Part shown: positions 1-64,000 of the stretch, in pieces
Numbering within the stretch: the first letter of the stretch is position 1
How the letters are laid out: every line of letters starts with the position of its first letter
Notes under the pieces: model-generated
Databases searched by the model: none
Seen by the model: the letters and a program-made list of their open reading frames with translations, nothing else
What the model was told of the DNA's origin: nothing
Program-made: the position numbers and the translations under genes
Assembly: GCA_005808505.1 (NCBI GenBank)
Contig: SYLX01000215.1
Coordinates: forward strand, 1 to 64,000
DNA: 64,000 bases
Source of the DNA: Bdellovibrionales bacterium
GTDB taxonomy: Bacteria; Bdellovibrionota; Bdellovibrionia; Bdellovibrionales; JAMPXM01
Direction: 5' to 3'

Positions 1-974
1 CGAGTCGCCTTCTTCCAAACCTCTTCTAAACCATTGCTCACGAAATTGGGGTATTCGTAACTCGGATAACGAGCCGTAATTTCGCGCATGAGCTTTTTTG
101 AAGTCGTCTCCGACAACGCTTGGCCGCGGCGAGGACGCTCTTTCTGAACGATCTCGAGCACGGTTTTCAAATATTGTTGCTGACGGCGAATCGAATCGAT
201 ATCGCCGGAACCTCCACGGCCCGTGTGCACGTACTTGGGTTTCATGGATTCTATTTCATCCATCCGCTGAATCCATGGCTTGATCAAACCGAGTTCAAGC
301 CAACTATGAAAACCTTGAGTGACAAGGTCGCCTACGAAAAGATGCTGATCGTACTCCACAACTACATGAGCTTCACTACAGCCTGCACCTAGGACGTGGG
401 CTTTAATCTTGAGTCCAGCGGCTGAAATCTCGGTTGTTTTCGATCCAAATGAATCGAGTTTAGGTTCATCCGCAGGATAATCTGGTTTGAATTTATCGAA
501 GAACCAACCCATACGCAGTTTGTGGACCGCAGGGACTAAAGCTTGAACTTGATCTGAGGTCACAACTTTAATCCCGCGTTTCTGAAATAGCGCGGCTCCG
601 TTAAACTTATCCGGATTAGGATGAAGGACCACTGCCAGAACCGCTTTCTTGCCCGTGATCTTCTCGGCAAGATTCACCATCTCTTCGGCAGCAGACAGTA
701 AGAATTGTGCATCAATGAGAATTAACCCTTCGGGTCCTTCGATCCAATAAGAGGTCGTGCGAAAGCCTTTCCAACTCGAAGTGTAGGAGCCAACGCGCCC
801 ATCTCCCGAAACGAAATTCACTTGAACATCTTTTGAAAGTTCGAAACGGGAGGCCTGGCTCATTTGCGTTTGGCTTTTCTCTGGAGCGACCGATTTGCTT
901 CCGCAGCTTGAGCTGATGAGGGCCGCTACGGCAATGAACAACGACGTCGTCACAAGACCAAACGTTCTCCGCAC
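1..974 (-). CDS. MBL-fold-like lipoprotein with degenerate metal site (partial, runs off the window)
   Basis: The frame stays open from a GTG at 974 to the window edge, about 324 codons, with an AAGGAG ribosome site seven bases before the GTG. The N-terminus is a signal peptide ending in a lipobox-like SSSC near residue 21, so the product is probably a lipoprotein. The body has the order of a metallo-beta-lactamase fold: a strand reading GLILIDAQF, a helix, then VVLHPNPDKFNG where active enzymes have HxHxDH, and later GCSEAHVVVEY and LFVGDLV. Only the first His and the Asp of HxHxDH remain, because the other ligands are Asn and Lys. The terminal YVHTGRGG replaces the usual PGH. It may be a non-catalytic or differently liganded MBL protein. 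The exact family is not recognised. Confidence 0.8.
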   Translation of the reverse strand, partial: MRRTFGLVTTSLFIAVAALISSSCGSKSVAPEKSQTQMSQASRFELSKDVQVNFVSGDGRVGSYTSSWKGFRTTSYWIEGPEGLILIDAQFLLSAAEEMVNLAEKITGKKAVLAVVLHPNPDKFNGAALFQKRGIKVVTSDQVQALVPAVHKLRMGWFFDKFKPDYPADEPKLDSFGSKTTEISAAGLKIKAHVLGAGCSEAHVVVEYDQHLFVGDLVTQGFHSWLELGLIKPWIQRMDEIESMKPKYVHTGRGGSGDIDSIRRQQQYLKTVLEIVQKERPRRGQALSETTSKKLMREITARYPSYEYPNFVSNGLEEVWKKAT

Positions 975-1115
975 GATCGCTCCTTTTTATTTAGCGGAAC
1001 GAGGGATGCGGTTCCGCTCTAAAAAGGATAACAAACGGGAATTTGCGTACCAAATTTTTCGGTTCGATCCGGACGTCCAACTAGATGACACACTCTATTA
1101 ATCCCATTTTCTTAG

Positions 1116-1146
1116 TTGTCAGAAGTCCTTCGCCTTTGGTGATAAT
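1116..1146 (+). promoter_or_regulatory. Possible sigma70-type promoter of the persulfide dioxygenase gene
   Basis: TTGTCA at 1116-1121 is followed after 19 bases by GATAAT at 1141-1146, and the gene starts 34 bases further on. The hexamers are good but the spacer is two bases longer than optimal, so this is tentative. Confidence 0.3.
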
Positions 1147-1179
1147 CCAAGGTTCCAGGACTAGTTGAGAGGATTAACC

Positions 1180-1866
1180 ATGCTTTTCCAGCAACTATTT
1201 GAAGCCTGTTCATCTACCTATACCTACATCGTGGGTGATGAACAGACTCGCGAAGCTATCATTATCGATCCCGTCCTAGAGACACTTGATCGCGATTTAA
1301 AACTCATCGATGAACTAGGCCTAAAGCTTCTTTATTCTCTCGAAACTCATATACACGCGGATCACGTTACAAGCAGCGGGCGTATCGCCGATGTTACCGG
1401 CGCCCAAATTGTTGTTGGCGAAAACGCGCACGTCGGCTGCAGGGCGATGAAAATTGCCGACGGAGAAACACTCAACTTCGGGAAATACACTTTGCGAGCC
1501 ATCGCGACGCCGGGTCATACGCCCTGCTCGATGAGTTACTACGTCGAAGATCGCGTTTTTACGGGTGACACATTGCTGATTCGTGGAAACGGGCGCACTG
1601 ATTTTCAAGGCGGTTGTCCGGAGAAACTTTATCGCAACGTCACGACGAAGCTTTTTGGACTTCCCGAGGAGACGCTGGTCTACCCAGGACACGATTACAA
1701 AGGTTTCACGAGTTCCACGATCGGCTGCGAAAAGAAATACAACGCAAGACTCGGGCAACAAAGAACGCTCAACGAATTCGTCGAGATCATGAAGAACTTA
1801 GCGCTCCCCCCGCCTAAAAAAATTGATATTGCCGTCCCCGCAAATCTGCAATGCGGGCGCGTTTAA
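1180..1866 (+). CDS. Persulfide dioxygenase-like MBL-fold hydrolase (ETHE1 family)
   Basis: The 228-residue protein has the MBL iron site THIHADH (57-62), PGHTPCSMSY with His 113, and Asp 130 in GDTLLIRGNGRTDF. That last motif and the compact length are typical of ETHE1-type persulfide dioxygenases, which oxidise glutathione persulfide to sulfite and glutathione with O2 and one mononuclear iron. A final metal-binding YPGHDY lies near residue 170. The ATG at 1180 follows AGAGGA by seven bases and is preferred to in-frame starts upstream. The gene stands alone, with no rhodanese or sulfide:quinone reductase nearby. Confidence in the family is high. The substrate is by homology only. Confidence 0.88.
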   Translation: MLFQQLFEACSSTYTYIVGDEQTREAIIIDPVLETLDRDLKLIDELGLKLLYSLETHIHADHVTSSGRIADVTGAQIVVGENAHVGCRAMKIADGETLNFGKYTLRAIATPGHTPCSMSYYVEDRVFTGDTLLIRGNGRTDFQGGCPEKLYRNVTTKLFGLPEETLVYPGHDYKGFTSSTIGCEKKYNARLGQQRTLNEFVEIMKNLALPPPKKIDIAVPANLQCGRV

Positions 1867-1979
1867 GTTTTCCCGATTTTGTACGAATCATGATGTTTGA
1901 ATCAAAGCTCTGAGGCGCCTCCGCGCCCTCCTTGCGAGAAACTACCCAAATGAGGCAAGTTGCTCGCTAGGAGGAGCTG

Positions 1980-2792
1980 ATGGCCGAGTGGCGATACGGA
2001 TTTGGTTGGACGGAAAAAGAACTCGAAGCGCGCTTAGCCCGGGTCAAATCGGCTGGTCTTAACTTCCCTATGACGGGGCCCGAGAGCCAGGAAGGTAAGA
2101 ACTGGCGTCGCTACTACTCCGAATCGATCATCGCGAAAGAGAAACCGGGCCCACCGATTGCCGAAGGCCCTTTCTACATCGCTTGGAAAGCCATTAAAGA
2201 ATATCAATTCTCAGATCCCGGGATCGTGGTGGGTCATTTCAATCCAAATGATCCCGTCGATGGCCGATCGATGTTGCTCGAACTCAAAGTTCTGGGTTTA
2301 CGATATTTGTGTGGCGTTCGGGTCACTGCGGTCCGCGAAGAACATCGACACAACGAAACTCAGTATGCATTTCGCTATGAAACGCTCGAAGGGCACATCG
2401 AAGTTGGTAGTGAATGGTTCTTCCTCACAAAACGTCACGATAGCGGCGAGATTTGGTTTCGAATCTCAGCGTCGTGGCGGCCTGGACATTTCCCGAACTG
2501 GTGGAGCCGTGTCGGCTTCGAAATGGTAGGCCGTCGTTACCAGCTTGCTTGGCATCGACTCGCCTATCTTCGTTTACGACAAATTGTTGGCGATCACGGA
2601 CGAGATCTCGTGCCGATTCCCTACGGCGAAAAGCTTGTTCACACGGGCGCCGAAATTTCCAACTCCGACATTTGGGTCTTGAACGTGCCGAATCCGACCG
2701 AGCGCGTACGCCAAGCAGGAAAGGATAATAACCTATGTCCAGACTCCGAAGTGGAGACGTCGTCGTTATCACCGGGGCATCAACCGGGATAG
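1980..2792 (+). CDS. DUF1990 domain protein
   Basis: The 270-residue protein matches the DUF1990 (UPF0548) pattern. It has an N-terminal NWRRYYSES region, a middle GRSMLLELKVLGLRYLCGVR, and near the end FAF/GTL-like FRYETLEGHIEVG, VWFRISASWRP and RRYQLAWHRLAYLR. Proteins of this family are soluble and have no assigned function. A GGAGGAG ribosome site sits just before the ATG. The last 55 or so residues extend beyond the recognisable domain, and the final 58 bases overlap the start of the downstream SDR gene in another frame, so the two are translationally linked. No signal peptide or membrane segment is visible. Confidence 0.82.
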   Translation: MAEWRYGFGWTEKELEARLARVKSAGLNFPMTGPESQEGKNWRRYYSESIIAKEKPGPPIAEGPFYIAWKAIKEYQFSDPGIVVGHFNPNDPVDGRSMLLELKVLGLRYLCGVRVTAVREEHRHNETQYAFRYETLEGHIEVGSEWFFLTKRHDSGEIWFRISASWRPGHFPNWWSRVGFEMVGRRYQLAWHRLAYLRLRQIVGDHGRDLVPIPYGEKLVHTGAEISNSDIWVLNVPNPTERVRQAGKDNNLCPDSEVETSSLSPGHQPG

Positions 2793-3610
2793 GTCGCGCG
2801 GTAGCGCTTGAATTTGCGAAACGACGTTGCCGTTTGATTCTCGCCGCTCGCCGAATCGAGAGGCTCAACGAAGTGGCGCGTGAGTGTGAGAAGTTGGGCG
2901 CCGAATGCTTATCGATTTCAACCGATGTCAGTCGCGCTGAAGATGTGCAGCTTCTGGCTGATGAAGCCATCAACCATTGGGGTCAGCTCGATGTTTGGAT
3001 CAACAACGCAGGTGTGGGCGCTATCGGATCATTCACCGAGGTTCCACTTCGCGAACATCAGCAGGTTTTAGAAACAAATCTTTTTGGATACCTTCATGGC
3101 GCGCACGCCGCTTTAAAAGTTTTCAAACGCCAGAAGCGTGGCGTGCTCATCAACAACGCTTCCGTTTGCTCGCGGCTCGCAACGCCTTATCTCGCTTCGT
3201 ACAACGCTTCGAAGTTCGCGATACGGGGTTTAACACATAGCCTAAGGCAAGATTTAGCTGTCGAGGGACTCAGGGATGTTCACGTCTGTCAGATCAATCC
3301 CGGCGTCATTGATACTCCCGCTTTTCAGAGCGCCGGCAATTACAGCGGAAAACCTTTACGTATTCGAATCCCCATGACTAAGCCCGAAACGGTCGCGCGA
3401 AAAATTGTTTCGCTGGTTGAGCGTCCTCGACGTGAAGTCTTTGTCGGCCCGCTCACGGGAATCGGCACCTTGGCGTACACGCTCCTCCCGGCATTCACCG
3501 GCGCCTTCTTGGTTTGGGGAATGAAGCGTTTGTATTTTAACGCCGACGGTAATCAGCCGGCTAAATCAGGTAACGTCTTGCGTCCGTCTCCTTCTGAGAC
3601 GTTCAACTAA
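2735..3610 (+). CDS. Short-chain dehydrogenase/reductase
   Basis: This is a classical SDR of 291 residues. The NAD(P)-binding TGASTGIG motif is at 13-20 and NNAG at 90-93. The catalytic residues are Asn 115, Ser 143, Tyr 156 and Lys 160 (YNASK). Arg 39-40 after the second strand (AARR) favours NADPH. A C-terminal hydrophobic stretch (GTLAYTLLPAFTGAFLVWG, about 243-261) may attach it to the membrane. The start lies 58 bases inside DUF1990, with AAAGGA about eight bases upstream. The substrate cannot be deduced. Pairing with DUF1990 suggests a joint role in modifying a small or lipidic molecule, which is inference. Confidence 0.9.
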   Translation: MSRLRSGDVVVITGASTGIGRAVALEFAKRRCRLILAARRIERLNEVARECEKLGAECLSISTDVSRAEDVQLLADEAINHWGQLDVWINNAGVGAIGSFTEVPLREHQQVLETNLFGYLHGAHAALKVFKRQKRGVLINNASVCSRLATPYLASYNASKFAIRGLTHSLRQDLAVEGLRDVHVCQINPGVIDTPAFQSAGNYSGKPLRIRIPMTKPETVARKIVSLVERPRREVFVGPLTGIGTLAYTLLPAFTGAFLVWGMKRLYFNADGNQPAKSGNVLRPSPSETFN

Positions 3611-3676
3611 TTCTGTACTCGGCCCTCAGCCGCGGCTTCACCTCTGCCGATAAAAATCTATCCGAGGTCGAATGCC

Positions 3677-5002
3677 GTGGCGATGTTCCATCATGCAAAC
3701 TATTACCCAATCCTAGTTTCATCTCTGCAGGTTGATCGTCCCGTGCCTTTCGACTGCTACGCAAGGCTCAATAAATTCAAACTTATCCAGTGGATCACCA
3801 AAGGGGAAATGTTCACGCTCGAAAAAGCGCAGAAGGTCGCCTCAGGATCCATGAAAGACATCTACGTTCTCACGGCTCAAAAAGAGGCGTACTTCGACTT
3901 TCTGGACGGATTTCTCGGCAGCTCCGAAGGCAAACAAACCTTGGAAGCACTCAAAGTGGCAGACCCCGCAACGCTTGTGGGAATCCCAACACCCGACGAA
4001 TACAAACTAAAATCGTGGATGGATCGTCCCAGCTCTTCGCAAGCGGAACCTTTATCAGTCGTCCCGCAAGAAGCATTATCTGAAACGCCTCCGGAATCGG
4101 GCAATGATGAGAAAACCCACGTTGATGGCCTAGCCTCGACTCAAGAGCCTCAGAGCGAAACGATCGTTGTGAGTCCCGAATCCTCGAGCGAGATGGTGAA
4201 GAAGATCATCGAGAATTCTACGCTGAAGATCGTTGATGAACTGCGCAAGGTGACCGGACCAAGCGCGGAAGAACACTTCGAAACCAAGCTCACCAACGCA
4301 ACCCTTGTGCTGAAAGAAGAAATTATTCGCGTTCGCGGTTACGTTGACAAAGAAGCTCAAGCGAAGCGTCTTGTAACTTCTGGTGAAAAACTAAGTCAGC
4401 GACTCGAACATGCCTTGGTCTCTTTGAAAGAAGCTAATGGGGCTTCACCGGCTCTGTTGGCGCTTGTGAAATCCCTGCGGGAAAATTCGAAACCTCATTT
4501 CGAAGAACTTGAACAGGTTTTGGTTTCGACCCGACCGCCTGCCTCAAGCACCGGAAATTCAGATGAACTTCAACGACTTAAAGAAGAACTTAGGCACAAA
4601 GAGCGCCTTCTCTTGGCAGCGCAAAAAGAAAACGGAGAGCTCACGCAACGAATCGAGGACCTCCGCCAAAAGGGGCATGTCATTTTCAAGAAATTAGAAG
4701 GCGCGCTCGAAGAACTCGATCAATTGAAGCGAAAAGATCGACTCGTTGAAACCAAAAACGAAGGCGCACAAAACGCTGTTAAGAACTTGCAAGCGCAGAT
4801 CGAGAAACTGACTCGCACGAACGAAGATCTTCGCCACGAGAAGCTGACCTACTTGAAACAAGCGAATGAAGCTCAAGAACAGCGTCGCGCTCTCAATGCG
4901 AAAGCTGAACACTTAGCACGTCAAATTCAGGCCCGCGATCAAACCATTGAGGAGCTGAAACTCAAGCTCCAACAACTCGTTCCGAAAAGCCAAGCCAGCT
5001 GA
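3677..5002 (+). CDS. Cytoplasmic coiled-coil protein with a small N-terminal globular domain
   Basis: The 441-residue protein has no recognised family. Residues about 8-95 form a compact domain (YYPILVSSL, FDCYARLNKFKLIQW, KDIYVLTAQ, YFDFLDGFLGS). This resembles the N-terminal domain that precedes HD-GYP or other signalling modules in Bdellovibrio-type regulators, a resemblance recalled rather than computed. A Pro/Ser/Glu-rich linker follows (about 115-165), then a helical region. Residues 290-435 form a long heptad-rich coiled coil dominated by Leu, Glu, Lys and Gln. The start is a GTG two codons before an ATG, and no strong ribosome site is present. The next gene (alkC-like) begins 48 bases downstream on the same strand. 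A role as a scaffold or signalling partner is possible. Confidence 0.7.
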   Translation: MAMFHHANYYPILVSSLQVDRPVPFDCYARLNKFKLIQWITKGEMFTLEKAQKVASGSMKDIYVLTAQKEAYFDFLDGFLGSSEGKQTLEALKVADPATLVGIPTPDEYKLKSWMDRPSSSQAEPLSVVPQEALSETPPESGNDEKTHVDGLASTQEPQSETIVVSPESSSEMVKKIIENSTLKIVDELRKVTGPSAEEHFETKLTNATLVLKEEIIRVRGYVDKEAQAKRLVTSGEKLSQRLEHALVSLKEANGASPALLALVKSLRENSKPHFEELEQVLVSTRPPASSTGNSDELQRLKEELRHKERLLLAAQKENGELTQRIEDLRQKGHVIFKKLEGALEELDQLKRKDRLVETKNEGAQNAVKNLQAQIEKLTRTNEDLRHEKLTYLKQANEAQEQRRALNAKAEHLARQIQARDQTIEELKLKLQQLVPKSQAS

Positions 5003-5050
5003 TTCGACAGCTAAGAGAGCTTGGAAGATCCGGTGCGCCCGTGCTAATCG

Positions 5051-6163
5051 ATGCACATGGAACCTTTTAAAAACCTACTTGGTCTTCCGGCAGCATCTCG
5101 AATCTCGAAGGCTGTTAAGCGCGCCCATCCTTCCTTTCACGACACGGCCTTTCTTAAAAATCTCAAAGCCGAGTTGGAGCCTCTTGAACTTAAACAACGT
5201 ATGATGCTCTTAACTGAGCGCCTTGAGCGATGCCTGCCTGAAGATCCGCGAGAAAGCTTCCGCATCCTCGAAGACTCACTTAAGATGTCGGAAACTGACG
5301 CTATCGGTTTATCAGGGTTTCCTGTGTGGCCGCTAACGCATTTTGTTGCGCAGAACGGTCAACGGCATTTCGAACTTTCGATGCGAGCCCTCAGCGCGAT
5401 GACAAAAGTTTTCAGCGCCGAATTTGCGATTCGTCCTTTTCTCATCAACGACGAAATACGCTCTTTACGTCAATTGCAGAAATGGACCGAGCATGAGAAC
5501 GAACATTTGCGAAGACTCGCGAGTGAAGGATCGCGTCCCTTGCTTCCCTGGGGAATAAAGCTTACGGAGTTCGTAAAATCGCCGGAGAAAACTTGGCCGA
5601 TCCTAGCGGCCCTCCGAGATGATGAGTCTAAATACGTGCAGAAGTCGGTTGCGAATCACCTGAACGATCACTCAAAGAATCACGGGGACTGGCTCATCAA
5701 GCGTCTAGGTACCTGGAGGAAGGATTCAACCCTCAGGCCAACAGGCGAATGGATCATTCGGCACGCGACGCGGACGTTGGTGAAGAAAGGGCATCCTGGC
5801 GCCCTGCTTCTTCATGGCGTTAAGCCCCTCACGCTGAATCGTGTGAAAACGGAGTTGCTAACGAAGAAGGTCAAGCTCAACACTTCGCTCGAAGTCAGAG
5901 TTCATTTGCAGAATTCCACGCCTGAAGATGTGAATTTGATCGTCGATATCGAAATATCGTTCTTGAAGGCGAACGGAAAACATAGTCCAAAAGTATTCAA
6001 AGGGAAGAAGCTTATCCTTGCGGCGGGCGCTAAGGGTCGCATTCTCCTAAAAGTTCCTCTTCGCAAGGTAACGACGCGCAGGTACTACGCGGGAAAACAA
6101 AAAGGCTCCGTTTTGATTAACGGAGCCCGACAAAAAGAATTTTCGTTTGAGCTTCTTACTTAG
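5051..6163 (+). CDS. DNA alkylation repair glycosylase, AlkC-like with C-terminal Ig-like domain
   Basis: The 370-residue protein contains the helical HEAT-like repeat core of the AlkC/AlkD superfamily. The AlkC hallmark LRRLASEGSRPLLPWG lies at about 153-168, with further helical pairs to residue 260. These glycosylases remove positively charged 3-methyladenine and 3-methylcytosine lesions from DNA without base flipping. Residues about 262-370 are beta-rich (LEVRVHLQNST, VNLIVDIEISFL, GRILLKVPLRKVTTRRYYAG) and look like the Ig-like domain known at the C-terminus of AlkC proteins. ATG codons at 5051 and 5057 are both possible starts. The 3' end overlaps the opposing oligopeptidase gene by eight bases. 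Confidence 0.85.
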   Translation: MHMEPFKNLLGLPAASRISKAVKRAHPSFHDTAFLKNLKAELEPLELKQRMMLLTERLERCLPEDPRESFRILEDSLKMSETDAIGLSGFPVWPLTHFVAQNGQRHFELSMRALSAMTKVFSAEFAIRPFLINDEIRSLRQLQKWTEHENEHLRRLASEGSRPLLPWGIKLTEFVKSPEKTWPILAALRDDESKYVQKSVANHLNDHSKNHGDWLIKRLGTWRKDSTLRPTGEWIIRHATRTLVKKGHPGALLLHGVKPLTLNRVKTELLTKKVKLNTSLEVRVHLQNSTPEDVNLIVDIEISFLKANGKHSPKVFKGKKLILAAGAKGRILLKVPLRKVTTRRYYAGKQKGSVLINGARQKEFSFELLT

Positions 6164-8309
6164 CTTTTATATCCGTTTTACCTTCGAGCATAAGTAGGAA
6201 AGCATAGCGAAGAGCCGTTTCCTTAAGTCGCTCGAATCGACCCATCTTTCCGCCGTGACCAGCTTCCATGTTTGTTTGGAAAAGCAGAAGGTTTTGGTCC
6301 GTTTTCTTTTCTCTTAATTTCGCCACCCATTTCATTGGCTCCCAGTATTGCACTTGGGAATCATGGAACCCCGTCATCACGAGCAAGTTGGGATACGCCT
6401 TAGCTTCTACGTTGTCGTAAGGCGAATATGATTTGATGTACGTATAGGCTTTCTTCTCCGCTGGATTCCCCCACTCGTCGAATTCTCCAGTGGTCAGCGG
6501 GATACTCGTGTCGAGCATTGTTGTAACCACGTCAACAAACGGAACAAGGGCGATCATACCGTTATAGAGATCGGGTCTCATGTTCATGACTGAGCCTATG
6601 AGCAAACCACCGGCACTTCCACCCATCGCGTACGTGTGGGCAGGTGATGAGATGCCTTTTGTATGGAGGGCTTCGGTCGCGCTGATGAAATCAGTGAACG
6701 TGTTCAGCTTCTTGTCTTGTCGGCCATTTAAGTACCAGCTGCGGCCCATTTCGGATCCGCCACGCACGTGCGCGATCGCGTACACGAAACCGCGATCGAG
6801 AAGGCTTAACTCGTTGAGATTGAAGTCAGGCTCCATCGAGTATCCGTAAGAACCGTAACCGTAAACGAGCAAAGGCGTTGCAGCCGAAAGTGAAGTCGAC
6901 TTCCGGTAGACGAGGGAGATCGGGACCATCGTGCCATCTTTTGCATTGGCGAAAATCCGCTGCGAAACGTAGTCGGCGGACGAGAAGCCACCCGGAATTT
7001 CGTTCTGCTTGATCAACTTATGTTTGTGATCAGCGAAGTTAAATTCGTAGACGGTAAAAGGAGTCGTCATGGACTCGTAATCATAACGTAGGACGTTCGT
7101 GTCATATTCGCGGTTATCTCCAATGAAGACCGTGAATACAGGGTCGTGGAATGTAGGAAGAAAGCTTTTTTTCGTCGCTCTTTCAATTACGTTCAACCGG
7201 GTGAGACCGTTATTTCGCTCCTGCAAGACCAGGTGATTCTTAAAGACGGCGAAATTGGAGATCAAAGTGTCTTTGCGGTGAGGAACCACGTCTTTCCAAG
7301 CGGAGAGCGATGTGTTCTTGTATGGGACTTCCATCAAACGGAAGTTTTCGGCTTTATGGTTCGTTCTAACATAGAAGCGATCTCCGCCGTCTTCCACGGA
7401 GTATTCAAGACCTCGCTTACGAGGTTGAAAGACTTTAAACTCACCGGTGGGTTGGCGTGCATCTAGGTAACGAGTCTCTTGGCTAACTGTGCTGTGCGAG
7501 TAAATGAAGATGAACTTTTGGGATAAGCTCGACTGAACTTGTACGTTAAAGGTTTCATCCTTTTCGTGAAAGACAAGAGCGTCTTTTACGTTCGGAGCTT
7601 GCGCGATCTGGTGACGGTAGATCCACTGTGAGCGCAATGTCGTGAGATCTTGTTTCGAGTAAAAGATAGTTTTGCTATCAGCACTCCAAGCGAGATTGCC
7701 GGTCACATCGGGAATAATGTCTTTTAAAACTTCACCACTTGCGAGATCGATGAAACGGATCGTGTAAATGCGACGTCCAACAGTGTCTTCAGCGAAGGCG
7801 AGCAGTCGTGCATCGGGACTAACCACAACGTTTGAGACGCTGAGAAAGCCTTGACCCGTAAAACGTTTGTTGACGTCGAGAATCACTTCTTCTGTGCCCG
7901 CTTCTCCTTTTTTACGGCAGAAAATCGGGAACTCTTTTCCCGCCTCGAAGCGACGATAGTAGTAGTACTCGCCCTCTTTCACGGGGGCGGAGGAATCGTC
8001 AGGTTTGATGCGACTTTTAAGCTCCGCAAAAAGCTTTTCTTGTAAGGGTTCAAGCGGCTTCATCACGGATTTGACGTAGGCATTTTCCGCGTTGAGATGA
8101 GAGGCGACTTTTGGATTCTCGCGATCTTTCATCCAAAAGTAATCATCGATGCGAATATCACCATGCTTCTCGAGCTTCGTCGCTTGTTTCTCTGCCACAG
8201 GAGGTTTTGCGGCTACTTGCGCTTGGGCGGATTCGATAGCGGGTTTTGACGAACATGATAAAAAACTTGTCGAGGAAAGAAGTGCCGCGAAACAAAGTAG
8301 CTTACGCAT
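6156..8309 (-). CDS. Oligopeptidase B-like prolyl oligopeptidase (S9A), predicted lipoprotein
   Basis: The 717-residue protein has the standard architecture of family S9A: a seven-bladed propeller domain (about 40-430) and a C-terminal alpha/beta-hydrolase domain. The catalytic triad is visible as Ser 565 in GGSAGG, Asp 650 in TGFHDSQV and His 685 in EAGHGGKMGR. The conserved YGSYGYSMEP and VRGGSEMGR loops favour oligopeptidase B, which cuts short peptides after basic residues. The N-terminus MRKLLCFAALLSSTSFLSCSS is a signal peptide with a lipobox (FLSC), so the enzyme is exported, unlike cytoplasmic PtrB. The gene converges with the alkC-like gene. Confidence 0.92.
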   Translation of the reverse strand: MRKLLCFAALLSSTSFLSCSSKPAIESAQAQVAAKPPVAEKQATKLEKHGDIRIDDYFWMKDRENPKVASHLNAENAYVKSVMKPLEPLQEKLFAELKSRIKPDDSSAPVKEGEYYYYRRFEAGKEFPIFCRKKGEAGTEEVILDVNKRFTGQGFLSVSNVVVSPDARLLAFAEDTVGRRIYTIRFIDLASGEVLKDIIPDVTGNLAWSADSKTIFYSKQDLTTLRSQWIYRHQIAQAPNVKDALVFHEKDETFNVQVQSSLSQKFIFIYSHSTVSQETRYLDARQPTGEFKVFQPRKRGLEYSVEDGGDRFYVRTNHKAENFRLMEVPYKNTSLSAWKDVVPHRKDTLISNFAVFKNHLVLQERNNGLTRLNVIERATKKSFLPTFHDPVFTVFIGDNREYDTNVLRYDYESMTTPFTVYEFNFADHKHKLIKQNEIPGGFSSADYVSQRIFANAKDGTMVPISLVYRKSTSLSAATPLLVYGYGSYGYSMEPDFNLNELSLLDRGFVYAIAHVRGGSEMGRSWYLNGRQDKKLNTFTDFISATEALHTKGISSPAHTYAMGGSAGGLLIGSVMNMRPDLYNGMIALVPFVDVVTTMLDTSIPLTTGEFDEWGNPAEKKAYTYIKSYSPYDNVEAKAYPNLLVMTGFHDSQVQYWEPMKWVAKLREKKTDQNLLLFQTNMEAGHGGKMGRFERLKETALRYAFLLMLEGKTDIKAK

Positions 8310-8369
8310 GATGACCTCGGTTGTCTGAAGGAATGAGTGACAACAGGTTCAACGCTTCCGGAATGAAAG

Positions 8370-9050
8370 TCAAAGTCGCCGACGCTCGCGTGAGAGCACA
8401 CCGACAGAAAGATGAAACGAGGGAGTTAAAGCACGAGCTTTATGCCACCAACCCGCAGGGATGTAGAGCACGTCGCCTGCTTTGAGGTGACATCGAACTT
8501 CAGCTCCTTGAAAGTGATTGGCAAAGTCTATTTTTTCGGGGAGTTCAACGCGATTGAGCGATGGAATCACTTTTGGTTCACGTAGATAAAACTCCTTTTC
8601 TCCCGAACTCTGAATCACGAAGACTTCTTCGAGATCGTAATGCCAATCGAAACCTTCTTCGCCTGCAGGGGTAACGTAGAGCTGAATATCCACCGGATCG
8701 TGAAAAAATTCTTCGAAGTCTAAGCCAATCTTTGCGAGTGCTGGATGCGCCTTCTCAGAATGTCGCACCAGGATGGTGTAACCCTCATCGAACGCTCGAT
8801 GCGCACGATTAAAATCGAGACTACCTGACGTGAGAGCCGGGTCATCCGGCAGTCGCCCCTTGCGCGCGACCCAACAGTTGAAGCCACTCTCCTTATTTTG
8901 ATTTGCGAAAATTTCCAACAAGAGTGGCCAAGAGATAAGCTTTCGGAATTCGAGCGCCGTAGCTGGAGCGGCAAAAGGCTTTTGGAACAAATAGTCCCGC
9001 TTGAATTCGGTAAAGGTTAAAGGAGAGAGAATCTGTTCTAGGATCGCCAT
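8370..9050 (-). CDS. Cupin-like JmjC-domain 2-oxoglutarate/iron oxygenase
   Basis: The 226-residue protein carries the double-stranded beta-helix iron site of the bacterial cupin_4/JmjC group: His 137 and Asp 139 in FDWHYDLEEVF, then His 203 in IPAGWWHKA, preceded by LKAGDVLYIP. Such enzymes hydroxylate protein or tRNA side chains using 2-oxoglutarate, but the substrate here is unknown. An in-frame TTG at 9059 is possible, but the ATG at 9050 is the more usual start. There is no signal peptide, so it is cytoplasmic. A divergent aldo/keto reductase gene starts 128 bases away. Confidence 0.82.
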   Translation of the reverse strand: MAILEQILSPLTFTEFKRDYLFQKPFAAPATALEFRKLISWPLLLEIFANQNKESGFNCWVARKGRLPDDPALTSGSLDFNRAHRAFDEGYTILVRHSEKAHPALAKIGLDFEEFFHDPVDIQLYVTPAGEEGFDWHYDLEEVFVIQSSGEKEFYLREPKVIPSLNRVELPEKIDFANHFQGAEVRCHLKAGDVLYIPAGWWHKARALTPSFHLSVGVLSRERRRL

Positions 9051-9177
9051 TGAGATCAACCACTGGAAGATTCCGAGTCAGGCGTCAATGATCAAGCGCA
9101 GCCTTTATTGATTCAGCACATTTTCCTCCCTACGATGGCGCCCGTCCGCTCATTCGAGCGAAAAAAAGGAGAAGCGA

Positions 9178-10209
9178 ATGGAATACCGTCGACTCGGTCG
9201 ATCTGGTCTCAGCGTCCCGGTACTCAGTTTTGGCACGGCGACTTTTGGCGGAGGCAACGAATTTTTCAAAGCGTGGGGCACAACTGACGTTAATGAAGCC
9301 AAACGCATGATTGATCTCTGCATGGATTCTGGATTGAACTTCTTCGATACGGCAAATGTGTATTCAAAAGGTGCCGCTGAAGAAATTCTTGGCCGCGCCG
9401 TCGAGGGCAAACGAAATGAAATGTTACTCTCGACTAAGGCCACATTCCCGATGGGCGATGGACCGAATGATTACGGCTCCACCCGACGTCACTTGATCGA
9501 AAGCTGTGAAGCCAGCTTGCGTCGTCTGCGTACGGATTTTATCGATGTGTACCATATGCACGGGATGGATTCGCATACGCCGGTTGAGGAAACGTTGAGC
9601 GCGCTGGATTCACTCGTGACGAGCGGAAAAGTTCGCTACATCGCTTGCTCGAACTACTCAGCTTGGCACTTGATGAAGTCGCTTGCCACATCGGATCGTT
9701 TGGGCCTGAGTCGCTACATCGCTCACCAAGTTTATTACTCACTGGTTGGGCGCGATATCGAATGGGAGTTGATGCCGCTTGGGCTTGACCAGGGTGTCGG
9801 CACGATCGTGTGGAGCCCTCTTGCAGGTGGAGCCCTCACCGGTAAAATTCGTCGCAATCAACCGCCGCCGAAGGAGAGTCGCTTAGGGCAAATCTCTTTC
9901 GTCCAATACGATGACGAGACACTCTTCAACGTTGTCGACGTTCTCGATGCGATCGCAAAAGAGCGAAGCAAAACGATCAGCCAAGTTGCGCTCAACTGGA
10001 TCTTAAGAAAACCAACGATCTCAAACATCGTCGTGGGTGCAAGGAACGAAGAGCAACTTCGCCAAAATTTAGGTGCTGTCGGTTGGCGCCTAACGGATGA
10101 AGAAGTTGGTCGCCTGGACAAAGCGAGCGAACCAAAAACTCCGTATCCCTACTGGCACCAGAAAGGATTCCCGCAGTTGATTCCTTCGCTTCCGGGTGCC
10201 GCGCAATAA
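9178..10209 (+). CDS. Aldo/keto reductase
   Basis: The 343-residue TIM-barrel NADPH oxidoreductase opens with MEYRRLGRSGLSVPVLSFGT. The catalytic tetrad is seen as Asp and Tyr in FFDTANVYSKG, Lys in LLSTKATF and His in DVYHMHGMD. The C-terminal NADP-binding IVVGARNEEQL is intact. The sequence resembles the AKR11/YghZ-like group that reduces aldehydes and methylglyoxal-like carbonyls. An AAGGAGAAG ribosome site precedes the ATG. The gene is followed after about 10 bases by an imperfect inverted repeat and then the transposase gene. Confidence 0.93.
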   Translation: MEYRRLGRSGLSVPVLSFGTATFGGGNEFFKAWGTTDVNEAKRMIDLCMDSGLNFFDTANVYSKGAAEEILGRAVEGKRNEMLLSTKATFPMGDGPNDYGSTRRHLIESCEASLRRLRTDFIDVYHMHGMDSHTPVEETLSALDSLVTSGKVRYIACSNYSAWHLMKSLATSDRLGLSRYIAHQVYYSLVGRDIEWELMPLGLDQGVGTIVWSPLAGGALTGKIRRNQPPPKESRLGQISFVQYDDETLFNVVDVLDAIAKERSKTISQVALNWILRKPTISNIVVGARNEEQLRQNLGAVGWRLTDEEVGRLDKASEPKTPYPYWHQKGFPQLIPSLPGAAQ

Positions 10210-10219
10210 GTATGAACTG

Positions 10220-10279
10220 GGCCACTTTGTTGCAGATCAACCGATCGCTGACGCTAGGTTGATCTCGATGAGAGTGGCC
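10220..10279. repeat. Imperfect 23-bp inverted repeat before the transposase gene
   Basis: GGCCACTT...GATCAACC (10220-10242) pairs with GGTTGATC...AGTGGCC (10257-10279) around a 14-base loop. The outer eight and inner nine positions pair, with four or five mismatches between them. No T-run follows. It could end the aldo/keto reductase transcript, be a remnant of the IS left end, or fold in the transposase mRNA leader. Confidence 0.55.
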
Positions 10280-10302
10280 AGAATCTTGCTCTTCTCGCGC
10301 CT

Positions 10303-11193
10303 ATGCCGCGCGAATGCCCCTACTGCTCAAACCAACCATCCTGCTCGTCCGAAGATCGGAAGATCGTCCGAGCCGGATGGTTCCGACGCAAATCCGACGG
10401 GCAGCACGTTCAGCGTTATCAGTGCACATCGTGTGGCCGTGGATTCTCCAGCGCGACGTTTTCAATTTGCTATCGACAAAACAAACGTCACTTTAATCAC
10501 CGAGTGAAGATGGATAAAGTTGAAGGCGTTTCGATGCGCGGAATTGCGCGAAAACAAAATCTGCATCGCACAACCGTGAAACGAAAACTCATCTTTCTCG
10601 GGCTCAAGGCAAAACGAAATATTAAAAGAATGAATGAGCGACTACCGAAAGTCAGTCACGTTCAATTCGATGATCAAGAAACGTGTGAGCAATCAAAATG
10701 TAAGCCACTGTCTATCACCCTTGCTGTTGAACACGGCACACGACGCATTCTCGATTACGAAGTTTCGCAATCTCCACCTAAAAGTTCCCTGGCAAAAAAA
10801 GCCCTGAAGCGCTTTGGTCCAAGAAAAGATGATCGAAAGAAGGGTCGCCTAAATTTGTTTAGAAGACTCCGGAATGTCGTGAATCCTGATGCACTTATTG
10901 AATCTGATCAGAACCCGCACTACCCACCCGACGTGAAGAAATTCTTCCCGCAAGCGACTCACGTCACTTTCAAAGGTCGACGACCAAAAGATCATGGAAT
11001 GGGTGAGCTGAAGAAAGGTTTTGACCCACTCTTCTCGCTCAATCACACCTGCGCGATGACCCGAGATCGCATCAAGCGCCTGGCGCGAAAGACCTGGGCG
11101 ATCTCAAAAAAGAAAGAGTATTTGGATCTCCATCTCGCGATTTATGTCGATCACCACAATCGAAGCTTAGAGGCTCTGGCACAATACTTCTGA
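10303..11193 (+). CDS. IS1-like transposase, single ORF
   Basis: The 296-residue protein begins with an InsA-like zinc ribbon (CPYC near residue 5, then CTSCGRGFS near 42). A helix-turn-helix follows (MRGIARKQNLHRTTVKRKL, about 78-96), then an IS1-type DDE catalytic region. The first Asp is in VQFDDQE, the second in IESDQNPHYPPDVKKFFP. The characteristic end reads RIKRLARKTWAISKKKEYLDLHLAIYVDHHN. Canonical IS1 makes the protein by a frameshift between two ORFs, but here it is one continuous frame. No Shine-Dalgarno site is evident at the ATG. Terminal inverted repeats and target duplications were not identified, so whether the element can move is unknown. Confidence 0.8.
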   Translation: MPRECPYCSNQPSCSSEDRKIVRAGWFRRKSDGQHVQRYQCTSCGRGFSSATFSICYRQNKRHFNHRVKMDKVEGVSMRGIARKQNLHRTTVKRKLIFLGLKAKRNIKRMNERLPKVSHVQFDDQETCEQSKCKPLSITLAVEHGTRRILDYEVSQSPPKSSLAKKALKRFGPRKDDRKKGRLNLFRRLRNVVNPDALIESDQNPHYPPDVKKFFPQATHVTFKGRRPKDHGMGELKKGFDPLFSLNHTCAMTRDRIKRLARKTWAISKKKEYLDLHLAIYVDHHNRSLEALAQYF

Positions 11194-11210
11194 CAACAGG
11201 AAAAATTCGG

Positions 11211-11243
11211 GTGTCCGGAAGAACTCTTCCTTGAAGCACCCTT
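11211..11243. repeat. Hairpin after the transposase gene
   Basis: GGGTG and CACCC flank an inner GGAAG-AACT-CTTCC stem, with no T-run afterwards. It may be part of the IS right end or an inefficient terminator. Confidence 0.35.
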
Positions 11244-11265
11244 CCTGCACGATTGCTCATTCTCA

Positions 11266-11295
11266 AATAAAAAAGGGCCGACAAAATCAGCCCTT
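11266..11295 (-). terminator. Rho-independent terminator of the lysozyme-like gene
   Basis: On the minus strand AAGGGC and GCCCTT pair around an 11-base loop, and the hairpin is followed by TTTTTTAT. It lies 35 bases after the stop codon of the gene ending at 11331. Confidence 0.8.
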
Positions 11296-11330
11296 CTAAC
11301 AGATCAAAAACTGCAATTAGGTGGTCCAGT

Positions 11331-12149
11331 TCACTTGCAGTACGTTTTCATCATCGACACAACAGACGTATACGAGTCTCTCGTTGTGCGGAGAACAGAC
11401 CAGTAACGAGCTCCGCCGCGCCACGAAGTTCCCACTTTTCCGGCAATGCTCTTATCCGTTTTCATCCAGCGGTTAAAGATCCGAAGCCCGCAAGATAAGT
11501 TCAGATAAGGGTCGTGGATCTCTTGCTCGCTGCGGAATCCGCAATCGTAGCCTTGGCTACTCTCGAGCGAGATCTGCAGCAAGCCTCGGCTGATGATGTA
11601 GTTGCCATCTTGATCGCGGAACGATTCACGGTAAGTCACGTTCGGATCAAAACCGCTCTCGTACCGAACCATGACTGAGAAGAGATAAGCCCAGAAATCT
11701 TTTTTCTGCGCGTAAGAGTAAGTCGGATACTTCGGACAGAATGTCGCGATGTCCGTCGGCTGCGTTGAGAGAAGATCCTTGCCCAACGTATCCAGCTTAT
11801 TGATGACGTGAGCCGTCCATTCCTTTCCGTCAGCGTGTTTACTTTCCCACTGCGGTCTGAGCGTCGTCGGCGCAGGTGTCGGAGCCGGAGTCGGCTTCGG
11901 TTGCGGCGCCGGTGTCGCACCAGGAGTCGGTGTCGGCTTCGGCGTGGGTGCCGGAGTAGGTGTTGGCGTCGGAGTCGGCCGCGGCGTGGGTGCCGGCGTA
12001 GGTCTAGGGGTTGGTGCAGGAGTCGGCGTCGGCGTTGGCTTTGGCTGCTCCGGTAAACGAGCTCCCATGCCCTGCGCTCGCTGAGCCGCGAAGATTGAAG
12101 TGAGGATCACCACCGATACGATAGACTTCCATCCAGCTGTTTTATTCAT
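11331..12149 (-). CDS. Exported lysozyme-like (SLT-type) protein with a Pro/Thr linker
   Basis: The 272-residue protein has a signal peptide of about 27 residues (ending QRAQG). A linker at 36-96 is built almost wholly of Pro-Thr-Pro-Ala/Lys/Arg dipeptides, and a C-terminal domain of about 170 residues follows. Glu 164 in [11 protein letters not shown], followed by [12 protein letters not shown], matches the catalytic Glu and the GLLQI motif of the goose-lysozyme/SLT transglycosylase fold. It probably cleaves peptidoglycan glycan strands in the periplasm or outside the cell. Several cysteines (CGF, CGL, C-terminal C) could form disulfides. The linker would let the catalytic domain reach through the wall. 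The 5' region is separated from the divergent sugar dehydrogenase gene by about 300 bases. Confidence 0.78.
11862..12044 (-). repeat. Short tandem repeats encoding the Pro/Thr linker
   Basis: Degenerate 6-base units of the type GTCGGC / GCCGGC (CCxACx on the coding strand) repeat about 30 times. They encode alternating Pro with Thr, Ala, Lys or Arg. Unit-number changes by slippage would stay in frame when whole 6-mers are gained or lost. Confidence 0.85.
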
Positions 12150-12453
12150 GCCGGACCAATCGGCCAGTCGAGCCGGAACTTAACCCCGACCTCGACAAAT
12201 TTCGACGTCTCAATGAATTTTGTTTTTGAGATCCAGTTCACTAGCCTTTAATCGCTAGCCGCGACGTTTGGCTCTCGACCCTGGTCGCAATTTCGAATCG
12301 AACTGAGTAAAGAAACGTCAGGACGATCGTCTGTCGTCCGATGTCTCGCTGGATTACCTAAACACGATTCCTTGACTTGAGCCTAGGTCAATTCCCGAAT
12401 CAGACTCTCGCTCGACGACAGAGTCCAGAGATCAACCAGCAATCGAGGTGAAT
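12150..12453. other. Intergenic region between divergent genes
   Basis: No coding frame is convincing in these 304 bases. Two small symmetric elements are present: GGACGA-N7-TCGTCC at 12321-12339 and TTGAC-N10-GTCAA at 12372-12391. Either could be a regulatory site for the downstream sugar dehydrogenase gene. No clear promoter hexamers were found. Confidence 0.4.
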
Positions 12454-13710
12454 ATGCTCAGACCCCTTACACTTCTAAACAAAGGTATGCTTGCCGCTCT
12501 CGCGTTCATCACTCTCCCGAACTGCATGGCTGCAACGGCTCAATCGCCAGGAAGTCAAAACCCACCAGGACCTTCGTCGGTTGAGTCGCTCGCGGCACCC
12601 GCACTCACGAAGACAAACTTCATGACGCGGTTGAGTGAGCCGTGGGATCTCGCGTTTCTTAAAGACGGCACGATGTTCTTTACCGAGAAGTGCCGTGGGC
12701 TTTCCGTCCGGCTACCTAACGGGCAAGTGAACCGACTCTTCGGAGTTCGCAACTACGCGGTCTCGGCTCCCGATCTCTTCTGCGAAGGTCAGAGCGGAGT
12801 GAACGGGGTGACCGTCGATCCCGACTTTGCGAACAACCGTTTCATCTACGTCTATATGGCCTCGAGCCTGAGTGCCAATCCGCGGACGAACCGTGTTGTT
12901 CGCTTGGTCGTTGCGGACAATCTAACTTCCGTTCAAAACCGGACCGATATCATCACGGATATCCCTTATAAGAATCGTCCGAACGCGGTCGGTTCTGCGG
13001 GCGCTCACAGTGGGGGGCGTTTGCGTTTTGGACCCGATGGCTACTTATACGTAACCACCGGTGACAATCACAACAGCGTACTTCCTCAAGGTCTCACGAA
13101 TCTCGGCGCCAAAGTTCTTCGCGTCACTCGTGAAGGGGCTCCGGCACCAGGCAACAATGGTCCCGCAGGAGCTGATCCGAGAATCTTTACCTACGGTCAT
13201 CGCAACGTTCAGGGACTTTCCTTTCATCCAACAACGGGTCAAGCCTTCGTTGGCGAGCATGGTCCTGGACACACGGATGAAGTCACTGCCCTCGTGGCCG
13301 GAAAAAACGCGGGGTGGGATCCCCGACCCGAACCTGGAGTTGATTGCCCTGACAACTACTGCGGTTACACGACCAATAAACTCGACGGAACTTTAACGCC
13401 GATGACGGATTTGGGGAAATTTCCCGACGCCATGATACCAACATGGACGACTGGAAATGATTCACAAGGCATGGGCCCCGTTGAATTCCTTCGCGGCACA
13501 AAGTGGAAGAGCTGGGACGGGAGACTCGCAGCTTCTCTGATGGCAACGCAAAAACTTGAAGTCCTCGCCTTCAATTCGGATGGAAGCGTCATGAGCACGA
13601 CCCGCGCGCCACTTCCCGCCACTCGCATGCGCTCTGTCGTTTTGGGTCCCGACGCCAACCTCTATATTGCGACTGATAGTGGAGCGATTTGGAAAGTTGT
13701 ACCGAGATGA
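12454..13710 (+). CDS. PQQ-dependent sugar dehydrogenase-like beta-propeller protein
   Basis: The 418-residue exported protein has a signal peptide (hydrophobic MLAALAFITLPNC) and then a six-bladed propeller of the soluble aldose/sorbosone dehydrogenase type. Family signatures include LSEPWDLAFLKDGTMFFTEK, GVTVDPDF, GGRLRFGPDGYLYVTTGD, YGHRNVQGLSFHP and VGEHGPGHTDEV. The His, Arg and Gln side chains in those loops hold PQQ and calcium in characterised relatives, which oxidise aldoses in the periplasm. No PQQ biosynthesis genes are in the window. The ATG at 12454 follows GAGGTGA. A GTG two codons earlier is an alternative. Confidence 0.87.
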   Translation: MLRPLTLLNKGMLAALAFITLPNCMAATAQSPGSQNPPGPSSVESLAAPALTKTNFMTRLSEPWDLAFLKDGTMFFTEKCRGLSVRLPNGQVNRLFGVRNYAVSAPDLFCEGQSGVNGVTVDPDFANNRFIYVYMASSLSANPRTNRVVRLVVADNLTSVQNRTDIITDIPYKNRPNAVGSAGAHSGGRLRFGPDGYLYVTTGDNHNSVLPQGLTNLGAKVLRVTREGAPAPGNNGPAGADPRIFTYGHRNVQGLSFHPTTGQAFVGEHGPGHTDEVTALVAGKNAGWDPRPEPGVDCPDNYCGYTTNKLDGTLTPMTDLGKFPDAMIPTWTTGNDSQGMGPVEFLRGTKWKSWDGRLAASLMATQKLEVLAFNSDGSVMSTTRAPLPATRMRSVVLGPDANLYIATDSGAIWKVVPR

Positions 13711-13847
13711 GACGCAGGAGATTACCTTGTCTCGTAACGACACGCGTACGCGAGGATTTCGGTAAGCCTTAACCCTCAACGCGATTCTGCGAGATAATGA
13801 AAGGATCGTTTCGCCAAAGATACTTTTGCAAGAAAAGAGGTACGTAC

Positions 13848-14057
13848 ATGAATAATCTGCGAAAGTCCCTGAACAATGGCTATAACCTTGAGGAGAAGTA
13901 CTTCTACGATCAGGACAAGCGACTGATTGAGAAGAACCGTCGACGCTCGAACCGCGCATCCGGCAATGATTCGCGCGGCAAGGTTTTAGAATTCAAGCGT
14001 CCGGGTTCGTCTAATGACACCCCTCAACTGCCAGTGGGGATAAAAAAAGCAGCCTGA
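13848..14057 (+). CDS. Small basic protein of unknown function
   Basis: The 69-residue protein starts at an ATG preceded by AAAGAGGT at good spacing. An upstream in-frame ATG at 13797 lacks such a site. It is highly charged: a basic centre around RLIEKNRRRSNRAS and a Lys/Arg-rich tail, with a YNLEEKYFYDQDKRL segment that could be helical. It has no cysteines, signal peptide or membrane segment. A very strong terminator follows immediately, supporting a real monocistronic gene. It could be a nucleic-acid or ribosome-associated protein, which is speculation from composition only. Confidence 0.6.
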   Translation: MNNLRKSLNNGYNLEEKYFYDQDKRLIEKNRRRSNRASGNDSRGKVLEFKRPGSSNDTPQLPVGIKKAA

Positions 14058-14080
14058 GATCGGCCGCTACTTTCGCTTAG

Positions 14081-14111
14081 AAACCGCTGGTCGGAGATCA
14101 GCGGTTTTTTT
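14081..14111 (+). terminator. Strong rho-independent terminator
   Basis: AAACCGCTG pairs perfectly with CAGCGGTTT around a nine-base loop, and the hairpin is followed by a continuous T-run. It ends the small gene at 14057 and lies before the convergent GST gene. Confidence 0.9.
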
Positions 14112-14125
14112 ATTTCTGCCGGTTA

Positions 14126-14767
14126 CTACTTTTGGGCCGCGGCGATCAAAGTCTGGGCGTGCTTGAAGGACCGCTGAAAAGCGGGCCGCTCCTCACACCG
14201 AGCAACGTAGCTTGTGAACGAAGGACGAGGTTCGATTGTTTTCGTGAAGAGTCCCCAACCGATCTGCGCGGCGAGATAAAGATCTGCCGCAGTGAATTGG
14301 GCACCGAGAAGGAACGGGCCTTTGCTCACGGCTGTTTCAACGGTTTTCATCGTACTTTCATACGTCCCGTAGCCGATCATGCTTGCTTTCACTTCTTGGA
14401 CGCGCGGGAAGGCTTTGTCTGTCGTTGCTTGTTCAAGTGGACCTGCGGCAAAGAAGAGCCAGCGCAGGTAGGTGCCACGAGCCGGATCATTGATCGCAGG
14501 CGCAAGTCGCGATTCAGGAAATGCATCCGCGAGATACGCGCAAATCGCCGCGCATTCCGTAACAACGAGGTCGCCGTGCAGGAGTGTCGGAATTTTTCCC
14601 ATTGGATTTAGATTCAAAAAGTTCTCGGTTTTGTTCTCACGCGAGAAAAGATCCATCGTCTTCAACTCGTACGGAATGCCAAGTTCCTCAAGCATCCAAT
14701 GAGCGACTCGCGCGCGCGACATTGGACTATAAAATAAAACGAGCTTTTTCTCTGCTGACTGCGACAT
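14126..14767 (-). CDS. Glutathione S-transferase family protein
   Basis: The 213-residue protein has a thioredoxin-like N-terminal domain (LVLFYSPMSRARVAHWMLEELG) with the glutathione-binding GKIPTLLHGDLVVTECAAICAYL, where Thr-Glu is the ESxAI equivalent. An all-helical C-terminal domain ends in FTAADLYLAAQIGWG. It probably conjugates glutathione to electrophiles in the cytoplasm. The start is the ATG at 14767 after AAGGTT. The longer upstream frame would overlap the neighbouring peptidase gene and has no GST homology. The gene follows the gluzincin gene by 23 bases on the same strand. Confidence 0.9.
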   Translation of the reverse strand: MSQSAEKKLVLFYSPMSRARVAHWMLEELGIPYELKTMDLFSRENKTENFLNLNPMGKIPTLLHGDLVVTECAAICAYLADAFPESRLAPAINDPARGTYLRWLFFAAGPLEQATTDKAFPRVQEVKASMIGYGTYESTMKTVETAVSKGPFLLGAQFTAADLYLAAQIGWGLFTKTIEPRPSFTSYVARCEERPAFQRSFKHAQTLIAAAQK

Positions 14768-14790
14768 GAACCTTGCCTTTCGAACGGACG

Positions 14791-15486
14791 TTAGAACAGG
14801 GCTTTCTTCTTCACCCAATCCTTGAAAGCTACGTTCAAATCTTTGATCTCGCAATAAGTGACGATGTAGTCTTCCATCTTGCGTTGCACACTCAGACGAA
14901 TCAGGTTCTCGAGATCGCATTTCTTTGCGAGCATTTCGGCTAACGCCTGGGACGCTTTATAACGATAGCTGATCAACGCAAAGCTACCCTTAAATGGATG
15001 CGCAAGTTCGCGAACATCTTCAGGGTACGGCTGACTAGCTAGCCATTTGTAATCGACCTTGCCCCGCATCGCGAGATGATTAGCAAGACCTTCTTCGAGC
15101 CATTTTGGGATCGCGTCTTTGTATTTTTGGTTGATGATGACGTGGACCAATTCGTGTCCAAAAATCTCGTCAAAGTTTTTCGTGGTCACGGTGGGGCCCA
15201 TATGGACCGTAGTGACACCACCAGACTGTTTAGTCACTGCGGCGGCAAGCGGCCCCATGCCGTGCGCACGATCAAAGTCTTCAGGAGTCGAATACCAATG
15301 AACGACGACTCTTCTGGTCGACCACTCGAGCTTGTTCTGAATCCGATCGGTGACTTTCTCCACCCGCGTTTGCTGAAGCCACTCAGGTGCGTTCGGCATC
15401 GTGACTTCATTTGTTCGGATCTCTTTTGCCTGCGCAAAATTTGAAAATCCGATCAGTAAAAATGCTGTAAACCACTTCACGCTCAT
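14791..15486 (-). CDS. Exported gluzincin metallopeptidase (MA-like)
   Basis: The 231-residue protein begins with a cleavable signal peptide (SVKWFTAFLLIGFSNFAQA). The zinc motif HELVH is at 111-115, and a second-helix glutamate sits in WLEEGLANHLA at 131-132, matching the gluzincin pattern HExxH plus Glu. The fold resembles the peptidase MA superfamily domain found in periplasmic proteins. The start chosen is the ATG at 15486 behind AGGAGAGGT. A longer frame exists but would bury the signal peptide. It probably acts in the periplasm, with unknown substrate. It is followed by the GST gene. Confidence 0.78.
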   Translation of the reverse strand: MSVKWFTAFLLIGFSNFAQAKEIRTNEVTMPNAPEWLQQTRVEKVTDRIQNKLEWSTRRVVVHWYSTPEDFDRAHGMGPLAAAVTKQSGGVTTVHMGPTVTTKNFDEIFGHELVHVIINQKYKDAIPKWLEEGLANHLAMRGKVDYKWLASQPYPEDVRELAHPFKGSFALISYRYKASQALAEMLAKKCDLENLIRLSVQRKMEDYIVTYCEIKDLNVAFKDWVKKKALF

Positions 15487-15708
15487 CCTGACCTCTCCTG
15501 AACCCTGCCGCAATTTCGGTTGGTCATTCGAGTTTAACGCGCTCGAAGGCCGTCCAAAACAAAATAAGGAGCTTATAAGCTGCCTCTTGGTCCTAGGGTG
15601 GAGCGGCTTCACTCCCTACTTTGTACAGCGGGACATACGTCCGATCTTTTCCGCACCTCTCGTAGGTGGAAACGAGAGAAGCTAAACTAGCATCATACAG
15701 GAGTCACA

Positions 15709-18096
15709 ATGAAATCGATGAAGCTAGCGCTGGCTGTTGCCTGCATTGGTGCCACTTCGTGCGTTTCGATGATGAGCAATGAACCCGAGATGGTTGCCGG
15801 AATCAACGAACCCACCGATCAAGACATCCAAGCATATCTCGCCAGCCCTCAAGGGAAAGCGCGCCAAGAAAAACTCGCGAAAGTCTTTGCGAGCTTGAAG
15901 CAAACCCGCAACGTGGCTTCAACGACTGGAGGACTTCGTGACGTAAAAACGGCGCAAGATAAATCGGCAAATGAAGTTGCCGTCTACTTAGATGGTGCTT
16001 CTACGCAATTCATGGCGGCACCCGAAACGAATTATGCGATCAACTCGGCAAAAGATGAGGCCGAGATTACCAAGTTTAAAGCTTATCTGATCGGCAAGAA
16101 AAGCCAGCTTGGAATCGACGAACGGGTGAAGATCGACTTCAATACGCTCTCCGTAATCAAGCGTGGTTCCCTCGTGAGCGTTCGACTCCAACAAGTCATT
16201 TCACGAAACAAAAGCAAGAATTTCAATTACACGGTCCCCGTCGTTGGCGCCGGTGTGGTCGCACAGATCGAAAGCGGTAAGCTTCAATCGATCAAGAGCA
16301 CACTGCTCAATCCGCCTGACGTGAGCATGGTTTTCCAGAATCCCGGTATCGATCTTTCCGCACTCAGCGAGAGAGAGTTCGATACGCTCCTCACATTGAT
16401 CCGCAAACCGAAAGATGAGGCGAAACTTGAAGCTTTCTTCTCCGCGATTGCGAAGGCTTCGAAACTTGATTTCAATCTCACGAAATTCCGCGAACTTGAA
16501 CTTCCCGAGCAACGCACGAAGCTCACGGAATTCTTTAATCAAATGGGCCCCGTCTCGACGGTGAAGCTCCTGGTGAATATGGCTCGCCGAGGCGAACTCG
16601 CGCTCACTAAACACGGTGATTATTGGTTCTTCCAATTGAGTCATCTGTTTGACCTTCCCTTTGAACTGGATATCGAGATTCCCGCGACTCCGAACGAGAA
16701 GCTAAAAGCGCGTAATCTTCGTGGAAAGCTTCTTCACACGATGGTTACTGTCTACGAGGCCAAACTTTTTCCGAGTTCTCCCATCACACGCGTTGCGGTC
16801 GCAGGAGTTGATGATGGTGCGGAAGTCATCCCAATTGGAAATTCGAATAAAGGCATTACGGCCGCGAGAATCGCTCAAGGCGTAGTGCGCTACTATCGCG
16901 ACTACTTCAACTGGGTTGGGATCATGGGCTATGATCCTAGCGAGAACGTCAGCGTTTACATCAACAACACCGACGAGAAGTTCAGTGATAACGCTTACTA
17001 CTCTCACGGCGATCGCGCGGTCGTTTTAGGTGCCGGCGGTTGGCGGCATCAAGGAATTGACAAATCCTACAGCATCATAGGGCACGAATACTCTCATGGT
17101 GTCGTCGCTTCTTCGGCTGGTCTTGTATATGAAGGAGACTCCGGAGCTTTGAACGAGCACTTCGCAGACGTGCAGGGTATCTTTAGCCGCGCCTATACAA
17201 AAGGTGAGCGCCTGAATTACGTCTACGGTGACGACGGTATTAATCCTTCTGCGGTGACGTACGAAAAAATGGTTCGAGGAGCAACACTCAAAACCCTGGG
17301 CGTCACAGCCGATCAAATCAAGCGCTACAATCTTGAGGGTATTGGCTTCCGTCATCTTTACTTCCCCGAGCTTTCATTCAGCACTTCGTTTAGTCACTAC
17401 GCCGAAGTCACCGGCCGGTACGGCACAAAGTGTGAGCCTTCGGAAGACAATGATTACTGCGGCGTCCACTATGCATCGGGCGTTGCGAATCGTGCGGTCT
17501 CACTCTTGATCGATCGACTCGGCGAAGGTGCGGTTCGTTCACTCGTCTTCAATACGGTGACGTCACGTCTTGGCTTCCGTGCCTCCATGCAAGAGTATGC
17601 TCGTCAAATGTACGAGGAGTGTTTGACGAACCCTGCTTACGGCGCAACGGATGACCAGTGCGCAATCATCCCGAACACGTTTGCGGAAGTTGGCGTCGGT
17701 TATCCAGTCGCGAAGCCTGCTCCGCCAAAGTACGATCCGGTTCCGCCGAAACCGGCTCCTAAACCGGCTCCGAAGCCCGCTCCGCAACCGGAGCCTGAAG
17801 ACGGGCTTCCAACATTGAAGCTCTGCGGCCTCACGGCACCGAAGAAAAATAAAAACGTCACCATCATCGACAACAAGTTTGATGCGGCTTTAATCATCGC
17901 TTCTGGCTTCAGTGATCTGACGCGGGGAAGTTTCGCCGGTATCGAAAAGCATAAATGCGCATGCGCTCAAGGCCGCATTTCGCAGATGCAGAATTCGAAG
18001 GGTGTTGTTTTCAACTACTTCTACGATGTCATCTCGTGGGAGAAGAAACCCGATTCCGCATGTAAAGGGATCGTGTTCAAGAGCGCGGCTGATTAA
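15709..18096 (+). CDS. M4-family (thermolysin-like) metallopeptidase with Pro/Lys linker and Cys-rich tail
   Basis: The 795-residue protein starts with a lipoprotein-type signal (ACIGATSC near residue 19). A propeptide-like region extends to about residue 330. The M4 catalytic domain has HEYSH at 459-463, the third zinc ligand Glu 483 in GALNEHFAD, and the downstream active-site region CGVHYASGVANRA (about 584). A linker of PKPAPKPAP repeats (about 665-695) joins a C-terminal domain of some 95 residues containing four cysteines. The enzyme should be a zinc endopeptidase outside the inner membrane, possibly secreted and self-processed. AGGAGT precedes the ATG. The tail domain is not recognised and could bind substrate or surface. 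Confidence 0.88.
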   Translation: MKSMKLALAVACIGATSCVSMMSNEPEMVAGINEPTDQDIQAYLASPQGKARQEKLAKVFASLKQTRNVASTTGGLRDVKTAQDKSANEVAVYLDGASTQFMAAPETNYAINSAKDEAEITKFKAYLIGKKSQLGIDERVKIDFNTLSVIKRGSLVSVRLQQVISRNKSKNFNYTVPVVGAGVVAQIESGKLQSIKSTLLNPPDVSMVFQNPGIDLSALSEREFDTLLTLIRKPKDEAKLEAFFSAIAKASKLDFNLTKFRELELPEQRTKLTEFFNQMGPVSTVKLLVNMARRGELALTKHGDYWFFQLSHLFDLPFELDIEIPATPNEKLKARNLRGKLLHTMVTVYEAKLFPSSPITRVAVAGVDDGAEVIPIGNSNKGITAARIAQGVVRYYRDYFNWVGIMGYDPSENVSVYINNTDEKFSDNAYYSHGDRAVVLGAGGWRHQGIDKSYSIIGHEYSHGVVASSAGLVYEGDSGALNEHFADVQGIFSRAYTKGERLNYVYGDDGINPSAVTYEKMVRGATLKTLGVTADQIKRYNLEGIGFRHLYFPELSFSTSFSHYAEVTGRYGTKCEPSEDNDYCGVHYASGVANRAVSLLIDRLGEGAVRSLVFNTVTSRLGFRASMQEYARQMYEECLTNPAYGATDDQCAIIPNTFAEVGVGYPVAKPAPPKYDPVPPKPAPKPAPKPAPQPEPEDGLPTLKLCGLTAPKKNKNVTIIDNKFDAALIIASGFSDLTRGSFAGIEKHKCACAQGRISQMQNSKGVVFNYFYDVISWEKKPDSACKGIVFKSAAD

Positions 18097-18154
18097 GCGT
18101 TCTGTCGACCCGTTTTTGGCTTCGCCGGGCGTTTTGGACTGGCGAAGACTCTCC

Positions 18155-18811
18155 TCAGGCGGCTGCTTTATCTTGTGTCCTGAAAAAAGCGTGCACCAAC
18201 GAGGCCCAGAAGAATCCCGCTAGCAGTCCGCCCACAGAGTCGGTCGGGAAATGGGTTGCCGTTAGAATTCGAGCGATCGCGACAGCAAAAATCAAAACTC
18301 CTGCTGTTACGTAAAGACCACGCCTCGGAAGTGAGGGAGCCTTGCTTCCTTTGAGTGCTTCAGTCGCCATCAGCGCAAGCGTGAAATACATGGCCGTTGC
18401 CGTTAAGGTGTGGCCGCTTGGATATGAACTTGTGTAGAAGCCTAACGATTCTGAGATCTCTTCGGGGCGTTCCCTTTGAACGAGCCACTTCGACGATCCC
18501 GTTATCAGTCCCGATCCGCAAACCGCGATCAAGTACTGCAGACTCGATCGTGTCGATCGAAGGAGCAGCGTCACAGCAACTACTGTCGACGAGATGAGGA
18601 TCACGCCCATCGTTGAGCCGAGTGCTCCCGCTTCCATCGCAAAGTGAAGTACCGTTTCTGAGCGATAATCGATCCACTCTTTCAAGAGCTTCGCTTCGAA
18701 CTTTCCAATGGCGGGCATTGCAGCCACAACGATCGAAAGGACGATATAAAGAATTGCGGCGAAGATCGCCCATCGAAGCCAGGAATTGGTTTTAAATTTT
18801 GGAAGTTTCAT
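18155..18811 (-). CDS. PAP2-family membrane phosphatase
   Basis: The 218-residue integral membrane protein has about five or six transmembrane segments. The three phosphatase motifs are present: [16 protein letters not shown] with the catalytic His, and [16 protein letters not shown]. Members dephosphorylate lipid phosphates such as undecaprenyl pyrophosphate or phosphatidate at the periplasmic face. The gene converges with the M4 gene and diverges from phnA with 79 bases between starts. Confidence 0.9.
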
Positions 18812-18890
18812 CGGCGCTCATCTTCACCGAGAGCGCTGGTCTCCGCAAATTGCCTTTTCGACACGTTTCGGAGCTGCTAGGCTGCCGCTC

Positions 18891-19274
18891 ATGGCGAACC
18901 AAACGGCAAACGAGAAAACGAACGAGAATCAATGCCCGCAATGCAAATCACAGAATATCTACCAAGACGGTAATCTCTGGATTTGCCCCGAGTGCGGCTA
19001 CGAGTGGAGCACGTTTGCTTCCGCTCAAAACACGACTGCTTCCGAAGTGGCGGACACCCGCATTCGCGATGCGTTCGGAAACGTCTTAAACGACGGCGAC
19101 ACGGTTACCGTTATCAAGGACCTTCGCATCAAAGGCTCCTCTTCGGTCGTTAAAGTCGGCACGAAAGTAAAGAACATCAAGCTTGCCGATGCTGGCGATG
19201 GTCACGACATCTCTTGCAAGATCGACGGGTTCGGAGCCATGAACCTAAAATCTGAATACGTAAAAAAGTCTTGA
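18891..19274 (+). CDS. phnA: PhnA/YjdM family protein
   Basis: The 127-residue protein has an N-terminal zinc ribbon (C15-x2-C18 and C32-x2-C35). The conserved PhnA domain follows ([26 protein letters not shown], then [12 protein letters not shown]). It is named for the Escherichia coli phn locus, but a role in phosphonate use is not established and the cellular function is unclear. The ATG at 18891 matches family N-termini. An earlier in-frame start would add nonhomologous residues. The ribosome site is weak. No phosphonate genes are nearby. Confidence 0.9.
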
Positions 19275-19282
19275 GCCGCGTT

Positions 19283-19368
19283 GCATCCCGCAAAGGTGCC
19301 AGGCACCCTTTGGTGGGCGGCACCCTTTGGTGCGCGCCGCGTCCCGAAAAGGTGCCAGGCACCTTTGC
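19283..19368. repeat. Cluster of GGTGCCAGGCACC palindromic repeats
   Basis: Three related units sit in 86 bases. 19283-19315 has the full unit, with GGTGCCAGGCACC and a CCCTTTGGTG extension. 19317-19332 is a partial GGCACCCTTTGGTG unit. 19340-19368 has AAAGGTGCCAGGCACCTTT. The first unit is identical over 33 bases to one at 20895-20927. The region just follows phnA and could act as a transcript-end hairpin. Confidence 0.85.
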
Positions 19369-19613
19369 GCAAGCACCTTGCCCTGTCTCATTTTGCCGAT
19401 TGGTTTCCGTTCTCCCCTTATTTGACCTAGCCACGCCAACGTAAACTGTCTTTATTCGGCACTATCCCCTGGGTTGAAACATCATTTAATCAATTCAGGT
19501 TTACTCCGATCGCGATAACTGGATTGAAGACCCCTCGTCGATGGACCGAAAAATTCTAAGTTCGGTTTATTAGGAACCTCATTCTTAAAATCCACCGACC
19601 AGCGAGGCATGAG

Positions 19614-19835
19614 ATGCTACCTCCGAAGACGGACCCCAGATGGAAAAAGATCGCGATGGATCCCACGGCTGTTGCGATGACAGCACTACCTTCTCGAATG
19701 CTTATGATGCGGATCAAACAGATTAATCCTGGAAATGATCCCAAGAAGCTCGAAGAGGCGATCGGTATCGCGTACGAGTTTTTCCAGAAAAACCAAAACA
19801 TTGTCGCCCAAGACATCAAACTGCTTTTCGGCTGA
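19614..19835 (+). CDS. Small uncharacterised protein
   Basis: The 73-residue protein is Lys- and Met-rich and largely helical (PSRMLMMRIKQINPGNDPKKLEEAIGIAYEFF). It has no signal peptide. The ATG follows GCGAGGCATGAG. Its stop lies 14 bases before the next gene on the same strand, which supports a two-gene operon. An ORF of similar size on the opposite strand has no ribosome site and no neighbours to support it. The family is not recognised. Confidence 0.6.
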   Translation: MLPPKTDPRWKKIAMDPTAVAMTALPSRMLMMRIKQINPGNDPKKLEEAIGIAYEFFQKNQNIVAQDIKLLFG

Positions 19836-19849
19836 GGAGCGAGGTCAAT

Positions 19850-20842
19850 ATGAAGTCCATGCAGAACGTAACTGAAGTTTCCGCTTTGATCCGCCAGGGT
19901 AAAAAGCTCGTACTTGCCGGCGATGAGGCTTTACTGGCGCAGCTTCCAACGGGTAATTGGATTGGCGGTACGATCCCCTACTTCATGAGTGAAGACGGCG
20001 GAGTTCTCACGCACGATCAGATTCAAGTGATCGAGCTTCCGCCCGAAGTCACCGAGGCCGATGTAAAATTCTACTCGAGCCGGGAGCTCGAGAAGATTCC
20101 AACGGATTACCGCAACAATGGTTTCAGCTGCATTATTATTCCGGCGGGCACCGAAGCTCATTCCAAGTTTGCGCGAGATTGCTCGACTTGGCCCTCGATA
20201 TTTGATCGCCCTCTGATGGGATGGATTTCCGGCGTCGACCTAAAAGACCTCGGCAAGGTGAAACCAAAAGTTTTCAACGGAAAGACGGGCAAGTCATCGG
20301 ATGAAGATGCTGTTGTGCTGCATTTGGATCTCATCCCCCGAAAAATGGCGAGCCTCAATATCATCAATCTTTTTAAGCAAGGGCCAGGCGATACAATCAC
20401 GTTCCCTGAAACCGAGTTCACGATCGGCGACTGTTTCGTAAACGGAGAGAAACGAAATTTCGCCGACTACTTGGCATCGAAGAAGATCAACACTCAACTT
20501 CCACTTGTTGCGAATTACATGGGAGCGATGGTGAACGTGAGCTTCCAGGGCGTCGATGCCGGCACGAAAAAGGTTTCTCTCTACGCGCCTGTTTTCCCCG
20601 GAGTCGAGTACAAGATCGCCGAACCGATCGGTGATTACGAGAAAGAGTTCAACAAGGAGATTGGGGCGCACGACGTTAAGCCCGCTTACACGTGCAACTG
20701 CATCTTAAACTACTTGTACGCAAACCTTGAAGGTAAGAAGACGGCGAACATCGTGGGACCGATCACCTTCGGTGAAATCGCCTACATGCTCCTGAACCAA
20801 ACGATGGTTTACCTCACGATCGACGACAAGATTAAGCTATAA
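19850..20842 (+). CDS. Uncharacterised cytoplasmic protein
   Basis: The 330-residue protein has no certain family. Its N-terminus (ALIRQGKKLVLAGDEALLAQLPTGNWIGGTIPYFM) and C-terminus (NCILNYLYANLEGKKTANIVGPITFGEIAYMLLNQTMVYLTI) distantly recall FIST-type sensory domains, which bind small ligands. No enzyme motif stands out. There is no signal peptide or membrane span. It is preceded closely by the 73-residue gene and followed by a strong hairpin. A ligand-binding or regulatory role is possible, with low certainty. Confidence 0.7.
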   Translation: MKSMQNVTEVSALIRQGKKLVLAGDEALLAQLPTGNWIGGTIPYFMSEDGGVLTHDQIQVIELPPEVTEADVKFYSSRELEKIPTDYRNNGFSCIIIPAGTEAHSKFARDCSTWPSIFDRPLMGWISGVDLKDLGKVKPKVFNGKTGKSSDEDAVVLHLDLIPRKMASLNIINLFKQGPGDTITFPETEFTIGDCFVNGEKRNFADYLASKKINTQLPLVANYMGAMVNVSFQGVDAGTKKVSLYAPVFPGVEYKIAEPIGDYEKEFNKEIGAHDVKPAYTCNCILNYLYANLEGKKTANIVGPITFGEIAYMLLNQTMVYLTIDDKIKL

Positions 20843-20849
20843 AGGATTC

Positions 20850-20888
20850 GCGGAGTTGGATTTGAAAGATCCAGCTCCGCTTCGGTTT
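20850..20888 (+). terminator. Hairpin after the uncharacterised 330-residue gene
   Basis: GCGGAGTTGGAT pairs with ATCCAGCTCCGC over 12 positions (one G-T) around a seven-base loop. The following TTCGGTTT is an interrupted T-run, so termination strength is uncertain. Confidence 0.6.
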
Positions 20889-20894
20889 CGCATC

Positions 20895-20927
20895 GCATCC
20901 CGCAAAGGTGCCAGGCACCCTTTGGTG
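20895..20927. repeat. Second locus of the GGTGCCAGGCACC repeat
   Basis: This unit is a perfect 33-base match to 19283-19315. It lies between the convergent ends of the 330-residue gene and the TetR gene. Confidence 0.88.
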
Positions 20928-20939
20928 ACCTTCGCGCCC

Positions 20940-21620
20940 TCAGGCCTGAGCGGCCAGGTGCTCCTTAAGATGCTGGTGGAGTGCGCGGAATACTTTCTTA
21001 TCTCGCAAGATTTTTACCATTCCGTAGGCGCCTTCGTGGTTCATGACGATGAACTCCGCGAGGTGGCGAATGTTGACGCCTTTTCTCAAGTGACCTCGAG
21101 ACTCGGCACGCTTGAGATTCTTCTCGATTCCGGAGATCCAAATCTCCAGAACGTCGCGGAGCTTATCGCGAAAGACCGGATCAACAGACGACATCTCCTG
21201 AATCAGGTTATTGAGCGGACATCCCAGCGACAAATGTTCTTCAGGACTCGCATCGATGATCTTTTTTAAATTGATCGTGATTCCCTCGAGCGGATTTTCG
21301 TATTCATCAAGAGGCGCGATCCAGCGATCGATCGTCATCTTGCGCAAGGTCTCATCAACGATCGCGTAACCGAGCGCTTCCTTCGTCGGGAAGTGATGAA
21401 AGAAAGCCCCCTTCGTCAAATCCGTTTTCTCGAGAATGTCGTTGATGCTGACGCCTTGAAAGCCATTTCTAAAAATCTCGTGGAAGGCAACGTCAAGAAT
21501 CTGCGCACGTGTCGCTTGCGGATTGCGAACTTTTGTTTTCGCATTCGCCTTGCCCAAAGGCCGTTTCGCATTTTTCAGATTCCGATGGCTAGGGAGGGAT
21601 GTCTTACTCATTTTATCCAT
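20940..21620 (-). CDS. TetR/AcrR family repressor
   Basis: The 226-residue protein has a basic N-terminal extension (about 30 residues). The TetR DNA-binding domain lies at about 36-82, with ATRAQILDVAFHEIFRNGF and the recognition region VSINDILEKTDLTKGAFFHHF. A helical ligand-binding domain includes LSLGCPLNNLIQEMS, typical of the group with a conserved GCPLxNL. It is transcribed divergently from the SRPBCC gene. The spacer holds two ATACC-N4-GGTAT palindromes, and an extended -10 (TGGTATGAT on the minus strand, 21703-21711) overlaps one of them, so autorepression is likely. The inducer is unknown. Confidence 0.92.
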   Translation of the reverse strand: MDKMSKTSLPSHRNLKNAKRPLGKANAKTKVRNPQATRAQILDVAFHEIFRNGFQGVSINDILEKTDLTKGAFFHHFPTKEALGYAIVDETLRKMTIDRWIAPLDEYENPLEGITINLKKIIDASPEEHLSLGCPLNNLIQEMSSVDPVFRDKLRDVLEIWISGIEKNLKRAESRGHLRKGVNIRHLAEFIVMNHEGAYGMVKILRDKKVFRALHQHLKEHLAAQA

Positions 21621-21705
21621 TCGAGAGCGCGTCGTCTCTCGTGCATAAGCCAGCTTTGTTTAAGGTCCAGATTTACAGATCCTCAGCGCTTTAGAATGAG
21701 AAATC

Positions 21706-21740
21706 ATACCAGCTGGTATTTACAACATACCACGGGGTAT
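21706..21740. promoter_or_regulatory. Paired TetR operators in the divergent promoter
   Basis: ATACC-AGCT-GGTAT (21706-21719) and ATACC-ACGG-GGTAT (21727-21740) are two palindromes with centres 21 bp apart, two helical turns. TGGTATTTA (21714-21722) resembles an extended -10 for the SRPBCC gene. TGGTATGAT on the other strand suits tetR. The same arrangement recurs at 28392-28426. Confidence 0.8.
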
Positions 21741-21779
21741 GTGAACCTTCAAGAAGCCCACCCAGACACCGGAGCCACC

Positions 21780-22319
21780 ATGATCCTCAAGCTGCTCGTG
21801 CTCTTTGCCATCATCGTGATTCTCTTTGGTTTCTACGCAGCGTATTTGCCGGCGGCCTTTCGAGTCGAGAGGAGCGTGACGATCAATGCATCGAAAGATT
21901 TGATCTTCCCCCACTTCAATAATTTGCAGAAGCTCGACGTCTGGAACCCCTTCTCGAAGTCGGATCCCCACATGAAGATGGCTTTCGCAGGCCCGACCGA
22001 AGGAGTAGGCGCAAAAGCCACCTGGGAAGGTAATGCACAAGCCGGTGCCGGCGCGATGGAAATCACTGAAAGTGTTCCGAACGAGTTTGTAAAAATGCGT
22101 CTGGATTTTCGTAAACCCTTTGAAGGCACGAACTACACTCAGTACTCTCTAAGTTCGCAAGGCGATCAAACGACCGCAACGTGGATAATGGAAGGAAAGA
22201 TGGCGTTCATTCCCCGAGCGATCAGCATCTTCTTCAGCATGGACAAGATGATGGGAAGAATGTTCGAACAGGGTCTTGCGCAAGTGAAAACGCTCTCCGA
22301 AGCCGAAGCAAAACGATAA
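21780..22319 (+). CDS. SRPBCC-family protein with N-terminal membrane anchor
   Basis: The 179-residue protein starts with one transmembrane helix (LKLLVLFAIIVILFGFYAAYL). A START/polyketide-cyclase-like SRPBCC domain follows (FRVERSVTINASKDLIFPHFNNLQKLDVWNPFSK, then WEGNAQAGAGAMEITE and FEGTNYTQYSLS). This fold binds hydrophobic small molecules in a cavity. The start is the ATG at 21780 just after GGAG. A much longer in-frame ORF reaches back into tetR and is not real. The gene is divergent from tetR and probably controlled by it. Confidence 0.85.
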   Translation: MILKLLVLFAIIVILFGFYAAYLPAAFRVERSVTINASKDLIFPHFNNLQKLDVWNPFSKSDPHMKMAFAGPTEGVGAKATWEGNAQAGAGAMEITESVPNEFVKMRLDFRKPFEGTNYTQYSLSSQGDQTTATWIMEGKMAFIPRAISIFFSMDKMMGRMFEQGLAQVKTLSEAEAKR

Positions 22320-22346
22320 GATCCTCCGAAAACACGCGGATCTTTT
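22318..22346 (+). terminator. Terminator of the SRPBCC gene
   Basis: AAGATCC pairs with GGATCTT around a 13-base loop and is followed by TTTT. The 5' arm overlaps the stop codon. MATE begins 42 bases later, so readthrough could still supply that gene. Confidence 0.5.
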
Positions 22347-22387
22347 AAAAGCACCCCGACCAAGACCGACGAAGCAGGAACAACTCA

Positions 22388-23755
22388 ATGAAGATCCGCG
22401 AAAAGTTCGCTGTCCTCCGCCGCGCCCTCAAAGGAGAAGAACACGACTATACGGAGGGAAACCTTTCGGAAGCCGTAATCCTCCTCTCCATCCCCATGAT
22501 CCTCGAGCTTGGCCTTGAGAGCGTCTTCGCCGTGGTCGATATGTTTTTTGTCAGTCGCCTTGGCCAAAACGCCATCGTGACCGTGGGTCTTACGGAATCC
22601 GTCGTGACCATCATCTACTCGCTCGGCATCGGCATCTCAACGGGCGCTACGGCGATTGTTGCGCGCAGAATCGGCGAGAAGAATCCCGAAGCAGCAGCAC
22701 ACGCGGGAGCTCAGGCGCTAGTCCTTGCCGCCATTGCTTCCATCATTCTAAGCATCGTCGGCGTCATCTTCGCCGGAGACATTCTTCGTTTGATGGGCGC
22801 CAGCGCAGGTGTCATTGAAGAAGGAACAAAATTCGCGCAGATCATGATTGGCGGGAACCTTGTTATTCTCCTTCTCTTCTTAATCAACGGAATTTTCCGC
22901 GGAGCCGGTGATGCTGCGATCGCGATGAAGAGCCTGTGGCTTGCTAGCATCGCGAACATCATTTTCTGCCCGATCTTCATCCACTTTTTCGGACTCACCG
23001 GCGCTGCGATTGCAACCGTGCTGGGAAGAGCAACGGGTGTCGCGTATCAATGTCGCCATCTTTTCAAAGGCGACGGTGTGCTGGAATTCCGCGCCTCGCA
23101 TTTTGCACTCGATCTTCCGGTCATCAAAACGGTCGCGCAAATTGCGTGGCCAGCGTCGTTTCAATTCTTAATCGGCAGCGGAAGCTGGATCTTCATCACC
23201 AAACTCGTGGCGGAGAGTGGCGGAACGGCGGCTTCCGCTGGCTACCAAATCGCGTTCCGAAACTTCGTCTTCTTCATTCTGCCCGCCTGGGGCTTGAGCA
23301 ACGCCGCCGCTACTCTTGTTGGACAAAACCTCGGCGCAAAGAAGTTCGATCGTGCGGAAGAAGCCGTCTACATCACCGCAAAATACAGCGCGGTCCTCAT
23401 GGCGATCGTGACGGTGTTCTTCTTCCTCTTCTCGGCTCCGATCGTGAGAATTTTCACGCAAGATCCCGAAGTCATCGCTCATGGAGTCCGCGCACTGCAG
23501 ATCATCGCTTCAGGCTACGTATTCTACGGGCTCGCGATGGTTATGACTCAGGCACTTAACGGCGCGGGCGACACGAAGACTCCCACGTGGATCAACTTCG
23601 TTTGCTTTTGGATTCTGCAGATGCCGCTCGCCTACGCACTCGTCAAAGGATTCGATGCGAGCGCCATCATCGCGGTTCCTGTTTCGGAAGCGATACTTGC
23701 TCTCATGGCTTGGTACTTCTTCCGCCGCGGAGGATGGAAGAAGGTTCAAGTCTGA
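22388..23755 (+). CDS. MATE family efflux transporter
   Basis: The 455-residue inner-membrane protein has twelve predicted spans. MATE hallmarks include the N-terminal LSIPMILELGLESVFAVVDMFFVSRLG and its second-half counterpart from about residue 245 (IAWPASFQFLIGSGSWIFITKLVAESGG). ALNGAGDTKTPTWINFVCFW is near the end. It should export cationic or hydrophobic compounds in exchange for Na+ or H+. The gene lies just downstream of the SRPBCC gene on the same strand, so the TetR operators may also affect it. It ends tail to tail with the GIDE-propeller gene. Confidence 0.93.
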   Translation: MKIREKFAVLRRALKGEEHDYTEGNLSEAVILLSIPMILELGLESVFAVVDMFFVSRLGQNAIVTVGLTESVVTIIYSLGIGISTGATAIVARRIGEKNPEAAAHAGAQALVLAAIASIILSIVGVIFAGDILRLMGASAGVIEEGTKFAQIMIGGNLVILLLFLINGIFRGAGDAAIAMKSLWLASIANIIFCPIFIHFFGLTGAAIATVLGRATGVAYQCRHLFKGDGVLEFRASHFALDLPVIKTVAQIAWPASFQFLIGSGSWIFITKLVAESGGTAASAGYQIAFRNFVFFILPAWGLSNAAATLVGQNLGAKKFDRAEEAVYITAKYSAVLMAIVTVFFFLFSAPIVRIFTQDPEVIAHGVRALQIIASGYVFYGLAMVMTQALNGAGDTKTPTWINFVCFWILQMPLAYALVKGFDASAIIAVPVSEAILALMAWYFFRRGGWKKVQV

Positions 23756-23759
23756 GTAG

Positions 23760-25922
23760 TCAGTCCGCTTTCTTAGATTTAACCGGTGGGTGACTCGAAT
23801 GAGGCGATCTTAAGAATTCAATGTAATCGCGAAGCGTGTGAAAGTCCTCGCGCTTATATCTCGTCGAATGCGAAGGCCGGTCGTCCCCTTCACGAGGATT
23901 TGGTGTATTTGAAAGTGCACAGGCTTCACGTTTGCCGGCTCGGCAGACTCCTCGCATGAGGGCGTAGCCGTAGTTTGTGTTTCCGTTCAGGAGAGCTTTA
24001 GTTGCCTCGCTCCAGCACTTCGCCGAAATCGTGAGGCAAAGCTCCGGGTCAATCGCGACATCCTTCTTATTCCAAAATGAGTTCACGTCATGTTCACGAA
24101 GCGATGGATCACTCATTTTAAACTCCGAGACTTGTCCGCTTGATGTATCCCAAATCCGCTTCGTCTCAGGGAGGTAGAACCATCGACCGTCTAAGGAAAG
24201 ACCAGCTGATCGTAAATCCCCTTCTTTTACGCAGAAGTAAGAACAGAACTTCGTCAGCTTTCCGGAAACAAGATCTGCATGGATGAGATCGTTGACATCA
24301 TTCATGAGTCCAACAGCGTATCGACCATCTTGACTAAAAACCGCCGACCGCAGACCGAGGTCCGAAGGAGATTTCGCAATCTCGGGTTTAAAGAACCGCG
24401 CATTCTTCGGATAGCCATAGGCGCTGTGTTCTATTTGAAGCTTTTGGAGACCTTCATCCCAAACGTACCAAGAGGGTGTTGGATTTCCTTCTGTCGTGGC
24501 CGTGAATGCAATCAGCTGGCCTCCGGGAGAGGACTGCAAACTATCAGGGTCAGCTGTCGAGAGGACCTTTTGATAATCAACTTTTTGAGCCTTACGATCC
24601 CAAATCACAAAACGCGGTGGCGTCTCGCCAACTAGGCCTGCAAATTTCTCTGCGGAAAGTCCAACAGGCGTTACGCTTAGAAGTCCTGGTTGAAACCAAC
24701 GACTGACAATTCGCTTCTCCTCAAGATCCCAAAGATCCGCAGAGACAAATTTATCGCCGTCACCCCACCCGTCGTCGCGAACAAAGAGCAGGAATCGGTC
24801 CGCCCAGACATGCGGCGGCCCCGCAAACTTTGCATTATATCCAGCTTCAAAAGATGCAAATAGAAGCTCTGACTTCGGCATTTCAAGTACAGCGAGCGCG
24901 TGGTTCAAGCTCACTACAATTTTAGTCTGCGAGTCCTTCCCTTTAGAGGCCTGTGAATTCGATTCTTTTTGCGCGGGCGGAACGGCGACCTCAATGACAT
25001 TAGCCACCTCGCGCGACTTATAAGTCTTCATCACCCAAAGAAAAATGTTCGTCGTAACGAGCGCCAAGCAGGCAGCGCCGACCAAGAAATTTTTTACGAC
25101 GCCTTTTCTCACCTTCGCGATGAGTTCGTCTTCCTTAACGTCGGAAACGAAATGCTCCGTAAGCGAGCTGATCTCGACGACCCCGTACCTATAAATCTGG
25201 TGATCTGAAGCCAGTTTTTTAGTTCCTCGGTAAAATTCTTCCGCGAGTGCTGTCGTGTAGCGGGCGAGATCGGAGGTTTGCGAAAATCTGAGTGCTGAGC
25301 CTTCCACGGAGCTTCCAAAAAGTTCGTAGTGGAAACTGCAGAGAGCCGCATCGCTGATGAGTGCTGGCGTTTCACCTTTGAAAAGGCCCCGAACGTAAAC
25401 GGGATGGCCAACTAAGAACGAGTGCTCGACGACCCTGAACTTCTTCGGATTTTGTTCGAGGGCCGGCAGCTTATCTTTTATCACTTCATTTCGAATCAAT
25501 TCGCGCTGTTGGGAATCAAGTTCCTCCCACATGAGAGTTTTTTGATTCTTCGGCTGCGACCTTAAGAATACGGAGTGCGCCATAACGTAGGCGGCGCCGC
25601 CTTTGTCGACGACGAAAAAAGGTAACCACTGCTCATCTTTCACCTTTTCTACCCAGGTCGTTCCTCCATTTTTCGTCTCGGTAGATTCTTCGACTCGAAG
25701 AATTCGGAAGATGGCCGGACCGCCGCGGAGAGTTTCGAATGGTTTTACAAGCGGCCACGCGAACCCCTCGAGTTCGACCCCGCCCACGGCAGCGGCCGAT
25801 GTCGTGGACCGCTCGGTATCCCCCACGAGGCGAGCGCGGCGGAAACTGAGATAAGCACGAACCACTTTGTAAGTACCGACGACGAAGAGAAAAATTCCGA
25901 TCGTCCAGCTCTCAAATAGCAC
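23760..25922 (-). CDS. GIDE/BAM-domain membrane protein fused to a propeller-like region
   Basis: The 720-residue protein opens with a transmembrane helix (6-26) and RRARLVGDTERST. A GIDE-like domain follows (about 30-180: VELEGFAWPLVKPFETLRGG, FFVVDKGGAAYV, KFRVVEHSFLVGHPVYVRGLF). A second membrane helix is at about 278-298. Residues about 360-620 contain repeated WD/propeller-like strands (FVIWDRK, SPGGQLIAFTATT, WYVWDEGL, FSQDGRYAVGLM, LSLDGRWFYLP). A Cys-rich Sel1-like end follows (MRGVCRAGKREACAL). GIDE domains occur in the eukaryotic mitochondrial ligase MULAN, but no RING finger is present here. It is paralogous to the gene at 32254-33465. The start is a GTG. Confidence 0.7.
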   Translation of the reverse strand: MLFESWTIGIFLFVVGTYKVVRAYLSFRRARLVGDTERSTTSAAAVGGVELEGFAWPLVKPFETLRGGPAIFRILRVEESTETKNGGTTWVEKVKDEQWLPFFVVDKGGAAYVMAHSVFLRSQPKNQKTLMWEELDSQQRELIRNEVIKDKLPALEQNPKKFRVVEHSFLVGHPVYVRGLFKGETPALISDAALCSFHYELFGSSVEGSALRFSQTSDLARYTTALAEEFYRGTKKLASDHQIYRYGVVEISSLTEHFVSDVKEDELIAKVRKGVVKNFLVGAACLALVTTNIFLWVMKTYKSREVANVIEVAVPPAQKESNSQASKGKDSQTKIVVSLNHALAVLEMPKSELLFASFEAGYNAKFAGPPHVWADRFLLFVRDDGWGDGDKFVSADLWDLEEKRIVSRWFQPGLLSVTPVGLSAEKFAGLVGETPPRFVIWDRKAQKVDYQKVLSTADPDSLQSSPGGQLIAFTATTEGNPTPSWYVWDEGLQKLQIEHSAYGYPKNARFFKPEIAKSPSDLGLRSAVFSQDGRYAVGLMNDVNDLIHADLVSGKLTKFCSYFCVKEGDLRSAGLSLDGRWFYLPETKRIWDTSSGQVSEFKMSDPSLREHDVNSFWNKKDVAIDPELCLTISAKCWSEATKALLNGNTNYGYALMRGVCRAGKREACALSNTPNPREGDDRPSHSTRYKREDFHTLRDYIEFLRSPHSSHPPVKSKKAD

Positions 25923-25982
25923 AACCTGCTCCGAGGATTTTGGGGGTAACCTTATGATAGATGATTTCTGGAGGCTTCACAC

Positions 25983-26657
25983 ATGTATCATGCGTTTCTG
26001 TTTATCCTCGCGCTCGCCACGTCTCACCTCTTTTTGCCTGCGCACGCTACACCTCCGCTTCCACCCAAGACGAAGGACGTGCCCATTGAAGAAGCGATCC
26101 GAGATTTTAAAGCCGCGGCAAATTCAGAGAATCTCCACGAGGAATACACGTTGCTCTTGCTAGAGCTACAGAAGGTGTTCGAAGTCCGCCGACAAGTCGC
26201 GGTTGAAATCGACAATCCAAAGAGTCTGTTTTCAGGGAATTCGGGGTTAATCTCGAACCTACAAAGCAAGATTATATCGTTTGGAGTTCGCTCGCTTCCG
26301 CTCCCTCTCAAAAGCCAGATCGATGCTTTCCTCCCTAGAATCGAAAATACGTTCGAAAAGATCCGAAAGAAGGACGAGACGGAAAATTCCCTTGGGGAAT
26401 TCGCAGGTGAGGAAAAAGACCTTCGAACGATCCTCTCTTGGATCTACTTTCATCGAGGCGAGTGCGGAAAAGTGAAAAGCTACTACCTCTCGCAATGGGA
26501 GAAGCTGATGCTCGCGCAGGGTTCAGAAGACTCTTTCAGTAGAACTTCACAAAAACTCGTTTGGCTTGAAGAGAGTGATGTCCGAACTATCTTGAAGAGA
26601 TGTCTCTCACCCTCTGAGTACGCAACTCTCATGAAGCAGTACCATCAAGAGAACTAA
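25983..26657 (+). CDS. Secreted helical protein of unknown function
   Basis: The 224-residue protein has a clear signal peptide (AFLFILALATSHLFLPAHA) and then a mostly helical charged body. Segments include IEEAIRDFKAAANSENLHEEYTLL, a central IENTFEKIRKKDETENSL and the C-terminal DVRTILKRCLSPSEYATLMKQYH. Two cysteines remain after cleavage. GGAGG precedes the ATG. It is transcribed divergently from the GIDE-propeller gene with 60 bases between starts, so the two may be co-regulated. No family is recognised. Confidence 0.7.
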   Translation: MYHAFLFILALATSHLFLPAHATPPLPPKTKDVPIEEAIRDFKAAANSENLHEEYTLLLLELQKVFEVRRQVAVEIDNPKSLFSGNSGLISNLQSKIISFGVRSLPLPLKSQIDAFLPRIENTFEKIRKKDETENSLGEFAGEEKDLRTILSWIYFHRGECGKVKSYYLSQWEKLMLAQGSEDSFSRTSQKLVWLEESDVRTILKRCLSPSEYATLMKQYHQEN

Positions 26658-26725
26658 ACATCTGAAGCTGAACTCTTGCTCACGCGATGTTGCCTGCATA
26701 GATCGAAGCAAGTTAAACCAAATGC

Positions 26726-27595
26726 ATGCCGGAACTAGCCGAAGTTGAAACCGTCCGCAGGCAAATCGTAAAGCGTTTAAAAAAACGCAAAATCAAAGAG
26801 GTCATCGCGGATGAATCCGACCGATACCTCTTCGCTTTCGCGGCGGTCTCGGAGTTTCGCGAAGCGCTTGAAGGCGCCACGATTCTTGATGCGCACCGAA
26901 AAGGAAAATACTTTTGGCTGGAGCTTGATCGCAAGCCGTGGCCGATCTTCCATCTCGGGATGAGCGGCAACATCGCTATCCTTGATCCCAAGGCGAAGAA
27001 ACTCGGGCACGAACGCATTTGGGGTGGCGCGAAGATGTGGAGTGAACGCGATCGAGACCTCAAGGATCGACTCACCTTTTGTCATCTCTTGATGGAATTC
27101 GAGAAGGGATACGAGTTTGCGTTTCTCGATCCACGAAGATTCGGACGCGTTTGGCTCAGCGATGACCCATGGACACATCCTCGCATCGCGCAGCTCGGTT
27201 TTGATCCTTTACTTGATTTCCCTTCAGCGAAGGTACTCGGTGAGAAGTTAAGCCGTCGGAAGAAAGCAATCAAAGCCGTCTTGCTTGATCAAGCTTTGTT
27301 CGCCGGAATCGGCAATTGGCTCGCGGACGAAATCCTCTTTCACGCGCGTCTTTCACCACATCATCTCTCCTCGTCGTTAAACGAGAAACAAGTTGCGGAA
27401 CTTCGGCGCAAGATTCTCGCTGTTGTGAATAAAGCCGTGGATGTTGATGCGGACTACGAACGCTTCCCCAAGGGGTGGCTCTTCCATGAGCGGTGGGGAA
27501 AGAACGAGAAAGCAAAAACCCATCGTGGGCAAAAGATCATCCATGAGGAAATTGGCGGTCGAACGACCGCCTGGGTACCGGGCTGGCAGGTTTAA
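26726..27595 (+). CDS. Fpg/Nei-family DNA glycosylase with a zincless finger
   Basis: The 289-residue protein begins MPELAEVETVRR, so Pro 2 is the Schiff-base nucleophile and Glu 3 the acid, with Lys in DAHRKGKYFW as the conserved lysine. The H2TH region (KAVLLDQALFAGIGNWLADEILFHARLSP) is intact. The C-terminal CxxC-CxxC zinc finger is absent. Its place is taken by WLFHERWGKNEKAKTHRGQKIIHEEIGGRTTAWVPGWQ, a zincless finger layout like plant FPG or NEIL1, keeping the Arg of GGRTTAW. It should excise oxidised bases and nick at abasic sites. Confidence 0.9.
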   Translation: MPELAEVETVRRQIVKRLKKRKIKEVIADESDRYLFAFAAVSEFREALEGATILDAHRKGKYFWLELDRKPWPIFHLGMSGNIAILDPKAKKLGHERIWGGAKMWSERDRDLKDRLTFCHLLMEFEKGYEFAFLDPRRFGRVWLSDDPWTHPRIAQLGFDPLLDFPSAKVLGEKLSRRKKAIKAVLLDQALFAGIGNWLADEILFHARLSPHHLSSSLNEKQVAELRRKILAVVNKAVDVDADYERFPKGWLFHERWGKNEKAKTHRGQKIIHEEIGGRTTAWVPGWQV

Positions 27596-27726
27596 ATTGG
27601 TGTGACCAATAGGACCACTAGCGCGAGTCATGAACGAAACTGCATCCCTCGGAAGAGGAGCGAAGAGTAAGATGATGCGCGAAACGATCGTGGATTGCTC
27701 ACACCAAACAAGAGAAAGGGTCACCT

Positions 27727-28257
27727 ATGATTAAACTAACATTTGCTGTCCTAGCTTTAACGCTCGCCGTATCGACACCAGCTTCAGCCGATGAACTGCA
27801 GCCCGTGGAGCGAGTCGATCTCGCGCGCTATGCAGGTGCCTGGTACGAGATCGCTAGTAAACCCACGTTCTTCCAAAAAGGCTGCGTGTGCACACGACAG
27901 GTCCTCACAGCGCGCGCAGACGGACAACTTGACGTCTACAACTCCTGCAACAAGAAAACTCCGCAAGGTAAGTTGCGCGATATTCGCGGCACGGCTGAAA
28001 ATGTAGATCCGTCTTCCAACGCGAAGTTCAAAGTTGATTTCGGATTTCCGTGGAAAGGTGACTACTGGATCATCGGCCTTGCCGAGGACTACTCTTGGGC
28101 CGTGGTGAGCGATCCAGGCAACACGACTCTTTATATCCTCTCGAAAACGCCTACGCTCAGCCAGGCAGCTTATGATCAAGCCGTGGCTTCCGCAGCGAAG
28201 CAGAAAGACACCAGCGTGTTAGCAAAAACCCGTCAGGCAGATTGCACTTACCCCTAA
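27727..28257 (+). CDS. Exported lipocalin (Blc-like)
   Basis: The 176-residue protein has a signal peptide ending ASA. The lipocalin signature GAWYEIASKP is near residue 38, with the second conserved region DYSWAVVSDPGNTTLYILSKTP near 121-142. Bacterial lipocalins of this type bind lysophospholipids or fatty acids in the cell envelope. Blc is a lipoprotein, whereas this one lacks a lipobox and should be periplasmic. A pair CVCTR and the terminal DCTYP supply cysteines for a disulfide, as in many lipocalins. AAGGGTC precedes the ATG. Confidence 0.93.
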   Translation: MIKLTFAVLALTLAVSTPASADELQPVERVDLARYAGAWYEIASKPTFFQKGCVCTRQVLTARADGQLDVYNSCNKKTPQGKLRDIRGTAENVDPSSNAKFKVDFGFPWKGDYWIIGLAEDYSWAVVSDPGNTTLYILSKTPTLSQAAYDQAVASAAKQKDTSVLAKTRQADCTYP

Positions 28258-28369
28258 CTCTTACCTAAACAGAAGCACGCAGCGCTTGGGCCCAAAGACT
28301 GAATTAGAGACCAGCAAAACCAGTTGGCTCGTGGGCCCTTCGCATTTTGAGACTCTAAAGCTATTCTTC

Positions 28370-28426
28370 TTTACACCCGATGAGCCACTACATACCATAT
28401 GGTATGTAGTACATACCGATTGGTAT
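28370..28426 (+). promoter_or_regulatory. Promoter and paired TetR operators before the VOC gene
   Basis: ATACC-ATAT-GGTAT (28392-28405) lies in a perfect 24-bp palindrome (28387-28410). ATACC-GATT-GGTAT is at 28413-28426. Their centres are 21 bp apart, as at the tetR promoter. TTTACA (28370-28375) and TACCAT (28393-28398) are spaced 17 bp. TGGTATTTA (28421-28429) is an alternative extended -10 shared with the SRPBCC promoter. Confidence 0.8.
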
Positions 28427-28461
28427 TTAAGACCAACCGCGAGACTATCGAGAAGGAGAGA

Positions 28462-29337
28462 ATGATGGCGCAACTTGGGACTTGTCTTTGGTTTGACCAG
28501 CAAGGCGACGACGCAGCGAAGTTTTATACGAATTTGTTCCCTAGTTCACGCATCACTCGTTCCGGAAAATACGGAAGTCAGACGGCGCCAGTCATCGGCC
28601 GTACGCCTGGTACGACGATGGCGGTGGAATTCAATATCGCTAACGCAATCGTTATGGCTCTCAACGGCGGCCCGATTTTCAAGGCTACACCCGGTCTCTC
28701 GTTCTTTGTCACCTGCACCGATGAAGCCGAAATCAACTCGCTTTGGAAATCACTTTCCGAAGGCGGCACGGTTCGGATGAGATTAGACAAATATCCGTGG
28801 GCCGATCGCTACGGCTGGACGAGCGATCGATTCGGCGTCGAGTGGCAATTGATCCTCACGCCAAATTCGACCGGTGAGAAGATTGCTTCATCCTTCTTGT
28901 TTGTCGATGAGCTTTTCGGTCGCGGTGAAGAGGCCATCAAACACTACATGTCGATCTTTCCGAACTCAAAGATCCAGGCCATCAGTCACGATGAGAAAAC
29001 AAAAACCGTCATGCACGGAGCATTCACGCTCAATGGCCAAGACTTTAAGTTGATGGAAGGCCCCGGCACCCATAGCTGGAAGTTCAACGAAGCCACGTCT
29101 ATTGTCGTGTTCTGCGATACTCAAGATGAGATCGACTACTATTGGTCAAAGCTGCTGGCGGGCGGATCCGAATCCCAGTGCGGATGGCTTAAAGATAAAT
29201 ACGGCGTATCTTGGCAGATCGTACCTAGTTTCATGGGTGCTCTGATGGCGGACGAGAAGAACGTCGATAAAATCATGCAAGTCGTCTTCCCGATGAAGAA
29301 GATCGACATGAAAAAGATTCTTCAGGCCGTTGGCTAA
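28462..29337 (+). CDS. Tandem VOC (PhnB-like) protein
   Basis: The 291-residue protein is two copies of the PhnB/3-demethylubiquinone methyltransferase-like VOC domain. Copy one (about 3-135) has LGTCLWFDQQGDDAAKFYTNLFPSS and DRYGWTSDRFGVEWQLIL. Copy two (about 145-270) has RGEEAIKHYMSIFPNSKI and KDKYGVSWQIVPSFM. VOC proteins bind metals or small compounds and include resistance proteins and glyoxalases. Activity here is unassigned. AAGGAGAGA precedes the ATG pair at 28462/28465, and an upstream in-frame ATG lies inside the operator and is rejected. Control by the TetR at 20940-21620 is suggested by shared operators. Confidence 0.88.
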   Translation: MMAQLGTCLWFDQQGDDAAKFYTNLFPSSRITRSGKYGSQTAPVIGRTPGTTMAVEFNIANAIVMALNGGPIFKATPGLSFFVTCTDEAEINSLWKSLSEGGTVRMRLDKYPWADRYGWTSDRFGVEWQLILTPNSTGEKIASSFLFVDELFGRGEEAIKHYMSIFPNSKIQAISHDEKTKTVMHGAFTLNGQDFKLMEGPGTHSWKFNEATSIVVFCDTQDEIDYYWSKLLAGGSESQCGWLKDKYGVSWQIVPSFMGALMADEKNVDKIMQVVFPMKKIDMKKILQAVG

Positions 29338-29351
29338 GCCCCCCGCAGCTC

Positions 29352-30151
29352 TCAAAGAGCCGCAACGTAACGCCGAACCAGCACTTCGGCGTTTTCTTTT
29401 CGCGTGAGAGTTCCGGAATACTCTTCACGGAGTTCGCGGTAAGTCTCGACGGTTTTCTCAAGCGCCCTTTTGAGATCTTTCGTCGAGGTCGAAGACGCGT
29501 GTGTTTTTAGAAGTTGTTCGGCGCGATGTGGAAGATCGCGCTCCAAGAATCGATACGCTCGGTTCTTCTTTCCTTCGGCTGCCCGAACCATGGGCGCCAA
29601 GCTCATCGAACGAATCCAAGATAAAGCATCAAGAGCTTCGAGAGTCTCTCCCGTTTGATCTTCGTCGCCGCGTAGTGGATCCAAACCCAAAAGCGATCTT
29701 CAATCCACTGAACTTGCGGATCCGGATACTCGCGAGGATTTGCTCGAACTTGTTCGGTGAGAAGGCTTTCGCGCTCCCACAACACAAGCGGATCCTCCAC
29801 TCGCTGATCGGCGAACGCCGGTAAGGTGATGAATTTGAAGTCGACGTGAAGTAAGGCTTCTTCAAAGAGCACGATCACGAGCCGAGGCTCACCTACGTGC
29901 TCACCCGTAAATTGGCTCGCGATCGATCCGAACTGCGCGGTAAAAGCAAATCGTTCGCGCATGATTTCGTCGAAGTATTTCTCTTCGACAACGATCTGCA
30001 GATCCAGATCCGACTGCTCATCAGCTTGACCTGTTGCGATTGAACCTGAGATCGCGACCCCAAGAAGACGCGGATCGCGCTTTGTAACGGCCTCAAGATT
30101 CTCGAGAAATTTCTGATGAGCCGCTGGCGCTTTCTTCAGAATCACTTCCAC
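29352..30151 (-). pseudogene. Nucleotidyltransferase-domain gene interrupted by a frameshift
   Basis: The 5' frame (30151-29603) encodes the Pol-beta-type nucleotidyltransferase motif GSIATGQADEQSDLDLQIV at 36-54 and runs to RFWVWIHYAATKIKRE before ending. The next frame (read to 29352) continues the family sequence as GETLEALDALSWIRSMSLAPMV and a helical tail ending VLVRRYVAAL. Joining them needs one extra G in the GGG at 29652-29650 on the minus strand, giving a protein of about 266 residues. So the gene is broken, the base call is wrong, or the frame is shifted in a programmed way. The start is a GTG after AAGGAG. It lies 14 bases after actP and may belong to that operon. Confidence 0.8.
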
Positions 30152-30165
30152 GAGAGTCTTCTCCT

Positions 30166-31830
30166 TTAGTGACCCGAAGCGCCTGCAGCGCCGATCCCAG
30201 TTTCTGAGCGAACGGATTGCGCGAGATATCCAGCGCGGTCACTTGCGGCTTGCTCACTTCGATCCGTAATCGAAACGAGCCAGATCATGAAAAACGCAAG
30301 CGGCATAGAAAACAGCGCAGGTGATGTATACGGGAACGGCGCACTCCCCGCTGGATTACCAAACGTAGCCTCCCAAACCGTCGGCGAGAGAATCGTGAGC
30401 CCCGTCGCTGCGATCAGACCGGCCCAACCGCCAACAAACATGCCTCGTGTTGTGCAGTTTTTCCAGAGAACGGATAGGAACAGAACGGGAAAGTTCGCCG
30501 AAGCCGCAACGGCGAACGCGAGCGACACCATGAAAGCGATGTTCTGCTTTTCGAAAACGATCCCCAGCAAAACCGCAATGATCCCCAGGACGATCGTCGT
30601 CGCGCGAGAGACCCGCAACTCCGCTTTAGAATCTGCATGACCTTTGCGAATCACCGTCGCGTAAAGATCGTGCGAGACTGCAGAGGCCCCCGACAATGTA
30701 AGTCCAGCAACGACAGCCAGAATCGTCGCGAATGCAACCGACGAAATGAAACCTAAGAAGACGTTTCCACCAACGGCATTAGCGAGGTGAACGGCTGCCA
30801 TATTGCTCCCGCCGATCAAGACTCCCTTGGCGTCAACAAACTGCGGGTTGTTCGAAACCAAAACGATCGCACCAAAACCGATGATGAACGTGAGGATGTA
30901 GAAGTAACCAATCCATGTCGTAGCCCAGAAAACGGATTTGCGAGCTTCCTTCGCGTCAGGCACGGTGAAGAATCGCATAAGTATGTGCGGTAAGCCCGCA
31001 GTTCCGAACATGAGCGCGAGACCAAACGAGAAAGTCGATATCGGATCTTTGACGAAATTCCCTGGAGCCATGATCGACTGGCCGTTGGCTCCGCCCTCGC
31101 TCTTCACCCTCACTGAATCGGCAAAGAGAGCTTCAAGAGAGAATCCGTATTTGAGTAAAACCATGAAGGCCATAAATGTTGCGCCCGAGAGCAGCAGACA
31201 TGCTTTGATGATCTGCACCAACGTCGTCGCCGTCATTCCACCGAAAAGAACATAGATCATCATCAAGATGCCGACGATCACGACGGCTACCCAATACTCA
31301 AGACCGAAGAGGAGTTTGATCAGCTGACCGGCCCCCACCATCTGCGCAATGAGGTAAAACAAGACGACAACTAAAGTTCCACCAGCCGCGAACCCCCGAA
31401 TAGGCGCCTGCTTGAAACGGTAAGAAGCAACGTCTGCAAAAGTGAACTTTCCTAGGTTCCGCAATCGTTCGGCCATGAGGAACGTCAGAAACGGCCAACC
31501 GACGAGAAATCCAATCGAGTAGATGAGTCCGTCAAAACCACTCGCCATAACGGCTGCGGAAATTCCGAGAAACGAAGCGGCCGACATAAAATCGCCAGCG
31601 ATCGCGAGACCGTTTTGAAATCCAGTGATGCCCCCACCCGCCGTATAAAAATCTGCAGCCGAGCGCGTGCGCGCCGCGGCCCACTTCGTAATCCACAAAG
31701 TAGCCGCAACAAAAACACCGAACATGATGATGGCGGTCCAATTGGTGGCTTGTTTCTCGAGTTGCCCGAGATCACCTGCCGCCATCGCCCGCGAGCCCAA
31801 TAAAAAGAGGATTGCTACGGAGTTTTTCAT
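30166..31830 (-). CDS. actP: Acetate-type sodium:solute symporter
   Basis: The 554-residue protein belongs to the sodium:solute symporter (SSS) family. It begins with a signal-like segment and has about 13 membrane helices. ActP-like features include [62 protein letters not shown] and [29 protein letters not shown]. ActP imports acetate and similar short carboxylates with a cation. It overlaps the upstream DUF485 gene by four bases (ATGA), the standard yjcH-actP arrangement, which supports the name. Confidence 0.9.
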
Positions 31831-32144
31831 TTCTGATGCTCCTTTACGATCTCAGCGGTCATTGCGTCGAACTCCGAGTTAGCACGGCGAACGTAGAATC
31901 CGGTGATTAGGACCGTGAACACGATCAAGCCAATGCCGACGGGGATACTCCAGGTGGTGACGCCGCTGCCGATGGGTTGCGCAAGCACTTCTTTCTTGAA
32001 AGCGACGAGGAAGAGGAAGCTGACATAGGCAAAGACCATCAATGCCGTTAACGTCCACGCAAAGCGCGAACGTGTCCGCACCAGAGTTTTGTACTTTTCA
32101 TCATTTATGATGCGAGTAACGAGTTCATCAGATGTGGCTTTCAC
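31827..32144 (-). CDS. yjcH: DUF485 inner-membrane protein (YjcH-like)
   Basis: The 105-residue protein has two transmembrane helices ([20 protein letters not shown] and [21 protein letters not shown]) and the conserved [12 protein letters not shown] end of DUF485. It is the usual partner of ActP, of unknown exact role, perhaps assembly or stability of the permease. The GTG at 32144 has GGAAGGAG six bases upstream and is preferred to an earlier TTG that adds a non-conserved extension. Confidence 0.88.
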
Positions 32145-32253
32145 GGCGACTCCTTCCGCTATCAAGCGTGGGATAACCGCTCCATTCTTCAAACGGAATC
32201 GTTGAGTCGCAAGCGTTATCTTCTAAAAGGATGAAGGAGAAATTCGCTCTAAA

Positions 32254-33465
32254 CTATTTCGAGCTAGGGGTCCGCTCATTCTTGTCGCAATAGCCACCTA
32301 ATTCGCAATATCGATAACGGTAGTATCGCTTGTTTTCTTCCGAGAGCTGATAGTCATCGGCCCTATCGAAAAGCGTGCCGCAATCGTCTTTGCTCCCGCG
32401 AACGCACGTATCATGTAGACGCTCAATATAAGCCTGACTTCCGAAGTCTTGCTTCTTCTTCGCATTCGTAAAGATATACCGCACGTCCTCAAGTGCTCCG
32501 ATCGTATTCGAAGGCGAGCAGCCCGCACCAGGACCGAAAATGAGCGTGGCTCCCATCGACAGGGAGACCAAGCCCACTCCCAGAAAGGCTTTGCTCTTAA
32601 ATTTCAAATCGCCGACGAGATGACGCTCGTGCTGGTTTGCTATGAAGAGTTTGTGTTCAATCGTAGAAGTCACCTGACCGCAGACTTGAAGAGACTCTTC
32701 GTTCGTACCTGGATTTTTTCGAGAGAGCATCGCAGCTTCGGTGTAGCCAGCTTGCTCTTCCTCTTTCGATACTTTTCCGTCGTTGTTCTTATCGAGGATA
32801 CGGGTGACGTCTTTAAGCCCCCCGGCTCCTGTGTTGAACACTTTGCTCCGAAAGCTCTGCAAACCCGCATCGATCACGATGAGGTCATCACTTGCTGCGG
32901 TGGAGAACGATCCCGCTACATAGAGCGGGGATCCAACTAGGAGAGATTTTTCGACGACACGAAACTTACCGCCGAATGTGATGCCCAAGATTTTGAGAGG
33001 ATTGCTATAGCCTTTTACTTTGTCGCCGACGAGAAGCTCAACGCTTTTTTTCTCCTTGTCACTCAGAGAAGTGTAGAGGCGTGCCTCACTACTCCCGATC
33101 TCAAATTCACCCATGATTGGATGAACCATCGCCAAACCGCTCACATCGACGACGTAGAAAGGATGAATGTGGTTGTAGCTGAATTCGGTTCGCCAGGTCT
33201 TTCGCTTGTTCTTACCGGAACCGGTTTCGACTTCTTTCTGAAGAGCGAACTCATAGTAGATGGCTTCTTGGTCCCGCAACGTTCTGAAGGTATCAGCCTT
33301 GGGCCAAGCGAAACCTTCAAATTCGGAATAACCCTGAGCCGCGGTCGCGATTTTTGAGCGAGGTGTATCTTCAACAAGACGAGCCCGCTTGCCTCGGCGG
33401 TAACCCTCATAACATCCGTATATTCCCGCGCAGGTCAGGAATATTACGACCTCAGCGGGCGGCAT
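32254..33465 (-). CDS. GIDE/BAM-domain membrane protein with an EF-hand loop
   Basis: The 403-residue protein has an N-terminal transmembrane helix (5-20) and RARLVEDTPRSKIATAAQGYSE. A GIDE-type domain (about 30-190) includes FEGFAWP, YNHIHPFYVVDVSGLAMV and FRVVEKSLLVGSPLYVAGSF. Residues 225-236 read D-K-N-N-D-G-K-V-S-K-E-E, a canonical EF-hand calcium loop. A second membrane helix is at 293-312, then a Cys-rich tail (CVRGSKDDC, CELGGYC). GIDE proteins lie near LemA in many bacteria, and the start codon here overlaps the stop of lemA. The topology would place the GIDE domain and EF loop on the same side of the membrane. Function is unknown. Confidence 0.75.
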   Translation of the reverse strand: MPPAEVVIFLTCAGIYGCYEGYRRGKRARLVEDTPRSKIATAAQGYSEFEGFAWPKADTFRTLRDQEAIYYEFALQKEVETGSGKNKRKTWRTEFSYNHIHPFYVVDVSGLAMVHPIMGEFEIGSSEARLYTSLSDKEKKSVELLVGDKVKGYSNPLKILGITFGGKFRVVEKSLLVGSPLYVAGSFSTAASDDLIVIDAGLQSFRSKVFNTGAGGLKDVTRILDKNNDGKVSKEEEQAGYTEAAMLSRKNPGTNEESLQVCGQVTSTIEHKLFIANQHERHLVGDLKFKSKAFLGVGLVSLSMGATLIFGPGAGCSPSNTIGALEDVRYIFTNAKKKQDFGSQAYIERLHDTCVRGSKDDCGTLFDRADDYQLSEENKRYYRYRYCELGGYCDKNERTPSSK

Positions 33466-34052
33466 TAAGCACCTTGGCCGAACTTAGGTAAATTCATCTT
33501 CAGGCTCGGCGCCACTTTCTCCGCTTCGCTGACTTGGTAAAGAGATTGCGCCTGATAATTGAGAATGCGTGCAGCAAAGACGTCAGGAAACTGCTCAATA
33601 CGTGTGTTGAAGTTCGTAACGGCTTCGTTGTAGGACTCGCGACGATCCGCAATCATGCCCTCGAGTTGAGAGACACGCGACTGGAGCTGGAGGAATTGCT
33701 GGTTAGCCTTCAACTCAGGGTACGCCTCGCCGATCGCGAAGATCCCTTTGAGTGCCATGCTCATCTCGTTCGAAGCCTGAATCTTTTCGTCGACCGTTTT
33801 TGATTGTCCGTAGTGGGATCTTGCTTCCGCGATCTTTTGGATCAAGCCCGCTTCGTAGTTCGCGTACTGTTCGATGACTTGAATGAGCTGCGGAATCTCG
33901 TCAAAACGTTGTTTGAGGATGACGTCGATGTTCGCCCAAGCGCGTTGCACCTGATTCTTCAAACGGACGAGGCCGTTGTAGATCCCGATGCCCATGACGA
34001 TCAATCCGGCCAAGATAAAAAGAACGAAAGTCATGGTGAAAACAGAAAGCAT
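33465..34052 (-). CDS. lemA: LemA family protein
   Basis: The 195-residue protein has one N-terminal membrane helix (MTFVLFILAGLIVMGIGIYNGL). The LemA helical bundle follows, with RLKNQVQRAWANIDVILKQRFDEIPQLIQVIEQYANYE and the later YNEAVTNFNTRIEQFPDVFAA. LemA proteins span the envelope with unknown biochemical role. A GGAG site precedes the ATG. The downstream GIDE gene overlaps the stop by one base, so the two are translationally coupled. A short 2TM gene and a DoxX gene lie upstream on the same strand. Confidence 0.93.
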   Translation of the reverse strand: MLSVFTMTFVLFILAGLIVMGIGIYNGLVRLKNQVQRAWANIDVILKQRFDEIPQLIQVIEQYANYEAGLIQKIAEARSHYGQSKTVDEKIQASNEMSMALKGIFAIGEAYPELKANQQFLQLQSRVSQLEGMIADRRESYNEAVTNFNTRIEQFPDVFAARILNYQAQSLYQVSEAEKVAPSLKMNLPKFGQGA

Positions 34053-34112
34053 AGGTGTCTCCTCTATGCTTTCTTCTCGGCATTTCGCGGATTTGAATTA
34101 AACAGATCGAGT

Positions 34113-34340
34113 TCAGTCGAACTTAGGACCTTGAGGTTTCGTCTCAGATGAAGACGTTTTTCCCCGACCCGCCAGCAACGAAATACCACTCAGAGCGAAA
34201 CCGAGAATCACCACCACGGCTAGCGCTCGACCTCCGTAGTCAAACGCTTGGCTTTGGTCGACCCAGCCCACCGCATACAGAATGGCAAAGATCGCGATGA
34301 CGACAACAGCGAGGATGAGAGTCGCGCGAAAAAGCTTCAT
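34113..34340 (-). CDS. Small two-helix membrane protein
   Basis: The 75-residue protein has two hydrophobic helices (ATLILAVVVIAIFAILYAVGW and ALAVVVILGFALSGISLLAG) and a polar Ser/Lys-rich C-terminus. No family is recognised. It starts five bases after the DoxX stop and ends 60 bases before lemA, so it is probably co-transcribed with both. Confidence 0.7.
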   Translation of the reverse strand: MKLFRATLILAVVVIAIFAILYAVGWVDQSQAFDYGGRALAVVVILGFALSGISLLAGRGKTSSSETKPQGPKFD

Positions 34341-34345
34341 GTTGT

Positions 34346-34735
34346 TTACTTTCGAAAGAGCGATTTGATTGTCGAAGCATAAGGCTCAGCAAAGAAAGAG
34401 AGGTAGATCATGAGCCCACCCATGATGAGCGCGAGCGGTACTCCGCTCGGTGCAAGAAAAGCGTGTACGAGAAAGATGTTGAGCATCACCGGGGCGAGCA
34501 CAACGAGGGCCAAAGGCACGAAGTAACCTGAAAGAAGCATCAGGCCGCAAACCGCTTCGGTCGCTTTTACCAGCGGAAAGAAGTATCCCGCCGCCATCAT
34601 GCCAGCATTGAACGCCTGAAGCTTCTCGGGAAGATCCGGTGGCGTCGGAACTAAGTTGAGGAGACCGACCAAGCCGCTGGCGAAGAAGACGAATCCAAGA
34701 AGCAGACGAGCTGCGATGCGGATCTTGTTTTTCAT
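34346..34735 (-). CDS. DoxX-like membrane protein
   Basis: The 129-residue protein has four transmembrane helices and DoxX-type features: ARLLLGFVFFASGLVGLLN at the start, FFPLVKATEAVCGLMLLSGYFVPLALVVLAPVMLNIFLVHAF in the middle. Such proteins act in quinone or thiosulfate oxidation or simply in membrane integrity, and the role here is unassigned. It is the first gene of the probable DoxX-2TM-LemA-GIDE operon and is divergent from the DCC protein gene. Confidence 0.82.
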   Translation of the reverse strand: MKNKIRIAARLLLGFVFFASGLVGLLNLVPTPPDLPEKLQAFNAGMMAAGYFFPLVKATEAVCGLMLLSGYFVPLALVVLAPVMLNIFLVHAFLAPSGVPLALIMGGLMIYLSFFAEPYASTIKSLFRK

Positions 34736-34943
34736 TTGCTGGGTTCCTAACCTTGTTCCGAGGCTAAGCTAGGCGCTACCTCGTTCGTTTTGTCTTGAAC
34801 TCAGTCTAAACAGAAAAAGTGAATTCGCAAACTTGAGGGTGGCTGGCTGGTCCTACGTCGCGCGTCTTGTGATTCGTAAACTCAACAAATTGATTTCGCC
34901 AGACGAGGTGATTCTTGATACATCCGAGGGGTAGGAGGCAGCG

Positions 34944-35312
34944 ATGCCAAGTCGGGACCAAGCCAGGACAAAAATCTTCGTCGATGGAAACTGCATCGTC
35001 TGCGATCTCGAAGTTTCGCACTACAAACGAATGGCGCCAACTCTCTTTGAGATTGTCGACATCTCTCACCCTGATTTTGATCCTGCTTCTTACGGCCTGA
35101 CTCGCGAGGCGGTGAACCTACACCTTCACGTGATGACTCCGAATGGAAAGGTTGAAGAAGGTGTCGATGCGTTTGCGCATATCTGGAGCCGCATTCCGAG
35201 ATATCACTTTGCAAATCGATTGATTCGGCTGCCTATTGTCTCTCAGCTAGCGAAATCTGGATACGCCGTTTTTGTTGTGATTCGACCGTACTTACCGAAG
35301 AAGAAGCGCTAG
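34944..35312 (+). CDS. DCC-family (DUF393) thiol-disulfide-like protein
   Basis: The 122-residue protein has the FVDGNCIVCDLEVSHYKRMAP start typical of DUF393. The CxxC pair follows a conserved Asp-Gly. It ends with HLHVMTPNGKVEEGVDAFAHIWSRIPRY and a hydrophobic segment. The family is thioredoxin-like, with proposed redox function. AGGAGG precedes the ATG. The gene ends tail to tail with cydB, overlapping by four bases. Confidence 0.87.
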   Translation: MPSRDQARTKIFVDGNCIVCDLEVSHYKRMAPTLFEIVDISHPDFDPASYGLTREAVNLHLHVMTPNGKVEEGVDAFAHIWSRIPRYHFANRLIRLPIVSQLAKSGYAVFVVIRPYLPKKKR

Positions 35313-36364
35313 AGCTGCTCTTCCGATTGCGGCTCAAGGTCTTCAGCCCCCGGATGACTTTTGAAAACCTTCAAAAGGTAGAAGAGGCTGGGAAAGATAA
35401 AGATGCTTCCGACCAAGAGAGCGATTGCGAGCTGAAGAAGCGTCGCTTTGGGTGCAGCTGCTTGGTAAAAGGTGATCTCAGCTCCTTTCGCCACGAAAAT
35501 TCGAGGCGCGTGCACGAAGTACCATCCCAACAGAATCAGTGTCACTTGCCCAGCCGCAAGAATTCGCGCGAGATAAACGTGATGGCGACTCGAAGCCAGC
35601 CAAAGAGCCAAGAAGAGAGTTGTCGCGCCAGCCAAGCAGGCAAGCGATAGCGGACTCGCCACAAAATCTTCAACGAGCCCTACGCCGTCCAGCCAAGACG
35701 TAAAGAAAACTGCAGCACCTAAAACGACGACAAGGCAGTTGAAAATGAAGGCCCGTCTCGAAAAAAAGCGCATGAGCTCCTTATCCGTCGACTCTCCCAC
35801 GAGATAGAGGCTAGCCAAGTAAGCAAACGTAGCAGACACGAAAAGACCCATCGTGAAAGGGAAGAGGCCCCACCAAGGTGCAACGTAAGCTTCATGAAAA
35901 TCGCGACTATCGATAACCATCTGACCACGAAACAAACTTGCCGCGATTACGCCAAGCCAAATGCTCGTCCACAAACTCGAGAAACAAAAGAGTGCGGTGT
36001 AGATTCTCTGCGATCGATCGTCTTTTACCGCATCGTAATGACGAAACGTGAAGACAGCTCCCCGCACGACGATTCCCACAAGAAGTGCAACGACTGGCAG
36101 ATGAAGCGAAGTCATCAAAACTTGAAACGCGAGGGGAAATCCCATGAACAAGATCACGACGAGAATGATCAGCCACATGTGGTTGGCTTCCCAGACAGGA
36201 CCCATCGCGACGTTGATCAATTTTTTCTGCCGCTCTCGATATTCTCCCGAAGGAAGAAGCTCGAGAATGCCCGCCCCGTAATCGGCTCCCCCGAGAACAA
36301 CGTAGAGAAGAAGTGATGCACCCGTAAATAGAATGAGAAGGTTAACGAGCCAAACTTCACTCAT
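35309..36364 (-). CDS. cydB: Cytochrome bd-type quinol oxidase subunit II
   Basis: The 351-residue subunit has about eight or nine membrane helices. CydB features include GGADYGAGILELL, GPVWEANHMWLIILVVILFMGFPLAFQ and the family-wide RGAVFTFRHYD. With CydA it forms the terminal oxidase that reduces O2 to water using quinol and supports respiration at low oxygen or with inhibitors of haem-copper oxidases. Its ATG overlaps the cydA stop by four bases. No CydX-like small gene is seen downstream. Confidence 0.95.
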   Translation of the reverse strand: MSEVWLVNLLILFTGASLLLYVVLGGADYGAGILELLPSGEYRERQKKLINVAMGPVWEANHMWLIILVVILFMGFPLAFQVLMTSLHLPVVALLVGIVVRGAVFTFRHYDAVKDDRSQRIYTALFCFSSLWTSIWLGVIAASLFRGQMVIDSRDFHEAYVAPWWGLFPFTMGLFVSATFAYLASLYLVGESTDKELMRFFSRRAFIFNCLVVVLGAAVFFTSWLDGVGLVEDFVASPLSLACLAGATTLFLALWLASSRHHVYLARILAAGQVTLILLGWYFVHAPRIFVAKGAEITFYQAAAPKATLLQLAIALLVGSIFIFPSLFYLLKVFKSHPGAEDLEPQSEEQL

Positions 36365-37677
36365 GTGCCCGACCCTTCGACTTGCTGACCTTCGCTTTGA
36401 GCGGCATCAATCTGGCGTTTTAAGAGCCACGCCGTGACGAATCCCAACAGTAGGTAAAGCGCTAAGAAGAGGAAAAAGTGATAACGCATTCCGGGGACTG
36501 GCGTGACCGCATCTTTGGTTTTCAGAAACCCGTAGATGATCCAAGGCTGGCGCCCTACTTCGGTCACGATCCATCCAGCTTCAACCGCGATGAAACCTAA
36601 AGGAATCGTAAGCACAAGAACTTGCAAGTAGCGCCGTGGAAAATGGCCACGCCACCAGAAAAAGAAATAGGCGAGTCCGAGCAGTGCGAGAAGGCTTCCA
36701 ATGCCGACCATAATTTGGAAAGCAATGTGAACGATCGGAACGTTCGGCCACTCATCGCGAGGAAACTGATCAAGTCCTTTGACTTCCGCATCGAAAGAGT
36801 CGAACGCAAGAAAACTCAACGCGCCGGGAATCGCTAAGCCCCATTTCATTTCCTTCGCTTCGACATCAGGATACCCGCCGATGTAAAGAGGTGCTTGGCG
36901 TGAAGTGTGGAAGTGACCTTCCATAGCGGCAAGCTTTGCGGGCTGGAGAACGGCAACTCTCTGCGCCGCGAAGTGGCCCACGAGAGGTTGAAGAAGAGAG
37001 GCGCTCGCACCGACGACCATCGCAATTTTAAAGGCAGAGAGATTTAATTTCGGGGCGCGACCTTTCAAAAGAAGGTAGGCGTGAATCCCTGCAACCGCGA
37101 GTCCCACGGCTTGGAGTGCTGCAACTTGCATATGCGCACTCTGATGCAGCCAAGCGGGATTGAACATAGCGCGAACGGGATCAATATTCGTGGCCTCACC
37201 GTTGACCCAGTCAAATCCTTGGGGCGCGTTCATCCAACTGTTAGCCGCGACGACGAAAATCCCGGAGGCGAATCCCGAGATCCCGATCACTAATCCCGTT
37301 GCCCAATGAACCCACCGGTTCATCTTCTTCCATCCGTAAAGGAAGAGTCCAATCGCAATGGCTTCGATGAAGAAGGCCGTGCCCTCCCATGAGAAAGGCA
37401 TGCCGATGATTGGTCCTGCGTACTTCATGAAACCCGGCCACAGAAGCCCGAGCTCAAATGACAAGACTGTTCCCGACACCGCACCCACGGCAAAAAGGAT
37501 GGCGACGCCTTTCATCCACATCTTCGTCAATCGCAGATGATCGGGATCATTCGTTTTGAGATAGCGGTAATGAGCGATCGACATCAAAAACGGCATCGTC
37601 ATGCCAATGCACGCAAAGATGATATGGAAACCCAACGAAAACGCCATCGTAGATCGGGCGGCGAGTATGTCATCCAT
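36361..37677 (-). CDS. cydA: Cytochrome bd-type quinol oxidase subunit I
   Basis: The 438-residue subunit carries the haem-bearing helices, with a His near residue 18 (FSLGFHIIF) and another in LHQSAHMQVAALQA. The conserved EVGRQPWIIYGFLKT lies near residue 375. The short length means a short quinol loop, as in the cyanide-insensitive (CioA) branch rather than Escherichia coli CydA. The SWEGTAFFIEAIAIGLFLYGW motif is intact. It is the first gene of a two-gene cydAB operon. Confidence 0.95.
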   Translation of the reverse strand: MDDILAARSTMAFSLGFHIIFACIGMTMPFLMSIAHYRYLKTNDPDHLRLTKMWMKGVAILFAVGAVSGTVLSFELGLLWPGFMKYAGPIIGMPFSWEGTAFFIEAIAIGLFLYGWKKMNRWVHWATGLVIGISGFASGIFVVAANSWMNAPQGFDWVNGEATNIDPVRAMFNPAWLHQSAHMQVAALQAVGLAVAGIHAYLLLKGRAPKLNLSAFKIAMVVGASASLLQPLVGHFAAQRVAVLQPAKLAAMEGHFHTSRQAPLYIGGYPDVEAKEMKWGLAIPGALSFLAFDSFDAEVKGLDQFPRDEWPNVPIVHIAFQIMVGIGSLLALLGLAYFFFWWRGHFPRRYLQVLVLTIPLGFIAVEAGWIVTEVGRQPWIIYGFLKTKDAVTPVPGMRYHFFLFLALYLLLGFVTAWLLKRQIDAAQSEGQQVEGSGT

Positions 37678-37760
37678 AGTGGCCGAGAGTGTGTCACACT
37701 TTGTGAATCAAAGCTGCAACGAGTTTCAATTCCATGGAGATTCTTGATCGCGTCAGGAGC

Positions 37761-38354
37761 TCAAGACAGCCCCATACGCATCAAGAACGAGAGAATGACG
37801 TAGACGAGCGAAATGATGAGAAGCAGTGTTTGCATCCATCGAAGTCCTTGCCTCATCAAAAGCAATCCTAGCGTTCCGACTGCCGTCATCTCGGCCCCCC
37901 ATCCAAAAAGAGTGATTTCTGTCAGCGGCACATGGCTCAACAATCCGATTGGGACGAAGGCTGAAAAAACAAAGAGGCTGAAGCCCAGAATCCAAGCTGG
38001 ATGCTTTTTGCGACGAGGATGAACGCCGCCAAAAAGCGCTTCGATAAAGAAAAGCATCGCTTGGAAAAAGAAAATGCATGCAAAGTATTTTGCCGCCCAA
38101 TTGATCGACAAAAAATGATTGAGATGAAAGCTCCAGCCGATTCCCGCCCAGACAAAGCAAAGCGCGAGGGACGAAATCCTCATTCGAGCGGCAGTTGGCT
38201 TTAAAGAGATGAACGTGAGAACAGCGGAAAAGAGGAGACAAGCGATCTGAATCGGCCAGATCGCCTTGTTGTAGTCGGCGACTACACTCTGATAAATCTC
38301 ACGAGAGAAGAGTAGAAAGTCTGAAATCCGGTAGCTAAGAAGAAAATCAAGCAT
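37761..38354 (-). CDS. DUF6064-like membrane protein
   Basis: The 197-residue protein has six hydrophobic helices. Its ordered motifs DYNKAIWPIQIACLL, GIGWSFHLNHFLSINWAA, FFQAMLFFIEALFG and ITLFGWGAEMTAVGTLGLLLM match DUF6064, whose function is unknown. It begins five bases after the stop of the aldo/keto reductase and is likely the last gene of that operon. Confidence 0.78.
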   Translation of the reverse strand: MLDFLLSYRISDFLLFSREIYQSVVADYNKAIWPIQIACLLFSAVLTFISLKPTAARMRISSLALCFVWAGIGWSFHLNHFLSINWAAKYFACIFFFQAMLFFIEALFGGVHPRRKKHPAWILGFSLFVFSAFVPIGLLSHVPLTEITLFGWGAEMTAVGTLGLLLMRQGLRWMQTLLLIISLVYVILSFLMRMGLS

Positions 38355-38359
38355 CGCAA

Positions 38360-39310
38360 CTAAAGTGCACCGTAGGCTCTCGCCATTGCATCGCGTGTGG
38401 TTTTGTCGGGAAGTTTTCCGCGTCCTGCTGCCATGTTCTCCCGGAGGTGTTCGGTCTTTGAAGTTGCCGGGATCGCGCAGGTGATCGCCGGGTGCGAGAC
38501 AATAAATTTGAGAAGAAATTCAGCCCAGGTTTTGCAATCGAAAGCTTCGGCTACCGCGGGCAAGGGCTTCCCTTTTAGGCGGCGTATCAGCGTCCCGCCT
38601 TGATAGGGGCGATTTGCAATAACCGCGATCTTCTTCTCAATGGCGAGTGGAAGAATCTTCTGCTCGACCTCTCGATCTTCAATGTTGTAGGTGAGCTGAA
38701 CGAAATCAATCGGTTGAGACTTCATAATCTTCTCAAGCTCATCGTGGCGTCGGCCGTGAGATGTCGTTACACCTACATAGGCGAGTTCGCCTTTTTCCTT
38801 CATCTTGAAGAGTGTTTTGAGGTGGTCCTCCCAAGCATCAAGATTGTGAACTTGAAAGAGATCAAACTTTTTGATTCCCCAAAGCCGTTGGGAATCCGCA
38901 ATTTGTTCCAAACCTTCTTTCGCCGATGAAGTCCAAACTTTCGTCGCTGAGAAAAGGCTCTTTGGATGATCCAGCTTCGAAAGGGCGTACCCGATGACCT
39001 CCTCGGACGAACCGTACATCGGAGATGAATCGACAATGCGACCACCGAGCGATAAAAACTCACGAAGAACCTCGGTGCGTTGATCGCGAAGGCCTTTATT
39101 GTTACCAACATTAAAGGTGATCCACGTTCCGAGTCCAATGACCGGAAGTTCGAGACCAGTCGACGGAATTTTTTTAGCCAGCAGAGAAGAGGTCTTAGCT
39201 AACTCTTTTTCGCTCGGCTTCTTTTGCGCCGAAGCCCTTTGCAAAGGAAGCCCGGTTGCAAGAGAAGCCAAGATTAACGACTTTAGGAAGTCCCGTCGAT
39301 CTGCTTGCAT
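38360..39310 (-). CDS. Tat-exported aldo/keto reductase
   Basis: The 316-residue protein starts with a twin-arginine signal (DRRDFLKSLILASLATGLPL) and continues as an aldo/keto reductase. It has IGLGTWITFNVG, then VDSSPMYGSSEEVIGYALS with the Asp and Tyr, SATKVW with the Lys and DLFQVHNLD with the His. Tat export implies a periplasmic enzyme folded with its cofactor. GGAGATGGG precedes the ATG. It is between a RibD-like gene (13 bases upstream) and DUF6064 (5 bases downstream). Confidence 0.9.
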   Translation of the reverse strand: MQADRRDFLKSLILASLATGLPLQRASAQKKPSEKELAKTSSLLAKKIPSTGLELPVIGLGTWITFNVGNNKGLRDQRTEVLREFLSLGGRIVDSSPMYGSSEEVIGYALSKLDHPKSLFSATKVWTSSAKEGLEQIADSQRLWGIKKFDLFQVHNLDAWEDHLKTLFKMKEKGELAYVGVTTSHGRRHDELEKIMKSQPIDFVQLTYNIEDREVEQKILPLAIEKKIAVIANRPYQGGTLIRRLKGKPLPAVAEAFDCKTWAEFLLKFIVSHPAITCAIPATSKTEHLRENMAAGRGKLPDKTTRDAMARAYGAL

Positions 39311-39323
39311 CCCATCTCCCCGA

Positions 39324-40007
39324 TCAATGCTTTACGGAGTAGCGAACCCAGAGAACGCCGCCATCTAATCGCTTCACCGACTTCAGCTGAAGTTTCTTCG
39401 GAATCATTTTGCCTTTGGCTCCATCCGTTTCGAAGACCGTCGGACCATCCATCGTTCCGTCAGCAACCGGCATCACGATGTGACTGAACTCATCGATGAG
39501 CCCCGCTTTTAGGAAGGAGCCGTTGACGTGGCCTCCACCGTCGATGCGTGCTTTCTTGATCCCGAAGAGTTTGCGCAATTTCGTAAGCGCTAACTCGAGA
39601 TCGATCTCTTTCCTGCCGGCGAAAATGTAAGACACTTGCTTCTCACGTAAGTGATGAAGGTAGGCATCCGAAACTTTCTCGGTCAGAACTTCAATCGCAT
39701 GTTCTGTGTCCACCATGTTCTTATCCCAGAAGCACTTTCCGCTCGGGTCAATTCCGACCGCGTAAGTCTTGGTCTTGTGCTCACCAACGAAGTCCGTACG
39801 CGGAAGCTTCGACACCCGCGTCTGAAGTTTATGTTTTCGTGGGCTACAGAATTCTTGCATCGTGGTGCGCCCGACGATCCAAGCATCGACTTTGATTTTT
39901 GAAGCGGGTTTTTCAAAGTACTGAGCAGGATTCTTAAAGCCCCAACGATCGCCGAGGATGCGGCCGTCGACGGAGCTCATGGAATGACAAATGACATAAG
40001 GTCTCAT
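39324..40007 (-). CDS. RibD C-terminal/dihydrofolate reductase-like protein
   Basis: The 227-residue protein matches the RibD C-terminal reductase superfamily: YVICHSMSSVDGRILGDRWGF, then DAWIVGRTTMQEF, KARIDGGGHVNGSFLKAGLIDEFSHIVMPV. These proteins are NADPH-dependent reductases related to dihydrofolate reductase, with undefined substrates outside riboflavin synthesis. AAGGAGG precedes the ATG. It starts 84 bases after DUF2239 on the same strand. Confidence 0.88.
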   Translation of the reverse strand: MRPYVICHSMSSVDGRILGDRWGFKNPAQYFEKPASKIKVDAWIVGRTTMQEFCSPRKHKLQTRVSKLPRTDFVGEHKTKTYAVGIDPSGKCFWDKNMVDTEHAIEVLTEKVSDAYLHHLREKQVSYIFAGRKEIDLELALTKLRKLFGIKKARIDGGGHVNGSFLKAGLIDEFSHIVMPVADGTMDGPTVFETDGAKGKMIPKKLQLKSVKRLDGGVLWVRYSVKH

Positions 40008-40091
40008 CGTGAAAACCTCCTTGCGACTCGAGTTTAGAGATCACAGGGAGGCCGTCAAGACGCACATCAGGGTGACGCCCAAAGAGCTGAT

Positions 40092-40673
40092 TCAGAGCTG
40101 AGCTAACTTCGACGCATGCTCGCGAATATCTTTCGGCCAATCTTGCAGGAGCTTTCCAAACTTCTTCGCATCGTTTGCATAAAGCGCACGAAGAGCCTCT
40201 TCGTAATTAGGCAAGTCTCCACCCATGACCGTCATGAACTTGTAAGCTGCATCTTGAGCTTGGCGAAGTTCATCCTTAGCCGCATTTTTCTTTTTCGCAG
40301 CATCGACGAGCCGCCGGAGGGTGACGGACGCGCCACCCGGCTGACGTGAAAGCCAATCCCAATGATCTGGAAGTAACGTGACTTCTTTGGCAACCACGCC
40401 GAGCTTGGGCCGACCTGGTCCCGTCTTCTTTTCAATCTCAGCTTCAGCGTCGGGAGATCGAAGTGCTTCGAGCCTTTTAACGACTGCGTCTTTCGTTCCG
40501 CGAAGGTCCAACTCCACTTGCTGACTCGTGCGATCGTCGAAAACGAGAATCGAAGCCTTTGCATCTTTCGCGAGATGATCTTTGATCTTGAGAGCCACAT
40601 CGATCATCGTGCCGCTTGCAATCTTCTTTGTTCCGGCAAACGCCGTGCACTTGCTATCGGGGTTATAATTCAT
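40092..40673 (-). CDS. DUF2239 family protein
   Basis: The 193-residue cytoplasmic protein has all the DUF2239 features: CTAFAGTKKIASGT, ILVFDDRTSQQVELDLRGT, GRPKLGVVAKEVTLLPDHWDWLSRQPGGASVTLRRLVD and the C-terminal helical AYKFMTVMGGDLPNYEEALRALYAND. Function is unknown. The GRPKLGVVAKEVTLLP segment resembles a small DNA-binding or recognition stretch, an impression only. AGGAG precedes the ATG. The gene starts 15 bases after the MFS stop, so it belongs to that transcript. Confidence 0.9.
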   Translation of the reverse strand: MNYNPDSKCTAFAGTKKIASGTMIDVALKIKDHLAKDAKASILVFDDRTSQQVELDLRGTKDAVVKRLEALRSPDAEAEIEKKTGPGRPKLGVVAKEVTLLPDHWDWLSRQPGGASVTLRRLVDAAKKKNAAKDELRQAQDAAYKFMTVMGGDLPNYEEALRALYANDAKKFGKLLQDWPKDIREHASKLAQL

Positions 40674-40688
40674 AGCTAAACTCCTGAA

Positions 40689-41951
40689 TCAGTGGCTCGT
40701 GCTGCCGTCCGCTTGCGTTGCGCGAGGTGCTTCCGGAATCGATCGGTGAATTCTCCACATCATGAAAAGCGTAACGAAAGCCGTCCCCAACACCACGTAG
40801 CCAACAATTTCAAATCGATGCAACTCCCCGCCTGGACCCACGATAACGATCAATCCCGCAAGAACCGATGCAAAGCCGCCCGCGATTTGCTGAAGCGAAG
40901 AGCTCACCGACATGAAGGCCCCACGATTTGCGGGCGTTGGAATCGCCGACATGAGTGTCTGTGAGGGAATCATGCGCGAGAATACGCCCACGAACATCAC
41001 AACGTTGATCAAGATGACACCCAGAAGCGGTGTCACACCCATATGCGTATACGTAAACACGGTGACGATACTGACAAGGGTCCCCACGGTAAAGGTTCGG
41101 AAACTTCCAAACTTATCGCAAGCTCGCCCTACTAAAGGACCAATGGCGATCGAAGCAAGGCCGGTGATCAGGTAGATGAGCGGAAGCTTATCCACATTGA
41201 TCCCCAAGTTATGCACAGTGAACACATTCCCGAACGGCATCAACATGAAGCCACCGATCGATAAAAGTGCTGTCGCCGAGAAGGCTAAAACGTGCCGTGG
41301 AATCGAAACGGTTGCGAGCAGATGTCGGAACGGACTTTTCTCGGCCTTTATTTTCAAGTGCTCATCGACCGGCCTCAGGCGCGTGAAAATGACGACCCCA
41401 ACGATGACGCTAACAATGACGATCATTATGAATGGCGCGTGCCAACCCATTAAGTTCGTTATGAACAACCCCGCCGGCAAGCCAAGAATTTGGCTCGCGG
41501 CAAAGGCTGTCTGCATAAAACCCATCACGCGACCGCGCTGTTCGAGGGGAAACAAATCCGTTACGATGGCAAACACGATGGCGCCGATCACGCCTCCGAA
41601 GAGCCCAGTCACGATCCTTGCGGCTACGAGCATCTCGTATGTGTTTGCAAGACCGCAGAAAAGCGTACCGAGCACAAACCCAATGTAAAAGAACATGAGA
41701 AGCTTTTTGCGATCGTATCGATCCGCAAATCCGGCCGCGAGAATTCCCGCAATACCTGCACTGAACGCGTAAGCGGAAACGACGATTCCAAATTGTGCCG
41801 CCGTCATGTTCAAAGCCGGCATCATCATCGGCCCGAGCGGCGATACGATCATAAAGTCGAGGATGATCGTGAACTGCAGGAACGCAAGAACCGCGATGAC
41901 GAACTTTTGGTAACCCGTAAAGGGCAAGGGGGTGCGAGTGGATTCTTTCAT
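40689..41951 (-). CDS. MFS drug-efflux-type transporter
   Basis: The 420-residue transporter has twelve predicted helices. Major-facilitator motifs include DFMIVSPLGPMMMPALNMTAAQFG, FADRYDRKKLLMFFYIGFVLG (motif A) and LPLIYLITGLASIAIGPLVGRACDKFGSFRTF. It resembles the AraJ/Bcr-type drug:H+ antiporters. It heads a block that includes DUF2239, RibD-like, AKR and DUF6064 genes. Its promoter region has clear operator palindromes. Confidence 0.92.
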   Translation of the reverse strand: MKESTRTPLPFTGYQKFVIAVLAFLQFTIILDFMIVSPLGPMMMPALNMTAAQFGIVVSAYAFSAGIAGILAAGFADRYDRKKLLMFFYIGFVLGTLFCGLANTYEMLVAARIVTGLFGGVIGAIVFAIVTDLFPLEQRGRVMGFMQTAFAASQILGLPAGLFITNLMGWHAPFIMIVIVSVIVGVVIFTRLRPVDEHLKIKAEKSPFRHLLATVSIPRHVLAFSATALLSIGGFMLMPFGNVFTVHNLGINVDKLPLIYLITGLASIAIGPLVGRACDKFGSFRTFTVGTLVSIVTVFTYTHMGVTPLLGVILINVVMFVGVFSRMIPSQTLMSAIPTPANRGAFMSVSSSLQQIAGGFASVLAGLIVIVGPGGELHRFEIVGYVVLGTAFVTLFMMWRIHRSIPEAPRATQADGSTSH

Positions 41952-41997
41952 TTGGATCCGCCTTTTGAGGTTTCAAGAACCGGCAAGCGACAGATCC

Positions 41998-42040
41998 ATT
42001 ATTACCCGGGTAAAATAGAAAATCAATATCATCCGGGTAA
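41998..42040 (-). promoter_or_regulatory. Promoter of the MFS gene with two TTACCCGGGTAA-type operators
   Basis: On the minus strand TTGATT (42026-42021) and AATAAT (42003-41998) are separated by exactly 17 bases. The perfect palindrome TTACCCGGGTAA (42002-42013) overlaps the spacer and the -10. A second variant, TCATCCGGGTAA on the plus strand (42029-42040), lies just upstream of the -35. A repressor should bind here, but none is adjacent. Confidence 0.75.
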
Positions 42041-42080
42041 TATTTCGCGCGCGACTCGAATCGCGATTCAAATCACGAGG

Positions 42081-43265
42081 TTACTCGCTGAGAAGGACGA
42101 ACTTCCCGTCTTTCACCACACTTAAGTAAGCTCGTTTTAAGCCTTGGTGATCCGTCGAGCTAAAGGACATGCGCATCCCAGCGAGGCTTGTCTCACCCAT
42201 GGACTCAAACCCTGCGATGAACGATTCCCGAGTGAGATTTTTCCCGGCTCTCTTTAAGGCTTCAACCATCGCGAGGGCGCTTAGGTAGCCCTCGACGTTG
42301 ACGGTTTCCTTTTCACCAACGGCTGCAGCATCGGCCTGCATTTGACGAATGATTTCGAACTTCGTCTCAACCGGCGGAAAAGCATTTGAGACCAAAGTCC
42401 CTTCAGCCGCGGCACCAGCTTCCTGTAAGAAACCCGCGGTCGCAAGTGAGGTCGGTCCGCCAAAAGCCCATTCCATTTTGTCCGCTTTGGCTTTTTTCAC
42501 GAATTCCGCGGCGGGCTTGAAGACCAAGCCCATGATGACGGCTTGGGGCTTTCCTTTTTTAATCGTTTCGTAAGCGGCATCGATCGGTAAGTTGGTCGAA
42601 CGTGTCCAACCGGCGGAAGACTTGATTGAGAGTTTGTAGCGACCGAGGACCCGCTGCACACCTTGAAGAACTTCTTGGCCGAGGGCATCTTCTTGATAAA
42701 GCACGCTGATATCTTTAACACCTCGATTTTTCACGAGCTCTTCGACCACGGGTTCGACTTCCTGAGCATAGCTGAGACGCACGTTGAAAATGTTCTTCAC
42801 GACGGGATTGCGCAAACTCTCAAGGCCGCTTCCCGGCGCGATGAACGGAATACCGTTTGCCGCCACCCAGGGTTGAACGGCTTTGCTGTTCGGAGCGCCG
42901 AAGAATCCAAACAGCGCAAAAGCCTTATCTTTATTTACAAGTTGCTTCGCGTTTTCGAGAGACCGCAAAGGGTCGTATTGATCGTCGTAAACAATCATTT
43001 CGATTTTTCGACCGTGGATGCCGCCAGCCGCATTTACTTTTTTGAAGACGACATTGCTTCCACGCATGATCTCTTTTGGACGCTCACTCGAAGGTCCAGT
43101 GAGATTGACCGAGCTACCGATGAGAATCTTATTGTCGCTGACGCCAATCGTACTTGTAGTCGGAGACGCTTTGGCCTGAAAGGTCAGGAAGAAAGTCGCG
43201 AGTGCGACGGCCGAAGTGACTCGCACCGCATTTCGGTGAAGCCTAAAGTTCAAACCGCTAAACAT
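42081..43265 (-). CDS. Periplasmic solute-binding protein (branched-chain amino acid type)
   Basis: The 394-residue protein has a signal peptide and two alpha/beta lobes of the Leu/Ile/Val-binding type. Signatures include ILIGSSVNLTGPSSERPKEIMRGSNVVFKKVNAAGGIHGRKIEMIVYDDQYDP and ALFGFFGAPNSKAVQPWVAANGIPFIAPGSG, here given in short pieces for recognition. No permease or ATPase gene is beside it, so it may be an orphan receptor or serve a distant transporter. GGAG sits seven bases before the ATG at 43265. Starts at 43277/43280 are alternatives. Confidence 0.9.
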   Translation of the reverse strand: MFSGLNFRLHRNAVRVTSAVALATFFLTFQAKASPTTSTIGVSDNKILIGSSVNLTGPSSERPKEIMRGSNVVFKKVNAAGGIHGRKIEMIVYDDQYDPLRSLENAKQLVNKDKAFALFGFFGAPNSKAVQPWVAANGIPFIAPGSGLESLRNPVVKNIFNVRLSYAQEVEPVVEELVKNRGVKDISVLYQEDALGQEVLQGVQRVLGRYKLSIKSSAGWTRSTNLPIDAAYETIKKGKPQAVIMGLVFKPAAEFVKKAKADKMEWAFGGPTSLATAGFLQEAGAAAEGTLVSNAFPPVETKFEIIRQMQADAAAVGEKETVNVEGYLSALAMVEALKRAGKNLTRESFIAGFESMGETSLAGMRMSFSSTDHQGLKRAYLSVVKDGKFVLLSE

Positions 43266-43321
43266 TTGATTCTCCATCAACTTTGTTTAGCGTCAGTTTT
43301 TCATTTGTACGATCTTAACGC

Positions 43322-43352
43322 AAGAAGGCCTGAGTCTAGATTCCCTCAGGCC
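43322..43352 (-). terminator. Hairpin after the lipoprotein gene
   Basis: GGCCTGAG pairs perfectly with CTCAGGCC around a ten-base loop. On the minus strand it is followed by TTCTTG. The T-run is weak, so this may only be a partial terminator of the gene ending at 43370. Confidence 0.5.
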
Positions 43353-43369
43353 CTTCGGAGAGGCGAGAC

Positions 43370-44008
43370 TTAGAAGACTAAGGATTCAGGCCCTTGCGAA
43401 CAACCACGTAGGCCCTCTTGCTCGGTCAGAGATTCTCTCACTTGGCGAACGTAAACTTTTGTTCCCGCTGCAGGCGCCAGTAAAGTTCTGATCTCCGAGG
43501 AAAACTCCGCGATCATCGCTTGACTAGGAACGAGGATCATCATTTCCGCTTTGTTAAATGAGCCACCGTAACTGAGCGTACCAACGACCTCTCCGTTTGT
43601 TCCGAGAAGCTGAAGCTCACCTTCTTGCAGACGCGTAAGCCCTACGAATGTACCGTTCATCTCAACCGAAACCGCATTCGGCATGTCAGGTGAAGGCTTG
43701 GAGATTTGAAGATTCATTTTGTATTTGCCCGAGGTCATGAACAGATCAGCAGACCAGCGATGTCCGTTGCCGAGATCCATGCCAGGTCTTGTCGACATGC
43801 CGTCGGTCGCGGCTTTCCGCAGCATCTTGGACTGATTCGACTTTTCACAGTTTTCCATCTTGATGTTGAATTGCGCAAAGTACTCATCCGCCGGCTTATC
43901 GCCGTAGACAAACGATTGTTTTTTGACTTCCGTCGAGCTTTCGCTAGAACACGCCGCTAAACCGAGAAGGCTTAAAACACAAGCGCTGATTCGCACCCCA
44001 AACGACAT
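43370..44008 (-). CDS. Predicted lipoprotein of unknown function
   Basis: The 212-residue protein has a signal peptide with lipobox LAAC at residue 20. The middle includes YKMNLQISKPSPDMPNAVSVEMNGTFVGLTRLQEGELQLLG, a beta-rich region, and EGLRGCSQGPE is near the end. Two cysteines (ENCEKSN, RGCSQG) may pair. No family is recognised. It faces no obvious operon partner. Confidence 0.72.
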   Translation of the reverse strand: MSFGVRISACVLSLLGLAACSSESSTEVKKQSFVYGDKPADEYFAQFNIKMENCEKSNQSKMLRKAATDGMSTRPGMDLGNGHRWSADLFMTSGKYKMNLQISKPSPDMPNAVSVEMNGTFVGLTRLQEGELQLLGTNGEVVGTLSYGGSFNKAEMMILVPSQAMIAEFSSEIRTLLAPAAGTKVYVRQVRESLTEQEGLRGCSQGPESLVF

Positions 44009-44207
44009 AGAGATCCCCTCATTTCATGGTTCCGTTTTCTGACCTGGCTACAAGGGGCTGACTCGAGCAATCCGGAGACCACGACGAAATCACGAATACC
44101 GCGTTTGGTTGGCGGGATCTCTGAATTAGTTTCAGGACCCCGACGCAAATGAGCTTTAAGCGATCGTGTTCTTTCGGAACCGATCAAGACCTTCAATTCG
44201 TTCGGGC

Positions 44208-45281
44208 CTATTTTGCTCTCGGCTCGGGGTAACGAGGGATAAGGCTTTTGAATTGTCCGGCGCGCGCAGCTTTCACGGACTGCGCCAGTTCGCCGGCAGC
44301 GTTGCGTACTTCCTGCTGGAGAGCCTCGTCACGATCGAGTGCGTGGTGGCTGGTGGCGTAAGGTTCGTAGTAACCAATGTAACGATCGAAGGACGACGAG
44401 ATGGAGGCCGGGAGGAGATGAAGATCCGTAAGCCAATTCTGTAAGTTTGAGCGAAGCTGGTTTGCCCCTTCTGCATCACCATGTACGATGACGGAGAACA
44501 GTCGCCCCTGGAGATGCTTGGGATAATCCCACCCTTTCATCTCGATCTCTTTTGCGAGTTTTGCCTTCTTTCCTTGTGTCGTTGTCGGATCAGGATTGCC
44601 GCCATCAGCGCAAACGAGTCGATCGATCATGAGCTTCAACGCACTCGGCGCCTGATACCAATACACTGGCGTAATGATCATCACTCCGTGAGCTCTCGCC
44701 CACATGGGATAAATCTCGTTCATCCAATCGTGCACTTGATCGACGGCGTAGTTGGGGTAACAAGAACACGGCCAATGACACAATGGCATCGAAGTCGAGA
44801 CGCACGCCTTGCACGGAAAGATGTGCTTACCGTATTCGGAAGTAATCTCACTGAGATCGAGAACCGTTGTTTCAATGCCCTCTCCCTCAATCGCTTCTTT
44901 TGCGAGCGACACGAGCCGGCGAGTCTTTGAAATTTCTCCGGGGCATGACTGGTCATTGCGGTCGGCGGCGGAGATCAGAAGCACGTTACTAGGTTGTTGA
45001 GCATCTTTTTGCAGAGCCTGCGCTTGTTTAATGGCATGACTTGCATCACGCCACTCATCGCTTAAGTCGTAGGTGGGATCAGCGAATCCTTCACCGGCTT
45101 TCGATGTTCGCGGCGCTTTATGATTATCTTCGTGCGCTTTCCACGCAAGATCAGCGAGAGCTTCGATTGCACTACGATGTTCGTCATAGATCGGATCGAT
45201 GAAGCGTCTTACAAAACGCTTTTTGAGTTCCTCTTCCGTGAGAGACTTCGCTTCCGGATTCTTCCTTGGTTCCAGATTCAT
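44208..45281 (-). CDS. NADPH-dependent FMN reductase-like flavoprotein
   Basis: The 357-residue protein has a helical N-terminal extension of about 110 residues. A flavodoxin-like NAD(P)H:FMN reductase domain follows, with VLLISAADRNDQSCPGEISKTRRLVSLAKEA, a cysteine-rich HIFPCKACVSTSMPLCHWPCSCYP segment and GVMIITPVYWYQAPSALKLMIDRLVC, quoted as separate pieces. It should bind FMN and reduce quinones or nitro compounds. GGAGG lies seven bases before the ATG at 45281. The longer frame upstream is not supported. The cysteine cluster (five cysteines in about 15 residues) could bind a metal or iron-sulfur centre. Confidence 0.85.
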   Translation of the reverse strand: MNLEPRKNPEAKSLTEEELKKRFVRRFIDPIYDEHRSAIEALADLAWKAHEDNHKAPRTSKAGEGFADPTYDLSDEWRDASHAIKQAQALQKDAQQPSNVLLISAADRNDQSCPGEISKTRRLVSLAKEAIEGEGIETTVLDLSEITSEYGKHIFPCKACVSTSMPLCHWPCSCYPNYAVDQVHDWMNEIYPMWARAHGVMIITPVYWYQAPSALKLMIDRLVCADGGNPDPTTTQGKKAKLAKEIEMKGWDYPKHLQGRLFSVIVHGDAEGANQLRSNLQNWLTDLHLLPASISSSFDRYIGYYEPYATSHHALDRDEALQQEVRNAAGELAQSVKAARAGQFKSLIPRYPEPRAK

Positions 45282-45430
45282 TTTGGGCCTCCGCTGCCGA
45301 GCTTGGTGGAAACCCGTTCGATTTGCTGCCCGCCGATGAGAAGAATCAGTCAACTAAACTAAATACCCGGCCGTCTCATCTTAAATTCCGCCGTTTTTAC
45401 GCATGGTTAACCCGGCTAGTTTACATTTAA

Positions 45431-45490
45431 TTGACTTAAGCCCGTAGCCCGTCGATACTTAACTCATTGGTTAATTAACTCAATGGTTAA
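45431..45490 (+). promoter_or_regulatory. ArsR promoter with two abutting operators
   Basis: TTGACT (45431-45436) and GATACT (45454-45459) are spaced by exactly 17 bases. Immediately downstream TTAACTCATTGGTTAA (45459-45474) and TTAACTCAATGGTTAA (45475-45490) stand head to tail, each a TTAAC-N6-GTTAA inverted repeat. Repressor on both would block the promoter. The ArsR start is 16 bases further on. Confidence 0.85.
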
Positions 45491-45505
45491 CAAAGTGGGC
45501 GGGAA

Positions 45506-45940
45506 ATGATGAGGCCAACGCATGATCAATTGAGCCAGACGTTCGCAGCGCTTGCGGACCCGACGCGAAGGGCGATGCTTGCGCGCCTTTCTCAAGGCGA
45601 GACTAGCGTTTCCGACCTTGCTCAACCATTTCTGAACGACATGTCGCTGCCTGCCGTTACGAAGCATCTCAAAGTACTTGAGAAGGCAGGTCTCGTTACG
45701 AAAACACGCTCGGCGCAGTGGCGTCCTTGTAAGTTGAACGGCACTCCGTTGAAAGACGCGGTCAACTGGATGGAACAGTACCGGGTTTTTTGGGAGGAGA
45801 GCTTTGATCGCCTGGGTGAATACCTCGAAACCCTGAAGGCAAGTTCTTCAAAAACAAAGTCACCAACAAAAACTAAGACTAAGAAATCGACTTCGAAAAA
45901 ATCTTCCACAGAGAAGGGTAAGAAAAATGGCAAAAGGTAA
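45506..45940 (+). CDS. ArsR-family repressor with basic tail
   Basis: The 144-residue protein has the ArsR/SmtB winged helix (QTFAALADPTRRAMLARLSQG, then AVTKHLKVLEKAGLVTKTR, about 8-70). It lacks the CxC metal ligands of arsenic sensors. The last 35 residues are nearly all Lys, Ser and Thr, an unusual basic tail. Its stop overlaps the following SRPBCC gene by 14 bases. The ArsR-SRPBCC pairing is common in bacteria, where the repressor controls the partner. Confidence 0.93.
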   Translation: MMRPTHDQLSQTFAALADPTRRAMLARLSQGETSVSDLAQPFLNDMSLPAVTKHLKVLEKAGLVTKTRSAQWRPCKLNGTPLKDAVNWMEQYRVFWEESFDRLGEYLETLKASSSKTKSPTKTKTKKSTSKKSSTEKGKKNGKR

Positions 45941-46877
45941 ACCGAACGAATTGAAGATTATCCGCGTGTACGATGCGCCCGTCAAAATGGTTTGGGATGC
46001 GTGGACCGATGTGGAACAAGTTGCAAAGTGGTGGGGCCCACGAGGCTTTACGATTACAACCCACGGCAAAGATTTGCGACCCGGCGGATTCTGGGCCTAC
46101 ACGATGCACGGCCCTGATGGAGTGAACTATGAAAACAAAACTCTGTATTACGAAGTCGAAAAATATTCGCGCCTCGTTTATGACCATGGCGGCAATGATG
46201 ATCGGCCGCCCTTGTTTCGCGTGACGGTTACCTTTAAAGAGGTCAAAGGTAAAACCACCATGGAAATGACGATGGCTCTCGCAACGGCCGAAGCTGCCGA
46301 AGCGGCAAAGAAGTTCGTCAAACAAGCTAACGGGAACTCTACTTGGGATCGCCTTGCCGAGTACCTTGCCAAAGAAGGCTCCGGGCAGGAGCGCTTTGTC
46401 ATCAATCGCTCCTTTGATGTACCCGTGGAAACGATGTACAAGATGTGGACCGAGCCTGAGCACATTGCAAAGTGGCTTCCGCCTACCGGCATGCGAATGG
46501 AATTTATCAAAGCCGATATTCGACCAGGCGGAACGTCCTCTTATTTCATGACGAACGATGCAGGTGTCAAGATGTGGGGCTCAGCCCAATACATTGAGTT
46601 AAGCAAGCCCCACCGAGTCGTCTACACGCAAGATTTCCGCGATGAAAATGGCAATCTCTCAAGACATCCTCACGCCCCGACGTGGCCGCCATCAATGCTC
46701 ACCACCGTGACTCTTTCGTCAGAGGAGGGCAATGAAACGCGCGTAATGATCGAATGGGAACCCCACGGCACTACCACACGGGAAGAATTAGAAACTTTCC
46801 TAAAAGCACGCGCCGGCATGATGCAAGGCTGGACAGGTTCTTTCGACAAGCTCGAAGACTACATCGCAACTCGATAA
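45927..46877 (+). CDS. Tandem SRPBCC (AHSA1-like) protein
   Basis: The 316-residue protein is two AHSA1-type SRPBCC domains. The first (about 6-145) has IRVYDAPVKMVWDAWTDVEQVAKWWGPRGF. The second (about 150-312) has NRSFDVPVETMYKMWTEPEHIAKWLPPTGM. Each domain ends with a conserved helix and WDRLAEYL or FDKLEDYI. Such domains bind hydrophobic ligands. It overlaps and is translationally coupled to arsR. Confidence 0.92.
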   Translation: MAKGKPNELKIIRVYDAPVKMVWDAWTDVEQVAKWWGPRGFTITTHGKDLRPGGFWAYTMHGPDGVNYENKTLYYEVEKYSRLVYDHGGNDDRPPLFRVTVTFKEVKGKTTMEMTMALATAEAAEAAKKFVKQANGNSTWDRLAEYLAKEGSGQERFVINRSFDVPVETMYKMWTEPEHIAKWLPPTGMRMEFIKADIRPGGTSSYFMTNDAGVKMWGSAQYIELSKPHRVVYTQDFRDENGNLSRHPHAPTWPPSMLTTVTLSSEEGNETRVMIEWEPHGTTTREELETFLKARAGMMQGWTGSFDKLEDYIATR

Positions 46878-46890
46878 CGGCGATTCAAAA

Positions 46891-46924
46891 AAAGACCCGA
46901 ACGTTCCCACGCTCGGGTCTTTTT
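46891..46924. terminator. Bidirectional terminator
   Basis: AAAGACCCGA pairs with TCGGGTCTTT around a 12-base loop. T-runs follow on both strands (TTTTTG on plus, seven T on minus). It serves the SRPBCC gene and the glutathione peroxidase gene, which converge here. Confidence 0.92.
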
Positions 46925-46946
46925 GTTCTTTGAATTTAGAATTCGG

Positions 46947-47495
46947 TTACTTAAGCGCGGCTTCGATCGCGCTCGTTATCATAGGGTCATCCGGAGTGAT
47001 GTCCGGTGCAAAGCGCGCGATGATCTTTCCGTTGCGGTCAGCGAGAAATTTTTCGAAGTTCCAGAGTACCTCACTCGGATTCGTACGGACTTGCCCATGT
47101 GACTTCAAACGATCCTCGAAGTTCGAGCCTGCCTTCAACTGCGCCTTCGGCATCTGCTCAGTGAGATATTTGTAGAGCGAGTTTTTGCCTTCACCTTTTA
47201 CCGAGATCTTTTCAAACAACGGGAACTTCACTCCAAAACTAGCCTGACAGAATTGTTGAATTTCGTCGTTAGTTCCTGGCTCTTGACTTAAAAAGTCATT
47301 CGCAGGGAAGCCAAGAACTTCGAGACCCTTGTCGTGATACTTCTCGTAGACCTTCTCGAGTGCCTCGTACTGAGGTGTAAGTCCACACTTGGAGGCCACG
47401 TTCACGAACAACAAAACTTTGCCGCGATATTCGCCGATCGTCGCAGGTTTGCCGTTGATCCGGTTCACTGAGAAATCATAGACGCTCGTTGCCAT
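46947..47495 (-). CDS. Glutathione peroxidase family protein (copy 1)
   Basis: The 182-residue protein has the GPx fold with peroxidatic Cys 37 in NVASKCGLTPQY and WNFEKFLADRNG. The usual FPCNQF is FPANDFLSQEPG here, so the resolving Cys and the tetrad Gln of typical enzymes are Ala and Asp. This variant is seen in both copies in the window. It should reduce hydroperoxides using thioredoxin or glutathione. AAGGAGG precedes the ATG at 47495. Confidence 0.92.
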   Translation of the reverse strand: MATSVYDFSVNRINGKPATIGEYRGKVLLFVNVASKCGLTPQYEALEKVYEKYHDKGLEVLGFPANDFLSQEPGTNDEIQQFCQASFGVKFPLFEKISVKGEGKNSLYKYLTEQMPKAQLKAGSNFEDRLKSHGQVRTNPSEVLWNFEKFLADRNGKIIARFAPDITPDDPMITSAIEAALK

Positions 47496-47585
47496 GAGGC
47501 CTCCTTCGTTTTGGTCTACTCCGAAGGCTGCGCGAATTTTCAATCGCTGGCAATCGATTGTGCGGAAGGTTTAAATGAAACTCAT

Positions 47586-48476
47586 CTATTTCCTGATCGC
47601 GTTTGTTTGGAGCCGTTCCCAAACGCTTCGAGCGACGGGACCAAGAGGCTTGCGTCGACATCGCATGAAGTGCAGATCAAATGTCACCGGTTGAGCGATC
47701 GAGGCTTTTACTTTCAGGAGCCGTCCACGCTTGAGATCATCAGCGATTTCGTGAAGCGCTAAGCGCCCCCATCCGAATCCTTCCTTAATCAGCTTCGTCT
47801 TCATTGCGTGATCAGTGACAAAACACATTTGCCCTTCCGAAACGGTCGGCTGAATCGCTCGCCGGCCTTCAGCTTCTCTCCCGCGGTTCTGCAGAACAAA
47901 GACTTGAGGACGACGGCGAAAGTATTCAATGTCTCCCAAATCAGAAAGCTCAACTGACTTTTTAGCAACCACCGGAATCATCGTGACCCGGTCAAAAAGA
48001 CGACTCTCGATTTCGTCGTGGTCTTCAAGCTTCGGCGCGATCGCGAAATCAGCTTCGCCAGAAAGCACGGCGTCCATTCCGACTCCCAAGATCTCGGATC
48101 GGAGCGTAAGTTCAGTCGGCACGGGTTGACCCAGACACTCTTCGAAGATCCCTTCGATAGCTTCATAACGCGCGAGCGGATCGATCACGATCGTGAGTGT
48201 CGGTTCGGCTACCTTCTTTCCAAGTTCCTTGGCGGTGGTATCGAGTAACCGAAAGGAAGCGAGCGTTTGCTTGGCGCGCGTGAAAAACACGCGTCCTTCA
48301 TCTGTCAGCTTTGGTCGATATTCATCGCGATTAAAGAGAAGGATGCCGAACTCTTCCTCGAGTTTTTTGATGGCCACACTCAAGCTAGGTTGCGATTTAT
48401 AAAGCGCCTCAGAGGCTGCCTTAAAGCTCCCTTTTTGAACGATCATCTCAAGCATTTCCAACTGGTCGAAGGTCAC
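47586..48476 (-). CDS. LysR-type transcriptional regulator
   Basis: The 296-residue protein has the N-terminal winged helix of LysR regulators (QLEMLEMIVQKGSFKAASEALYKSQPSLSVAIKKLEEEFGILLFNR, residues about 4-50). A substrate-binding domain follows with a LARYEAIEGIFEECLG segment. The start is a GTG. The gene is divergent from the isochorismatase-like gene, with a 145-base spacer rich in A and T. It probably regulates that gene, a common LysR layout. Confidence 0.93.
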   Translation of the reverse strand: MTFDQLEMLEMIVQKGSFKAASEALYKSQPSLSVAIKKLEEEFGILLFNRDEYRPKLTDEGRVFFTRAKQTLASFRLLDTTAKELGKKVAEPTLTIVIDPLARYEAIEGIFEECLGQPVPTELTLRSEILGVGMDAVLSGEADFAIAPKLEDHDEIESRLFDRVTMIPVVAKKSVELSDLGDIEYFRRRPQVFVLQNRGREAEGRRAIQPTVSEGQMCFVTDHAMKTKLIKEGFGWGRLALHEIADDLKRGRLLKVKASIAQPVTFDLHFMRCRRKPLGPVARSVWERLQTNAIRK

Positions 48477-48489
48477 CGGTCCCCCACAA

Positions 48490-48510
48490 ACTATATAAAT
48501 TGAAACTATA
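48490..48510. promoter_or_regulatory. Candidate LysR site
   Basis: ACTATA occurs twice with starts 15 bases apart (48490 and 48505), and TATA-N9-TATA within this stretch is symmetric. It lies just upstream of the LysR start codon and could be the autoregulatory box. It is tentative. Confidence 0.35.
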
Positions 48511-48621
48511 AAGAGTATGAAATCTTAATAATTTTCTTTGTCAACTCTTCCCCCGATATTGGGTTCATACGCAGTACGGTTAACAACCGGCCACACCATC
48601 AAGAACGCAGGAGATTTGAAA

Positions 48622-49329
48622 ATGAAATTCCAACAGGTCCTCACGGCTCTCGTCCTCACATTGACAGCTAGCTTCGCCTTCGCCGGCAAACCCGGAAAGG
48701 GTCTTTTGACACCCACGAACCACACGGTGATTCTCATCGACCATCAACCTCAGATGGCGTTTGCCACCCGCTCCATTGATATCCAAGAACTTCGCAACAA
48801 CGTGACCGGGCTCGCGAAGGCCGCCAAAGTCTTCAACGTTCCTACGATCCTAACTACAGTTGCGGAGAAATCGTTCTCAGGTCCGATCTTCCCCGAAATC
48901 CAAGCGGTGTTTCCCGAGCAAAAGCCAATCGACCGCACGACGATGAACACATGGGAAGACGATCGAGTCACAAATGAGGTTAAGAAAATCGGCAAGAAGA
49001 AGCTCGTCTTCGCCGCTCTCTGGACCGAAGTTTGCGGAGTCGGTCCCGTTCTCTCGGCCATCGATGAAGGCTATGAAGTGTACTTCGTTCTCGATGCGAG
49101 CGGAGGTGTCAGCAACGTGGCACACGATGCTGCAGTTCAACGCATGGTTCAAGCGGGGGCGCGCCCGATCACATGGATGCAGTATCTCCTGGAACTTCAA
49201 CGTGACTGGGCTCGCGGCGGTACTTACGATGCCGTCACAAAAATCGCAAAAGATCACGGCGGTGGTTACGGCGTAGGAATCATCTACGCGAAAGAAATGT
49301 TCAAGGCGCAAGAAGGCGGCAAGAAGTAA
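48622..49329 (+). CDS. Exported isochorismatase-like hydrolase (YcaC type)
   Basis: The 235-residue protein has a signal peptide (LTALVLTLTASFAFA) and then a cysteine hydrolase of the isochorismatase superfamily. Asp 40 is in ILIDHQPQM and the nucleophile Cys 138 in LWTEVCGVGPV, with the preceding cis-peptide region KKLVFAAL. YcaC-type enzymes are of uncertain substrate and are usually cytoplasmic. Export is unusual. AGGAGAT precedes the ATG at 48622. A strong terminator follows. LysR is divergent. Confidence 0.9.
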   Translation: MKFQQVLTALVLTLTASFAFAGKPGKGLLTPTNHTVILIDHQPQMAFATRSIDIQELRNNVTGLAKAAKVFNVPTILTTVAEKSFSGPIFPEIQAVFPEQKPIDRTTMNTWEDDRVTNEVKKIGKKKLVFAALWTEVCGVGPVLSAIDEGYEVYFVLDASGGVSNVAHDAAVQRMVQAGARPITWMQYLLELQRDWARGGTYDAVTKIAKDHGGGYGVGIIYAKEMFKAQEGGKK

Positions 49330-49336
49330 TCAACTC

Positions 49337-49364
49337 ACTGGGCTCTGATGAGAGCCCAGTTTTT
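49337..49364 (+). terminator. Strong rho-independent terminator
   Basis: ACTGGGCTCT pairs perfectly with AGAGCCCAGT around GATG and is followed by TTTTG. It ends the isochorismatase-like gene. Confidence 0.9.
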
Positions 49365-49382
49365 GTGTTTCAGGAGATCATC

Positions 49383-51218
49383 ATGCATAGCACCTCCCTC
49401 TTCCGAAATTTGTCTACTAATAAGGTTACAGGCCTCCGAGCAAAGCTCACGACCCTCACTTGTCTCATCCTCGCGGCGTGTTCGAGCGCTAATAAAGTCG
49501 AGTCGCCTGCACCTGCGGATTTGATCGTGATCAACGCCAAAGTCTTCACGCAAGCCGAAGGTTTCAGAGAAGCCTTTGCCGTCAAAGACGGGAAGTTTCT
49601 GAAAGTCGGCACGACCAGCGAAATCATGGCAATGAAAGGTGAGAACACAAGAGTCATCGATGCGAGCGGGAAAACAATCATTCCGGGTCTCGTAGATACT
49701 CATGCGCATCCGATCCGCGCAGGGCTTAACTACAATCTCGAGCTTCGGTGGGATGGAGTAAAGTCCCTCAAAGAAGGCCTGCAGATGATTAAAGAGCAAG
49801 CCGCAAGAACACCCGAGGGCCAGTGGGTCCGAGTCGTTGGCGGCTGGTCGCCTCACCAGTTTGTCGAAAAGCGTTTGCCGACGATTGCCGAGCTCAACGA
49901 GGCGTCACCGAATCGTCCTGTCTTTGTGATGTATCTCTACTCTCTTGGTTACTTGAATCGCAAAGGCGTTGAAGCTCTTGGCTACAGCAAGGCAACAAAA
50001 TTCCCCGGTGGTGAGGTGCAGCTCGACAAACAAGGAAAACCGACAGGAGTTCTCATTGCAAAACCAAACGCGTTCATACTGTATAAGACTCTCGTCTCAA
50101 CACCAAAGCTTGCAAACCGCGAGCAAGAAAGAAACTCGACGATCCTCTTCTTCCGCGAGATGAGTCGCCTCGGGCTCACAAGTGTTCTAGATGCCGGAGG
50201 CGGTGGGTTCTTCTTTCCTGAAGATCACGTCATCGCAAAAGAGCTCAATGACAAAGGCGAGCTTGCGGTGAAGCTTCCCTTCTTTCTCTTTGCTCCGACA
50301 CCAGGCAAAGAACTTGGCGATTTCGAGCGGTGGATCAAGATGGTTTCACCGGCCACGCGCCACGAACTCTCGCACGCCATTCCGTATCACCTGATCGGCG
50401 GCGGCGAGAACCTCACTTGGGCGGCTGCGGATTTCGAGAACTTTCTTGAACCGCGTCCTGAACTTCCGGCGACGATGGAAAAGGAGCTCAAACCGATCCT
50501 TCAACTTCTCTTCAAGTCACAATGGATGTTCCGCATACACGCTACATACGATGAGTCGATCGCGCGTGTGCTCAACGTCATCGAAGAGATTAAACGTGAA
50601 GGTGGAAAATTACCTGAGCGCTTCATCATCGACCACGCCGAAACAGTTTCAGCAAAGAATTTAGAGCGTATCGCAGCTCTCGGTGGAGGCGTAGCGGTTC
50701 AAGCCCGCATGGCTTACCAAGGTGAAGAATTCATTGCTCGTTACGGAAAGAAAGCAGCGGCCCATGCTCCTCCCGTAAGCGAGATCCTGAAGCAAAACAT
50801 TCCGCTTGGCCTCGGAACCGACGCGACTCGCGTAGCCTCTTACAATCCTTGGATCGCGCTTCACTGGGCCGTGACCGGTAAGACACTCGGGGGAGTTGCG
50901 CATCTCTCACCCGAGAACCGACTTAGCCGTGAGAAAGCTTTGTACACGATGACGAAAGGAGCCGCTTGGTTCACGAAGGAAGAAGCTTTCAAAGGTGATA
51001 TCAGAGCAGGTGAGATTGCGGATTTCGCCGTTCTCACGGATGACTACTTCACGGTGCCCGAAGAGAGAATTAAAGAGATTCGCTCTCTTCTCACTTCGGT
51101 CAACGGACGTATCGTTCACGGCGAAGGCGATTACAGATCGTTAGCTCCTGAAGTTCCGCCTGCCGTTCCCGAGTGGTCACCGGTTAACCACTTCGGTGGT
51201 TATCAGTACGCACGTTAA
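49383..51218 (+). CDS. Amidohydrolase 3-family lipoprotein (YtcJ-like)
   Basis: The 611-residue protein has a signal peptide with lipobox LAACSS (Cys near 33). A metal-dependent amidohydrolase barrel follows: GLVDTHAHPIRAG supplies the first metal His pair, FIIDHAETV another ligand, and GLGTDATRVASYNPW the conserved Asp. YtcJ-like enzymes hydrolyse formamide or cyclic amide bonds, so the substrate is open. AGGAGATC precedes the ATG at 49383. It is only 53 bases after the hydrolase gene and follows its terminator. Confidence 0.9.
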   Translation: MHSTSLFRNLSTNKVTGLRAKLTTLTCLILAACSSANKVESPAPADLIVINAKVFTQAEGFREAFAVKDGKFLKVGTTSEIMAMKGENTRVIDASGKTIIPGLVDTHAHPIRAGLNYNLELRWDGVKSLKEGLQMIKEQAARTPEGQWVRVVGGWSPHQFVEKRLPTIAELNEASPNRPVFVMYLYSLGYLNRKGVEALGYSKATKFPGGEVQLDKQGKPTGVLIAKPNAFILYKTLVSTPKLANREQERNSTILFFREMSRLGLTSVLDAGGGGFFFPEDHVIAKELNDKGELAVKLPFFLFAPTPGKELGDFERWIKMVSPATRHELSHAIPYHLIGGGENLTWAAADFENFLEPRPELPATMEKELKPILQLLFKSQWMFRIHATYDESIARVLNVIEEIKREGGKLPERFIIDHAETVSAKNLERIAALGGGVAVQARMAYQGEEFIARYGKKAAAHAPPVSEILKQNIPLGLGTDATRVASYNPWIALHWAVTGKTLGGVAHLSPENRLSREKALYTMTKGAAWFTKEEAFKGDIRAGEIADFAVLTDDYFTVPEERIKEIRSLLTSVNGRIVHGEGDYRSLAPEVPPAVPEWSPVNHFGGYQYAR

Positions 51219-51238
51219 TTACTCCTCCTCGTTCTAAC

Positions 51239-51327
51239 AACTTCGACAGATCTCGCGGGTCTCGCTCTTTGAGACTCGCTCTACTCCAAAGTAGCGGGAA
51301 GTTTCGGCAAGAGCTGTCGAAGTTTTT
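51239..51327 (+). terminator. Large branched hairpin after the amidohydrolase gene
   Basis: AACTTCGACAG (51239-51249) pairs perfectly with CTGTCGAAGTT (51314-51324) and is followed by TTT. Inside lie two smaller stems: GTCTC/GAGAC (51259-51263 with 51271-51275) and CTACT/AGTAG (51281-51285 with 51290-51294). It is longer than an ordinary terminator and could be a small structured RNA. Confidence 0.5.
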
Positions 51328-51433
51328 CTCAGAATCCCATTCCCGACCATCTTTGTTTGAAACACAGGCCCTTGAACCTTCGGCTCTCTCCTTTCGATGT
51401 CGATGAAGAGGAAAGAGAAAACGAAAGTTCACT

Positions 51434-52357
51434 ATGCGCATCCCGACACTTGCTTTCATAGGCTTCATCCTGACGACCCACGCCGCTCACGCGGAGTGGT
51501 CATCTAGAAACTCCGCAGATCTAGGCGCGACGAGCAACGCGAATCTGACGAAGGAGTCTCCCGTGGGAGATGGTTACTTAAAAGTCGCGTCGAATAACCG
51601 CTGGAGAGTATCCGCGCATACGCTCGGGTTTCGAGCGAGTTATGTCGACTTCTTCTCGCAAAGTCAGAATGACGCTCTTTCAATTCGTGTCTCTGATGCC
51701 TTCGCGCCAGACGGGTCAGCTTGGAAGTTTAGCGGTGCGCTCATGACCAACATCTATACCTCCGGAAGCCCCGGAACCACGGACGAATCATTCACCAGCT
51801 ACGGAATGGACTTCGCGGCGGTCCGCGAGAAGTCCTTGGCGCAAGCAACGCTCCTAGAGTTTGGCGGCGGATCAAGACTTCGCTTCTTCCCCTCATTCAG
51901 CGGAAGAACTGATTTCGTTTTTTACGGTTCAGCCGCGATTGATCACGAATTTAACGGCAAGCTGACAATGACTGGTTTTACGGAACTCGGTCTGCTGCTT
52001 TCGACTTTGCCCGATTACAGTCGAACCTACCTTGATATCGGTGGGTCAGCTGACTACGCCTTACCTGCCCGTTGGAACTGGACTACTGAGCTTTCAATCG
52101 GCCAAAGCTTTTTCATGAGCCGCAGCGTTTCGACAACAACTCTCGTAACTGAACGGCGTGGTCGCATGATCAGTGGAACGCGCACCGAAAACGAATCCTA
52201 TAGCTCGTTTAACTTCTCCACAGAAGCGATTCGAAAGGAGACTGAGTCGTTTAAGTGGGGTGCGAGCCTTTCGTCGACGAACCAAACTTCTAAGAGTGGT
52301 TACCAAGACTTTTCGGCCGTCGACATAATGGCACGCTTAATTTGGAATTTAAATTGA
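51434..52357 (+). CDS. Predicted outer-membrane or surface beta-barrel protein
   Basis: The 307-residue protein has a signal peptide ending AHA. The body is almost entirely alternating beta strands rich in Ser, Thr, Asn and Phe (WRVSAHTLGFRASYVDFFS, FTGFTELGLLL, WNWTTELSIGQSFFMS). It ends IMARLIWNLN. Strand spacing suggests a 12- to 16-strand barrel. No family is recognised. The following gene starts 20 bases later on the same strand. Confidence 0.65.
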   Translation: MRIPTLAFIGFILTTHAAHAEWSSRNSADLGATSNANLTKESPVGDGYLKVASNNRWRVSAHTLGFRASYVDFFSQSQNDALSIRVSDAFAPDGSAWKFSGALMTNIYTSGSPGTTDESFTSYGMDFAAVREKSLAQATLLEFGGGSRLRFFPSFSGRTDFVFYGSAAIDHEFNGKLTMTGFTELGLLLSTLPDYSRTYLDIGGSADYALPARWNWTTELSIGQSFFMSRSVSTTTLVTERRGRMISGTRTENESYSSFNFSTEAIRKETESFKWGASLSSTNQTSKSGYQDFSAVDIMARLIWNLN

Positions 52358-52376
52358 ACCTTTTCAGGAGGTCCGT

Positions 52377-52937
52377 ATGAAGAAGCCCGTAAGACAAACC
52401 ATTCTATTGAAGCGCGTTTCAACTTTGATTTGCGCTCTCGCGCTTGCGGCACTGCCGTCGCTCTCTAACGCACAGGATGCTGGACATGACTTATCTCAAC
52501 AAGAGCAAACGGCTGAGCAGGAAGCAAAGAAACCCGGCTTCGAAGAAGCGCTGAAGGAAAAGTACAAGCTCACGGACGAACAGATTAAAGCTTTACGTGA
52601 TCAAGGCATGAACAATACGCAAATCACGATGACCGCAGCGCTCGCTGAAAAATCCGGAAAGACAACGGATGAGATCGCGAAGATGCGTCTGGAACAAAAA
52701 ATGGGTTGGGGAAAGATCGCGAAAGAGCTCGGCGTTGCTCCCCGCGAGATCGGACAATCCGTTGCTTCCATGCACCGTAAGAACGAGGATAAAAAAGAAG
52801 CTCGCGAACAAATGAAAGCCGAGCGCAAAGCGGATCGCGAAGCGCGTCGTCAGGAGAAGAAAGAAGAGAGGGCGGAGCGTAAGGCAGAGAAAAAAGAAGA
52901 GCGAGCAGAACGTAAAGAGAAAAAAGGGAAAGCTTAA
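52377..52937 (+). CDS. Exported charged protein with Lys/Glu/Arg tail
   Basis: The 186-residue protein has a signal peptide (LICALALAALPSLSNA). A middle region includes EALKEKYKLTDEQIKALRDQGMNNTQITMTAALAEKSG and MGWGKIAKELGVAPREIGQ. The tail from about 130 is almost solely Lys, Glu, Arg and Ala in short repeats. It resembles a helix-turn-helix-like sensor region fused to a highly charged helix. It is probably periplasmic. AGGAGG precedes the ATG. A clear terminator follows. Confidence 0.7.
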   Translation: MKKPVRQTILLKRVSTLICALALAALPSLSNAQDAGHDLSQQEQTAEQEAKKPGFEEALKEKYKLTDEQIKALRDQGMNNTQITMTAALAEKSGKTTDEIAKMRLEQKMGWGKIAKELGVAPREIGQSVASMHRKNEDKKEAREQMKAERKADREARRQEKKEERAERKAEKKEERAERKEKKGKA

Positions 52938-52974
52938 TCAAAACGGATTAAGTCCTAGCAGTAAAGTGTTAGAG

Positions 52975-53001
52975 AAAGGGCCCGCGATCCGGGCCCTTTT
53001 T
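52975..53001 (+). terminator. GC-rich terminator
   Basis: AAAGGGCCCG pairs with CGGGCCCTTT around CGATC and is followed by TTTTATTTATTT. Confidence 0.9.
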
Positions 53002-53003
53002 AT

Positions 53004-53357
53004 TTATTTCCGGTAGACATCAACAAGTCGAACTTCAACGGCTCCCCCGTGAGATAGCGACGGACATCCTTTTGCAATCTCAATAGCTTCTTCCATGTCA
53101 TTCGCGTTGATGATGTAGAACCCGCCCACCGCGTCTTTCGCTTCGGCATACGGTCCATCGACGACGATCTGGCTCCCCTTCTTTCGCAAGGTTCTACCAA
53201 GATCACGGTTGAGCTTAGCGCCGCCGGCGTTTTGGCCTGACTCTGCCATCTTGCGCGACCAAGCTTCATATTGTTGCATGAACTCCGCAAAATCTTTGGG
53301 CGAGAACTTACTGAAGTCCGTGGATTCCTCGCGAATCAAAATCATAAATTGTTTCAA
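53004..53357 (-). CDS. YCII-related DGPF-domain protein
   Basis: The 117-residue protein has the DGPF motif as VVDGPYAEAKDAVGGFYIINAND (residues about 65-87), preceded by FMILIREES and a helical middle. DGPF/YCII proteins are small dimeric ferredoxin-like domains with a proposed enzymatic or ligand-binding role. They are the usual partners of ECF42 sigma factors, one of which is divergent here. The start is a TTG preceded by AAGGAGG. An internal ATG at 53345 is less favoured. Confidence 0.9.
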   Translation of the reverse strand: MKQFMILIREESTDFSKFSPKDFAEFMQQYEAWSRKMAESGQNAGGAKLNRDLGRTLRKKGSQIVVDGPYAEAKDAVGGFYIINANDMEEAIEIAKGCPSLSHGGAVEVRLVDVYRK

Positions 53358-53379
53358 AAGAGCCTCCTTTTAGACCAAG

Positions 53380-53406
53380 GACACTTGAGCCTCACCAGAA
53401 TCGACA
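53380..53406 (-). promoter_or_regulatory. Candidate ECF42 promoter of the DGPF gene
   Basis: On the minus strand TGTCGA (53406-53401) is followed after exactly 17 bases by TGTC (53383-53380). ECF42 sigma factors are known to read a -35 of TGTCGA type, and the gene start is 23 bases further. The sigma gene beside it is the natural reader. Confidence 0.6.
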
Positions 53407-53471
53407 TCTCTGAGAAAAAAAGTTGGGCTCACTGCAGTCGTGCTCTAACATTTTGAATTGAGGGTGCACTC

Positions 53472-54710
53472 GTGGGCAATGACTCATTCTTAGACTTGGA
53501 TTCCTTATTTCGACGATCCTACTCGAAGATCGTCGCCGCCGTTTTGCGGGTTCTTGGACCAAATCAGCTCGACTTAGCGGAAGCCTCAGCACAAGAAAGC
53601 TTCTTACGCGCAGTTGATACGTGGCCCACCAATGGCCGACCCGATGAACCACTCAGCTGGCTGATTCGAGTGGCTCACAACTACGCATTAAACGAAGTCA
53701 GGAAAACAAACCGCCACTCCCTCGGGACGCCGGATGAGCTTGTAAGTAGCCATAGCAGCGCAAGCGAAATTGACGACGATCTAAAACTGCTCTTTCTTTG
53801 CTGCCATCCTGCGCTGACCCAAGAATCACAACTTGCCCTCATGCTGAAGATCGGTTGCGGCTTCAGCGTAGCGGAGATCGCGCGGCTTTTTCTCGTCGAC
53901 GAAAACGCGGTTGCGCAGCGGCTTGTTCGGGCCAAGCGACTGATTCGTGACTCAGAGATTCCATTTGAACTTCCGGACTCGAACCGGCTCCCCGAGCATC
54001 TTGAGACAGTCATGAACGGACTGTACGGCCTCTTCAACGAAGGCTACGGCGCAACGAGTGGCGATGCGCTTTTACGTCGAGAACTCTGTAGTGAAGCGAT
54101 CTATCTAACCGAGCAGCTCGCGAGGATGGAGATCGGCGCAAGCGCTCAGCTCAGTGCGCTTCTCGCGCTTTTCTACTTTCATGTTTCACGCATTGAATCT
54201 CGCGTCGGTAACTATGGCGAACTCCTCACCCTTCGAGAACAAGACCGAGCAGTTTGGAGAAAGCAGGACATTATTAAAGGCATGGTCTTCCTTCGTGAAG
54301 CCATGAATTCCGAAGCGTTAACTCGTTTTCACCTTGAGGCCGGGATTGCGGCGGCGCACGCTATGGCACCTTCATGGGAGGCGACTGACTGGAAACAAAT
54401 CCGTCAGTACTATGAGTGGTTAGAAGCTCTTCATCCCACGCTCGTCGTACGTACAAACTACGTTGCGGCGACGTTATTCAGCGAAGGTCACAAAACAGCT
54501 CAAGCTCTTGCGCAAAAGTTCGACCTGATGAAAACGATGAAAGAGTACTATCTAACACCAGCAATTCTCGCGGAAATTCTTATTTCGGCAGGAGACAAGG
54601 ACAAGGCCGAGGAGATGCTGCTCACTTCACTCAAATCAGTCGGCAATGAAGTCGAAAGAACATTCTTGAAAAAGAAGATCGCAACGATCCGAGCCGCAGC
54701 TACGAAGTAA
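53472..54710 (+). CDS. ECF42-type RNA polymerase sigma factor
   Basis: The 412-residue protein has sigma2 (about 8-80, FFRAVDTWPTNGRPDEPLSWLIRVAHNYALNEVRK in pieces) and sigma4 (about 100-160, ALMLKIGCGFSVAEIARLFLVDENAVAQRLVRAKRLI). A long C-terminal helical extension of about 230 residues (DUF6596/TPR-like, LPEHLETVMNGLYGLFNEGYGATSGD, YYEWLEALHPTLVVRTN) distinguishes ECF42 from ordinary sigma factors. No anti-sigma gene is nearby, as usual for this group. The extension is thought to control activity. It is divergent from the DGPF gene. Confidence 0.93.
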   Translation: MGNDSFLDLDSLFRRSYSKIVAAVLRVLGPNQLDLAEASAQESFLRAVDTWPTNGRPDEPLSWLIRVAHNYALNEVRKTNRHSLGTPDELVSSHSSASEIDDDLKLLFLCCHPALTQESQLALMLKIGCGFSVAEIARLFLVDENAVAQRLVRAKRLIRDSEIPFELPDSNRLPEHLETVMNGLYGLFNEGYGATSGDALLRRELCSEAIYLTEQLARMEIGASAQLSALLALFYFHVSRIESRVGNYGELLTLREQDRAVWRKQDIIKGMVFLREAMNSEALTRFHLEAGIAAAHAMAPSWEATDWKQIRQYYEWLEALHPTLVVRTNYVAATLFSEGHKTAQALAQKFDLMKTMKEYYLTPAILAEILISAGDKDKAEEMLLTSLKSVGNEVERTFLKKKIATIRAAATK

Positions 54711-54739
54711 CTGCGTCTTTACTTTGCTTCCAGAAAGAA

Positions 54740-55045
54740 TCAATTCGGACGCTGGTAAGCCGCCAAAATCGAAGTATTGAGGACCGAAGCTTCGAAGTAC
54801 TGCTTTTTAATCGCTTTGTACTCACCATCCGAAAAGAAGGCGGTCATCGCTGTTTCATCCGGAAAATAGATCGTGAACACACGGTTGATGTTATGAGTAG
54901 CCTCCGTCTTCAAAACTTCTTTGATCCGGAAATCATGACGGAACCCGCCGTGATAACGATTGAGTAAAGGCTTCATCGCCGCTCGATATTGATCATAGAT
55001 GGCATCATTCGACACGTTTAATCCAACCAACATCTCGTAGCTCAC
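54740..55045 (-). CDS. DUF1330-like protein
   Basis: The 101-residue protein shows the ferredoxin-like DUF1330 pattern: YEMLVGLNVSNDAIYDQYRAAMKPLLNRYHGGFRHDF, RVFTIYFPDETAMTAFFSDGEYKAIKK and a Tyr near the end. Dimeric alpha-beta barrel proteins of this type often act on small substrates. The GTG at 55045 has AAAGGA six bases upstream and is the likely start. It is followed 20 bases earlier on the strand by the Bcr/CflA gene and may be its downstream partner. Confidence 0.78.
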   Translation of the reverse strand: MSYEMLVGLNVSNDAIYDQYRAAMKPLLNRYHGGFRHDFRIKEVLKTEATHNINRVFTIYFPDETAMTAFFSDGEYKAIKKQYFEASVLNTSILAAYQRPN

Positions 55046-55064
55046 GCTTGATCCTTTCACTTCA

Positions 55065-56264
55065 TCAGTCGCGAACGCGGTTACCGAAAAACAAAAGCGT
55101 CCCAGCTAAAGCAGATGAGAAAGCCAGAACGAGAACCGTCGGCAATGTGCCTTTGACTTCCATCAAACCAACAAGCGAAGCGAGCAAAGCTCCAAGCCCC
55201 ATCTGTAGGAAGCCAAGAAGCGATGAGGCACTTCCGATGTTGCGCTCAATCGGTCGAAGCGCCAAGGCCGCGGCATTCGGGTATCCGACGCCAACACTTC
55301 CGAGAACAAAAAAGAAGAACGTAACAGTCGCCACCAATCCTAAATCTGTCAACGCGACGAGCACCAAGAAAACCGCGCTCAAGATCATTTGCGTCGTGAT
55401 CGCACGACGGAAGATCACCTCACTCTCGACTCGCTTGAGAAGAAAGTTATTGAGCTGACCACCACCGATCATGGCTCCCGCAACGATTGCGAAGATCAAA
55501 CCGAAGGTGCCCTTGGAAACGCCGAAACTTTCAATAAAGATGGCGGGCGATCCGGTGACGTAAAGAAAAAGACCTGAAAAAGCGAGCGCTCCGCTGATTG
55601 CGTTTACACGAAACTGACGAATCTTCAAGATCTCGGAGAAGACTTGAGCCATCTTCGCCGGCCGAAGACTGACGCTTCGATCCGCGTGATAAGCAAGCGG
55701 CAAACCAAACGCAACGAGAGCTATGTTCGCGATCGCCATGCAGGTCAACACGCCAAAGATCGCGCGCCAGCCGAGCTCTGCCGCGATCCAACCGCCGATA
55801 CTAGGCGCAAAGAGCGGCGAAACGCTGAGAACGAGCATTAACATCGAAAAGACTTTCGCTCCGTCTTTAGGTGCAAAGTAATCACGCACCATCGTGACCG
55901 CACCAACTGATGAAGCTGAACCACCAAGCGCCGAAAGAAAACGGAACGTCCAGAGGGCTTCAACGGACTTAGCCGTTAAACAGCCGAGGCTTGCCACGAT
56001 GTAAAGTACAAGCCCGAGGTAAATCGGAGGTTTCCGCCCGAATCGATCTAAAAGGGGTCCATAAAGTATCTGTCCAAGCGCAAAACCAACGAAGTAAGTC
56101 GCCACCGAGAGCGAAACTCGAGCCACCGTTGTATTCAAATCTTTCGCGATATCGGCGAAAGCTGGCAGGTAGAGGTCGATCGTGAACGGCGTCAGCGCGT
56201 TCATGATGCCTAGGAAGAGAATGATTTGGAATCGACGATTAGAGTTCAACGGCGCTGGTGACAT
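55065..56264 (-). CDS. Bcr/CflA-type MFS drug exporter
   Basis: The 399-residue transporter has twelve helices. Features of the Bcr/CflA branch are FTIDLYLPAFADIAKDLNTT, SVATYFVGFALGQILYGPLLDRFGRKPPIYLGL and the membrane motif RFLSALGGSASSVGAVTMVRDYF. It should export drugs or sulfonamides in exchange for protons. The ATG at 56264 matches family N-termini. The longer frame to 56333 is unlikely. The DUF1330-like gene starts 19 bases after its stop. Confidence 0.92.
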   Translation of the reverse strand: MSPAPLNSNRRFQIILFLGIMNALTPFTIDLYLPAFADIAKDLNTTVARVSLSVATYFVGFALGQILYGPLLDRFGRKPPIYLGLVLYIVASLGCLTAKSVEALWTFRFLSALGGSASSVGAVTMVRDYFAPKDGAKVFSMLMLVLSVSPLFAPSIGGWIAAELGWRAIFGVLTCMAIANIALVAFGLPLAYHADRSVSLRPAKMAQVFSEILKIRQFRVNAISGALAFSGLFLYVTGSPAIFIESFGVSKGTFGLIFAIVAGAMIGGGQLNNFLLKRVESEVIFRRAITTQMILSAVFLVLVALTDLGLVATVTFFFFVLGSVGVGYPNAAALALRPIERNIGSASSLLGFLQMGLGALLASLVGLMEVKGTLPTVLVLAFSSALAGTLLFFGNRVRD

Positions 56265-56424
56265 TGGATCAGGTTCTTTCTCGTTTCGAGACAGACCGCG
56301 GAGCGAAGTCGCTCCAGAAGAAGACAGAATCACGTCATTTCTCTGGGTGGGTCTCCTGTTCGTTCTCCTTTAACTTTGTAGGTGAGTCGAGCGTTTTCCT
56401 CTGGAATCTGATCGGGAGGCTTAA

Positions 56425-58110
56425 ATGAAATCGCGGTCGTTCAAAGTTGTCTCGGCCCTCCTCGCAACTGGCCTCCTCCTCGGCGGTTGCGGTGCTAGTT
56501 TCACGGCGAAAGATGTTGAGAAGTCGCAATTTGGATCTTCGACTCAGCCTCCTCCGCGCACGACGCCCACGATGCCAGGAGAGAAAGCCTGCGTAACCAC
56601 GAATTTAGTTTCCGGCGGCGCTCGCCGCATGAATGCACGCGAGTACATCAACAGCGTGAAGAGCCTTCTCGGAAACGTCGCGATCGAGAAGACGGAGCTT
56701 CCTCCCGATAGCAAGAATCTCCGCGACTTCGATACGGACGGATCTGGACTCCATATTCTCGATCTCGATGCGGATAAGTATTTCGCTATCATCGAGCGAG
56801 CCACCGACGCCGTGTTTGCCGCAGGGAAGAATCCGGCGTTTGTCGCTTGCTCGCTAGATACGACTCAAAACGGCGTGACCGCTCAACAATGTTTCGACTC
56901 AAGTCTTCAAAAGCTTCTCGCACGTGCCTTCCGCAAAGAGACGAACTCGGCGGTGGTCAACCGATTCACCGTGCTCGCAAACGCTGAGCCGACGCCTCGA
57001 GCCAAGTTGAAGCTTGCGACTCAAGCGATTCTGCTGTCGCCGGAATTTCTCTATCTGAACGCAAATGCTGGTCAAGCCGTTGGCGTTTTGAACGATTTGA
57101 ACTCCTACCAAGTTGCTGAACGCCTTTCGTTTTTTCTTTGGTCGTCGGTTCCCGACGATGCTTTGATGGCGGCAGCGAAGGCGGGTTCACTCAAAACGAG
57201 AGACGGCATCAAAACGGAAGTGGCCCGGATGATGGCCGATACGCGCTTTAACAATTTCTTCGATGGCTTTTTCAACCAGTGGCTGAAATTGGAGAATCTA
57301 CCTTCGCACACTCGCGATGTGTCTTTGTTCCCTGAGTACAAGCCGGAGCTTCTCACATCAATGGCGAATGAGACTCGCGCTTTCCTCGCGCACATCATTG
57401 GTCAAAACCGTCCGCTCAATGAAATACTCACGGCTGATTACAGTTTCGTCGATCAACGTTTAGCTCAGTACTACGGGATCTCGGGCGTGAATAGCGCCCT
57501 ACTCACTCGCGTGACCCTCCCTCCTCAACAACGTCGGGGGATCCTTACGCAAGGGGCCGTACTCACCGTCACCGGTCGCAATGCGAGTGCGACCGCTCCC
57601 GTTCGTCGCGGTGTCTTCGTTTTGAAAAAGCTCTCCTGCCAACCGCCGGCGCCGCCTCCACCGGACATTCCTGGCTTTCCCGAAGATCCGCCGACGGGTG
57701 CCGAAATGACGGCAAAGCAAAAGATGGCGAGACACCGGACAAATGGAGCTTGCATGTCTTGCCACTCTTCCATCGATCCGCCGGGCATTGGGCTTGAGAA
57801 CTTCGACAACTTCGGAAAGTGGCGCACGAAGTACTCGCCAACTCTCGACGTCGATTCAAGCGAAGTTTTCGAAGGCATTCCCTTCACGAATCCTTCAGAG
57901 CTCGTCACCGCGATCGCGCAGAAAGATCAATTTGAATCGTGCCTCGCCGAGACAGTTGCCGGCTACGCAATCGGGCGTGTGCCTTCATACGAAGATAAAT
58001 GCCACGCCGAGAATCTCGTGGTTCGCGTTCAAAAGTCCGGCGGATCTTTCGCAGACCTGATCACCGAGTTCGTAGTCAGCGACTTCTTCCAACGTGAGAT
58101 CGGAGATTAA
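56425..58110 (+). CDS. DUF1592/DUF1588/DUF1585 lipoprotein
   Basis: The 561-residue protein has a lipobox LGGC at Cys 22. It then has the planctomycete- and deltaproteobacteria-type series: RRMNAREYINSVKSLLG (DUF1587-like), a helical DUF1595 segment, DUF1592 (SYQVAERLSFFLWSSVPDDAL to YYGISG), DUF1588 (RRGILTQGAVLTVTGRNASATAPVRRGVFVLKKLSC) and DUF1585 at the end. A CMSCH at 443-447, followed by SSIDPPGIGLENFD, looks like a c-type haem site (CxxCH) and is conserved in the family. The gene is immediately followed by DUF1552, its usual partner. It is probably attached to the outer membrane. Confidence 0.9.
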   Translation: MKSRSFKVVSALLATGLLLGGCGASFTAKDVEKSQFGSSTQPPPRTTPTMPGEKACVTTNLVSGGARRMNAREYINSVKSLLGNVAIEKTELPPDSKNLRDFDTDGSGLHILDLDADKYFAIIERATDAVFAAGKNPAFVACSLDTTQNGVTAQQCFDSSLQKLLARAFRKETNSAVVNRFTVLANAEPTPRAKLKLATQAILLSPEFLYLNANAGQAVGVLNDLNSYQVAERLSFFLWSSVPDDALMAAAKAGSLKTRDGIKTEVARMMADTRFNNFFDGFFNQWLKLENLPSHTRDVSLFPEYKPELLTSMANETRAFLAHIIGQNRPLNEILTADYSFVDQRLAQYYGISGVNSALLTRVTLPPQQRRGILTQGAVLTVTGRNASATAPVRRGVFVLKKLSCQPPAPPPPDIPGFPEDPPTGAEMTAKQKMARHRTNGACMSCHSSIDPPGIGLENFDNFGKWRTKYSPTLDVDSSEVFEGIPFTNPSELVTAIAQKDQFESCLAETVAGYAIGRVPSYEDKCHAENLVVRVQKSGGSFADLITEFVVSDFFQREIGD

Positions 58111-58111
58111 A

Positions 58112-59452
58112 ATGAAAAAGTGGGAAATGAACCGACGCACCTTTCTCCGGGGCCTTGGAACAACGATCGCTCTTCCGATGTTCGAAGCCATGATCCCTTC
58201 GGTCGCGCTTGCGGCCACGGCTCCGATGCGAGTTGCATTCATCTACTGGCCGAATGGTCTTCCGCTCCCGAACGGCGCAAACGATACGAATCCCTACCAA
58301 GCAGGTTTGAACATTTTGGCCGACGTGAAGGCCGACTTCACTTTGCTTCACGGGCTCCGCTCGAACGCGTACTCGATTCACGGCAATAAATCAGGCTACG
58401 ATGCCGATGACCATGGAGCTTCGCAAGTGACGCTGATGTCGGCGCAGGCACCGACCGTTAATGGAAGTCAAAACGTCGGTATGGCCATGACCGTGGATCA
58501 AGTGATCGCGAGCGAAGTCTTTTCGAACGCGAAGTTCCCTTCACTTGGCGTCAATGTTCAAACAAAAGGTCTTGAGGGAGTCGCGCCCCAACATGCGCCG
58601 ATCTACTCCGAAACTCTCTACTGGAAAGGGCCAAATTCTCCGGTCAAGCTTTACGATCGTCCGCTTGAACTCTTCAATTTGCTGTTCGGCTCAACTAACT
58701 CGACTCAGAACAACCAACAACAAGAACTTCGACTTCAAAAGAAGAAGCAACTCCTCGACTTCGTCATGGACGATATCAAGACCGTACGGAACAAACTCGG
58801 CGCCGCCGATCGTCAGCGCATGGAGGAGTATCTGACAAGTCTTGAGCAAGTGGAGAAGAACATCGTTTCGATTCCCACGGCGCCCGCGAATCAATGTGCG
58901 ACTCCCATGAGTCCTGGCAATATCACTTACGACATGTCTACTTATCCTCAGCGTTACGCCGCCATGCACGACCTGATGATCAAAGCTTTCGAGTGTGATC
59001 TTACGCGCGTCTTTGATTTCATGGTCGGTCACGAGACGATGTCGAATTCATACGTACAAGGCTTGCAAGCCGGAACGACTTGGCATGATTACTCGCACCT
59101 CGGAGACACTTCAAATACCTACGCTGAAGAAAACAAGATCGTCGCGTATCATTTTAATAAGTTCCGCGAACTCATGCTCAAGATGAAGGCGAAGCAAGAA
59201 GTCGGCGGAGGAACGATGCTCGATAATACCCTACTTGTTTTCCACTCGGCGTTTGGCGATGGAACATCCCACTGGAACGGCAACATGCACTTTTTCTTGG
59301 CCGGGAAAGGGGGCGGCCGTTACAAGCCAGGACAGGTTGTAAAAGCAACGGCCGATGTGGGTGACCTCTGGCTCACGATTCTGCAAGATTTCGGCGTCAA
59401 TCGCTCAAGCTTCGGCGAAGGGAAAAAGATCATTTCGCAGATCAAAGCTTAA
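58112..59452 (+). CDS. Tat-exported DUF1552 protein
   Basis: The 446-residue protein has a twin-arginine signal (MNRRTFLRGLGTTIALPMF) with Arg 8-9. The DUF1552 body includes RVAFIYWPNGLPLPNGANDT, GYDADDHGASQVTLMSAQAP, SVDQVIASEVF and the C-terminal LVFHSAFGDGTSHWNGNMHFFLAGKGGGRYKPGQ. Sulfatase-like/DUF1501 relatives bind metal with such Asp/His residues. GGAGAT precedes the ATG, one base after the stop of the DUF1592 gene, so the two are translated together. Function of the pair is unknown. Confidence 0.92.
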   Translation: MKKWEMNRRTFLRGLGTTIALPMFEAMIPSVALAATAPMRVAFIYWPNGLPLPNGANDTNPYQAGLNILADVKADFTLLHGLRSNAYSIHGNKSGYDADDHGASQVTLMSAQAPTVNGSQNVGMAMTVDQVIASEVFSNAKFPSLGVNVQTKGLEGVAPQHAPIYSETLYWKGPNSPVKLYDRPLELFNLLFGSTNSTQNNQQQELRLQKKKQLLDFVMDDIKTVRNKLGAADRQRMEEYLTSLEQVEKNIVSIPTAPANQCATPMSPGNITYDMSTYPQRYAAMHDLMIKAFECDLTRVFDFMVGHETMSNSYVQGLQAGTTWHDYSHLGDTSNTYAEENKIVAYHFNKFRELMLKMKAKQEVGGGTMLDNTLLVFHSAFGDGTSHWNGNMHFFLAGKGGGRYKPGQVVKATADVGDLWLTILQDFGVNRSSFGEGKKIISQIKA

Positions 59453-60418
59453 TCAGAACAGCAAGGTTGTACCGAGAGTGATGTCGCCTACGAGGTAGTA
59501 GTTATGGAACGCGCCGATCATCAAAAACGGCGCCACTCGATACTGAACACCGGCGAAGATCGCCTCTTTATCTTGCATCGGGATAAGCGTCTTCGTCTCG
59601 TAGTCATAGTAGGAGCGATCTGACTTCTCGTTTCGCCAAGAAGCCGTGAGAATAAAGCGCTTGAGAAGCACACTACCAGTCAGCACGTTCACGCTCATAG
59701 GGCGCTCGGTGTAAAGACGAATCACCGAATAATCGAGAATGAGGGAATCAAGGTAAAAACCTGCGGAAACACTCTCTGCGTTGTACTTCACGACCGGACG
59801 GGAATCTGATCCCATCGGATCGTACTCAAGCATCGTTTCGTCTGAGTAAATCGAATACCCAAACGTGAAGGGTCCCAAGATTCCGCTGACGCCGCCCCCA
59901 GGCAAGATTCCTTGCGTGTCACGATTGTAGCGGGCCATCAAACCTACATTGAGCTCGAGGCGACGGAGACCCGTTCGTTTCCCCCTGTAGGCATTAAATG
60001 CACCGGCTAACGCAATCTTCGATGACTTATACTTCTCGTTGTTTTCCAGCCGGAGGGCGCGAGTTTCATCGAACTCAAGGCTGGGCGGACCAAAGAAAGT
60101 TTCTTCGTTGTTCGCGGGAGAAATGGCGGCACCGATTCTCCCGAGTCCTCTGATCAAGGCAAAATCAAATCCATTCTTATAATAGAGAAACTCTCCCCCG
60201 ATGACTTTGTCGACCGGCACCATTGAAGGATTGATCCGGATCGTGTTGCTCTTCACAGGCCCCGCCGTTTTTGATGAGAACAAACCGCGTGCTTGGCAGT
60301 CCGCATGTGAGGAGCAAATCCAACCGGTTGATCCGGGGCCGTAATCAGCTCCATGCGCGGAGACGGTGACCCACGAAAGAGCGATCAATAATGTCAGGGA
60401 GAAAAGAAGTCGCAACAC
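59453..60418 (-). CDS. Predicted outer-membrane beta-barrel protein
   Basis: The 321-residue protein has a signal peptide ending SAHG. The body is beta-strand-rich (GFDFALIRGLGRIGAA, LMARYNRDTQGI, FTFGYSIYSDETM, LILDYSVIRLYTER). It ends TLGTTLLF, with the terminal Phe typical of barrel assembly. Cysteines CSSHADC near residue 35 may pair. No family was recognised. It converges with the DUF1552 gene with no gap. Confidence 0.72.
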   Translation of the reverse strand: MLRLLFSLTLLIALSWVTVSAHGADYGPGSTGWICSSHADCQARGLFSSKTAGPVKSNTIRINPSMVPVDKVIGGEFLYYKNGFDFALIRGLGRIGAAISPANNEETFFGPPSLEFDETRALRLENNEKYKSSKIALAGAFNAYRGKRTGLRRLELNVGLMARYNRDTQGILPGGGVSGILGPFTFGYSIYSDETMLEYDPMGSDSRPVVKYNAESVSAGFYLDSLILDYSVIRLYTERPMSVNVLTGSVLLKRFILTASWRNEKSDRSYYDYETKTLIPMQDKEAIFAGVQYRVAPFLMIGAFHNYYLVGDITLGTTLLF

Positions 60419-60571
60419 AACTTCAGTTTATCATCCGATTCCTACAAAAGGTGACTGCCGTCGAACCGATTGGACCTTTGGCCGAGCTTGCCGTAGTCCT
60501 GAGAACTCGAGACAACTAGTTTGCTCGAAAGGAAGGAGAGGCCGGTAGCTTAGAGCGCGGAATTCAATCCT

Positions 60572-61117
60572 TCATGGAGAATTAAGCGCCGCTTCGATCG
60601 CATCTTGTATGAGTCGCGCGTCAGGAGTGAGGTCCGGAGGGAATCTCGCTACGATTTCTCCTGAGCGATTGACGAGAAACTTCTCGAAGTTCCAATGCAC
60701 GTCGTTTGTTTTCCGGCCTGGTAGATACTTCATCGCAAACGACAGAAGCGCTGGCTTCGCATCTAGATTGGGCCTTGCTTCGGTCAGATGTCGGTAAAGT
60801 GGATGCTGCTTTTTTCCTTTCACGGAGATTTTCGCAAACAGCGGAAAGCTTGCGTTATAGCGGGACTGAGCAAACTCGCAGATCTGCTCATTGCTTCCTG
60901 GCTCTTGCCAAAGAAAGTCATTTGCCGGAAAACCCAGCACCGAAAAGCCTTTTCCTTCGTACTTTTCTTGCAACTTTTGAAGTCCTTCATACTGCGGAGT
61001 TAACCCACAACGAGAAGCTACGTTGACGATGAGGAGAACTTTGCCTTTGAAGGCTGAAAGATTCGTGGGCGTTCCGTCGGGTTTCTCAACACCGATTTCG
61101 TAGAGAGAGTGACTCAT
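60572..61117 (-). CDS. Glutathione peroxidase family protein (copy 2)
   Basis: The 181-residue protein parallels copy 1. Peroxidatic Cys 37 is in NVASRCGLTPQY, FPANDFLWQEPG replaces FPCNQF, and VHWNFEKFLVNRSG follows. Its start codon overlaps the upstream monooxygenase gene by four bases, so the two form a tight pair. Copy 1 lies 13 kb away in different context. Confidence 0.92.
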   Translation of the reverse strand: MSHSLYEIGVEKPDGTPTNLSAFKGKVLLIVNVASRCGLTPQYEGLQKLQEKYEGKGFSVLGFPANDFLWQEPGSNEQICEFAQSRYNASFPLFAKISVKGKKQHPLYRHLTEARPNLDAKPALLSFAMKYLPGRKTNDVHWNFEKFLVNRSGEIVARFPPDLTPDARLIQDAIEAALNSP

Positions 61118-62556
61118 GAAAAAGTAAGTCCTTCGTCATCAATGGGTTGAAACTTATAGCTGTATAAGTCGGCGAAATAATTTTGGCTCATCTTCCAGGG
61201 CGCTCTCGAACCTTGTTGCGGAAGAGACTCTTTAGCACGCTGAATGTAGCCGGATGAAAGATCAAAAAGCTCTGTCCGACGAACACCTGGATTCTCATCG
61301 GGTCGCACGGCGGAATATCCGCGAAGCTGCATGAAGGCTAAAACTTTAGCGACCCATTCCCCGATCAAGTCACACTTCAACGTCCAAGAAGCGTTCGTGT
61401 AACCAAAGGTCATCGCAAGATTAGGAATCCCGCTAAACATCGCGCCTTTATAAGGTAAGAGCGATCGTGGATCGATTCTCTGCTCATCTACGAAGATCGG
61501 GATTCCGGCCAAAAATTTCACCTTCAATCCCGTCGCCGAGATGATGAGATCCGCATTCAGTTGCTTTCCCGACTCCAGCTGCAAACCTGTTGGGATGAAG
61601 CTAGTGATCGCATCGGTGAGCACTTCGGCTTTACCTGCGCGCAGCGCCTGAAAAAGATCACCGTCAGGCACGATGCAGAGACGCTGATCCCAAGGGTCGT
61701 ATTTAGGCTTGAAATTTGCGATCGAAGCATCGCTTCCTTTAAGTTCCTTCTTTACTCCCATCAAGAGTAAGCGACGAGCAGCAAAAGGAAAGAAGCGGCA
61801 GAAGGCGAAGAATCCAAGAGAGAGGAAGATGTTCTTCCATCGAATGAGATGATAGGCGAGAGTCTTGTTGAGATTCTCTTTAAGGAACTCGGCCACATGA
61901 TCCGTCGAAGGCAACGCGGCATAGTAGCTCGGCGAACGCTGAAGCATCGTAACGTGTCTAGCGTGTTTTGCGAGTTCAGGTACCAGCGTCACTGCCGTAG
62001 CGCCACTGCCGATAACGACGATCTTTTTCCCAGCATAATTGAGATTCGGATCCCAGTGCTGAGGATGAACGAACTGACCTTGAAACGTAGACAATCCTGG
62101 ATAATCAGGTAAGAAGCCGCTTTCATAATCGTAGTAGCCACTGCACATGATCAAAAAGCGGCAGCTCAGCTTTTCCGAACCACCTTCGCGTTCGATATCA
62201 ACGGTCCACTTTCGATCATGACTCGACCAAGCAGCTGACTTGATCTTGTGTTGATAGAGTATCTTCTCGTCGATCTTAAAAGCCTTGGCCGTATCTTTGA
62301 TGTAGCGAAGAATCGACGGGCCATCAGCGATGGCCTTGCGGTCCTCCCACGGGCGAAAAGAATAACCGAGCGTGAACATATCCGAATCCGACCGGATTCC
62401 AGGATACCTGAACAGATTCCAAGTTCCCCCCATCTCGGAACGGGCCTCTAAAATCACGTAGTTCAAATTCGGACAGCGTTTCTGAAGATGGTAAGCCGCT
62501 CCGATTCCAGAGAGACCTGCGCCGACGATGATGACGTCAATGTGCGGGATTTCCAT
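61114..62556 (-). CDS. Flavin monooxygenase (Baeyer-Villiger/EthA-like)
   Basis: The 480-residue protein has the FAD motif VGAGLSGIGAAYHLQ near residue 12 and the NADPH motif VIGSGATAVTLVPELA near 185. Between them is FQGQFVHPQHWD, the fingerprint of the Baeyer-Villiger group. YPGIRSDSDMFTLGYSFRPW is also typical of the EthA-like branch. It oxidises ketones or nitrogen compounds with O2 and NADPH. It is upstream of and overlaps the second glutathione peroxidase gene, which may remove peroxide made by uncoupling. Confidence 0.92.
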   Translation of the reverse strand: MEIPHIDVIIVGAGLSGIGAAYHLQKRCPNLNYVILEARSEMGGTWNLFRYPGIRSDSDMFTLGYSFRPWEDRKAIADGPSILRYIKDTAKAFKIDEKILYQHKIKSAAWSSHDRKWTVDIEREGGSEKLSCRFLIMCSGYYDYESGFLPDYPGLSTFQGQFVHPQHWDPNLNYAGKKIVVIGSGATAVTLVPELAKHARHVTMLQRSPSYYAALPSTDHVAEFLKENLNKTLAYHLIRWKNIFLSLGFFAFCRFFPFAARRLLLMGVKKELKGSDASIANFKPKYDPWDQRLCIVPDGDLFQALRAGKAEVLTDAITSFIPTGLQLESGKQLNADLIISATGLKVKFLAGIPIFVDEQRIDPRSLLPYKGAMFSGIPNLAMTFGYTNASWTLKCDLIGEWVAKVLAFMQLRGYSAVRPDENPGVRRTELFDLSSGYIQRAKESLPQQGSRAPWKMSQNYFADLYSYKFQPIDDEGLTFS

Positions 62557-62615
62557 GCTCGCAACCTAGCAGCGAATCAGAGTCATCGCTAGGGTCAAAA
62601 ATGGCGAGACGGTGC

Positions 62616-63497
62616 TCAGAAGTTTATACCGAAGGTCCCAGAGTAGCTCGTCACTGAAAGATAAGGAGCCGTCACCGCCGAGGAGTAAACGTTGATGCGA
62701 AACGATTTGTAACCAAGAAAGAGGCCCACGGCTGGGAAAGTCGCAAATGAATGGAGCTTTCCTTTCTCCCCTTCGCATTCGAATGACTCGATGGGGATCG
62801 TGCCTCCAGGCTCGCTTTTCACCTCTTGGCAAACCGGACTACTGCTCGTGAAGACGACACCGTAGGGGTTGATGAGAAAGTTCCCGAGTCTCAAACTTGC
62901 TTGAACCCCCGTGTAGAGCCCCCGCATCTCGGGATTGAACGTGAACTTGGTTGAAGCTCCTCCCCCTGCCGAAATGTCCTCGTATTTGGCGGTCGATTTC
63001 GCTTCGATCATCGCGGGCCCCGCAAAGAGGCCAGCAGCAAGAATCGATTTCTCTGACCCGAGAAGCCGGTAACTGAGGCCGGCCGCGCCCGCGACACTTC
63101 CTGCCTCAATATCGCGAACCGCAAAAGAAGGCTCGCCACTTACGTACGACTGAACGTTTCCGTGAACTTTGCTCATCGTGCCGAAGAGAAAAAAACCGAA
63201 TCCCGCTTTGTTGGAATAAGAGATGGAAAGGCCGCCGGTGTTCCCCGAAGTTTTCCCATCAAACGAATACATGCTCCCCATGACTTCGTATTCACTAGAG
63301 GCTCTTACCTCAACGTAACCATATTGAGGCGCGATGGTGAGCCCTTCGCCTTCGAGGCTCGGGAGCGGTGGAGCTGCCAACATTTTCTGTGCGACCGCCA
63401 CGGCAATATCGGCTCCGATCGAAGGCGACGATGCCTTCGCAATCGATACCGAGAAAGCAGCTAGCAGAAAGAAGAAGACGGAAATCTTCGACAGCAT
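62616..63497 (-). CDS. Predicted exported beta-barrel-like protein
   Basis: The 293-residue protein has a signal peptide ending KAS. A strand-rich body follows, with GLSISYSNKAGFGFFLFGTMS, GVAGAAGLSYRLLGS, GLYTGVQASLRLGNFLINPYG and AVGLFLGYKSFRINVYSS. It ends SGTFGINF, again with a terminal Phe. Two cysteines (PVCQEV, FECEG) may pair in a loop. No family was recognised. It is one of three barrel-like genes in the window. Confidence 0.7.
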   Translation of the reverse strand: MLSKISVFFFLLAAFSVSIAKASSPSIGADIAVAVAQKMLAAPPLPSLEGEGLTIAPQYGYVEVRASSEYEVMGSMYSFDGKTSGNTGGLSISYSNKAGFGFFLFGTMSKVHGNVQSYVSGEPSFAVRDIEAGSVAGAAGLSYRLLGSEKSILAAGLFAGPAMIEAKSTAKYEDISAGGGASTKFTFNPEMRGLYTGVQASLRLGNFLINPYGVVFTSSSPVCQEVKSEPGGTIPIESFECEGEKGKLHSFATFPAVGLFLGYKSFRINVYSSAVTAPYLSVTSYSGTFGINF

Positions 63498-63724
63498 ATT
63501 GATCCAGTTTCACGGATCCTCTTCATTGATAAAAGAGCGCAAACAACAACATGAAAAATCCGCACCATCGTCGGGAGATTCCGAATTCGCCATATAGGTC
63601 TTGTTTAAACTGGGAGCGACATTCGTCGGGACCCCGAAAGAAGTTGAATTTAATTGAGAATCTCGGCATTTCTCTCCAAACTTGGAATCAACAACGGTCT
63701 TGTTTACACTTCGAGGAGAACCTT

Positions 63725-64000
63725 GTGCCTGCATCGAGTCTCTTAGCGCTGATCGATGACATTGCAACGACCCTAGACGACGTCGCCGTTATGACGAAAG
63801 TCGCGACCAAAAAAACGGCCGGCGTGTTAGGTGACGACCTGGCACTGAACGCTCAGCAGATGACGGGCTTCAATGCTGATCGCGAACTTCCGATCGTATG
63901 GTCGGTTGCTAAGGGCTCCGCGATTAACAAAGCGATTTTGGTTCCACTCGCGCTCGCGATCAGTCAGTTCGTTCCCTGGTTAGTGACTCCCCTGCTCATG
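63725..64000 (+). CDS. DUF808/YedI-family membrane protein (partial, runs off the window)
   Basis: The reading frame from GTG at 63725 to the window edge gives 92 residues: [20 protein letters not shown], then [19 protein letters not shown] and [30 protein letters not shown]. This matches the N-terminus of DUF808 (YedI), an inner-membrane protein with several helices and unknown function. GAGGAG lies six bases before the GTG. The rest of the gene is beyond the window. Confidence 0.88.

Follow-up and report, generated by a model that had tools for sequence, protein, structure and literature searches.

A predicted small TetR regulon with paired operators at SRPBCC and VOC genes in a bacterium of the order Bdellovibrionales

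The stretch of DNA considered here, referred to as the window, covers 64,000 nucleotides and forms part of contig C200 in an assembly of 5.05 Mb and 269 contigs (G000; completeness 93%, contamination 7.13%) from a bacterium in the same order as Bdellovibrio. Within the window, a tetR gene is found divergent from a gene for an SRPBCC protein, which is followed on the same strand by a gene for a MATE transporter, and a PhnB-like VOC gene is located further along (Table 1). The VOC protein matched the PhnB structure 3oms. Both domains of the TetR protein pass their Pfam gathering scores, with 42.1 bits for TetR_N (cut-off 24) and 58.3 bits for TetR_C_13 (cut-off 27). An AlphaFold model of the protein (mean pLDDT 89) matches TetR structures, of which the best is 3qbm, a Chloroflexus TetR, with NemR (4yze) at rank 18. 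The protein is a member of the TetR family, specifically of its TetR_C_13 branch, and is NemR/AcuR-like.

Table 1. Positions of the genes, predicted operators and hairpin at the two loci
Feature	Position	Strand	Details
tetR	20940..21620	-	226 aa; TetR_N and TetR_C_13; sole cysteine C134; from ORF, Pfam and NCBIfam
Operator 1, tetR/SRPBCC promoter	21706..21719		ATACCAGCTGGTAT; right arm is part of TGGTATTTA
Operator 2, tetR/SRPBCC promoter	21727..21740		ATACCACGGGGTAT; within complete 18-bp form 21725-21742, ACATACCACGGGGTATGT
SRPBCC (Polyketide_cyc2) gene	21780..22319	+	179 aa; divergent from tetR; Pfam; probable target
Weak terminator-like hairpin, SRPBCC-MATE	22318..22344	+	fold energy -8.4 kcal/mol (z -2.41); 5 of 200 shuffles fold as well
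MATE transporter gene	22388..23755	+	Pfam; neighbouring gene, unlikely to be a conserved regulon member
Operator 1, VOC promoter	28392..28405		ATACCATATGGTAT; within complete 18-bp form 28390-28407
Operator 2, VOC promoter	28413..28426		ATACCGATTGGTAT; overlaps TGGTATTTA
VOC gene, PhnB-like	28462..29337	+	two 3-dmu-9_3-mt domains; start 28462 or 28465; Pfam; probable target

The original prediction placed four ATACC-N4-GGTAT palindromes in the window, two in the tetR/SRPBCC divergent promoter and two before the VOC gene, and all four were found to be exact and in the positions given for them. In each pair the centres are 21 bp apart, and the two promoters are 6.7 kb apart, again as predicted. 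One site of each pair was said to share the sequence TGGTATTTA, which fits an extended -10 element, and this too was borne out. The palindrome is longer than 14 bp, with the complete form ACATACC-N4-GGTATGT occurring once at each promoter. From the end of the last site there are 40 positions to the SRPBCC start and 36 to the VOC start.

With up to one mismatch allowed, the window contains 4 matches compared with 0.34 expected, and the maximum among 100 shuffles was 3. A scan of the whole 5.05-Mb assembly, a check that had been suggested together with the prediction, returned five exact sites, four of them those of the window, against one for the pattern read backwards; the exact sites are not scattered elsewhere. 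Sites with one mismatch number 28, against 26 for the backwards control, and as this count is at background the signal resides only in the exact sites; the one-mismatch sites were thereby ruled out as extra targets. The half-sites do look like extended -10 elements (TGGTATTTA), as would be expected if the pairs were mere promoter elements or the product of chance. This explanation is nevertheless extremely improbable, given that none of the 100 shuffles reached 4 matches, that exact sites are so few in 5.05 Mb, and that the sites are conserved in other genomes.

The fifth exact site, a complete ACATACCATTTGGTATGT, is found on contig C2, with 25 nt between it and the likely GTG start of a gene for a DUF899 protein, a family whose function Pfam lists as unknown. 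The tetranucleotide distance of this contig to the window is 0.102, with segments of the window, which are themselves in the reference, at 0.065-0.085 and four relatives at 0.286-0.512. These distances disfavour a contaminant and C2 probably belongs to G000, though the contamination of the assembly has to be borne in mind. The DUF899 gene, with its one site, is thus a probable third target in G000. It is kept for this genome only, and was ruled out as a conserved target, as the site precedes just one of seven DUF899 homologues.

The wider comparison covered 143 genomes of the class, 27 of which have a match to the TetR protein at an E value of 1e-25 or better. The orthologue is also present in the kdesi genome of Bdellovibrio bacteriovorus. 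The extended operator, written as ACATACY-N4-RGTATGT, has 30 exact matches spread over 24 of these 143 genomes, compared with 11 for the backwards control, and 24 of the 30 adjoin a tetR relative (one of these, in G004, being truncated where its contig ends). The other six are found before PhnB-like VOC genes in four genomes (G030, G042, G103 and that of the window), before the DUF899 gene in G000, and inside an ORF in G105; tetR was not found in G105, and the site there is taken as chance rather than as a target. In G030, G042 and G103, the single exact copy away from tetR sits directly before the VOC gene, and the G103 protein, encoded ~11 kb from the tetR gene of that genome, shares 40.6% identity with the window VOC protein over 286 aa. 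A further four genomes (G061, G082, G084 and G108) have a PhnB-like VOC gene in an operon beside tetR.

When the best VOC homologue was taken from each of 28 genomes, the looser site ATAYY-N4-RRTAT was found before it in 4 of the 14 genomes with TetR and in none of the 14 without, the former including two (G033 and G046) that have a paralogue-type TetR only. These same two are among the 10 TetR-bearing genomes with no site before the VOC homologue, as are three (G061, G084 and G108) in which the VOC gene is in the tetR-side operon. An SRPBCC homologue is found near tetR in 18 of 27 other TetR-bearing genomes of the class, judged from the surrounding stretch.

The operator therefore tracks tetR across genomes and the VOC target recurs, which supports the earlier proposal that this TetR controls the VOC gene; on the comparison of sequences, such control is very probable. 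The same operator is found at the repressor's own promoter and at a distant one, an arrangement repeated in relatives, and this is the pattern that a regulon over unlinked promoters would be expected to leave. We are accordingly confident, though short of certain, that a TetR regulon over SRPBCC and VOC, with the predicted operators, is real, conserved and small. The idea of one TetR regulon stands for these two genes but was incomplete, in that there is a probable third target, DUF899, and, elsewhere in the genome, a TetR paralogue whose operator differs. The regulon is of a familiar type; among the literature matches listed, none described one like it in Bdellovibrio.

The MATE gene appears to stand apart from this regulon. 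It had been suggested as a possible further target, 42 bases after the SRPBCC gene, a gap that measures 68 nt (22319 to 22388). Read-through from the SRPBCC promoter, which would co-regulate MATE and so give an efflux module, gains from the shared strand and this gap, from the weakness of the hairpin in it, which is absent from the list of a consensus terminator scan, and from the precedent of E. coli gloA, described in an excerpt of PMC3739934 as reached by read-through. The hairpin does, however, have a z score of -2.41, and a MATE homologue was found in none of 28 stretches from the phylum, each taking in 2.8-10.8 kb about a related tetR gene (a MATE gene farther away would escape), and in one of 80 wider loci, from an Alteromonadaceae MAG. 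Co-regulation of MATE by read-through is thus unlikely, and MATE was rejected as a regulon member in the main claim on the evidence of the gap, the hairpin and the gene neighborhoods. The efflux and small-molecule defence parts of the original prediction are unproven.

Operators were also sought beside 110 TetR genes, comprising 109 from contigs of the class, the phylum and wider genomes together with that of the window. An AC..A-type palindrome is found within ~300 bp upstream of 59 of them, the window gene included, and no recognisable AC..A operator was found for the other 51. Such sites number 60 in 37,389 bp of upstream stretches against 32 in the 800,197 bp that make up the rest of the same loci, again with the window included. 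ACATACY forms adjoin TetR relatives in Bacteroidota, and in gammaproteobacterial relatives and some of the flavobacterial ones the forms are ACAGACC, ACAAACC or ACCGACY. As the operator recurs beside relatives, and as the NemR promoter has the same core and spacing, the motif is the predicted operator of a TetR branch and not a quirk of the G000 genome.

The pairing at 21 bp is a different matter. None of 28 other sites scanned showed it, no second site matching at more than 10 of 14 positions being present among the best three, except in G061 and G065 at 76 bp, and it was rejected as a feature of the family; the scan of pairs over many loci was itself too strict to recover the 21-bp pair of the window, and such pairs may exist elsewhere. 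Pairs at 74-76 bp recur, on contig C40 of G000 and in G046, G108, G065, G347 and G351, as well as in G033, and pairs at 32 bp are found in two proteobacterial MAGs.

The paralogous TetR, 47% identical to that of the window, is encoded on contig C40 of G000, divergent from DoxX and AHSA1 genes. Its operator is ACATATC-N4-GATATGT, repeated with one mismatch at a distance of 75 bp, and the same form is found with relatives of this paralogue in G033, G046 and G108. There are five exact sites of this TC type in the class, four of which adjoin a paralogue-type tetR, with the other in G029. A one-mismatch version, TCATATC-N4-GATATGT, is located before another VOC gene on contig C259, but one-mismatch TC-type sites are common in the class and this one is consequently weak evidence for a paralogue regulon.

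The existence of such a paralogue in the same genome raises the question of whether it, or some other member of the family, binds the sites in the window while the adjacent tetR regulates something else. Similar one-mismatch CC-type sites are also present at two other TetR/MFS loci of relatives (in G036 and G025, recognised by reading translations), and the motif is thus not exclusive to the window-type repressor. Such an assignment is nonetheless quite improbable, as the paralogue and its three close relatives adjoin ACATATC-N4-GATATGT, in which base -4 differs, and the CC/CT operator goes with relatives of the window protein.

Over 60 operator sites, the residue before the helix-3 glycine goes with base -4. 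Lys occurs with C at 52 of 53 sites, Arg with C at 1 of 1, Ile with T at 4 of 4 and Glu with G at 1 of 1, and one further site has C at base -4 and no residue call. The sole Lys exception, at locus L193, is a poor palindrome, ACATAGTTCTACCTACGT. Because all Ile cases belong to a single lineage and Glu is represented only once, this relation between residue 70 and base -4 is a lead and not a rule. For residue 76 and base -3, rows read by eye gave no clear rule.

Taken as a mechanism, a TetR_C_13-type repressor would bind palindromes resembling ACATACC-N4-GGTATGT, with two dimers at each promoter, two helical turns apart and covering the -10 region. The separation of 21 bp would place both dimers on one face of the helix. 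Bound in this way, the repressor would shut off tetR itself, SRPBCC and the VOC gene 6.7 kb away, with the DUF899 gene on the other contig as a likely third target through one site. Given the overlap of the sites with TGGTATTTA and the fit of that sequence to an extended -10 element, the repressor would most likely act by simply occluding RNA polymerase. An inducer would then free the repressor, allowing the targets to rise together.

The nature of the inducer is harder to judge. The sole cysteine of the repressor, C134, aligns with Cys106 of NemR, and K203 aligns with Lys175. Both residues are shared by all 27 aligned sequences, a set that includes the window protein and four of the paralogue type, and in wider rows (n=77, window and NemR included) the cysteine is kept in 65 and the lysine in 72. 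According to an excerpt of a review, PMC7464077, the response of NemR to hypochlorite involves a Cys106-Lys175 bond and that to electrophiles involves Cys21 and Cys116. Equivalents of the latter two are absent from the window TetR, which has I49 and S144 in their place. From the aligned residues, the Cys/Lys pair suggests a thiol switch, and a response to reactive chemicals is plausible in view of its likeness to the NemR pair; induction of this kind by way of C134 and K203 is put forward only tentatively.

A small ligand bound in a pocket might be sensed instead, the conserved cysteine being structural and no thiol switch operating; this alternative, which touches the sensing part only, has about an even chance of being correct. 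The best NCBIfam models for the protein, both below cut-off, are AcuR and an ScbR-type model, and the missing counterparts of Cys21 and Cys116 point the same way. Nor is the cysteine diagnostic of NemR-type sensing, since the aligned TetR structure 3bru, from Rhodobacter sphaeroides, has it too. Against the ligand stand the invariance, together with the lysine, of what is the only cysteine in the protein, and a VOC target reminiscent of nemRA-gloA.

A broader and decidedly speculative proposal can also be made. In Bdellovibrionota, two paralogous NemR-like repressors may run parallel stress regulons, one over SRPBCC, VOC and DUF899 and the other over DoxX and AHSA1, perhaps with a VOC gene. 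A single base pair and a single amino acid would keep the two apart, with the residue before the helix-3 glycine reading base -4 (Lys/Arg for C, Ile for T, Glu for G), and C134/K203 would act as a minimal one-cysteine switch for bleach or electrophiles. Should both the relation of residue 70 to base -4 and the one-cysteine switch be borne out, the subfamily would offer a compact test of how TetR paralogues are insulated from each other and of what a NemR-type sensor minimally needs. At a more modest level, a guess made from sequence alone has become a bounded regulon in a relative of Bdellovibrio, with a clear prediction for PhnB-like VOC, SRPBCC and DUF899 proteins; the clean comparative support and the paralogue with its shifted operator are a modest surprise.

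Among known systems, that of E. coli NemR (nemRA-gloA) is similar in a number of respects. It too is a TetR repressor with a target of the glyoxalase (VOC) fold, its promoter contains TAGACC-GACT-GGTCTA, with the same ACC-N4-GGT core and spacing, and to the aligned cysteine and lysine can be added the fold match noted above. However, NemR is only 21% identical to the window TetR, in which its other two sensing cysteines have no counterpart. The predicted targets here are SRPBCC, PhnB-like VOC and DUF899 genes, with no NemA-like gene among those examined, and the window VOC gene is served by an operator of its own rather than by read-through. AcuR, the acrylate utilisation regulator (NF051457), provides the best NCBIfam model for the window TetR (E 1.4e-23), but a score of 83.2 bits against a cut-off of 247 means that the protein is not AcuR. 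AltR of Pantoea ananatis, likened here by its description in an excerpt of PMC13178969, is a TetR repressor related to NemR, for which several operators are predicted and a single conserved cysteine is essential, whereas its operator is CAATCTAC-N6-GTAGATTG and its genes are for thiosulfinate tolerance. Finally, MbdR of Azoarcus (structure 4uds), as presented in an excerpt of PMC4424350, is a TetR repressor with ATAC/GTAT operator arms and several operator-bearing promoters; in MbdR the arms are spaced as ATAC-N10-GTAT and the regulon is that of 3-methylbenzoate degradation, whereas the spacing found here is ATAC-N6-GTAT.

The assembly that contains the window (G000) also carries, on contig C40, a second TetR regulator that is paralogous to that of the window, and genes for DoxX and AHSA1 proteins are found divergent from it. 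The operators predicted at this paralogue are of the form ACATATC-N4-GATATGT, and on sequence comparison the regulator and its neighbors constitute a parallel set in which the operator is shifted by one base. In the window TetR and its relatives, operator base -4 correlates with the residue that precedes the helix-3 glycine, such that lysine or arginine is found with C, isoleucine with T, and glutamate with G, a relation that comprises few independent events. On the basis of its upstream motif, a PhnB-like VOC gene on contig C259 is a possible target of the paralogue.

Coordinates of the regulator and operator features
Feature	Position	Contig	Remark
TetR residue 70	codon at 21411-21413	window	residue preceding helix-3 glycine
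Paralogous TetR locus	L046:3936-5614	G000 C40	47% identity to window TetR
TC-type operator, one mismatch	L079:1812-1856	G000 C259	immediately 5' of another PhnB-like VOC gene
Complete single operator	L047:9720-9763	G000 C2	directly 5' of DUF899 gene

Six other DUF899 homologues of the class have no operator upstream. The VOC homologue, taken as each genome's best match to the window VOC, lies about 4.5 kb (G054), 11 kb (G103), and 14 kb (G046) from a related tetR, compared with 6.7 kb in the window; a scan of these best homologues found no operator upstream of those in G054 and G046.

An exact operator also occurs within an ORF in genome G105 (L128:1907-1924), where the search of class genomes found no TetR relative, and is probably due to chance. 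Relatives of the window TetR (47-50% identity), with an operator of the same type, are found on contigs labeled as Nitrososphaerales archaeon MAGs (L136, L137, and L139), which may reflect either binning error or transfer. Finally, operator pairs spaced by 74-76 bp, as opposed to 21 bp in the window, recur across several genomes (loci L046, L055, L056, L114, L116, L118, L253, and L275).

Follow-up and report, generated by a model that had tools for sequence, protein, structure and literature searches.

The gene at 23760–25922 of the window (the 64,000-nucleotide stretch of Bdellovibrionales contig SYLX01000215.1 analysed here) encodes P0001, a genuine, rare and novel form of bacterial GIDE protein in which a membrane-bound GIDE half is followed by propeller-like repeats and a Cys-paired tail (Table 1). 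An earlier note had drawn attention to this 720-residue open reading frame, which is present on the minus strand as described. Homology searching with the full architecture, a check which the note had proposed, returned a single full-length ortholog in G129, a genome from another family of the same order (CANEZP010000006.1; E=7.4e-141 over residues 2–709). The two proteins are 37% identical overall, propeller-like region and tail included, and have the same architecture; the fusion is real, and is conserved at full length. Judged from sequence, the architecture is very probably that of a GIDE domain combined with a propeller. A record of such a fusion was not found in the literature searched, which does not in itself prove absence.

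Table 1. Parts of P0001 and the nearby lemA-linked GIDE pair (positions in the window)
Feature	Position	Strand	Basis and remarks
P0001, whole gene, TM–GIDE–TM–propeller-like–Cys tail	23760..25922	(-)	720 aa, GTG start, full-length ortholog
Ribosome-binding-like GGAG motif	25929..25932	(-)	6 nt upstream of P0001 GTG; putative, from sequence
First membrane helix (TM1), ~residues 5–23, then positive SFRRAR	25854..25910	(-)	predicted from hydropathy and flank charges
GIDE (BAM) domain, ~residues 31–272	25107..25832	(-)	19-protein GIDE profile and alignment
Degenerate EF-hand counterpart, ~residues 205–245	25188..25310	(-)	alignment with P0002 and paralogs
Second membrane helix (TM2), ~residues 275–298	25029..25100	(-)	hydropathy
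Propeller-like region, residues 333–603	24114..24926	(-)	blade profile, controls, low-confidence all-beta model
Blade-like repeat 1, residues 370–412	24687..24815	(-)	blade profile
Blade-like repeat 2, residues 417–454	24561..24674	(-)	blade profile
Blade-like repeat 3, residues 459–499	24426..24548	(-)	blade profile
Blade-like repeat 4, residues 524–562	24237..24353	(-)	blade profile; includes C560, with C564 just after
Blade-like repeat 5, residues 570–603	24114..24215	(-)	blade profile
Cys-paired Sel1-like tail, residues 625–672 (C629/C636, C660/C668)	23907..24050	(-)	Cys kept in ortholog
Conserved C-terminal extension, residues 673–720	23763..23906	(-)	PREGDxRP...KREDF.TL..YI.FL.SP; ortholog alignment
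P0002, LemA-linked GIDE paralog	32254..33465	(-)	403 aa, EF-hand, Cys tail; profile and Pfam
LemA, partner gene of P0002	33465..34052	(-)	Pfam PF04011, E=3.1e-45

GIDE family membership and membrane topology

By profile and alignment, P0001 is a true GIDE-family protein. The motifs which the earlier note had found to be common to P0001 and its neighbouring paralog P0002 are literally so: RARLVGDTERS in the former corresponds to RARLVEDTPRS in the latter, EGFAWP is identical in both, and KFRVVEHSFLVGHPVYVRGLF in P0001 corresponds to KFRVVEKSLLVGSPLYVAGSF in P0002. A whole-genome search matched the two proteins at E=1.4e-23 over residues 8–208, and P0001 was found at E=1.2e-45 over residues 7–289 by a profile of 19 other GIDE proteins, from which P0001 and its ortholog had been left out; the likeness is therefore far above chance, and the profile upholds the earlier assignment of the N-terminal part to GIDE. 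Searching of the own genome also matched P0001 to a third paralog on another contig (E=3.5e-23), the matches to both paralogs being confined to residues 8–209. The columns that are invariant in the GIDE family (G47, E50, G53, W90, G109, R163 and G179) are all retained in P0001. The Pfam GIDE model, PF12483, matched 19 of the 21 aligned family members, with a best E of 3.4e-14; direct Pfam scanning of P0001 gave no GIDE match, and the model reached the G129 ortholog weakly (E=0.016).

Hydropathy analysis indicates that the GIDE domain of P0001 is flanked by two membrane helices, the first being judged from the ortholog, in which both helices are clear; in P0001 itself TM2 was detected and TM1 fell below the cut-off used. 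The GTG start of P0001 coincides in the alignment with the ortholog's ATG, and scanning for a promoter and terminator gave no signal above shuffles. A paired-Cys tail, noted earlier as Cys-rich, is present in both P0001 and P0002, and that of P0001 resembles the tails of P0002, the paralogs and LemA-linked GIDE proteins; its likeness to Sel1 was recognised by eye, and the Pfam scan was without match. However, the propeller-like strands do not stand "in place of the EF-hand", as the note had put it, since the EF-hand of P0002 (residues 222–236) comes before the second membrane helix, and the extra block of P0001 sits after that helix and before the Cys tail. Indeed, alignment indicates that P0001 retains the equivalent stretch in degenerated form, with the residues of the Ca-loop lost, and the Pfam scan found no EF-hand match in the protein.

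In most family members the flanks of TM1 are neutral or negative before the helix and positive after it, and from this charge bias the GIDE domain is predicted to be cytoplasmic and the C-terminus to lie outside. The GIDE domain of P0001 thus most likely lies on the cytoplasmic side, while the charge bias and the placement of Cys residues make it probable that the C-terminal half is periplasmic. Cys density is 4.4-fold higher in the tails than in the GIDE portions of the proteins (p=8e-8, a significance overstated by the non-independence of related proteins), and all six Cys residues in the C-terminal half of P0001 are kept in the ortholog as pairs; disulfides probably form in the Cys-paired tail. 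The C-terminal PDZ of the third paralog has GspC as its best NCBIfam match (E=0.0012, below the GspC cut-off), the PDZ of GspC being a periplasmic domain. An arrangement of the opposite sense, with GIDE in the periplasm and the propeller and tail forming a WD40-type scaffold for cytoplasmic partners, would accord with human MAPL, whose BAM domain lies in the intermembrane space (PMC4457424), so that the analogy argues for inverted topology in P0001. It would also accord with intracellular WD40 proteins being the closest sequence matches of the region, and with the positive residues that follow TM2 too in P0001 and its ortholog. It appears unlikely, however, in view of the positive-inside charge distribution that most of the family shows at TM1, the concentration of conserved paired Cys in the tails, the GspC-like PDZ in a paralog tail, and the occurrence of TolB among the structural neighbours of a low-confidence model described below.

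The strand-rich C-terminal region

Five blade-like repeats of 34–43 residues each tile most of P0001 residues 370–603, with a spacing of 42–47 residues, one insertion excepted. The repeats were delimited by eye, which favours a match. A blade profile constructed from the five internal repeats of P0001 and its ortholog, when run against the PDB, found WD40 propellers at E=1.9e-38, and the 60 matches listed were all WD40 or other propellers by name, with one "dynein tail" chain counted as a propeller by inference. Negative controls, in which the repeat segments were reversed or segments were cut from the GIDE half, found nothing comparable. An unbiased two-sequence profile of the whole region ranked WD40 proteins first, but only at E=0.046 or worse, and leave-one-blade-out scores were mostly no higher than those of shuffles; both results count against a propeller. 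The Pfam scan of the propeller-like region of P0001 gave no family match; two of the three sub-threshold Pfam matches of the ortholog were WD-type propeller families.

Full-length AlphaFold prediction with the two-sequence alignment gave a pLDDT of 34. Prediction of the propeller part alone, as had been suggested in the earlier note, yielded an all-beta model that is not closed (pLDDT 44, pTM 0.33), for which the Foldseek neighbours were almost all propellers, comprising TolB and WD40 proteins; at TM-scores of ~0.15, it is local strand patterns alone that match. Since the predicted structures are too poor to decide, neither bearing out nor refuting the propeller of the note, assignment of a propeller fold draws entirely on sequence signatures. 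The propeller-like strands placed after TM2 by the earlier note have thus gained a blade profile with negative controls, while the fold itself is not confirmed. By these signatures, the identity of the C-terminal ~270 residues as WD40/TolB-type propeller-like repeats is strongly indicated. That the region is instead an unclosed all-beta domain, such as a solenoid or a beta-sandwich, whose likeness to WD repeats is one of composition only, is improbable: the poor quality of both predictions, the want of a Pfam family match and the weak leave-one-out repeats would be in keeping with such a structure, whereas the specificity of the repeat profile for propellers with both controls negative, the regular repeat spacing and the WD-type Pfam matches of the ortholog argue for propeller-like repeats.

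Ortholog, rarity and origin

Because a full-length ortholog with the same architecture exists in another family, chimerism and mis-assembly are rejected as explanations of P0001. The draft genome that contains the window consists of 269 contigs, and its contamination is estimated at 7.13%, but the occurrence of this architecture in an independent genome, with similarity that continues across the junction between GIDE and C-terminal region, leaves only the slightest likelihood that two unrelated genes were fused artefactually in one open reading frame. Among the 369 genomes searched from the phylum, two contain a full-length homolog, and a search with just the C-terminal region gave the same two; a search of genome contigs returned only the G129 ortholog, and viral contigs and plasmids yielded no further homologs. 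In the tree, P0001 and the ortholog form a clade with 100/99 support, and a clade of the genome's three paralogs, as would follow from recent local duplication of P0002, was rejected (AU p=0.0015); phylogenetically, P0001 is therefore an old paralog rather than a recent copy of its neighbour.

Proposed role and gene neighbourhood

The GIDE domain is known from the mitochondrial ubiquitin ligase MUL1 (also MAPL or MULAN). In MAPL, two membrane helices flank the GIDE/BAM domain and a separate C-terminal domain follows the second helix (PMC4457424). P0001 likewise has the order helix–GIDE–helix–other domain; the difference lies in the last element, since the eukaryotic proteins carry a RING where P0001 has its propeller-like region with the Cys tail. 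The MAPL study found no RING in prokaryotic BAM proteins (PMC4457424); the Pfam scan of P0001 gave no RING match, and its Cys residues occur in widely spaced pairs rather than in the RING pattern. With P0002 and related LemA-linked bacterial GIDE proteins, P0001 shares its N-terminal half and motifs, and its Cys-paired Sel1-like tail is also found in several LemA-linked proteins of the order, but it differs in having a degenerate EF-hand, in not being encoded beside lemA, and in the insertion between TM2 and the tail of a further ~300 residues that bear the propeller-like repeats. The third paralog (761 aa) also combines GIDE with a long Cys-rich tail, of ~440 residues, although it is LemA-linked, and its tail comprises Sel1-like repeats and the GspC-like PDZ, with no propeller. 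The blade-like repeats match the WD40 signature, and TolB and WD40 proteins are the Foldseek neighbours of the low-confidence model, but P0001, with its unconfirmed fold, is tethered to the membrane via GIDE and is not detectably TolB by sequence, in which it differs from TolB and other periplasmic propellers.

The explanation that best accommodates the whole, and that is somewhat favoured here, is that P0001 is an inner-membrane GIDE platform displaying a periplasmic propeller. The GIDE domain, flanked by its two helices, would be apposed to the membrane, most likely at its cytoplasmic face; the WD40/TolB-type propeller would be displayed after TM2, most likely in the periplasm, and would be followed by the disulfide-paired Sel1-like tail. 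By analogy with periplasmic propellers such as TolB, the propeller would probably be a ligand- or partner-binding module, and the GIDE domain would couple the state of that module to partners in the membrane. These would probably be LemA-family proteins from other loci of the genome, a coupling inferred from the lemA–GIDE gene pairs of P0001 relatives; as a mechanism, the binding module is put forward tentatively. A broader proposal, that GIDE in this order serves as a transmembrane platform on which the periplasmic module is interchangeable, being a simple Cys tail, a tail of the Sel1/PDZ kind or a propeller, in parallel with the RING of eukaryotic MAPL at the same position, is possible albeit rather doubtful. 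If true, GIDE would have served ancestrally to link a state close to the membrane with the module, of whichever kind, that comes after TM2; the MAPL literature describes the original function of GIDE/BAM as an open question (PMC4457424). The three GIDE proteins of one genome, with a common membrane–GIDE half and different domains after TM2, would provide a comparison set bearing on the job of the GIDE half and on the modules coupled to it. The general weight of the case is limited by the rarity of the propeller version.

Most GIDE genes of the phylum are adjoined by lemA. The lemA beside P0002 is ~7.5 kb from P0001, and none was found near P0001, its G129 ortholog or a 747-aa GIDE protein of G086; a fourth GIDE gene without lemA, that of G001, is truncated where its contig stops. 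Tails of more than 300 residues occur in three of the six GIDE proteins without a neighbouring lemA versus one of the 25 with it (Fisher p=0.016, in a sample that is small and uneven in its phylogenetic coverage). The lemA genes form two groups, and G086 and G001 carry only the group that is not linked to GIDE. The neighbours of P0001 are a convergent MATE gene and a divergent gene for a small secreted protein (224 aa), of which G129 has no homolog; P0001 and its ortholog have no conserved partner gene next to them, which counts against the proposed role.

The G086 protein (L028 7821-10064 (+)) is strand-rich, and its Cys spacing (C-x2/3-C, C-x6-C, C-x7-C) is like that of P0001. No sequence homology of its strand-rich region to the P0001 propeller was detected, the profile score being no higher than those of shuffles and BLAST giving no significant match, and a single clade of the GIDE parts of the two proteins was neither shown nor rejected (p=0.18). 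The G001 gene (L029 6835-7875 (+)), from a genome of the same family as the window genome, runs off its contig shortly after TM2 and may be a long version. In G108, the GIDE gene is divided into two adjacent open reading frames (L013 1471-2852 (+)).

Within the window, lemA, GIDE, DUF485 and sodium:solute symporter genes lie consecutively on one strand (30166-34052 (-)) and may form an operon. The gene for the third GIDE protein (L004 5514-7799 (+), equivalent to G000:C193 ~38513-40798) adjoins lemA, and its product carries an EF-hand in addition to the Sel1-like Cys repeats and the PDZ; the genome has yet another lemA-like gene, its third, at G000:C116:17920-18507, which contains one in-frame TAA. 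Homologous prepilin-like genes occur near the third paralog (L004 1321-3775) and near the G129 ortholog (L027 1536-4101). Convergent with that ortholog is a gene for a secreted-looking 464-aa protein without a Pfam match, which bears an HELRH motif (L027 12094-13488 (-)).
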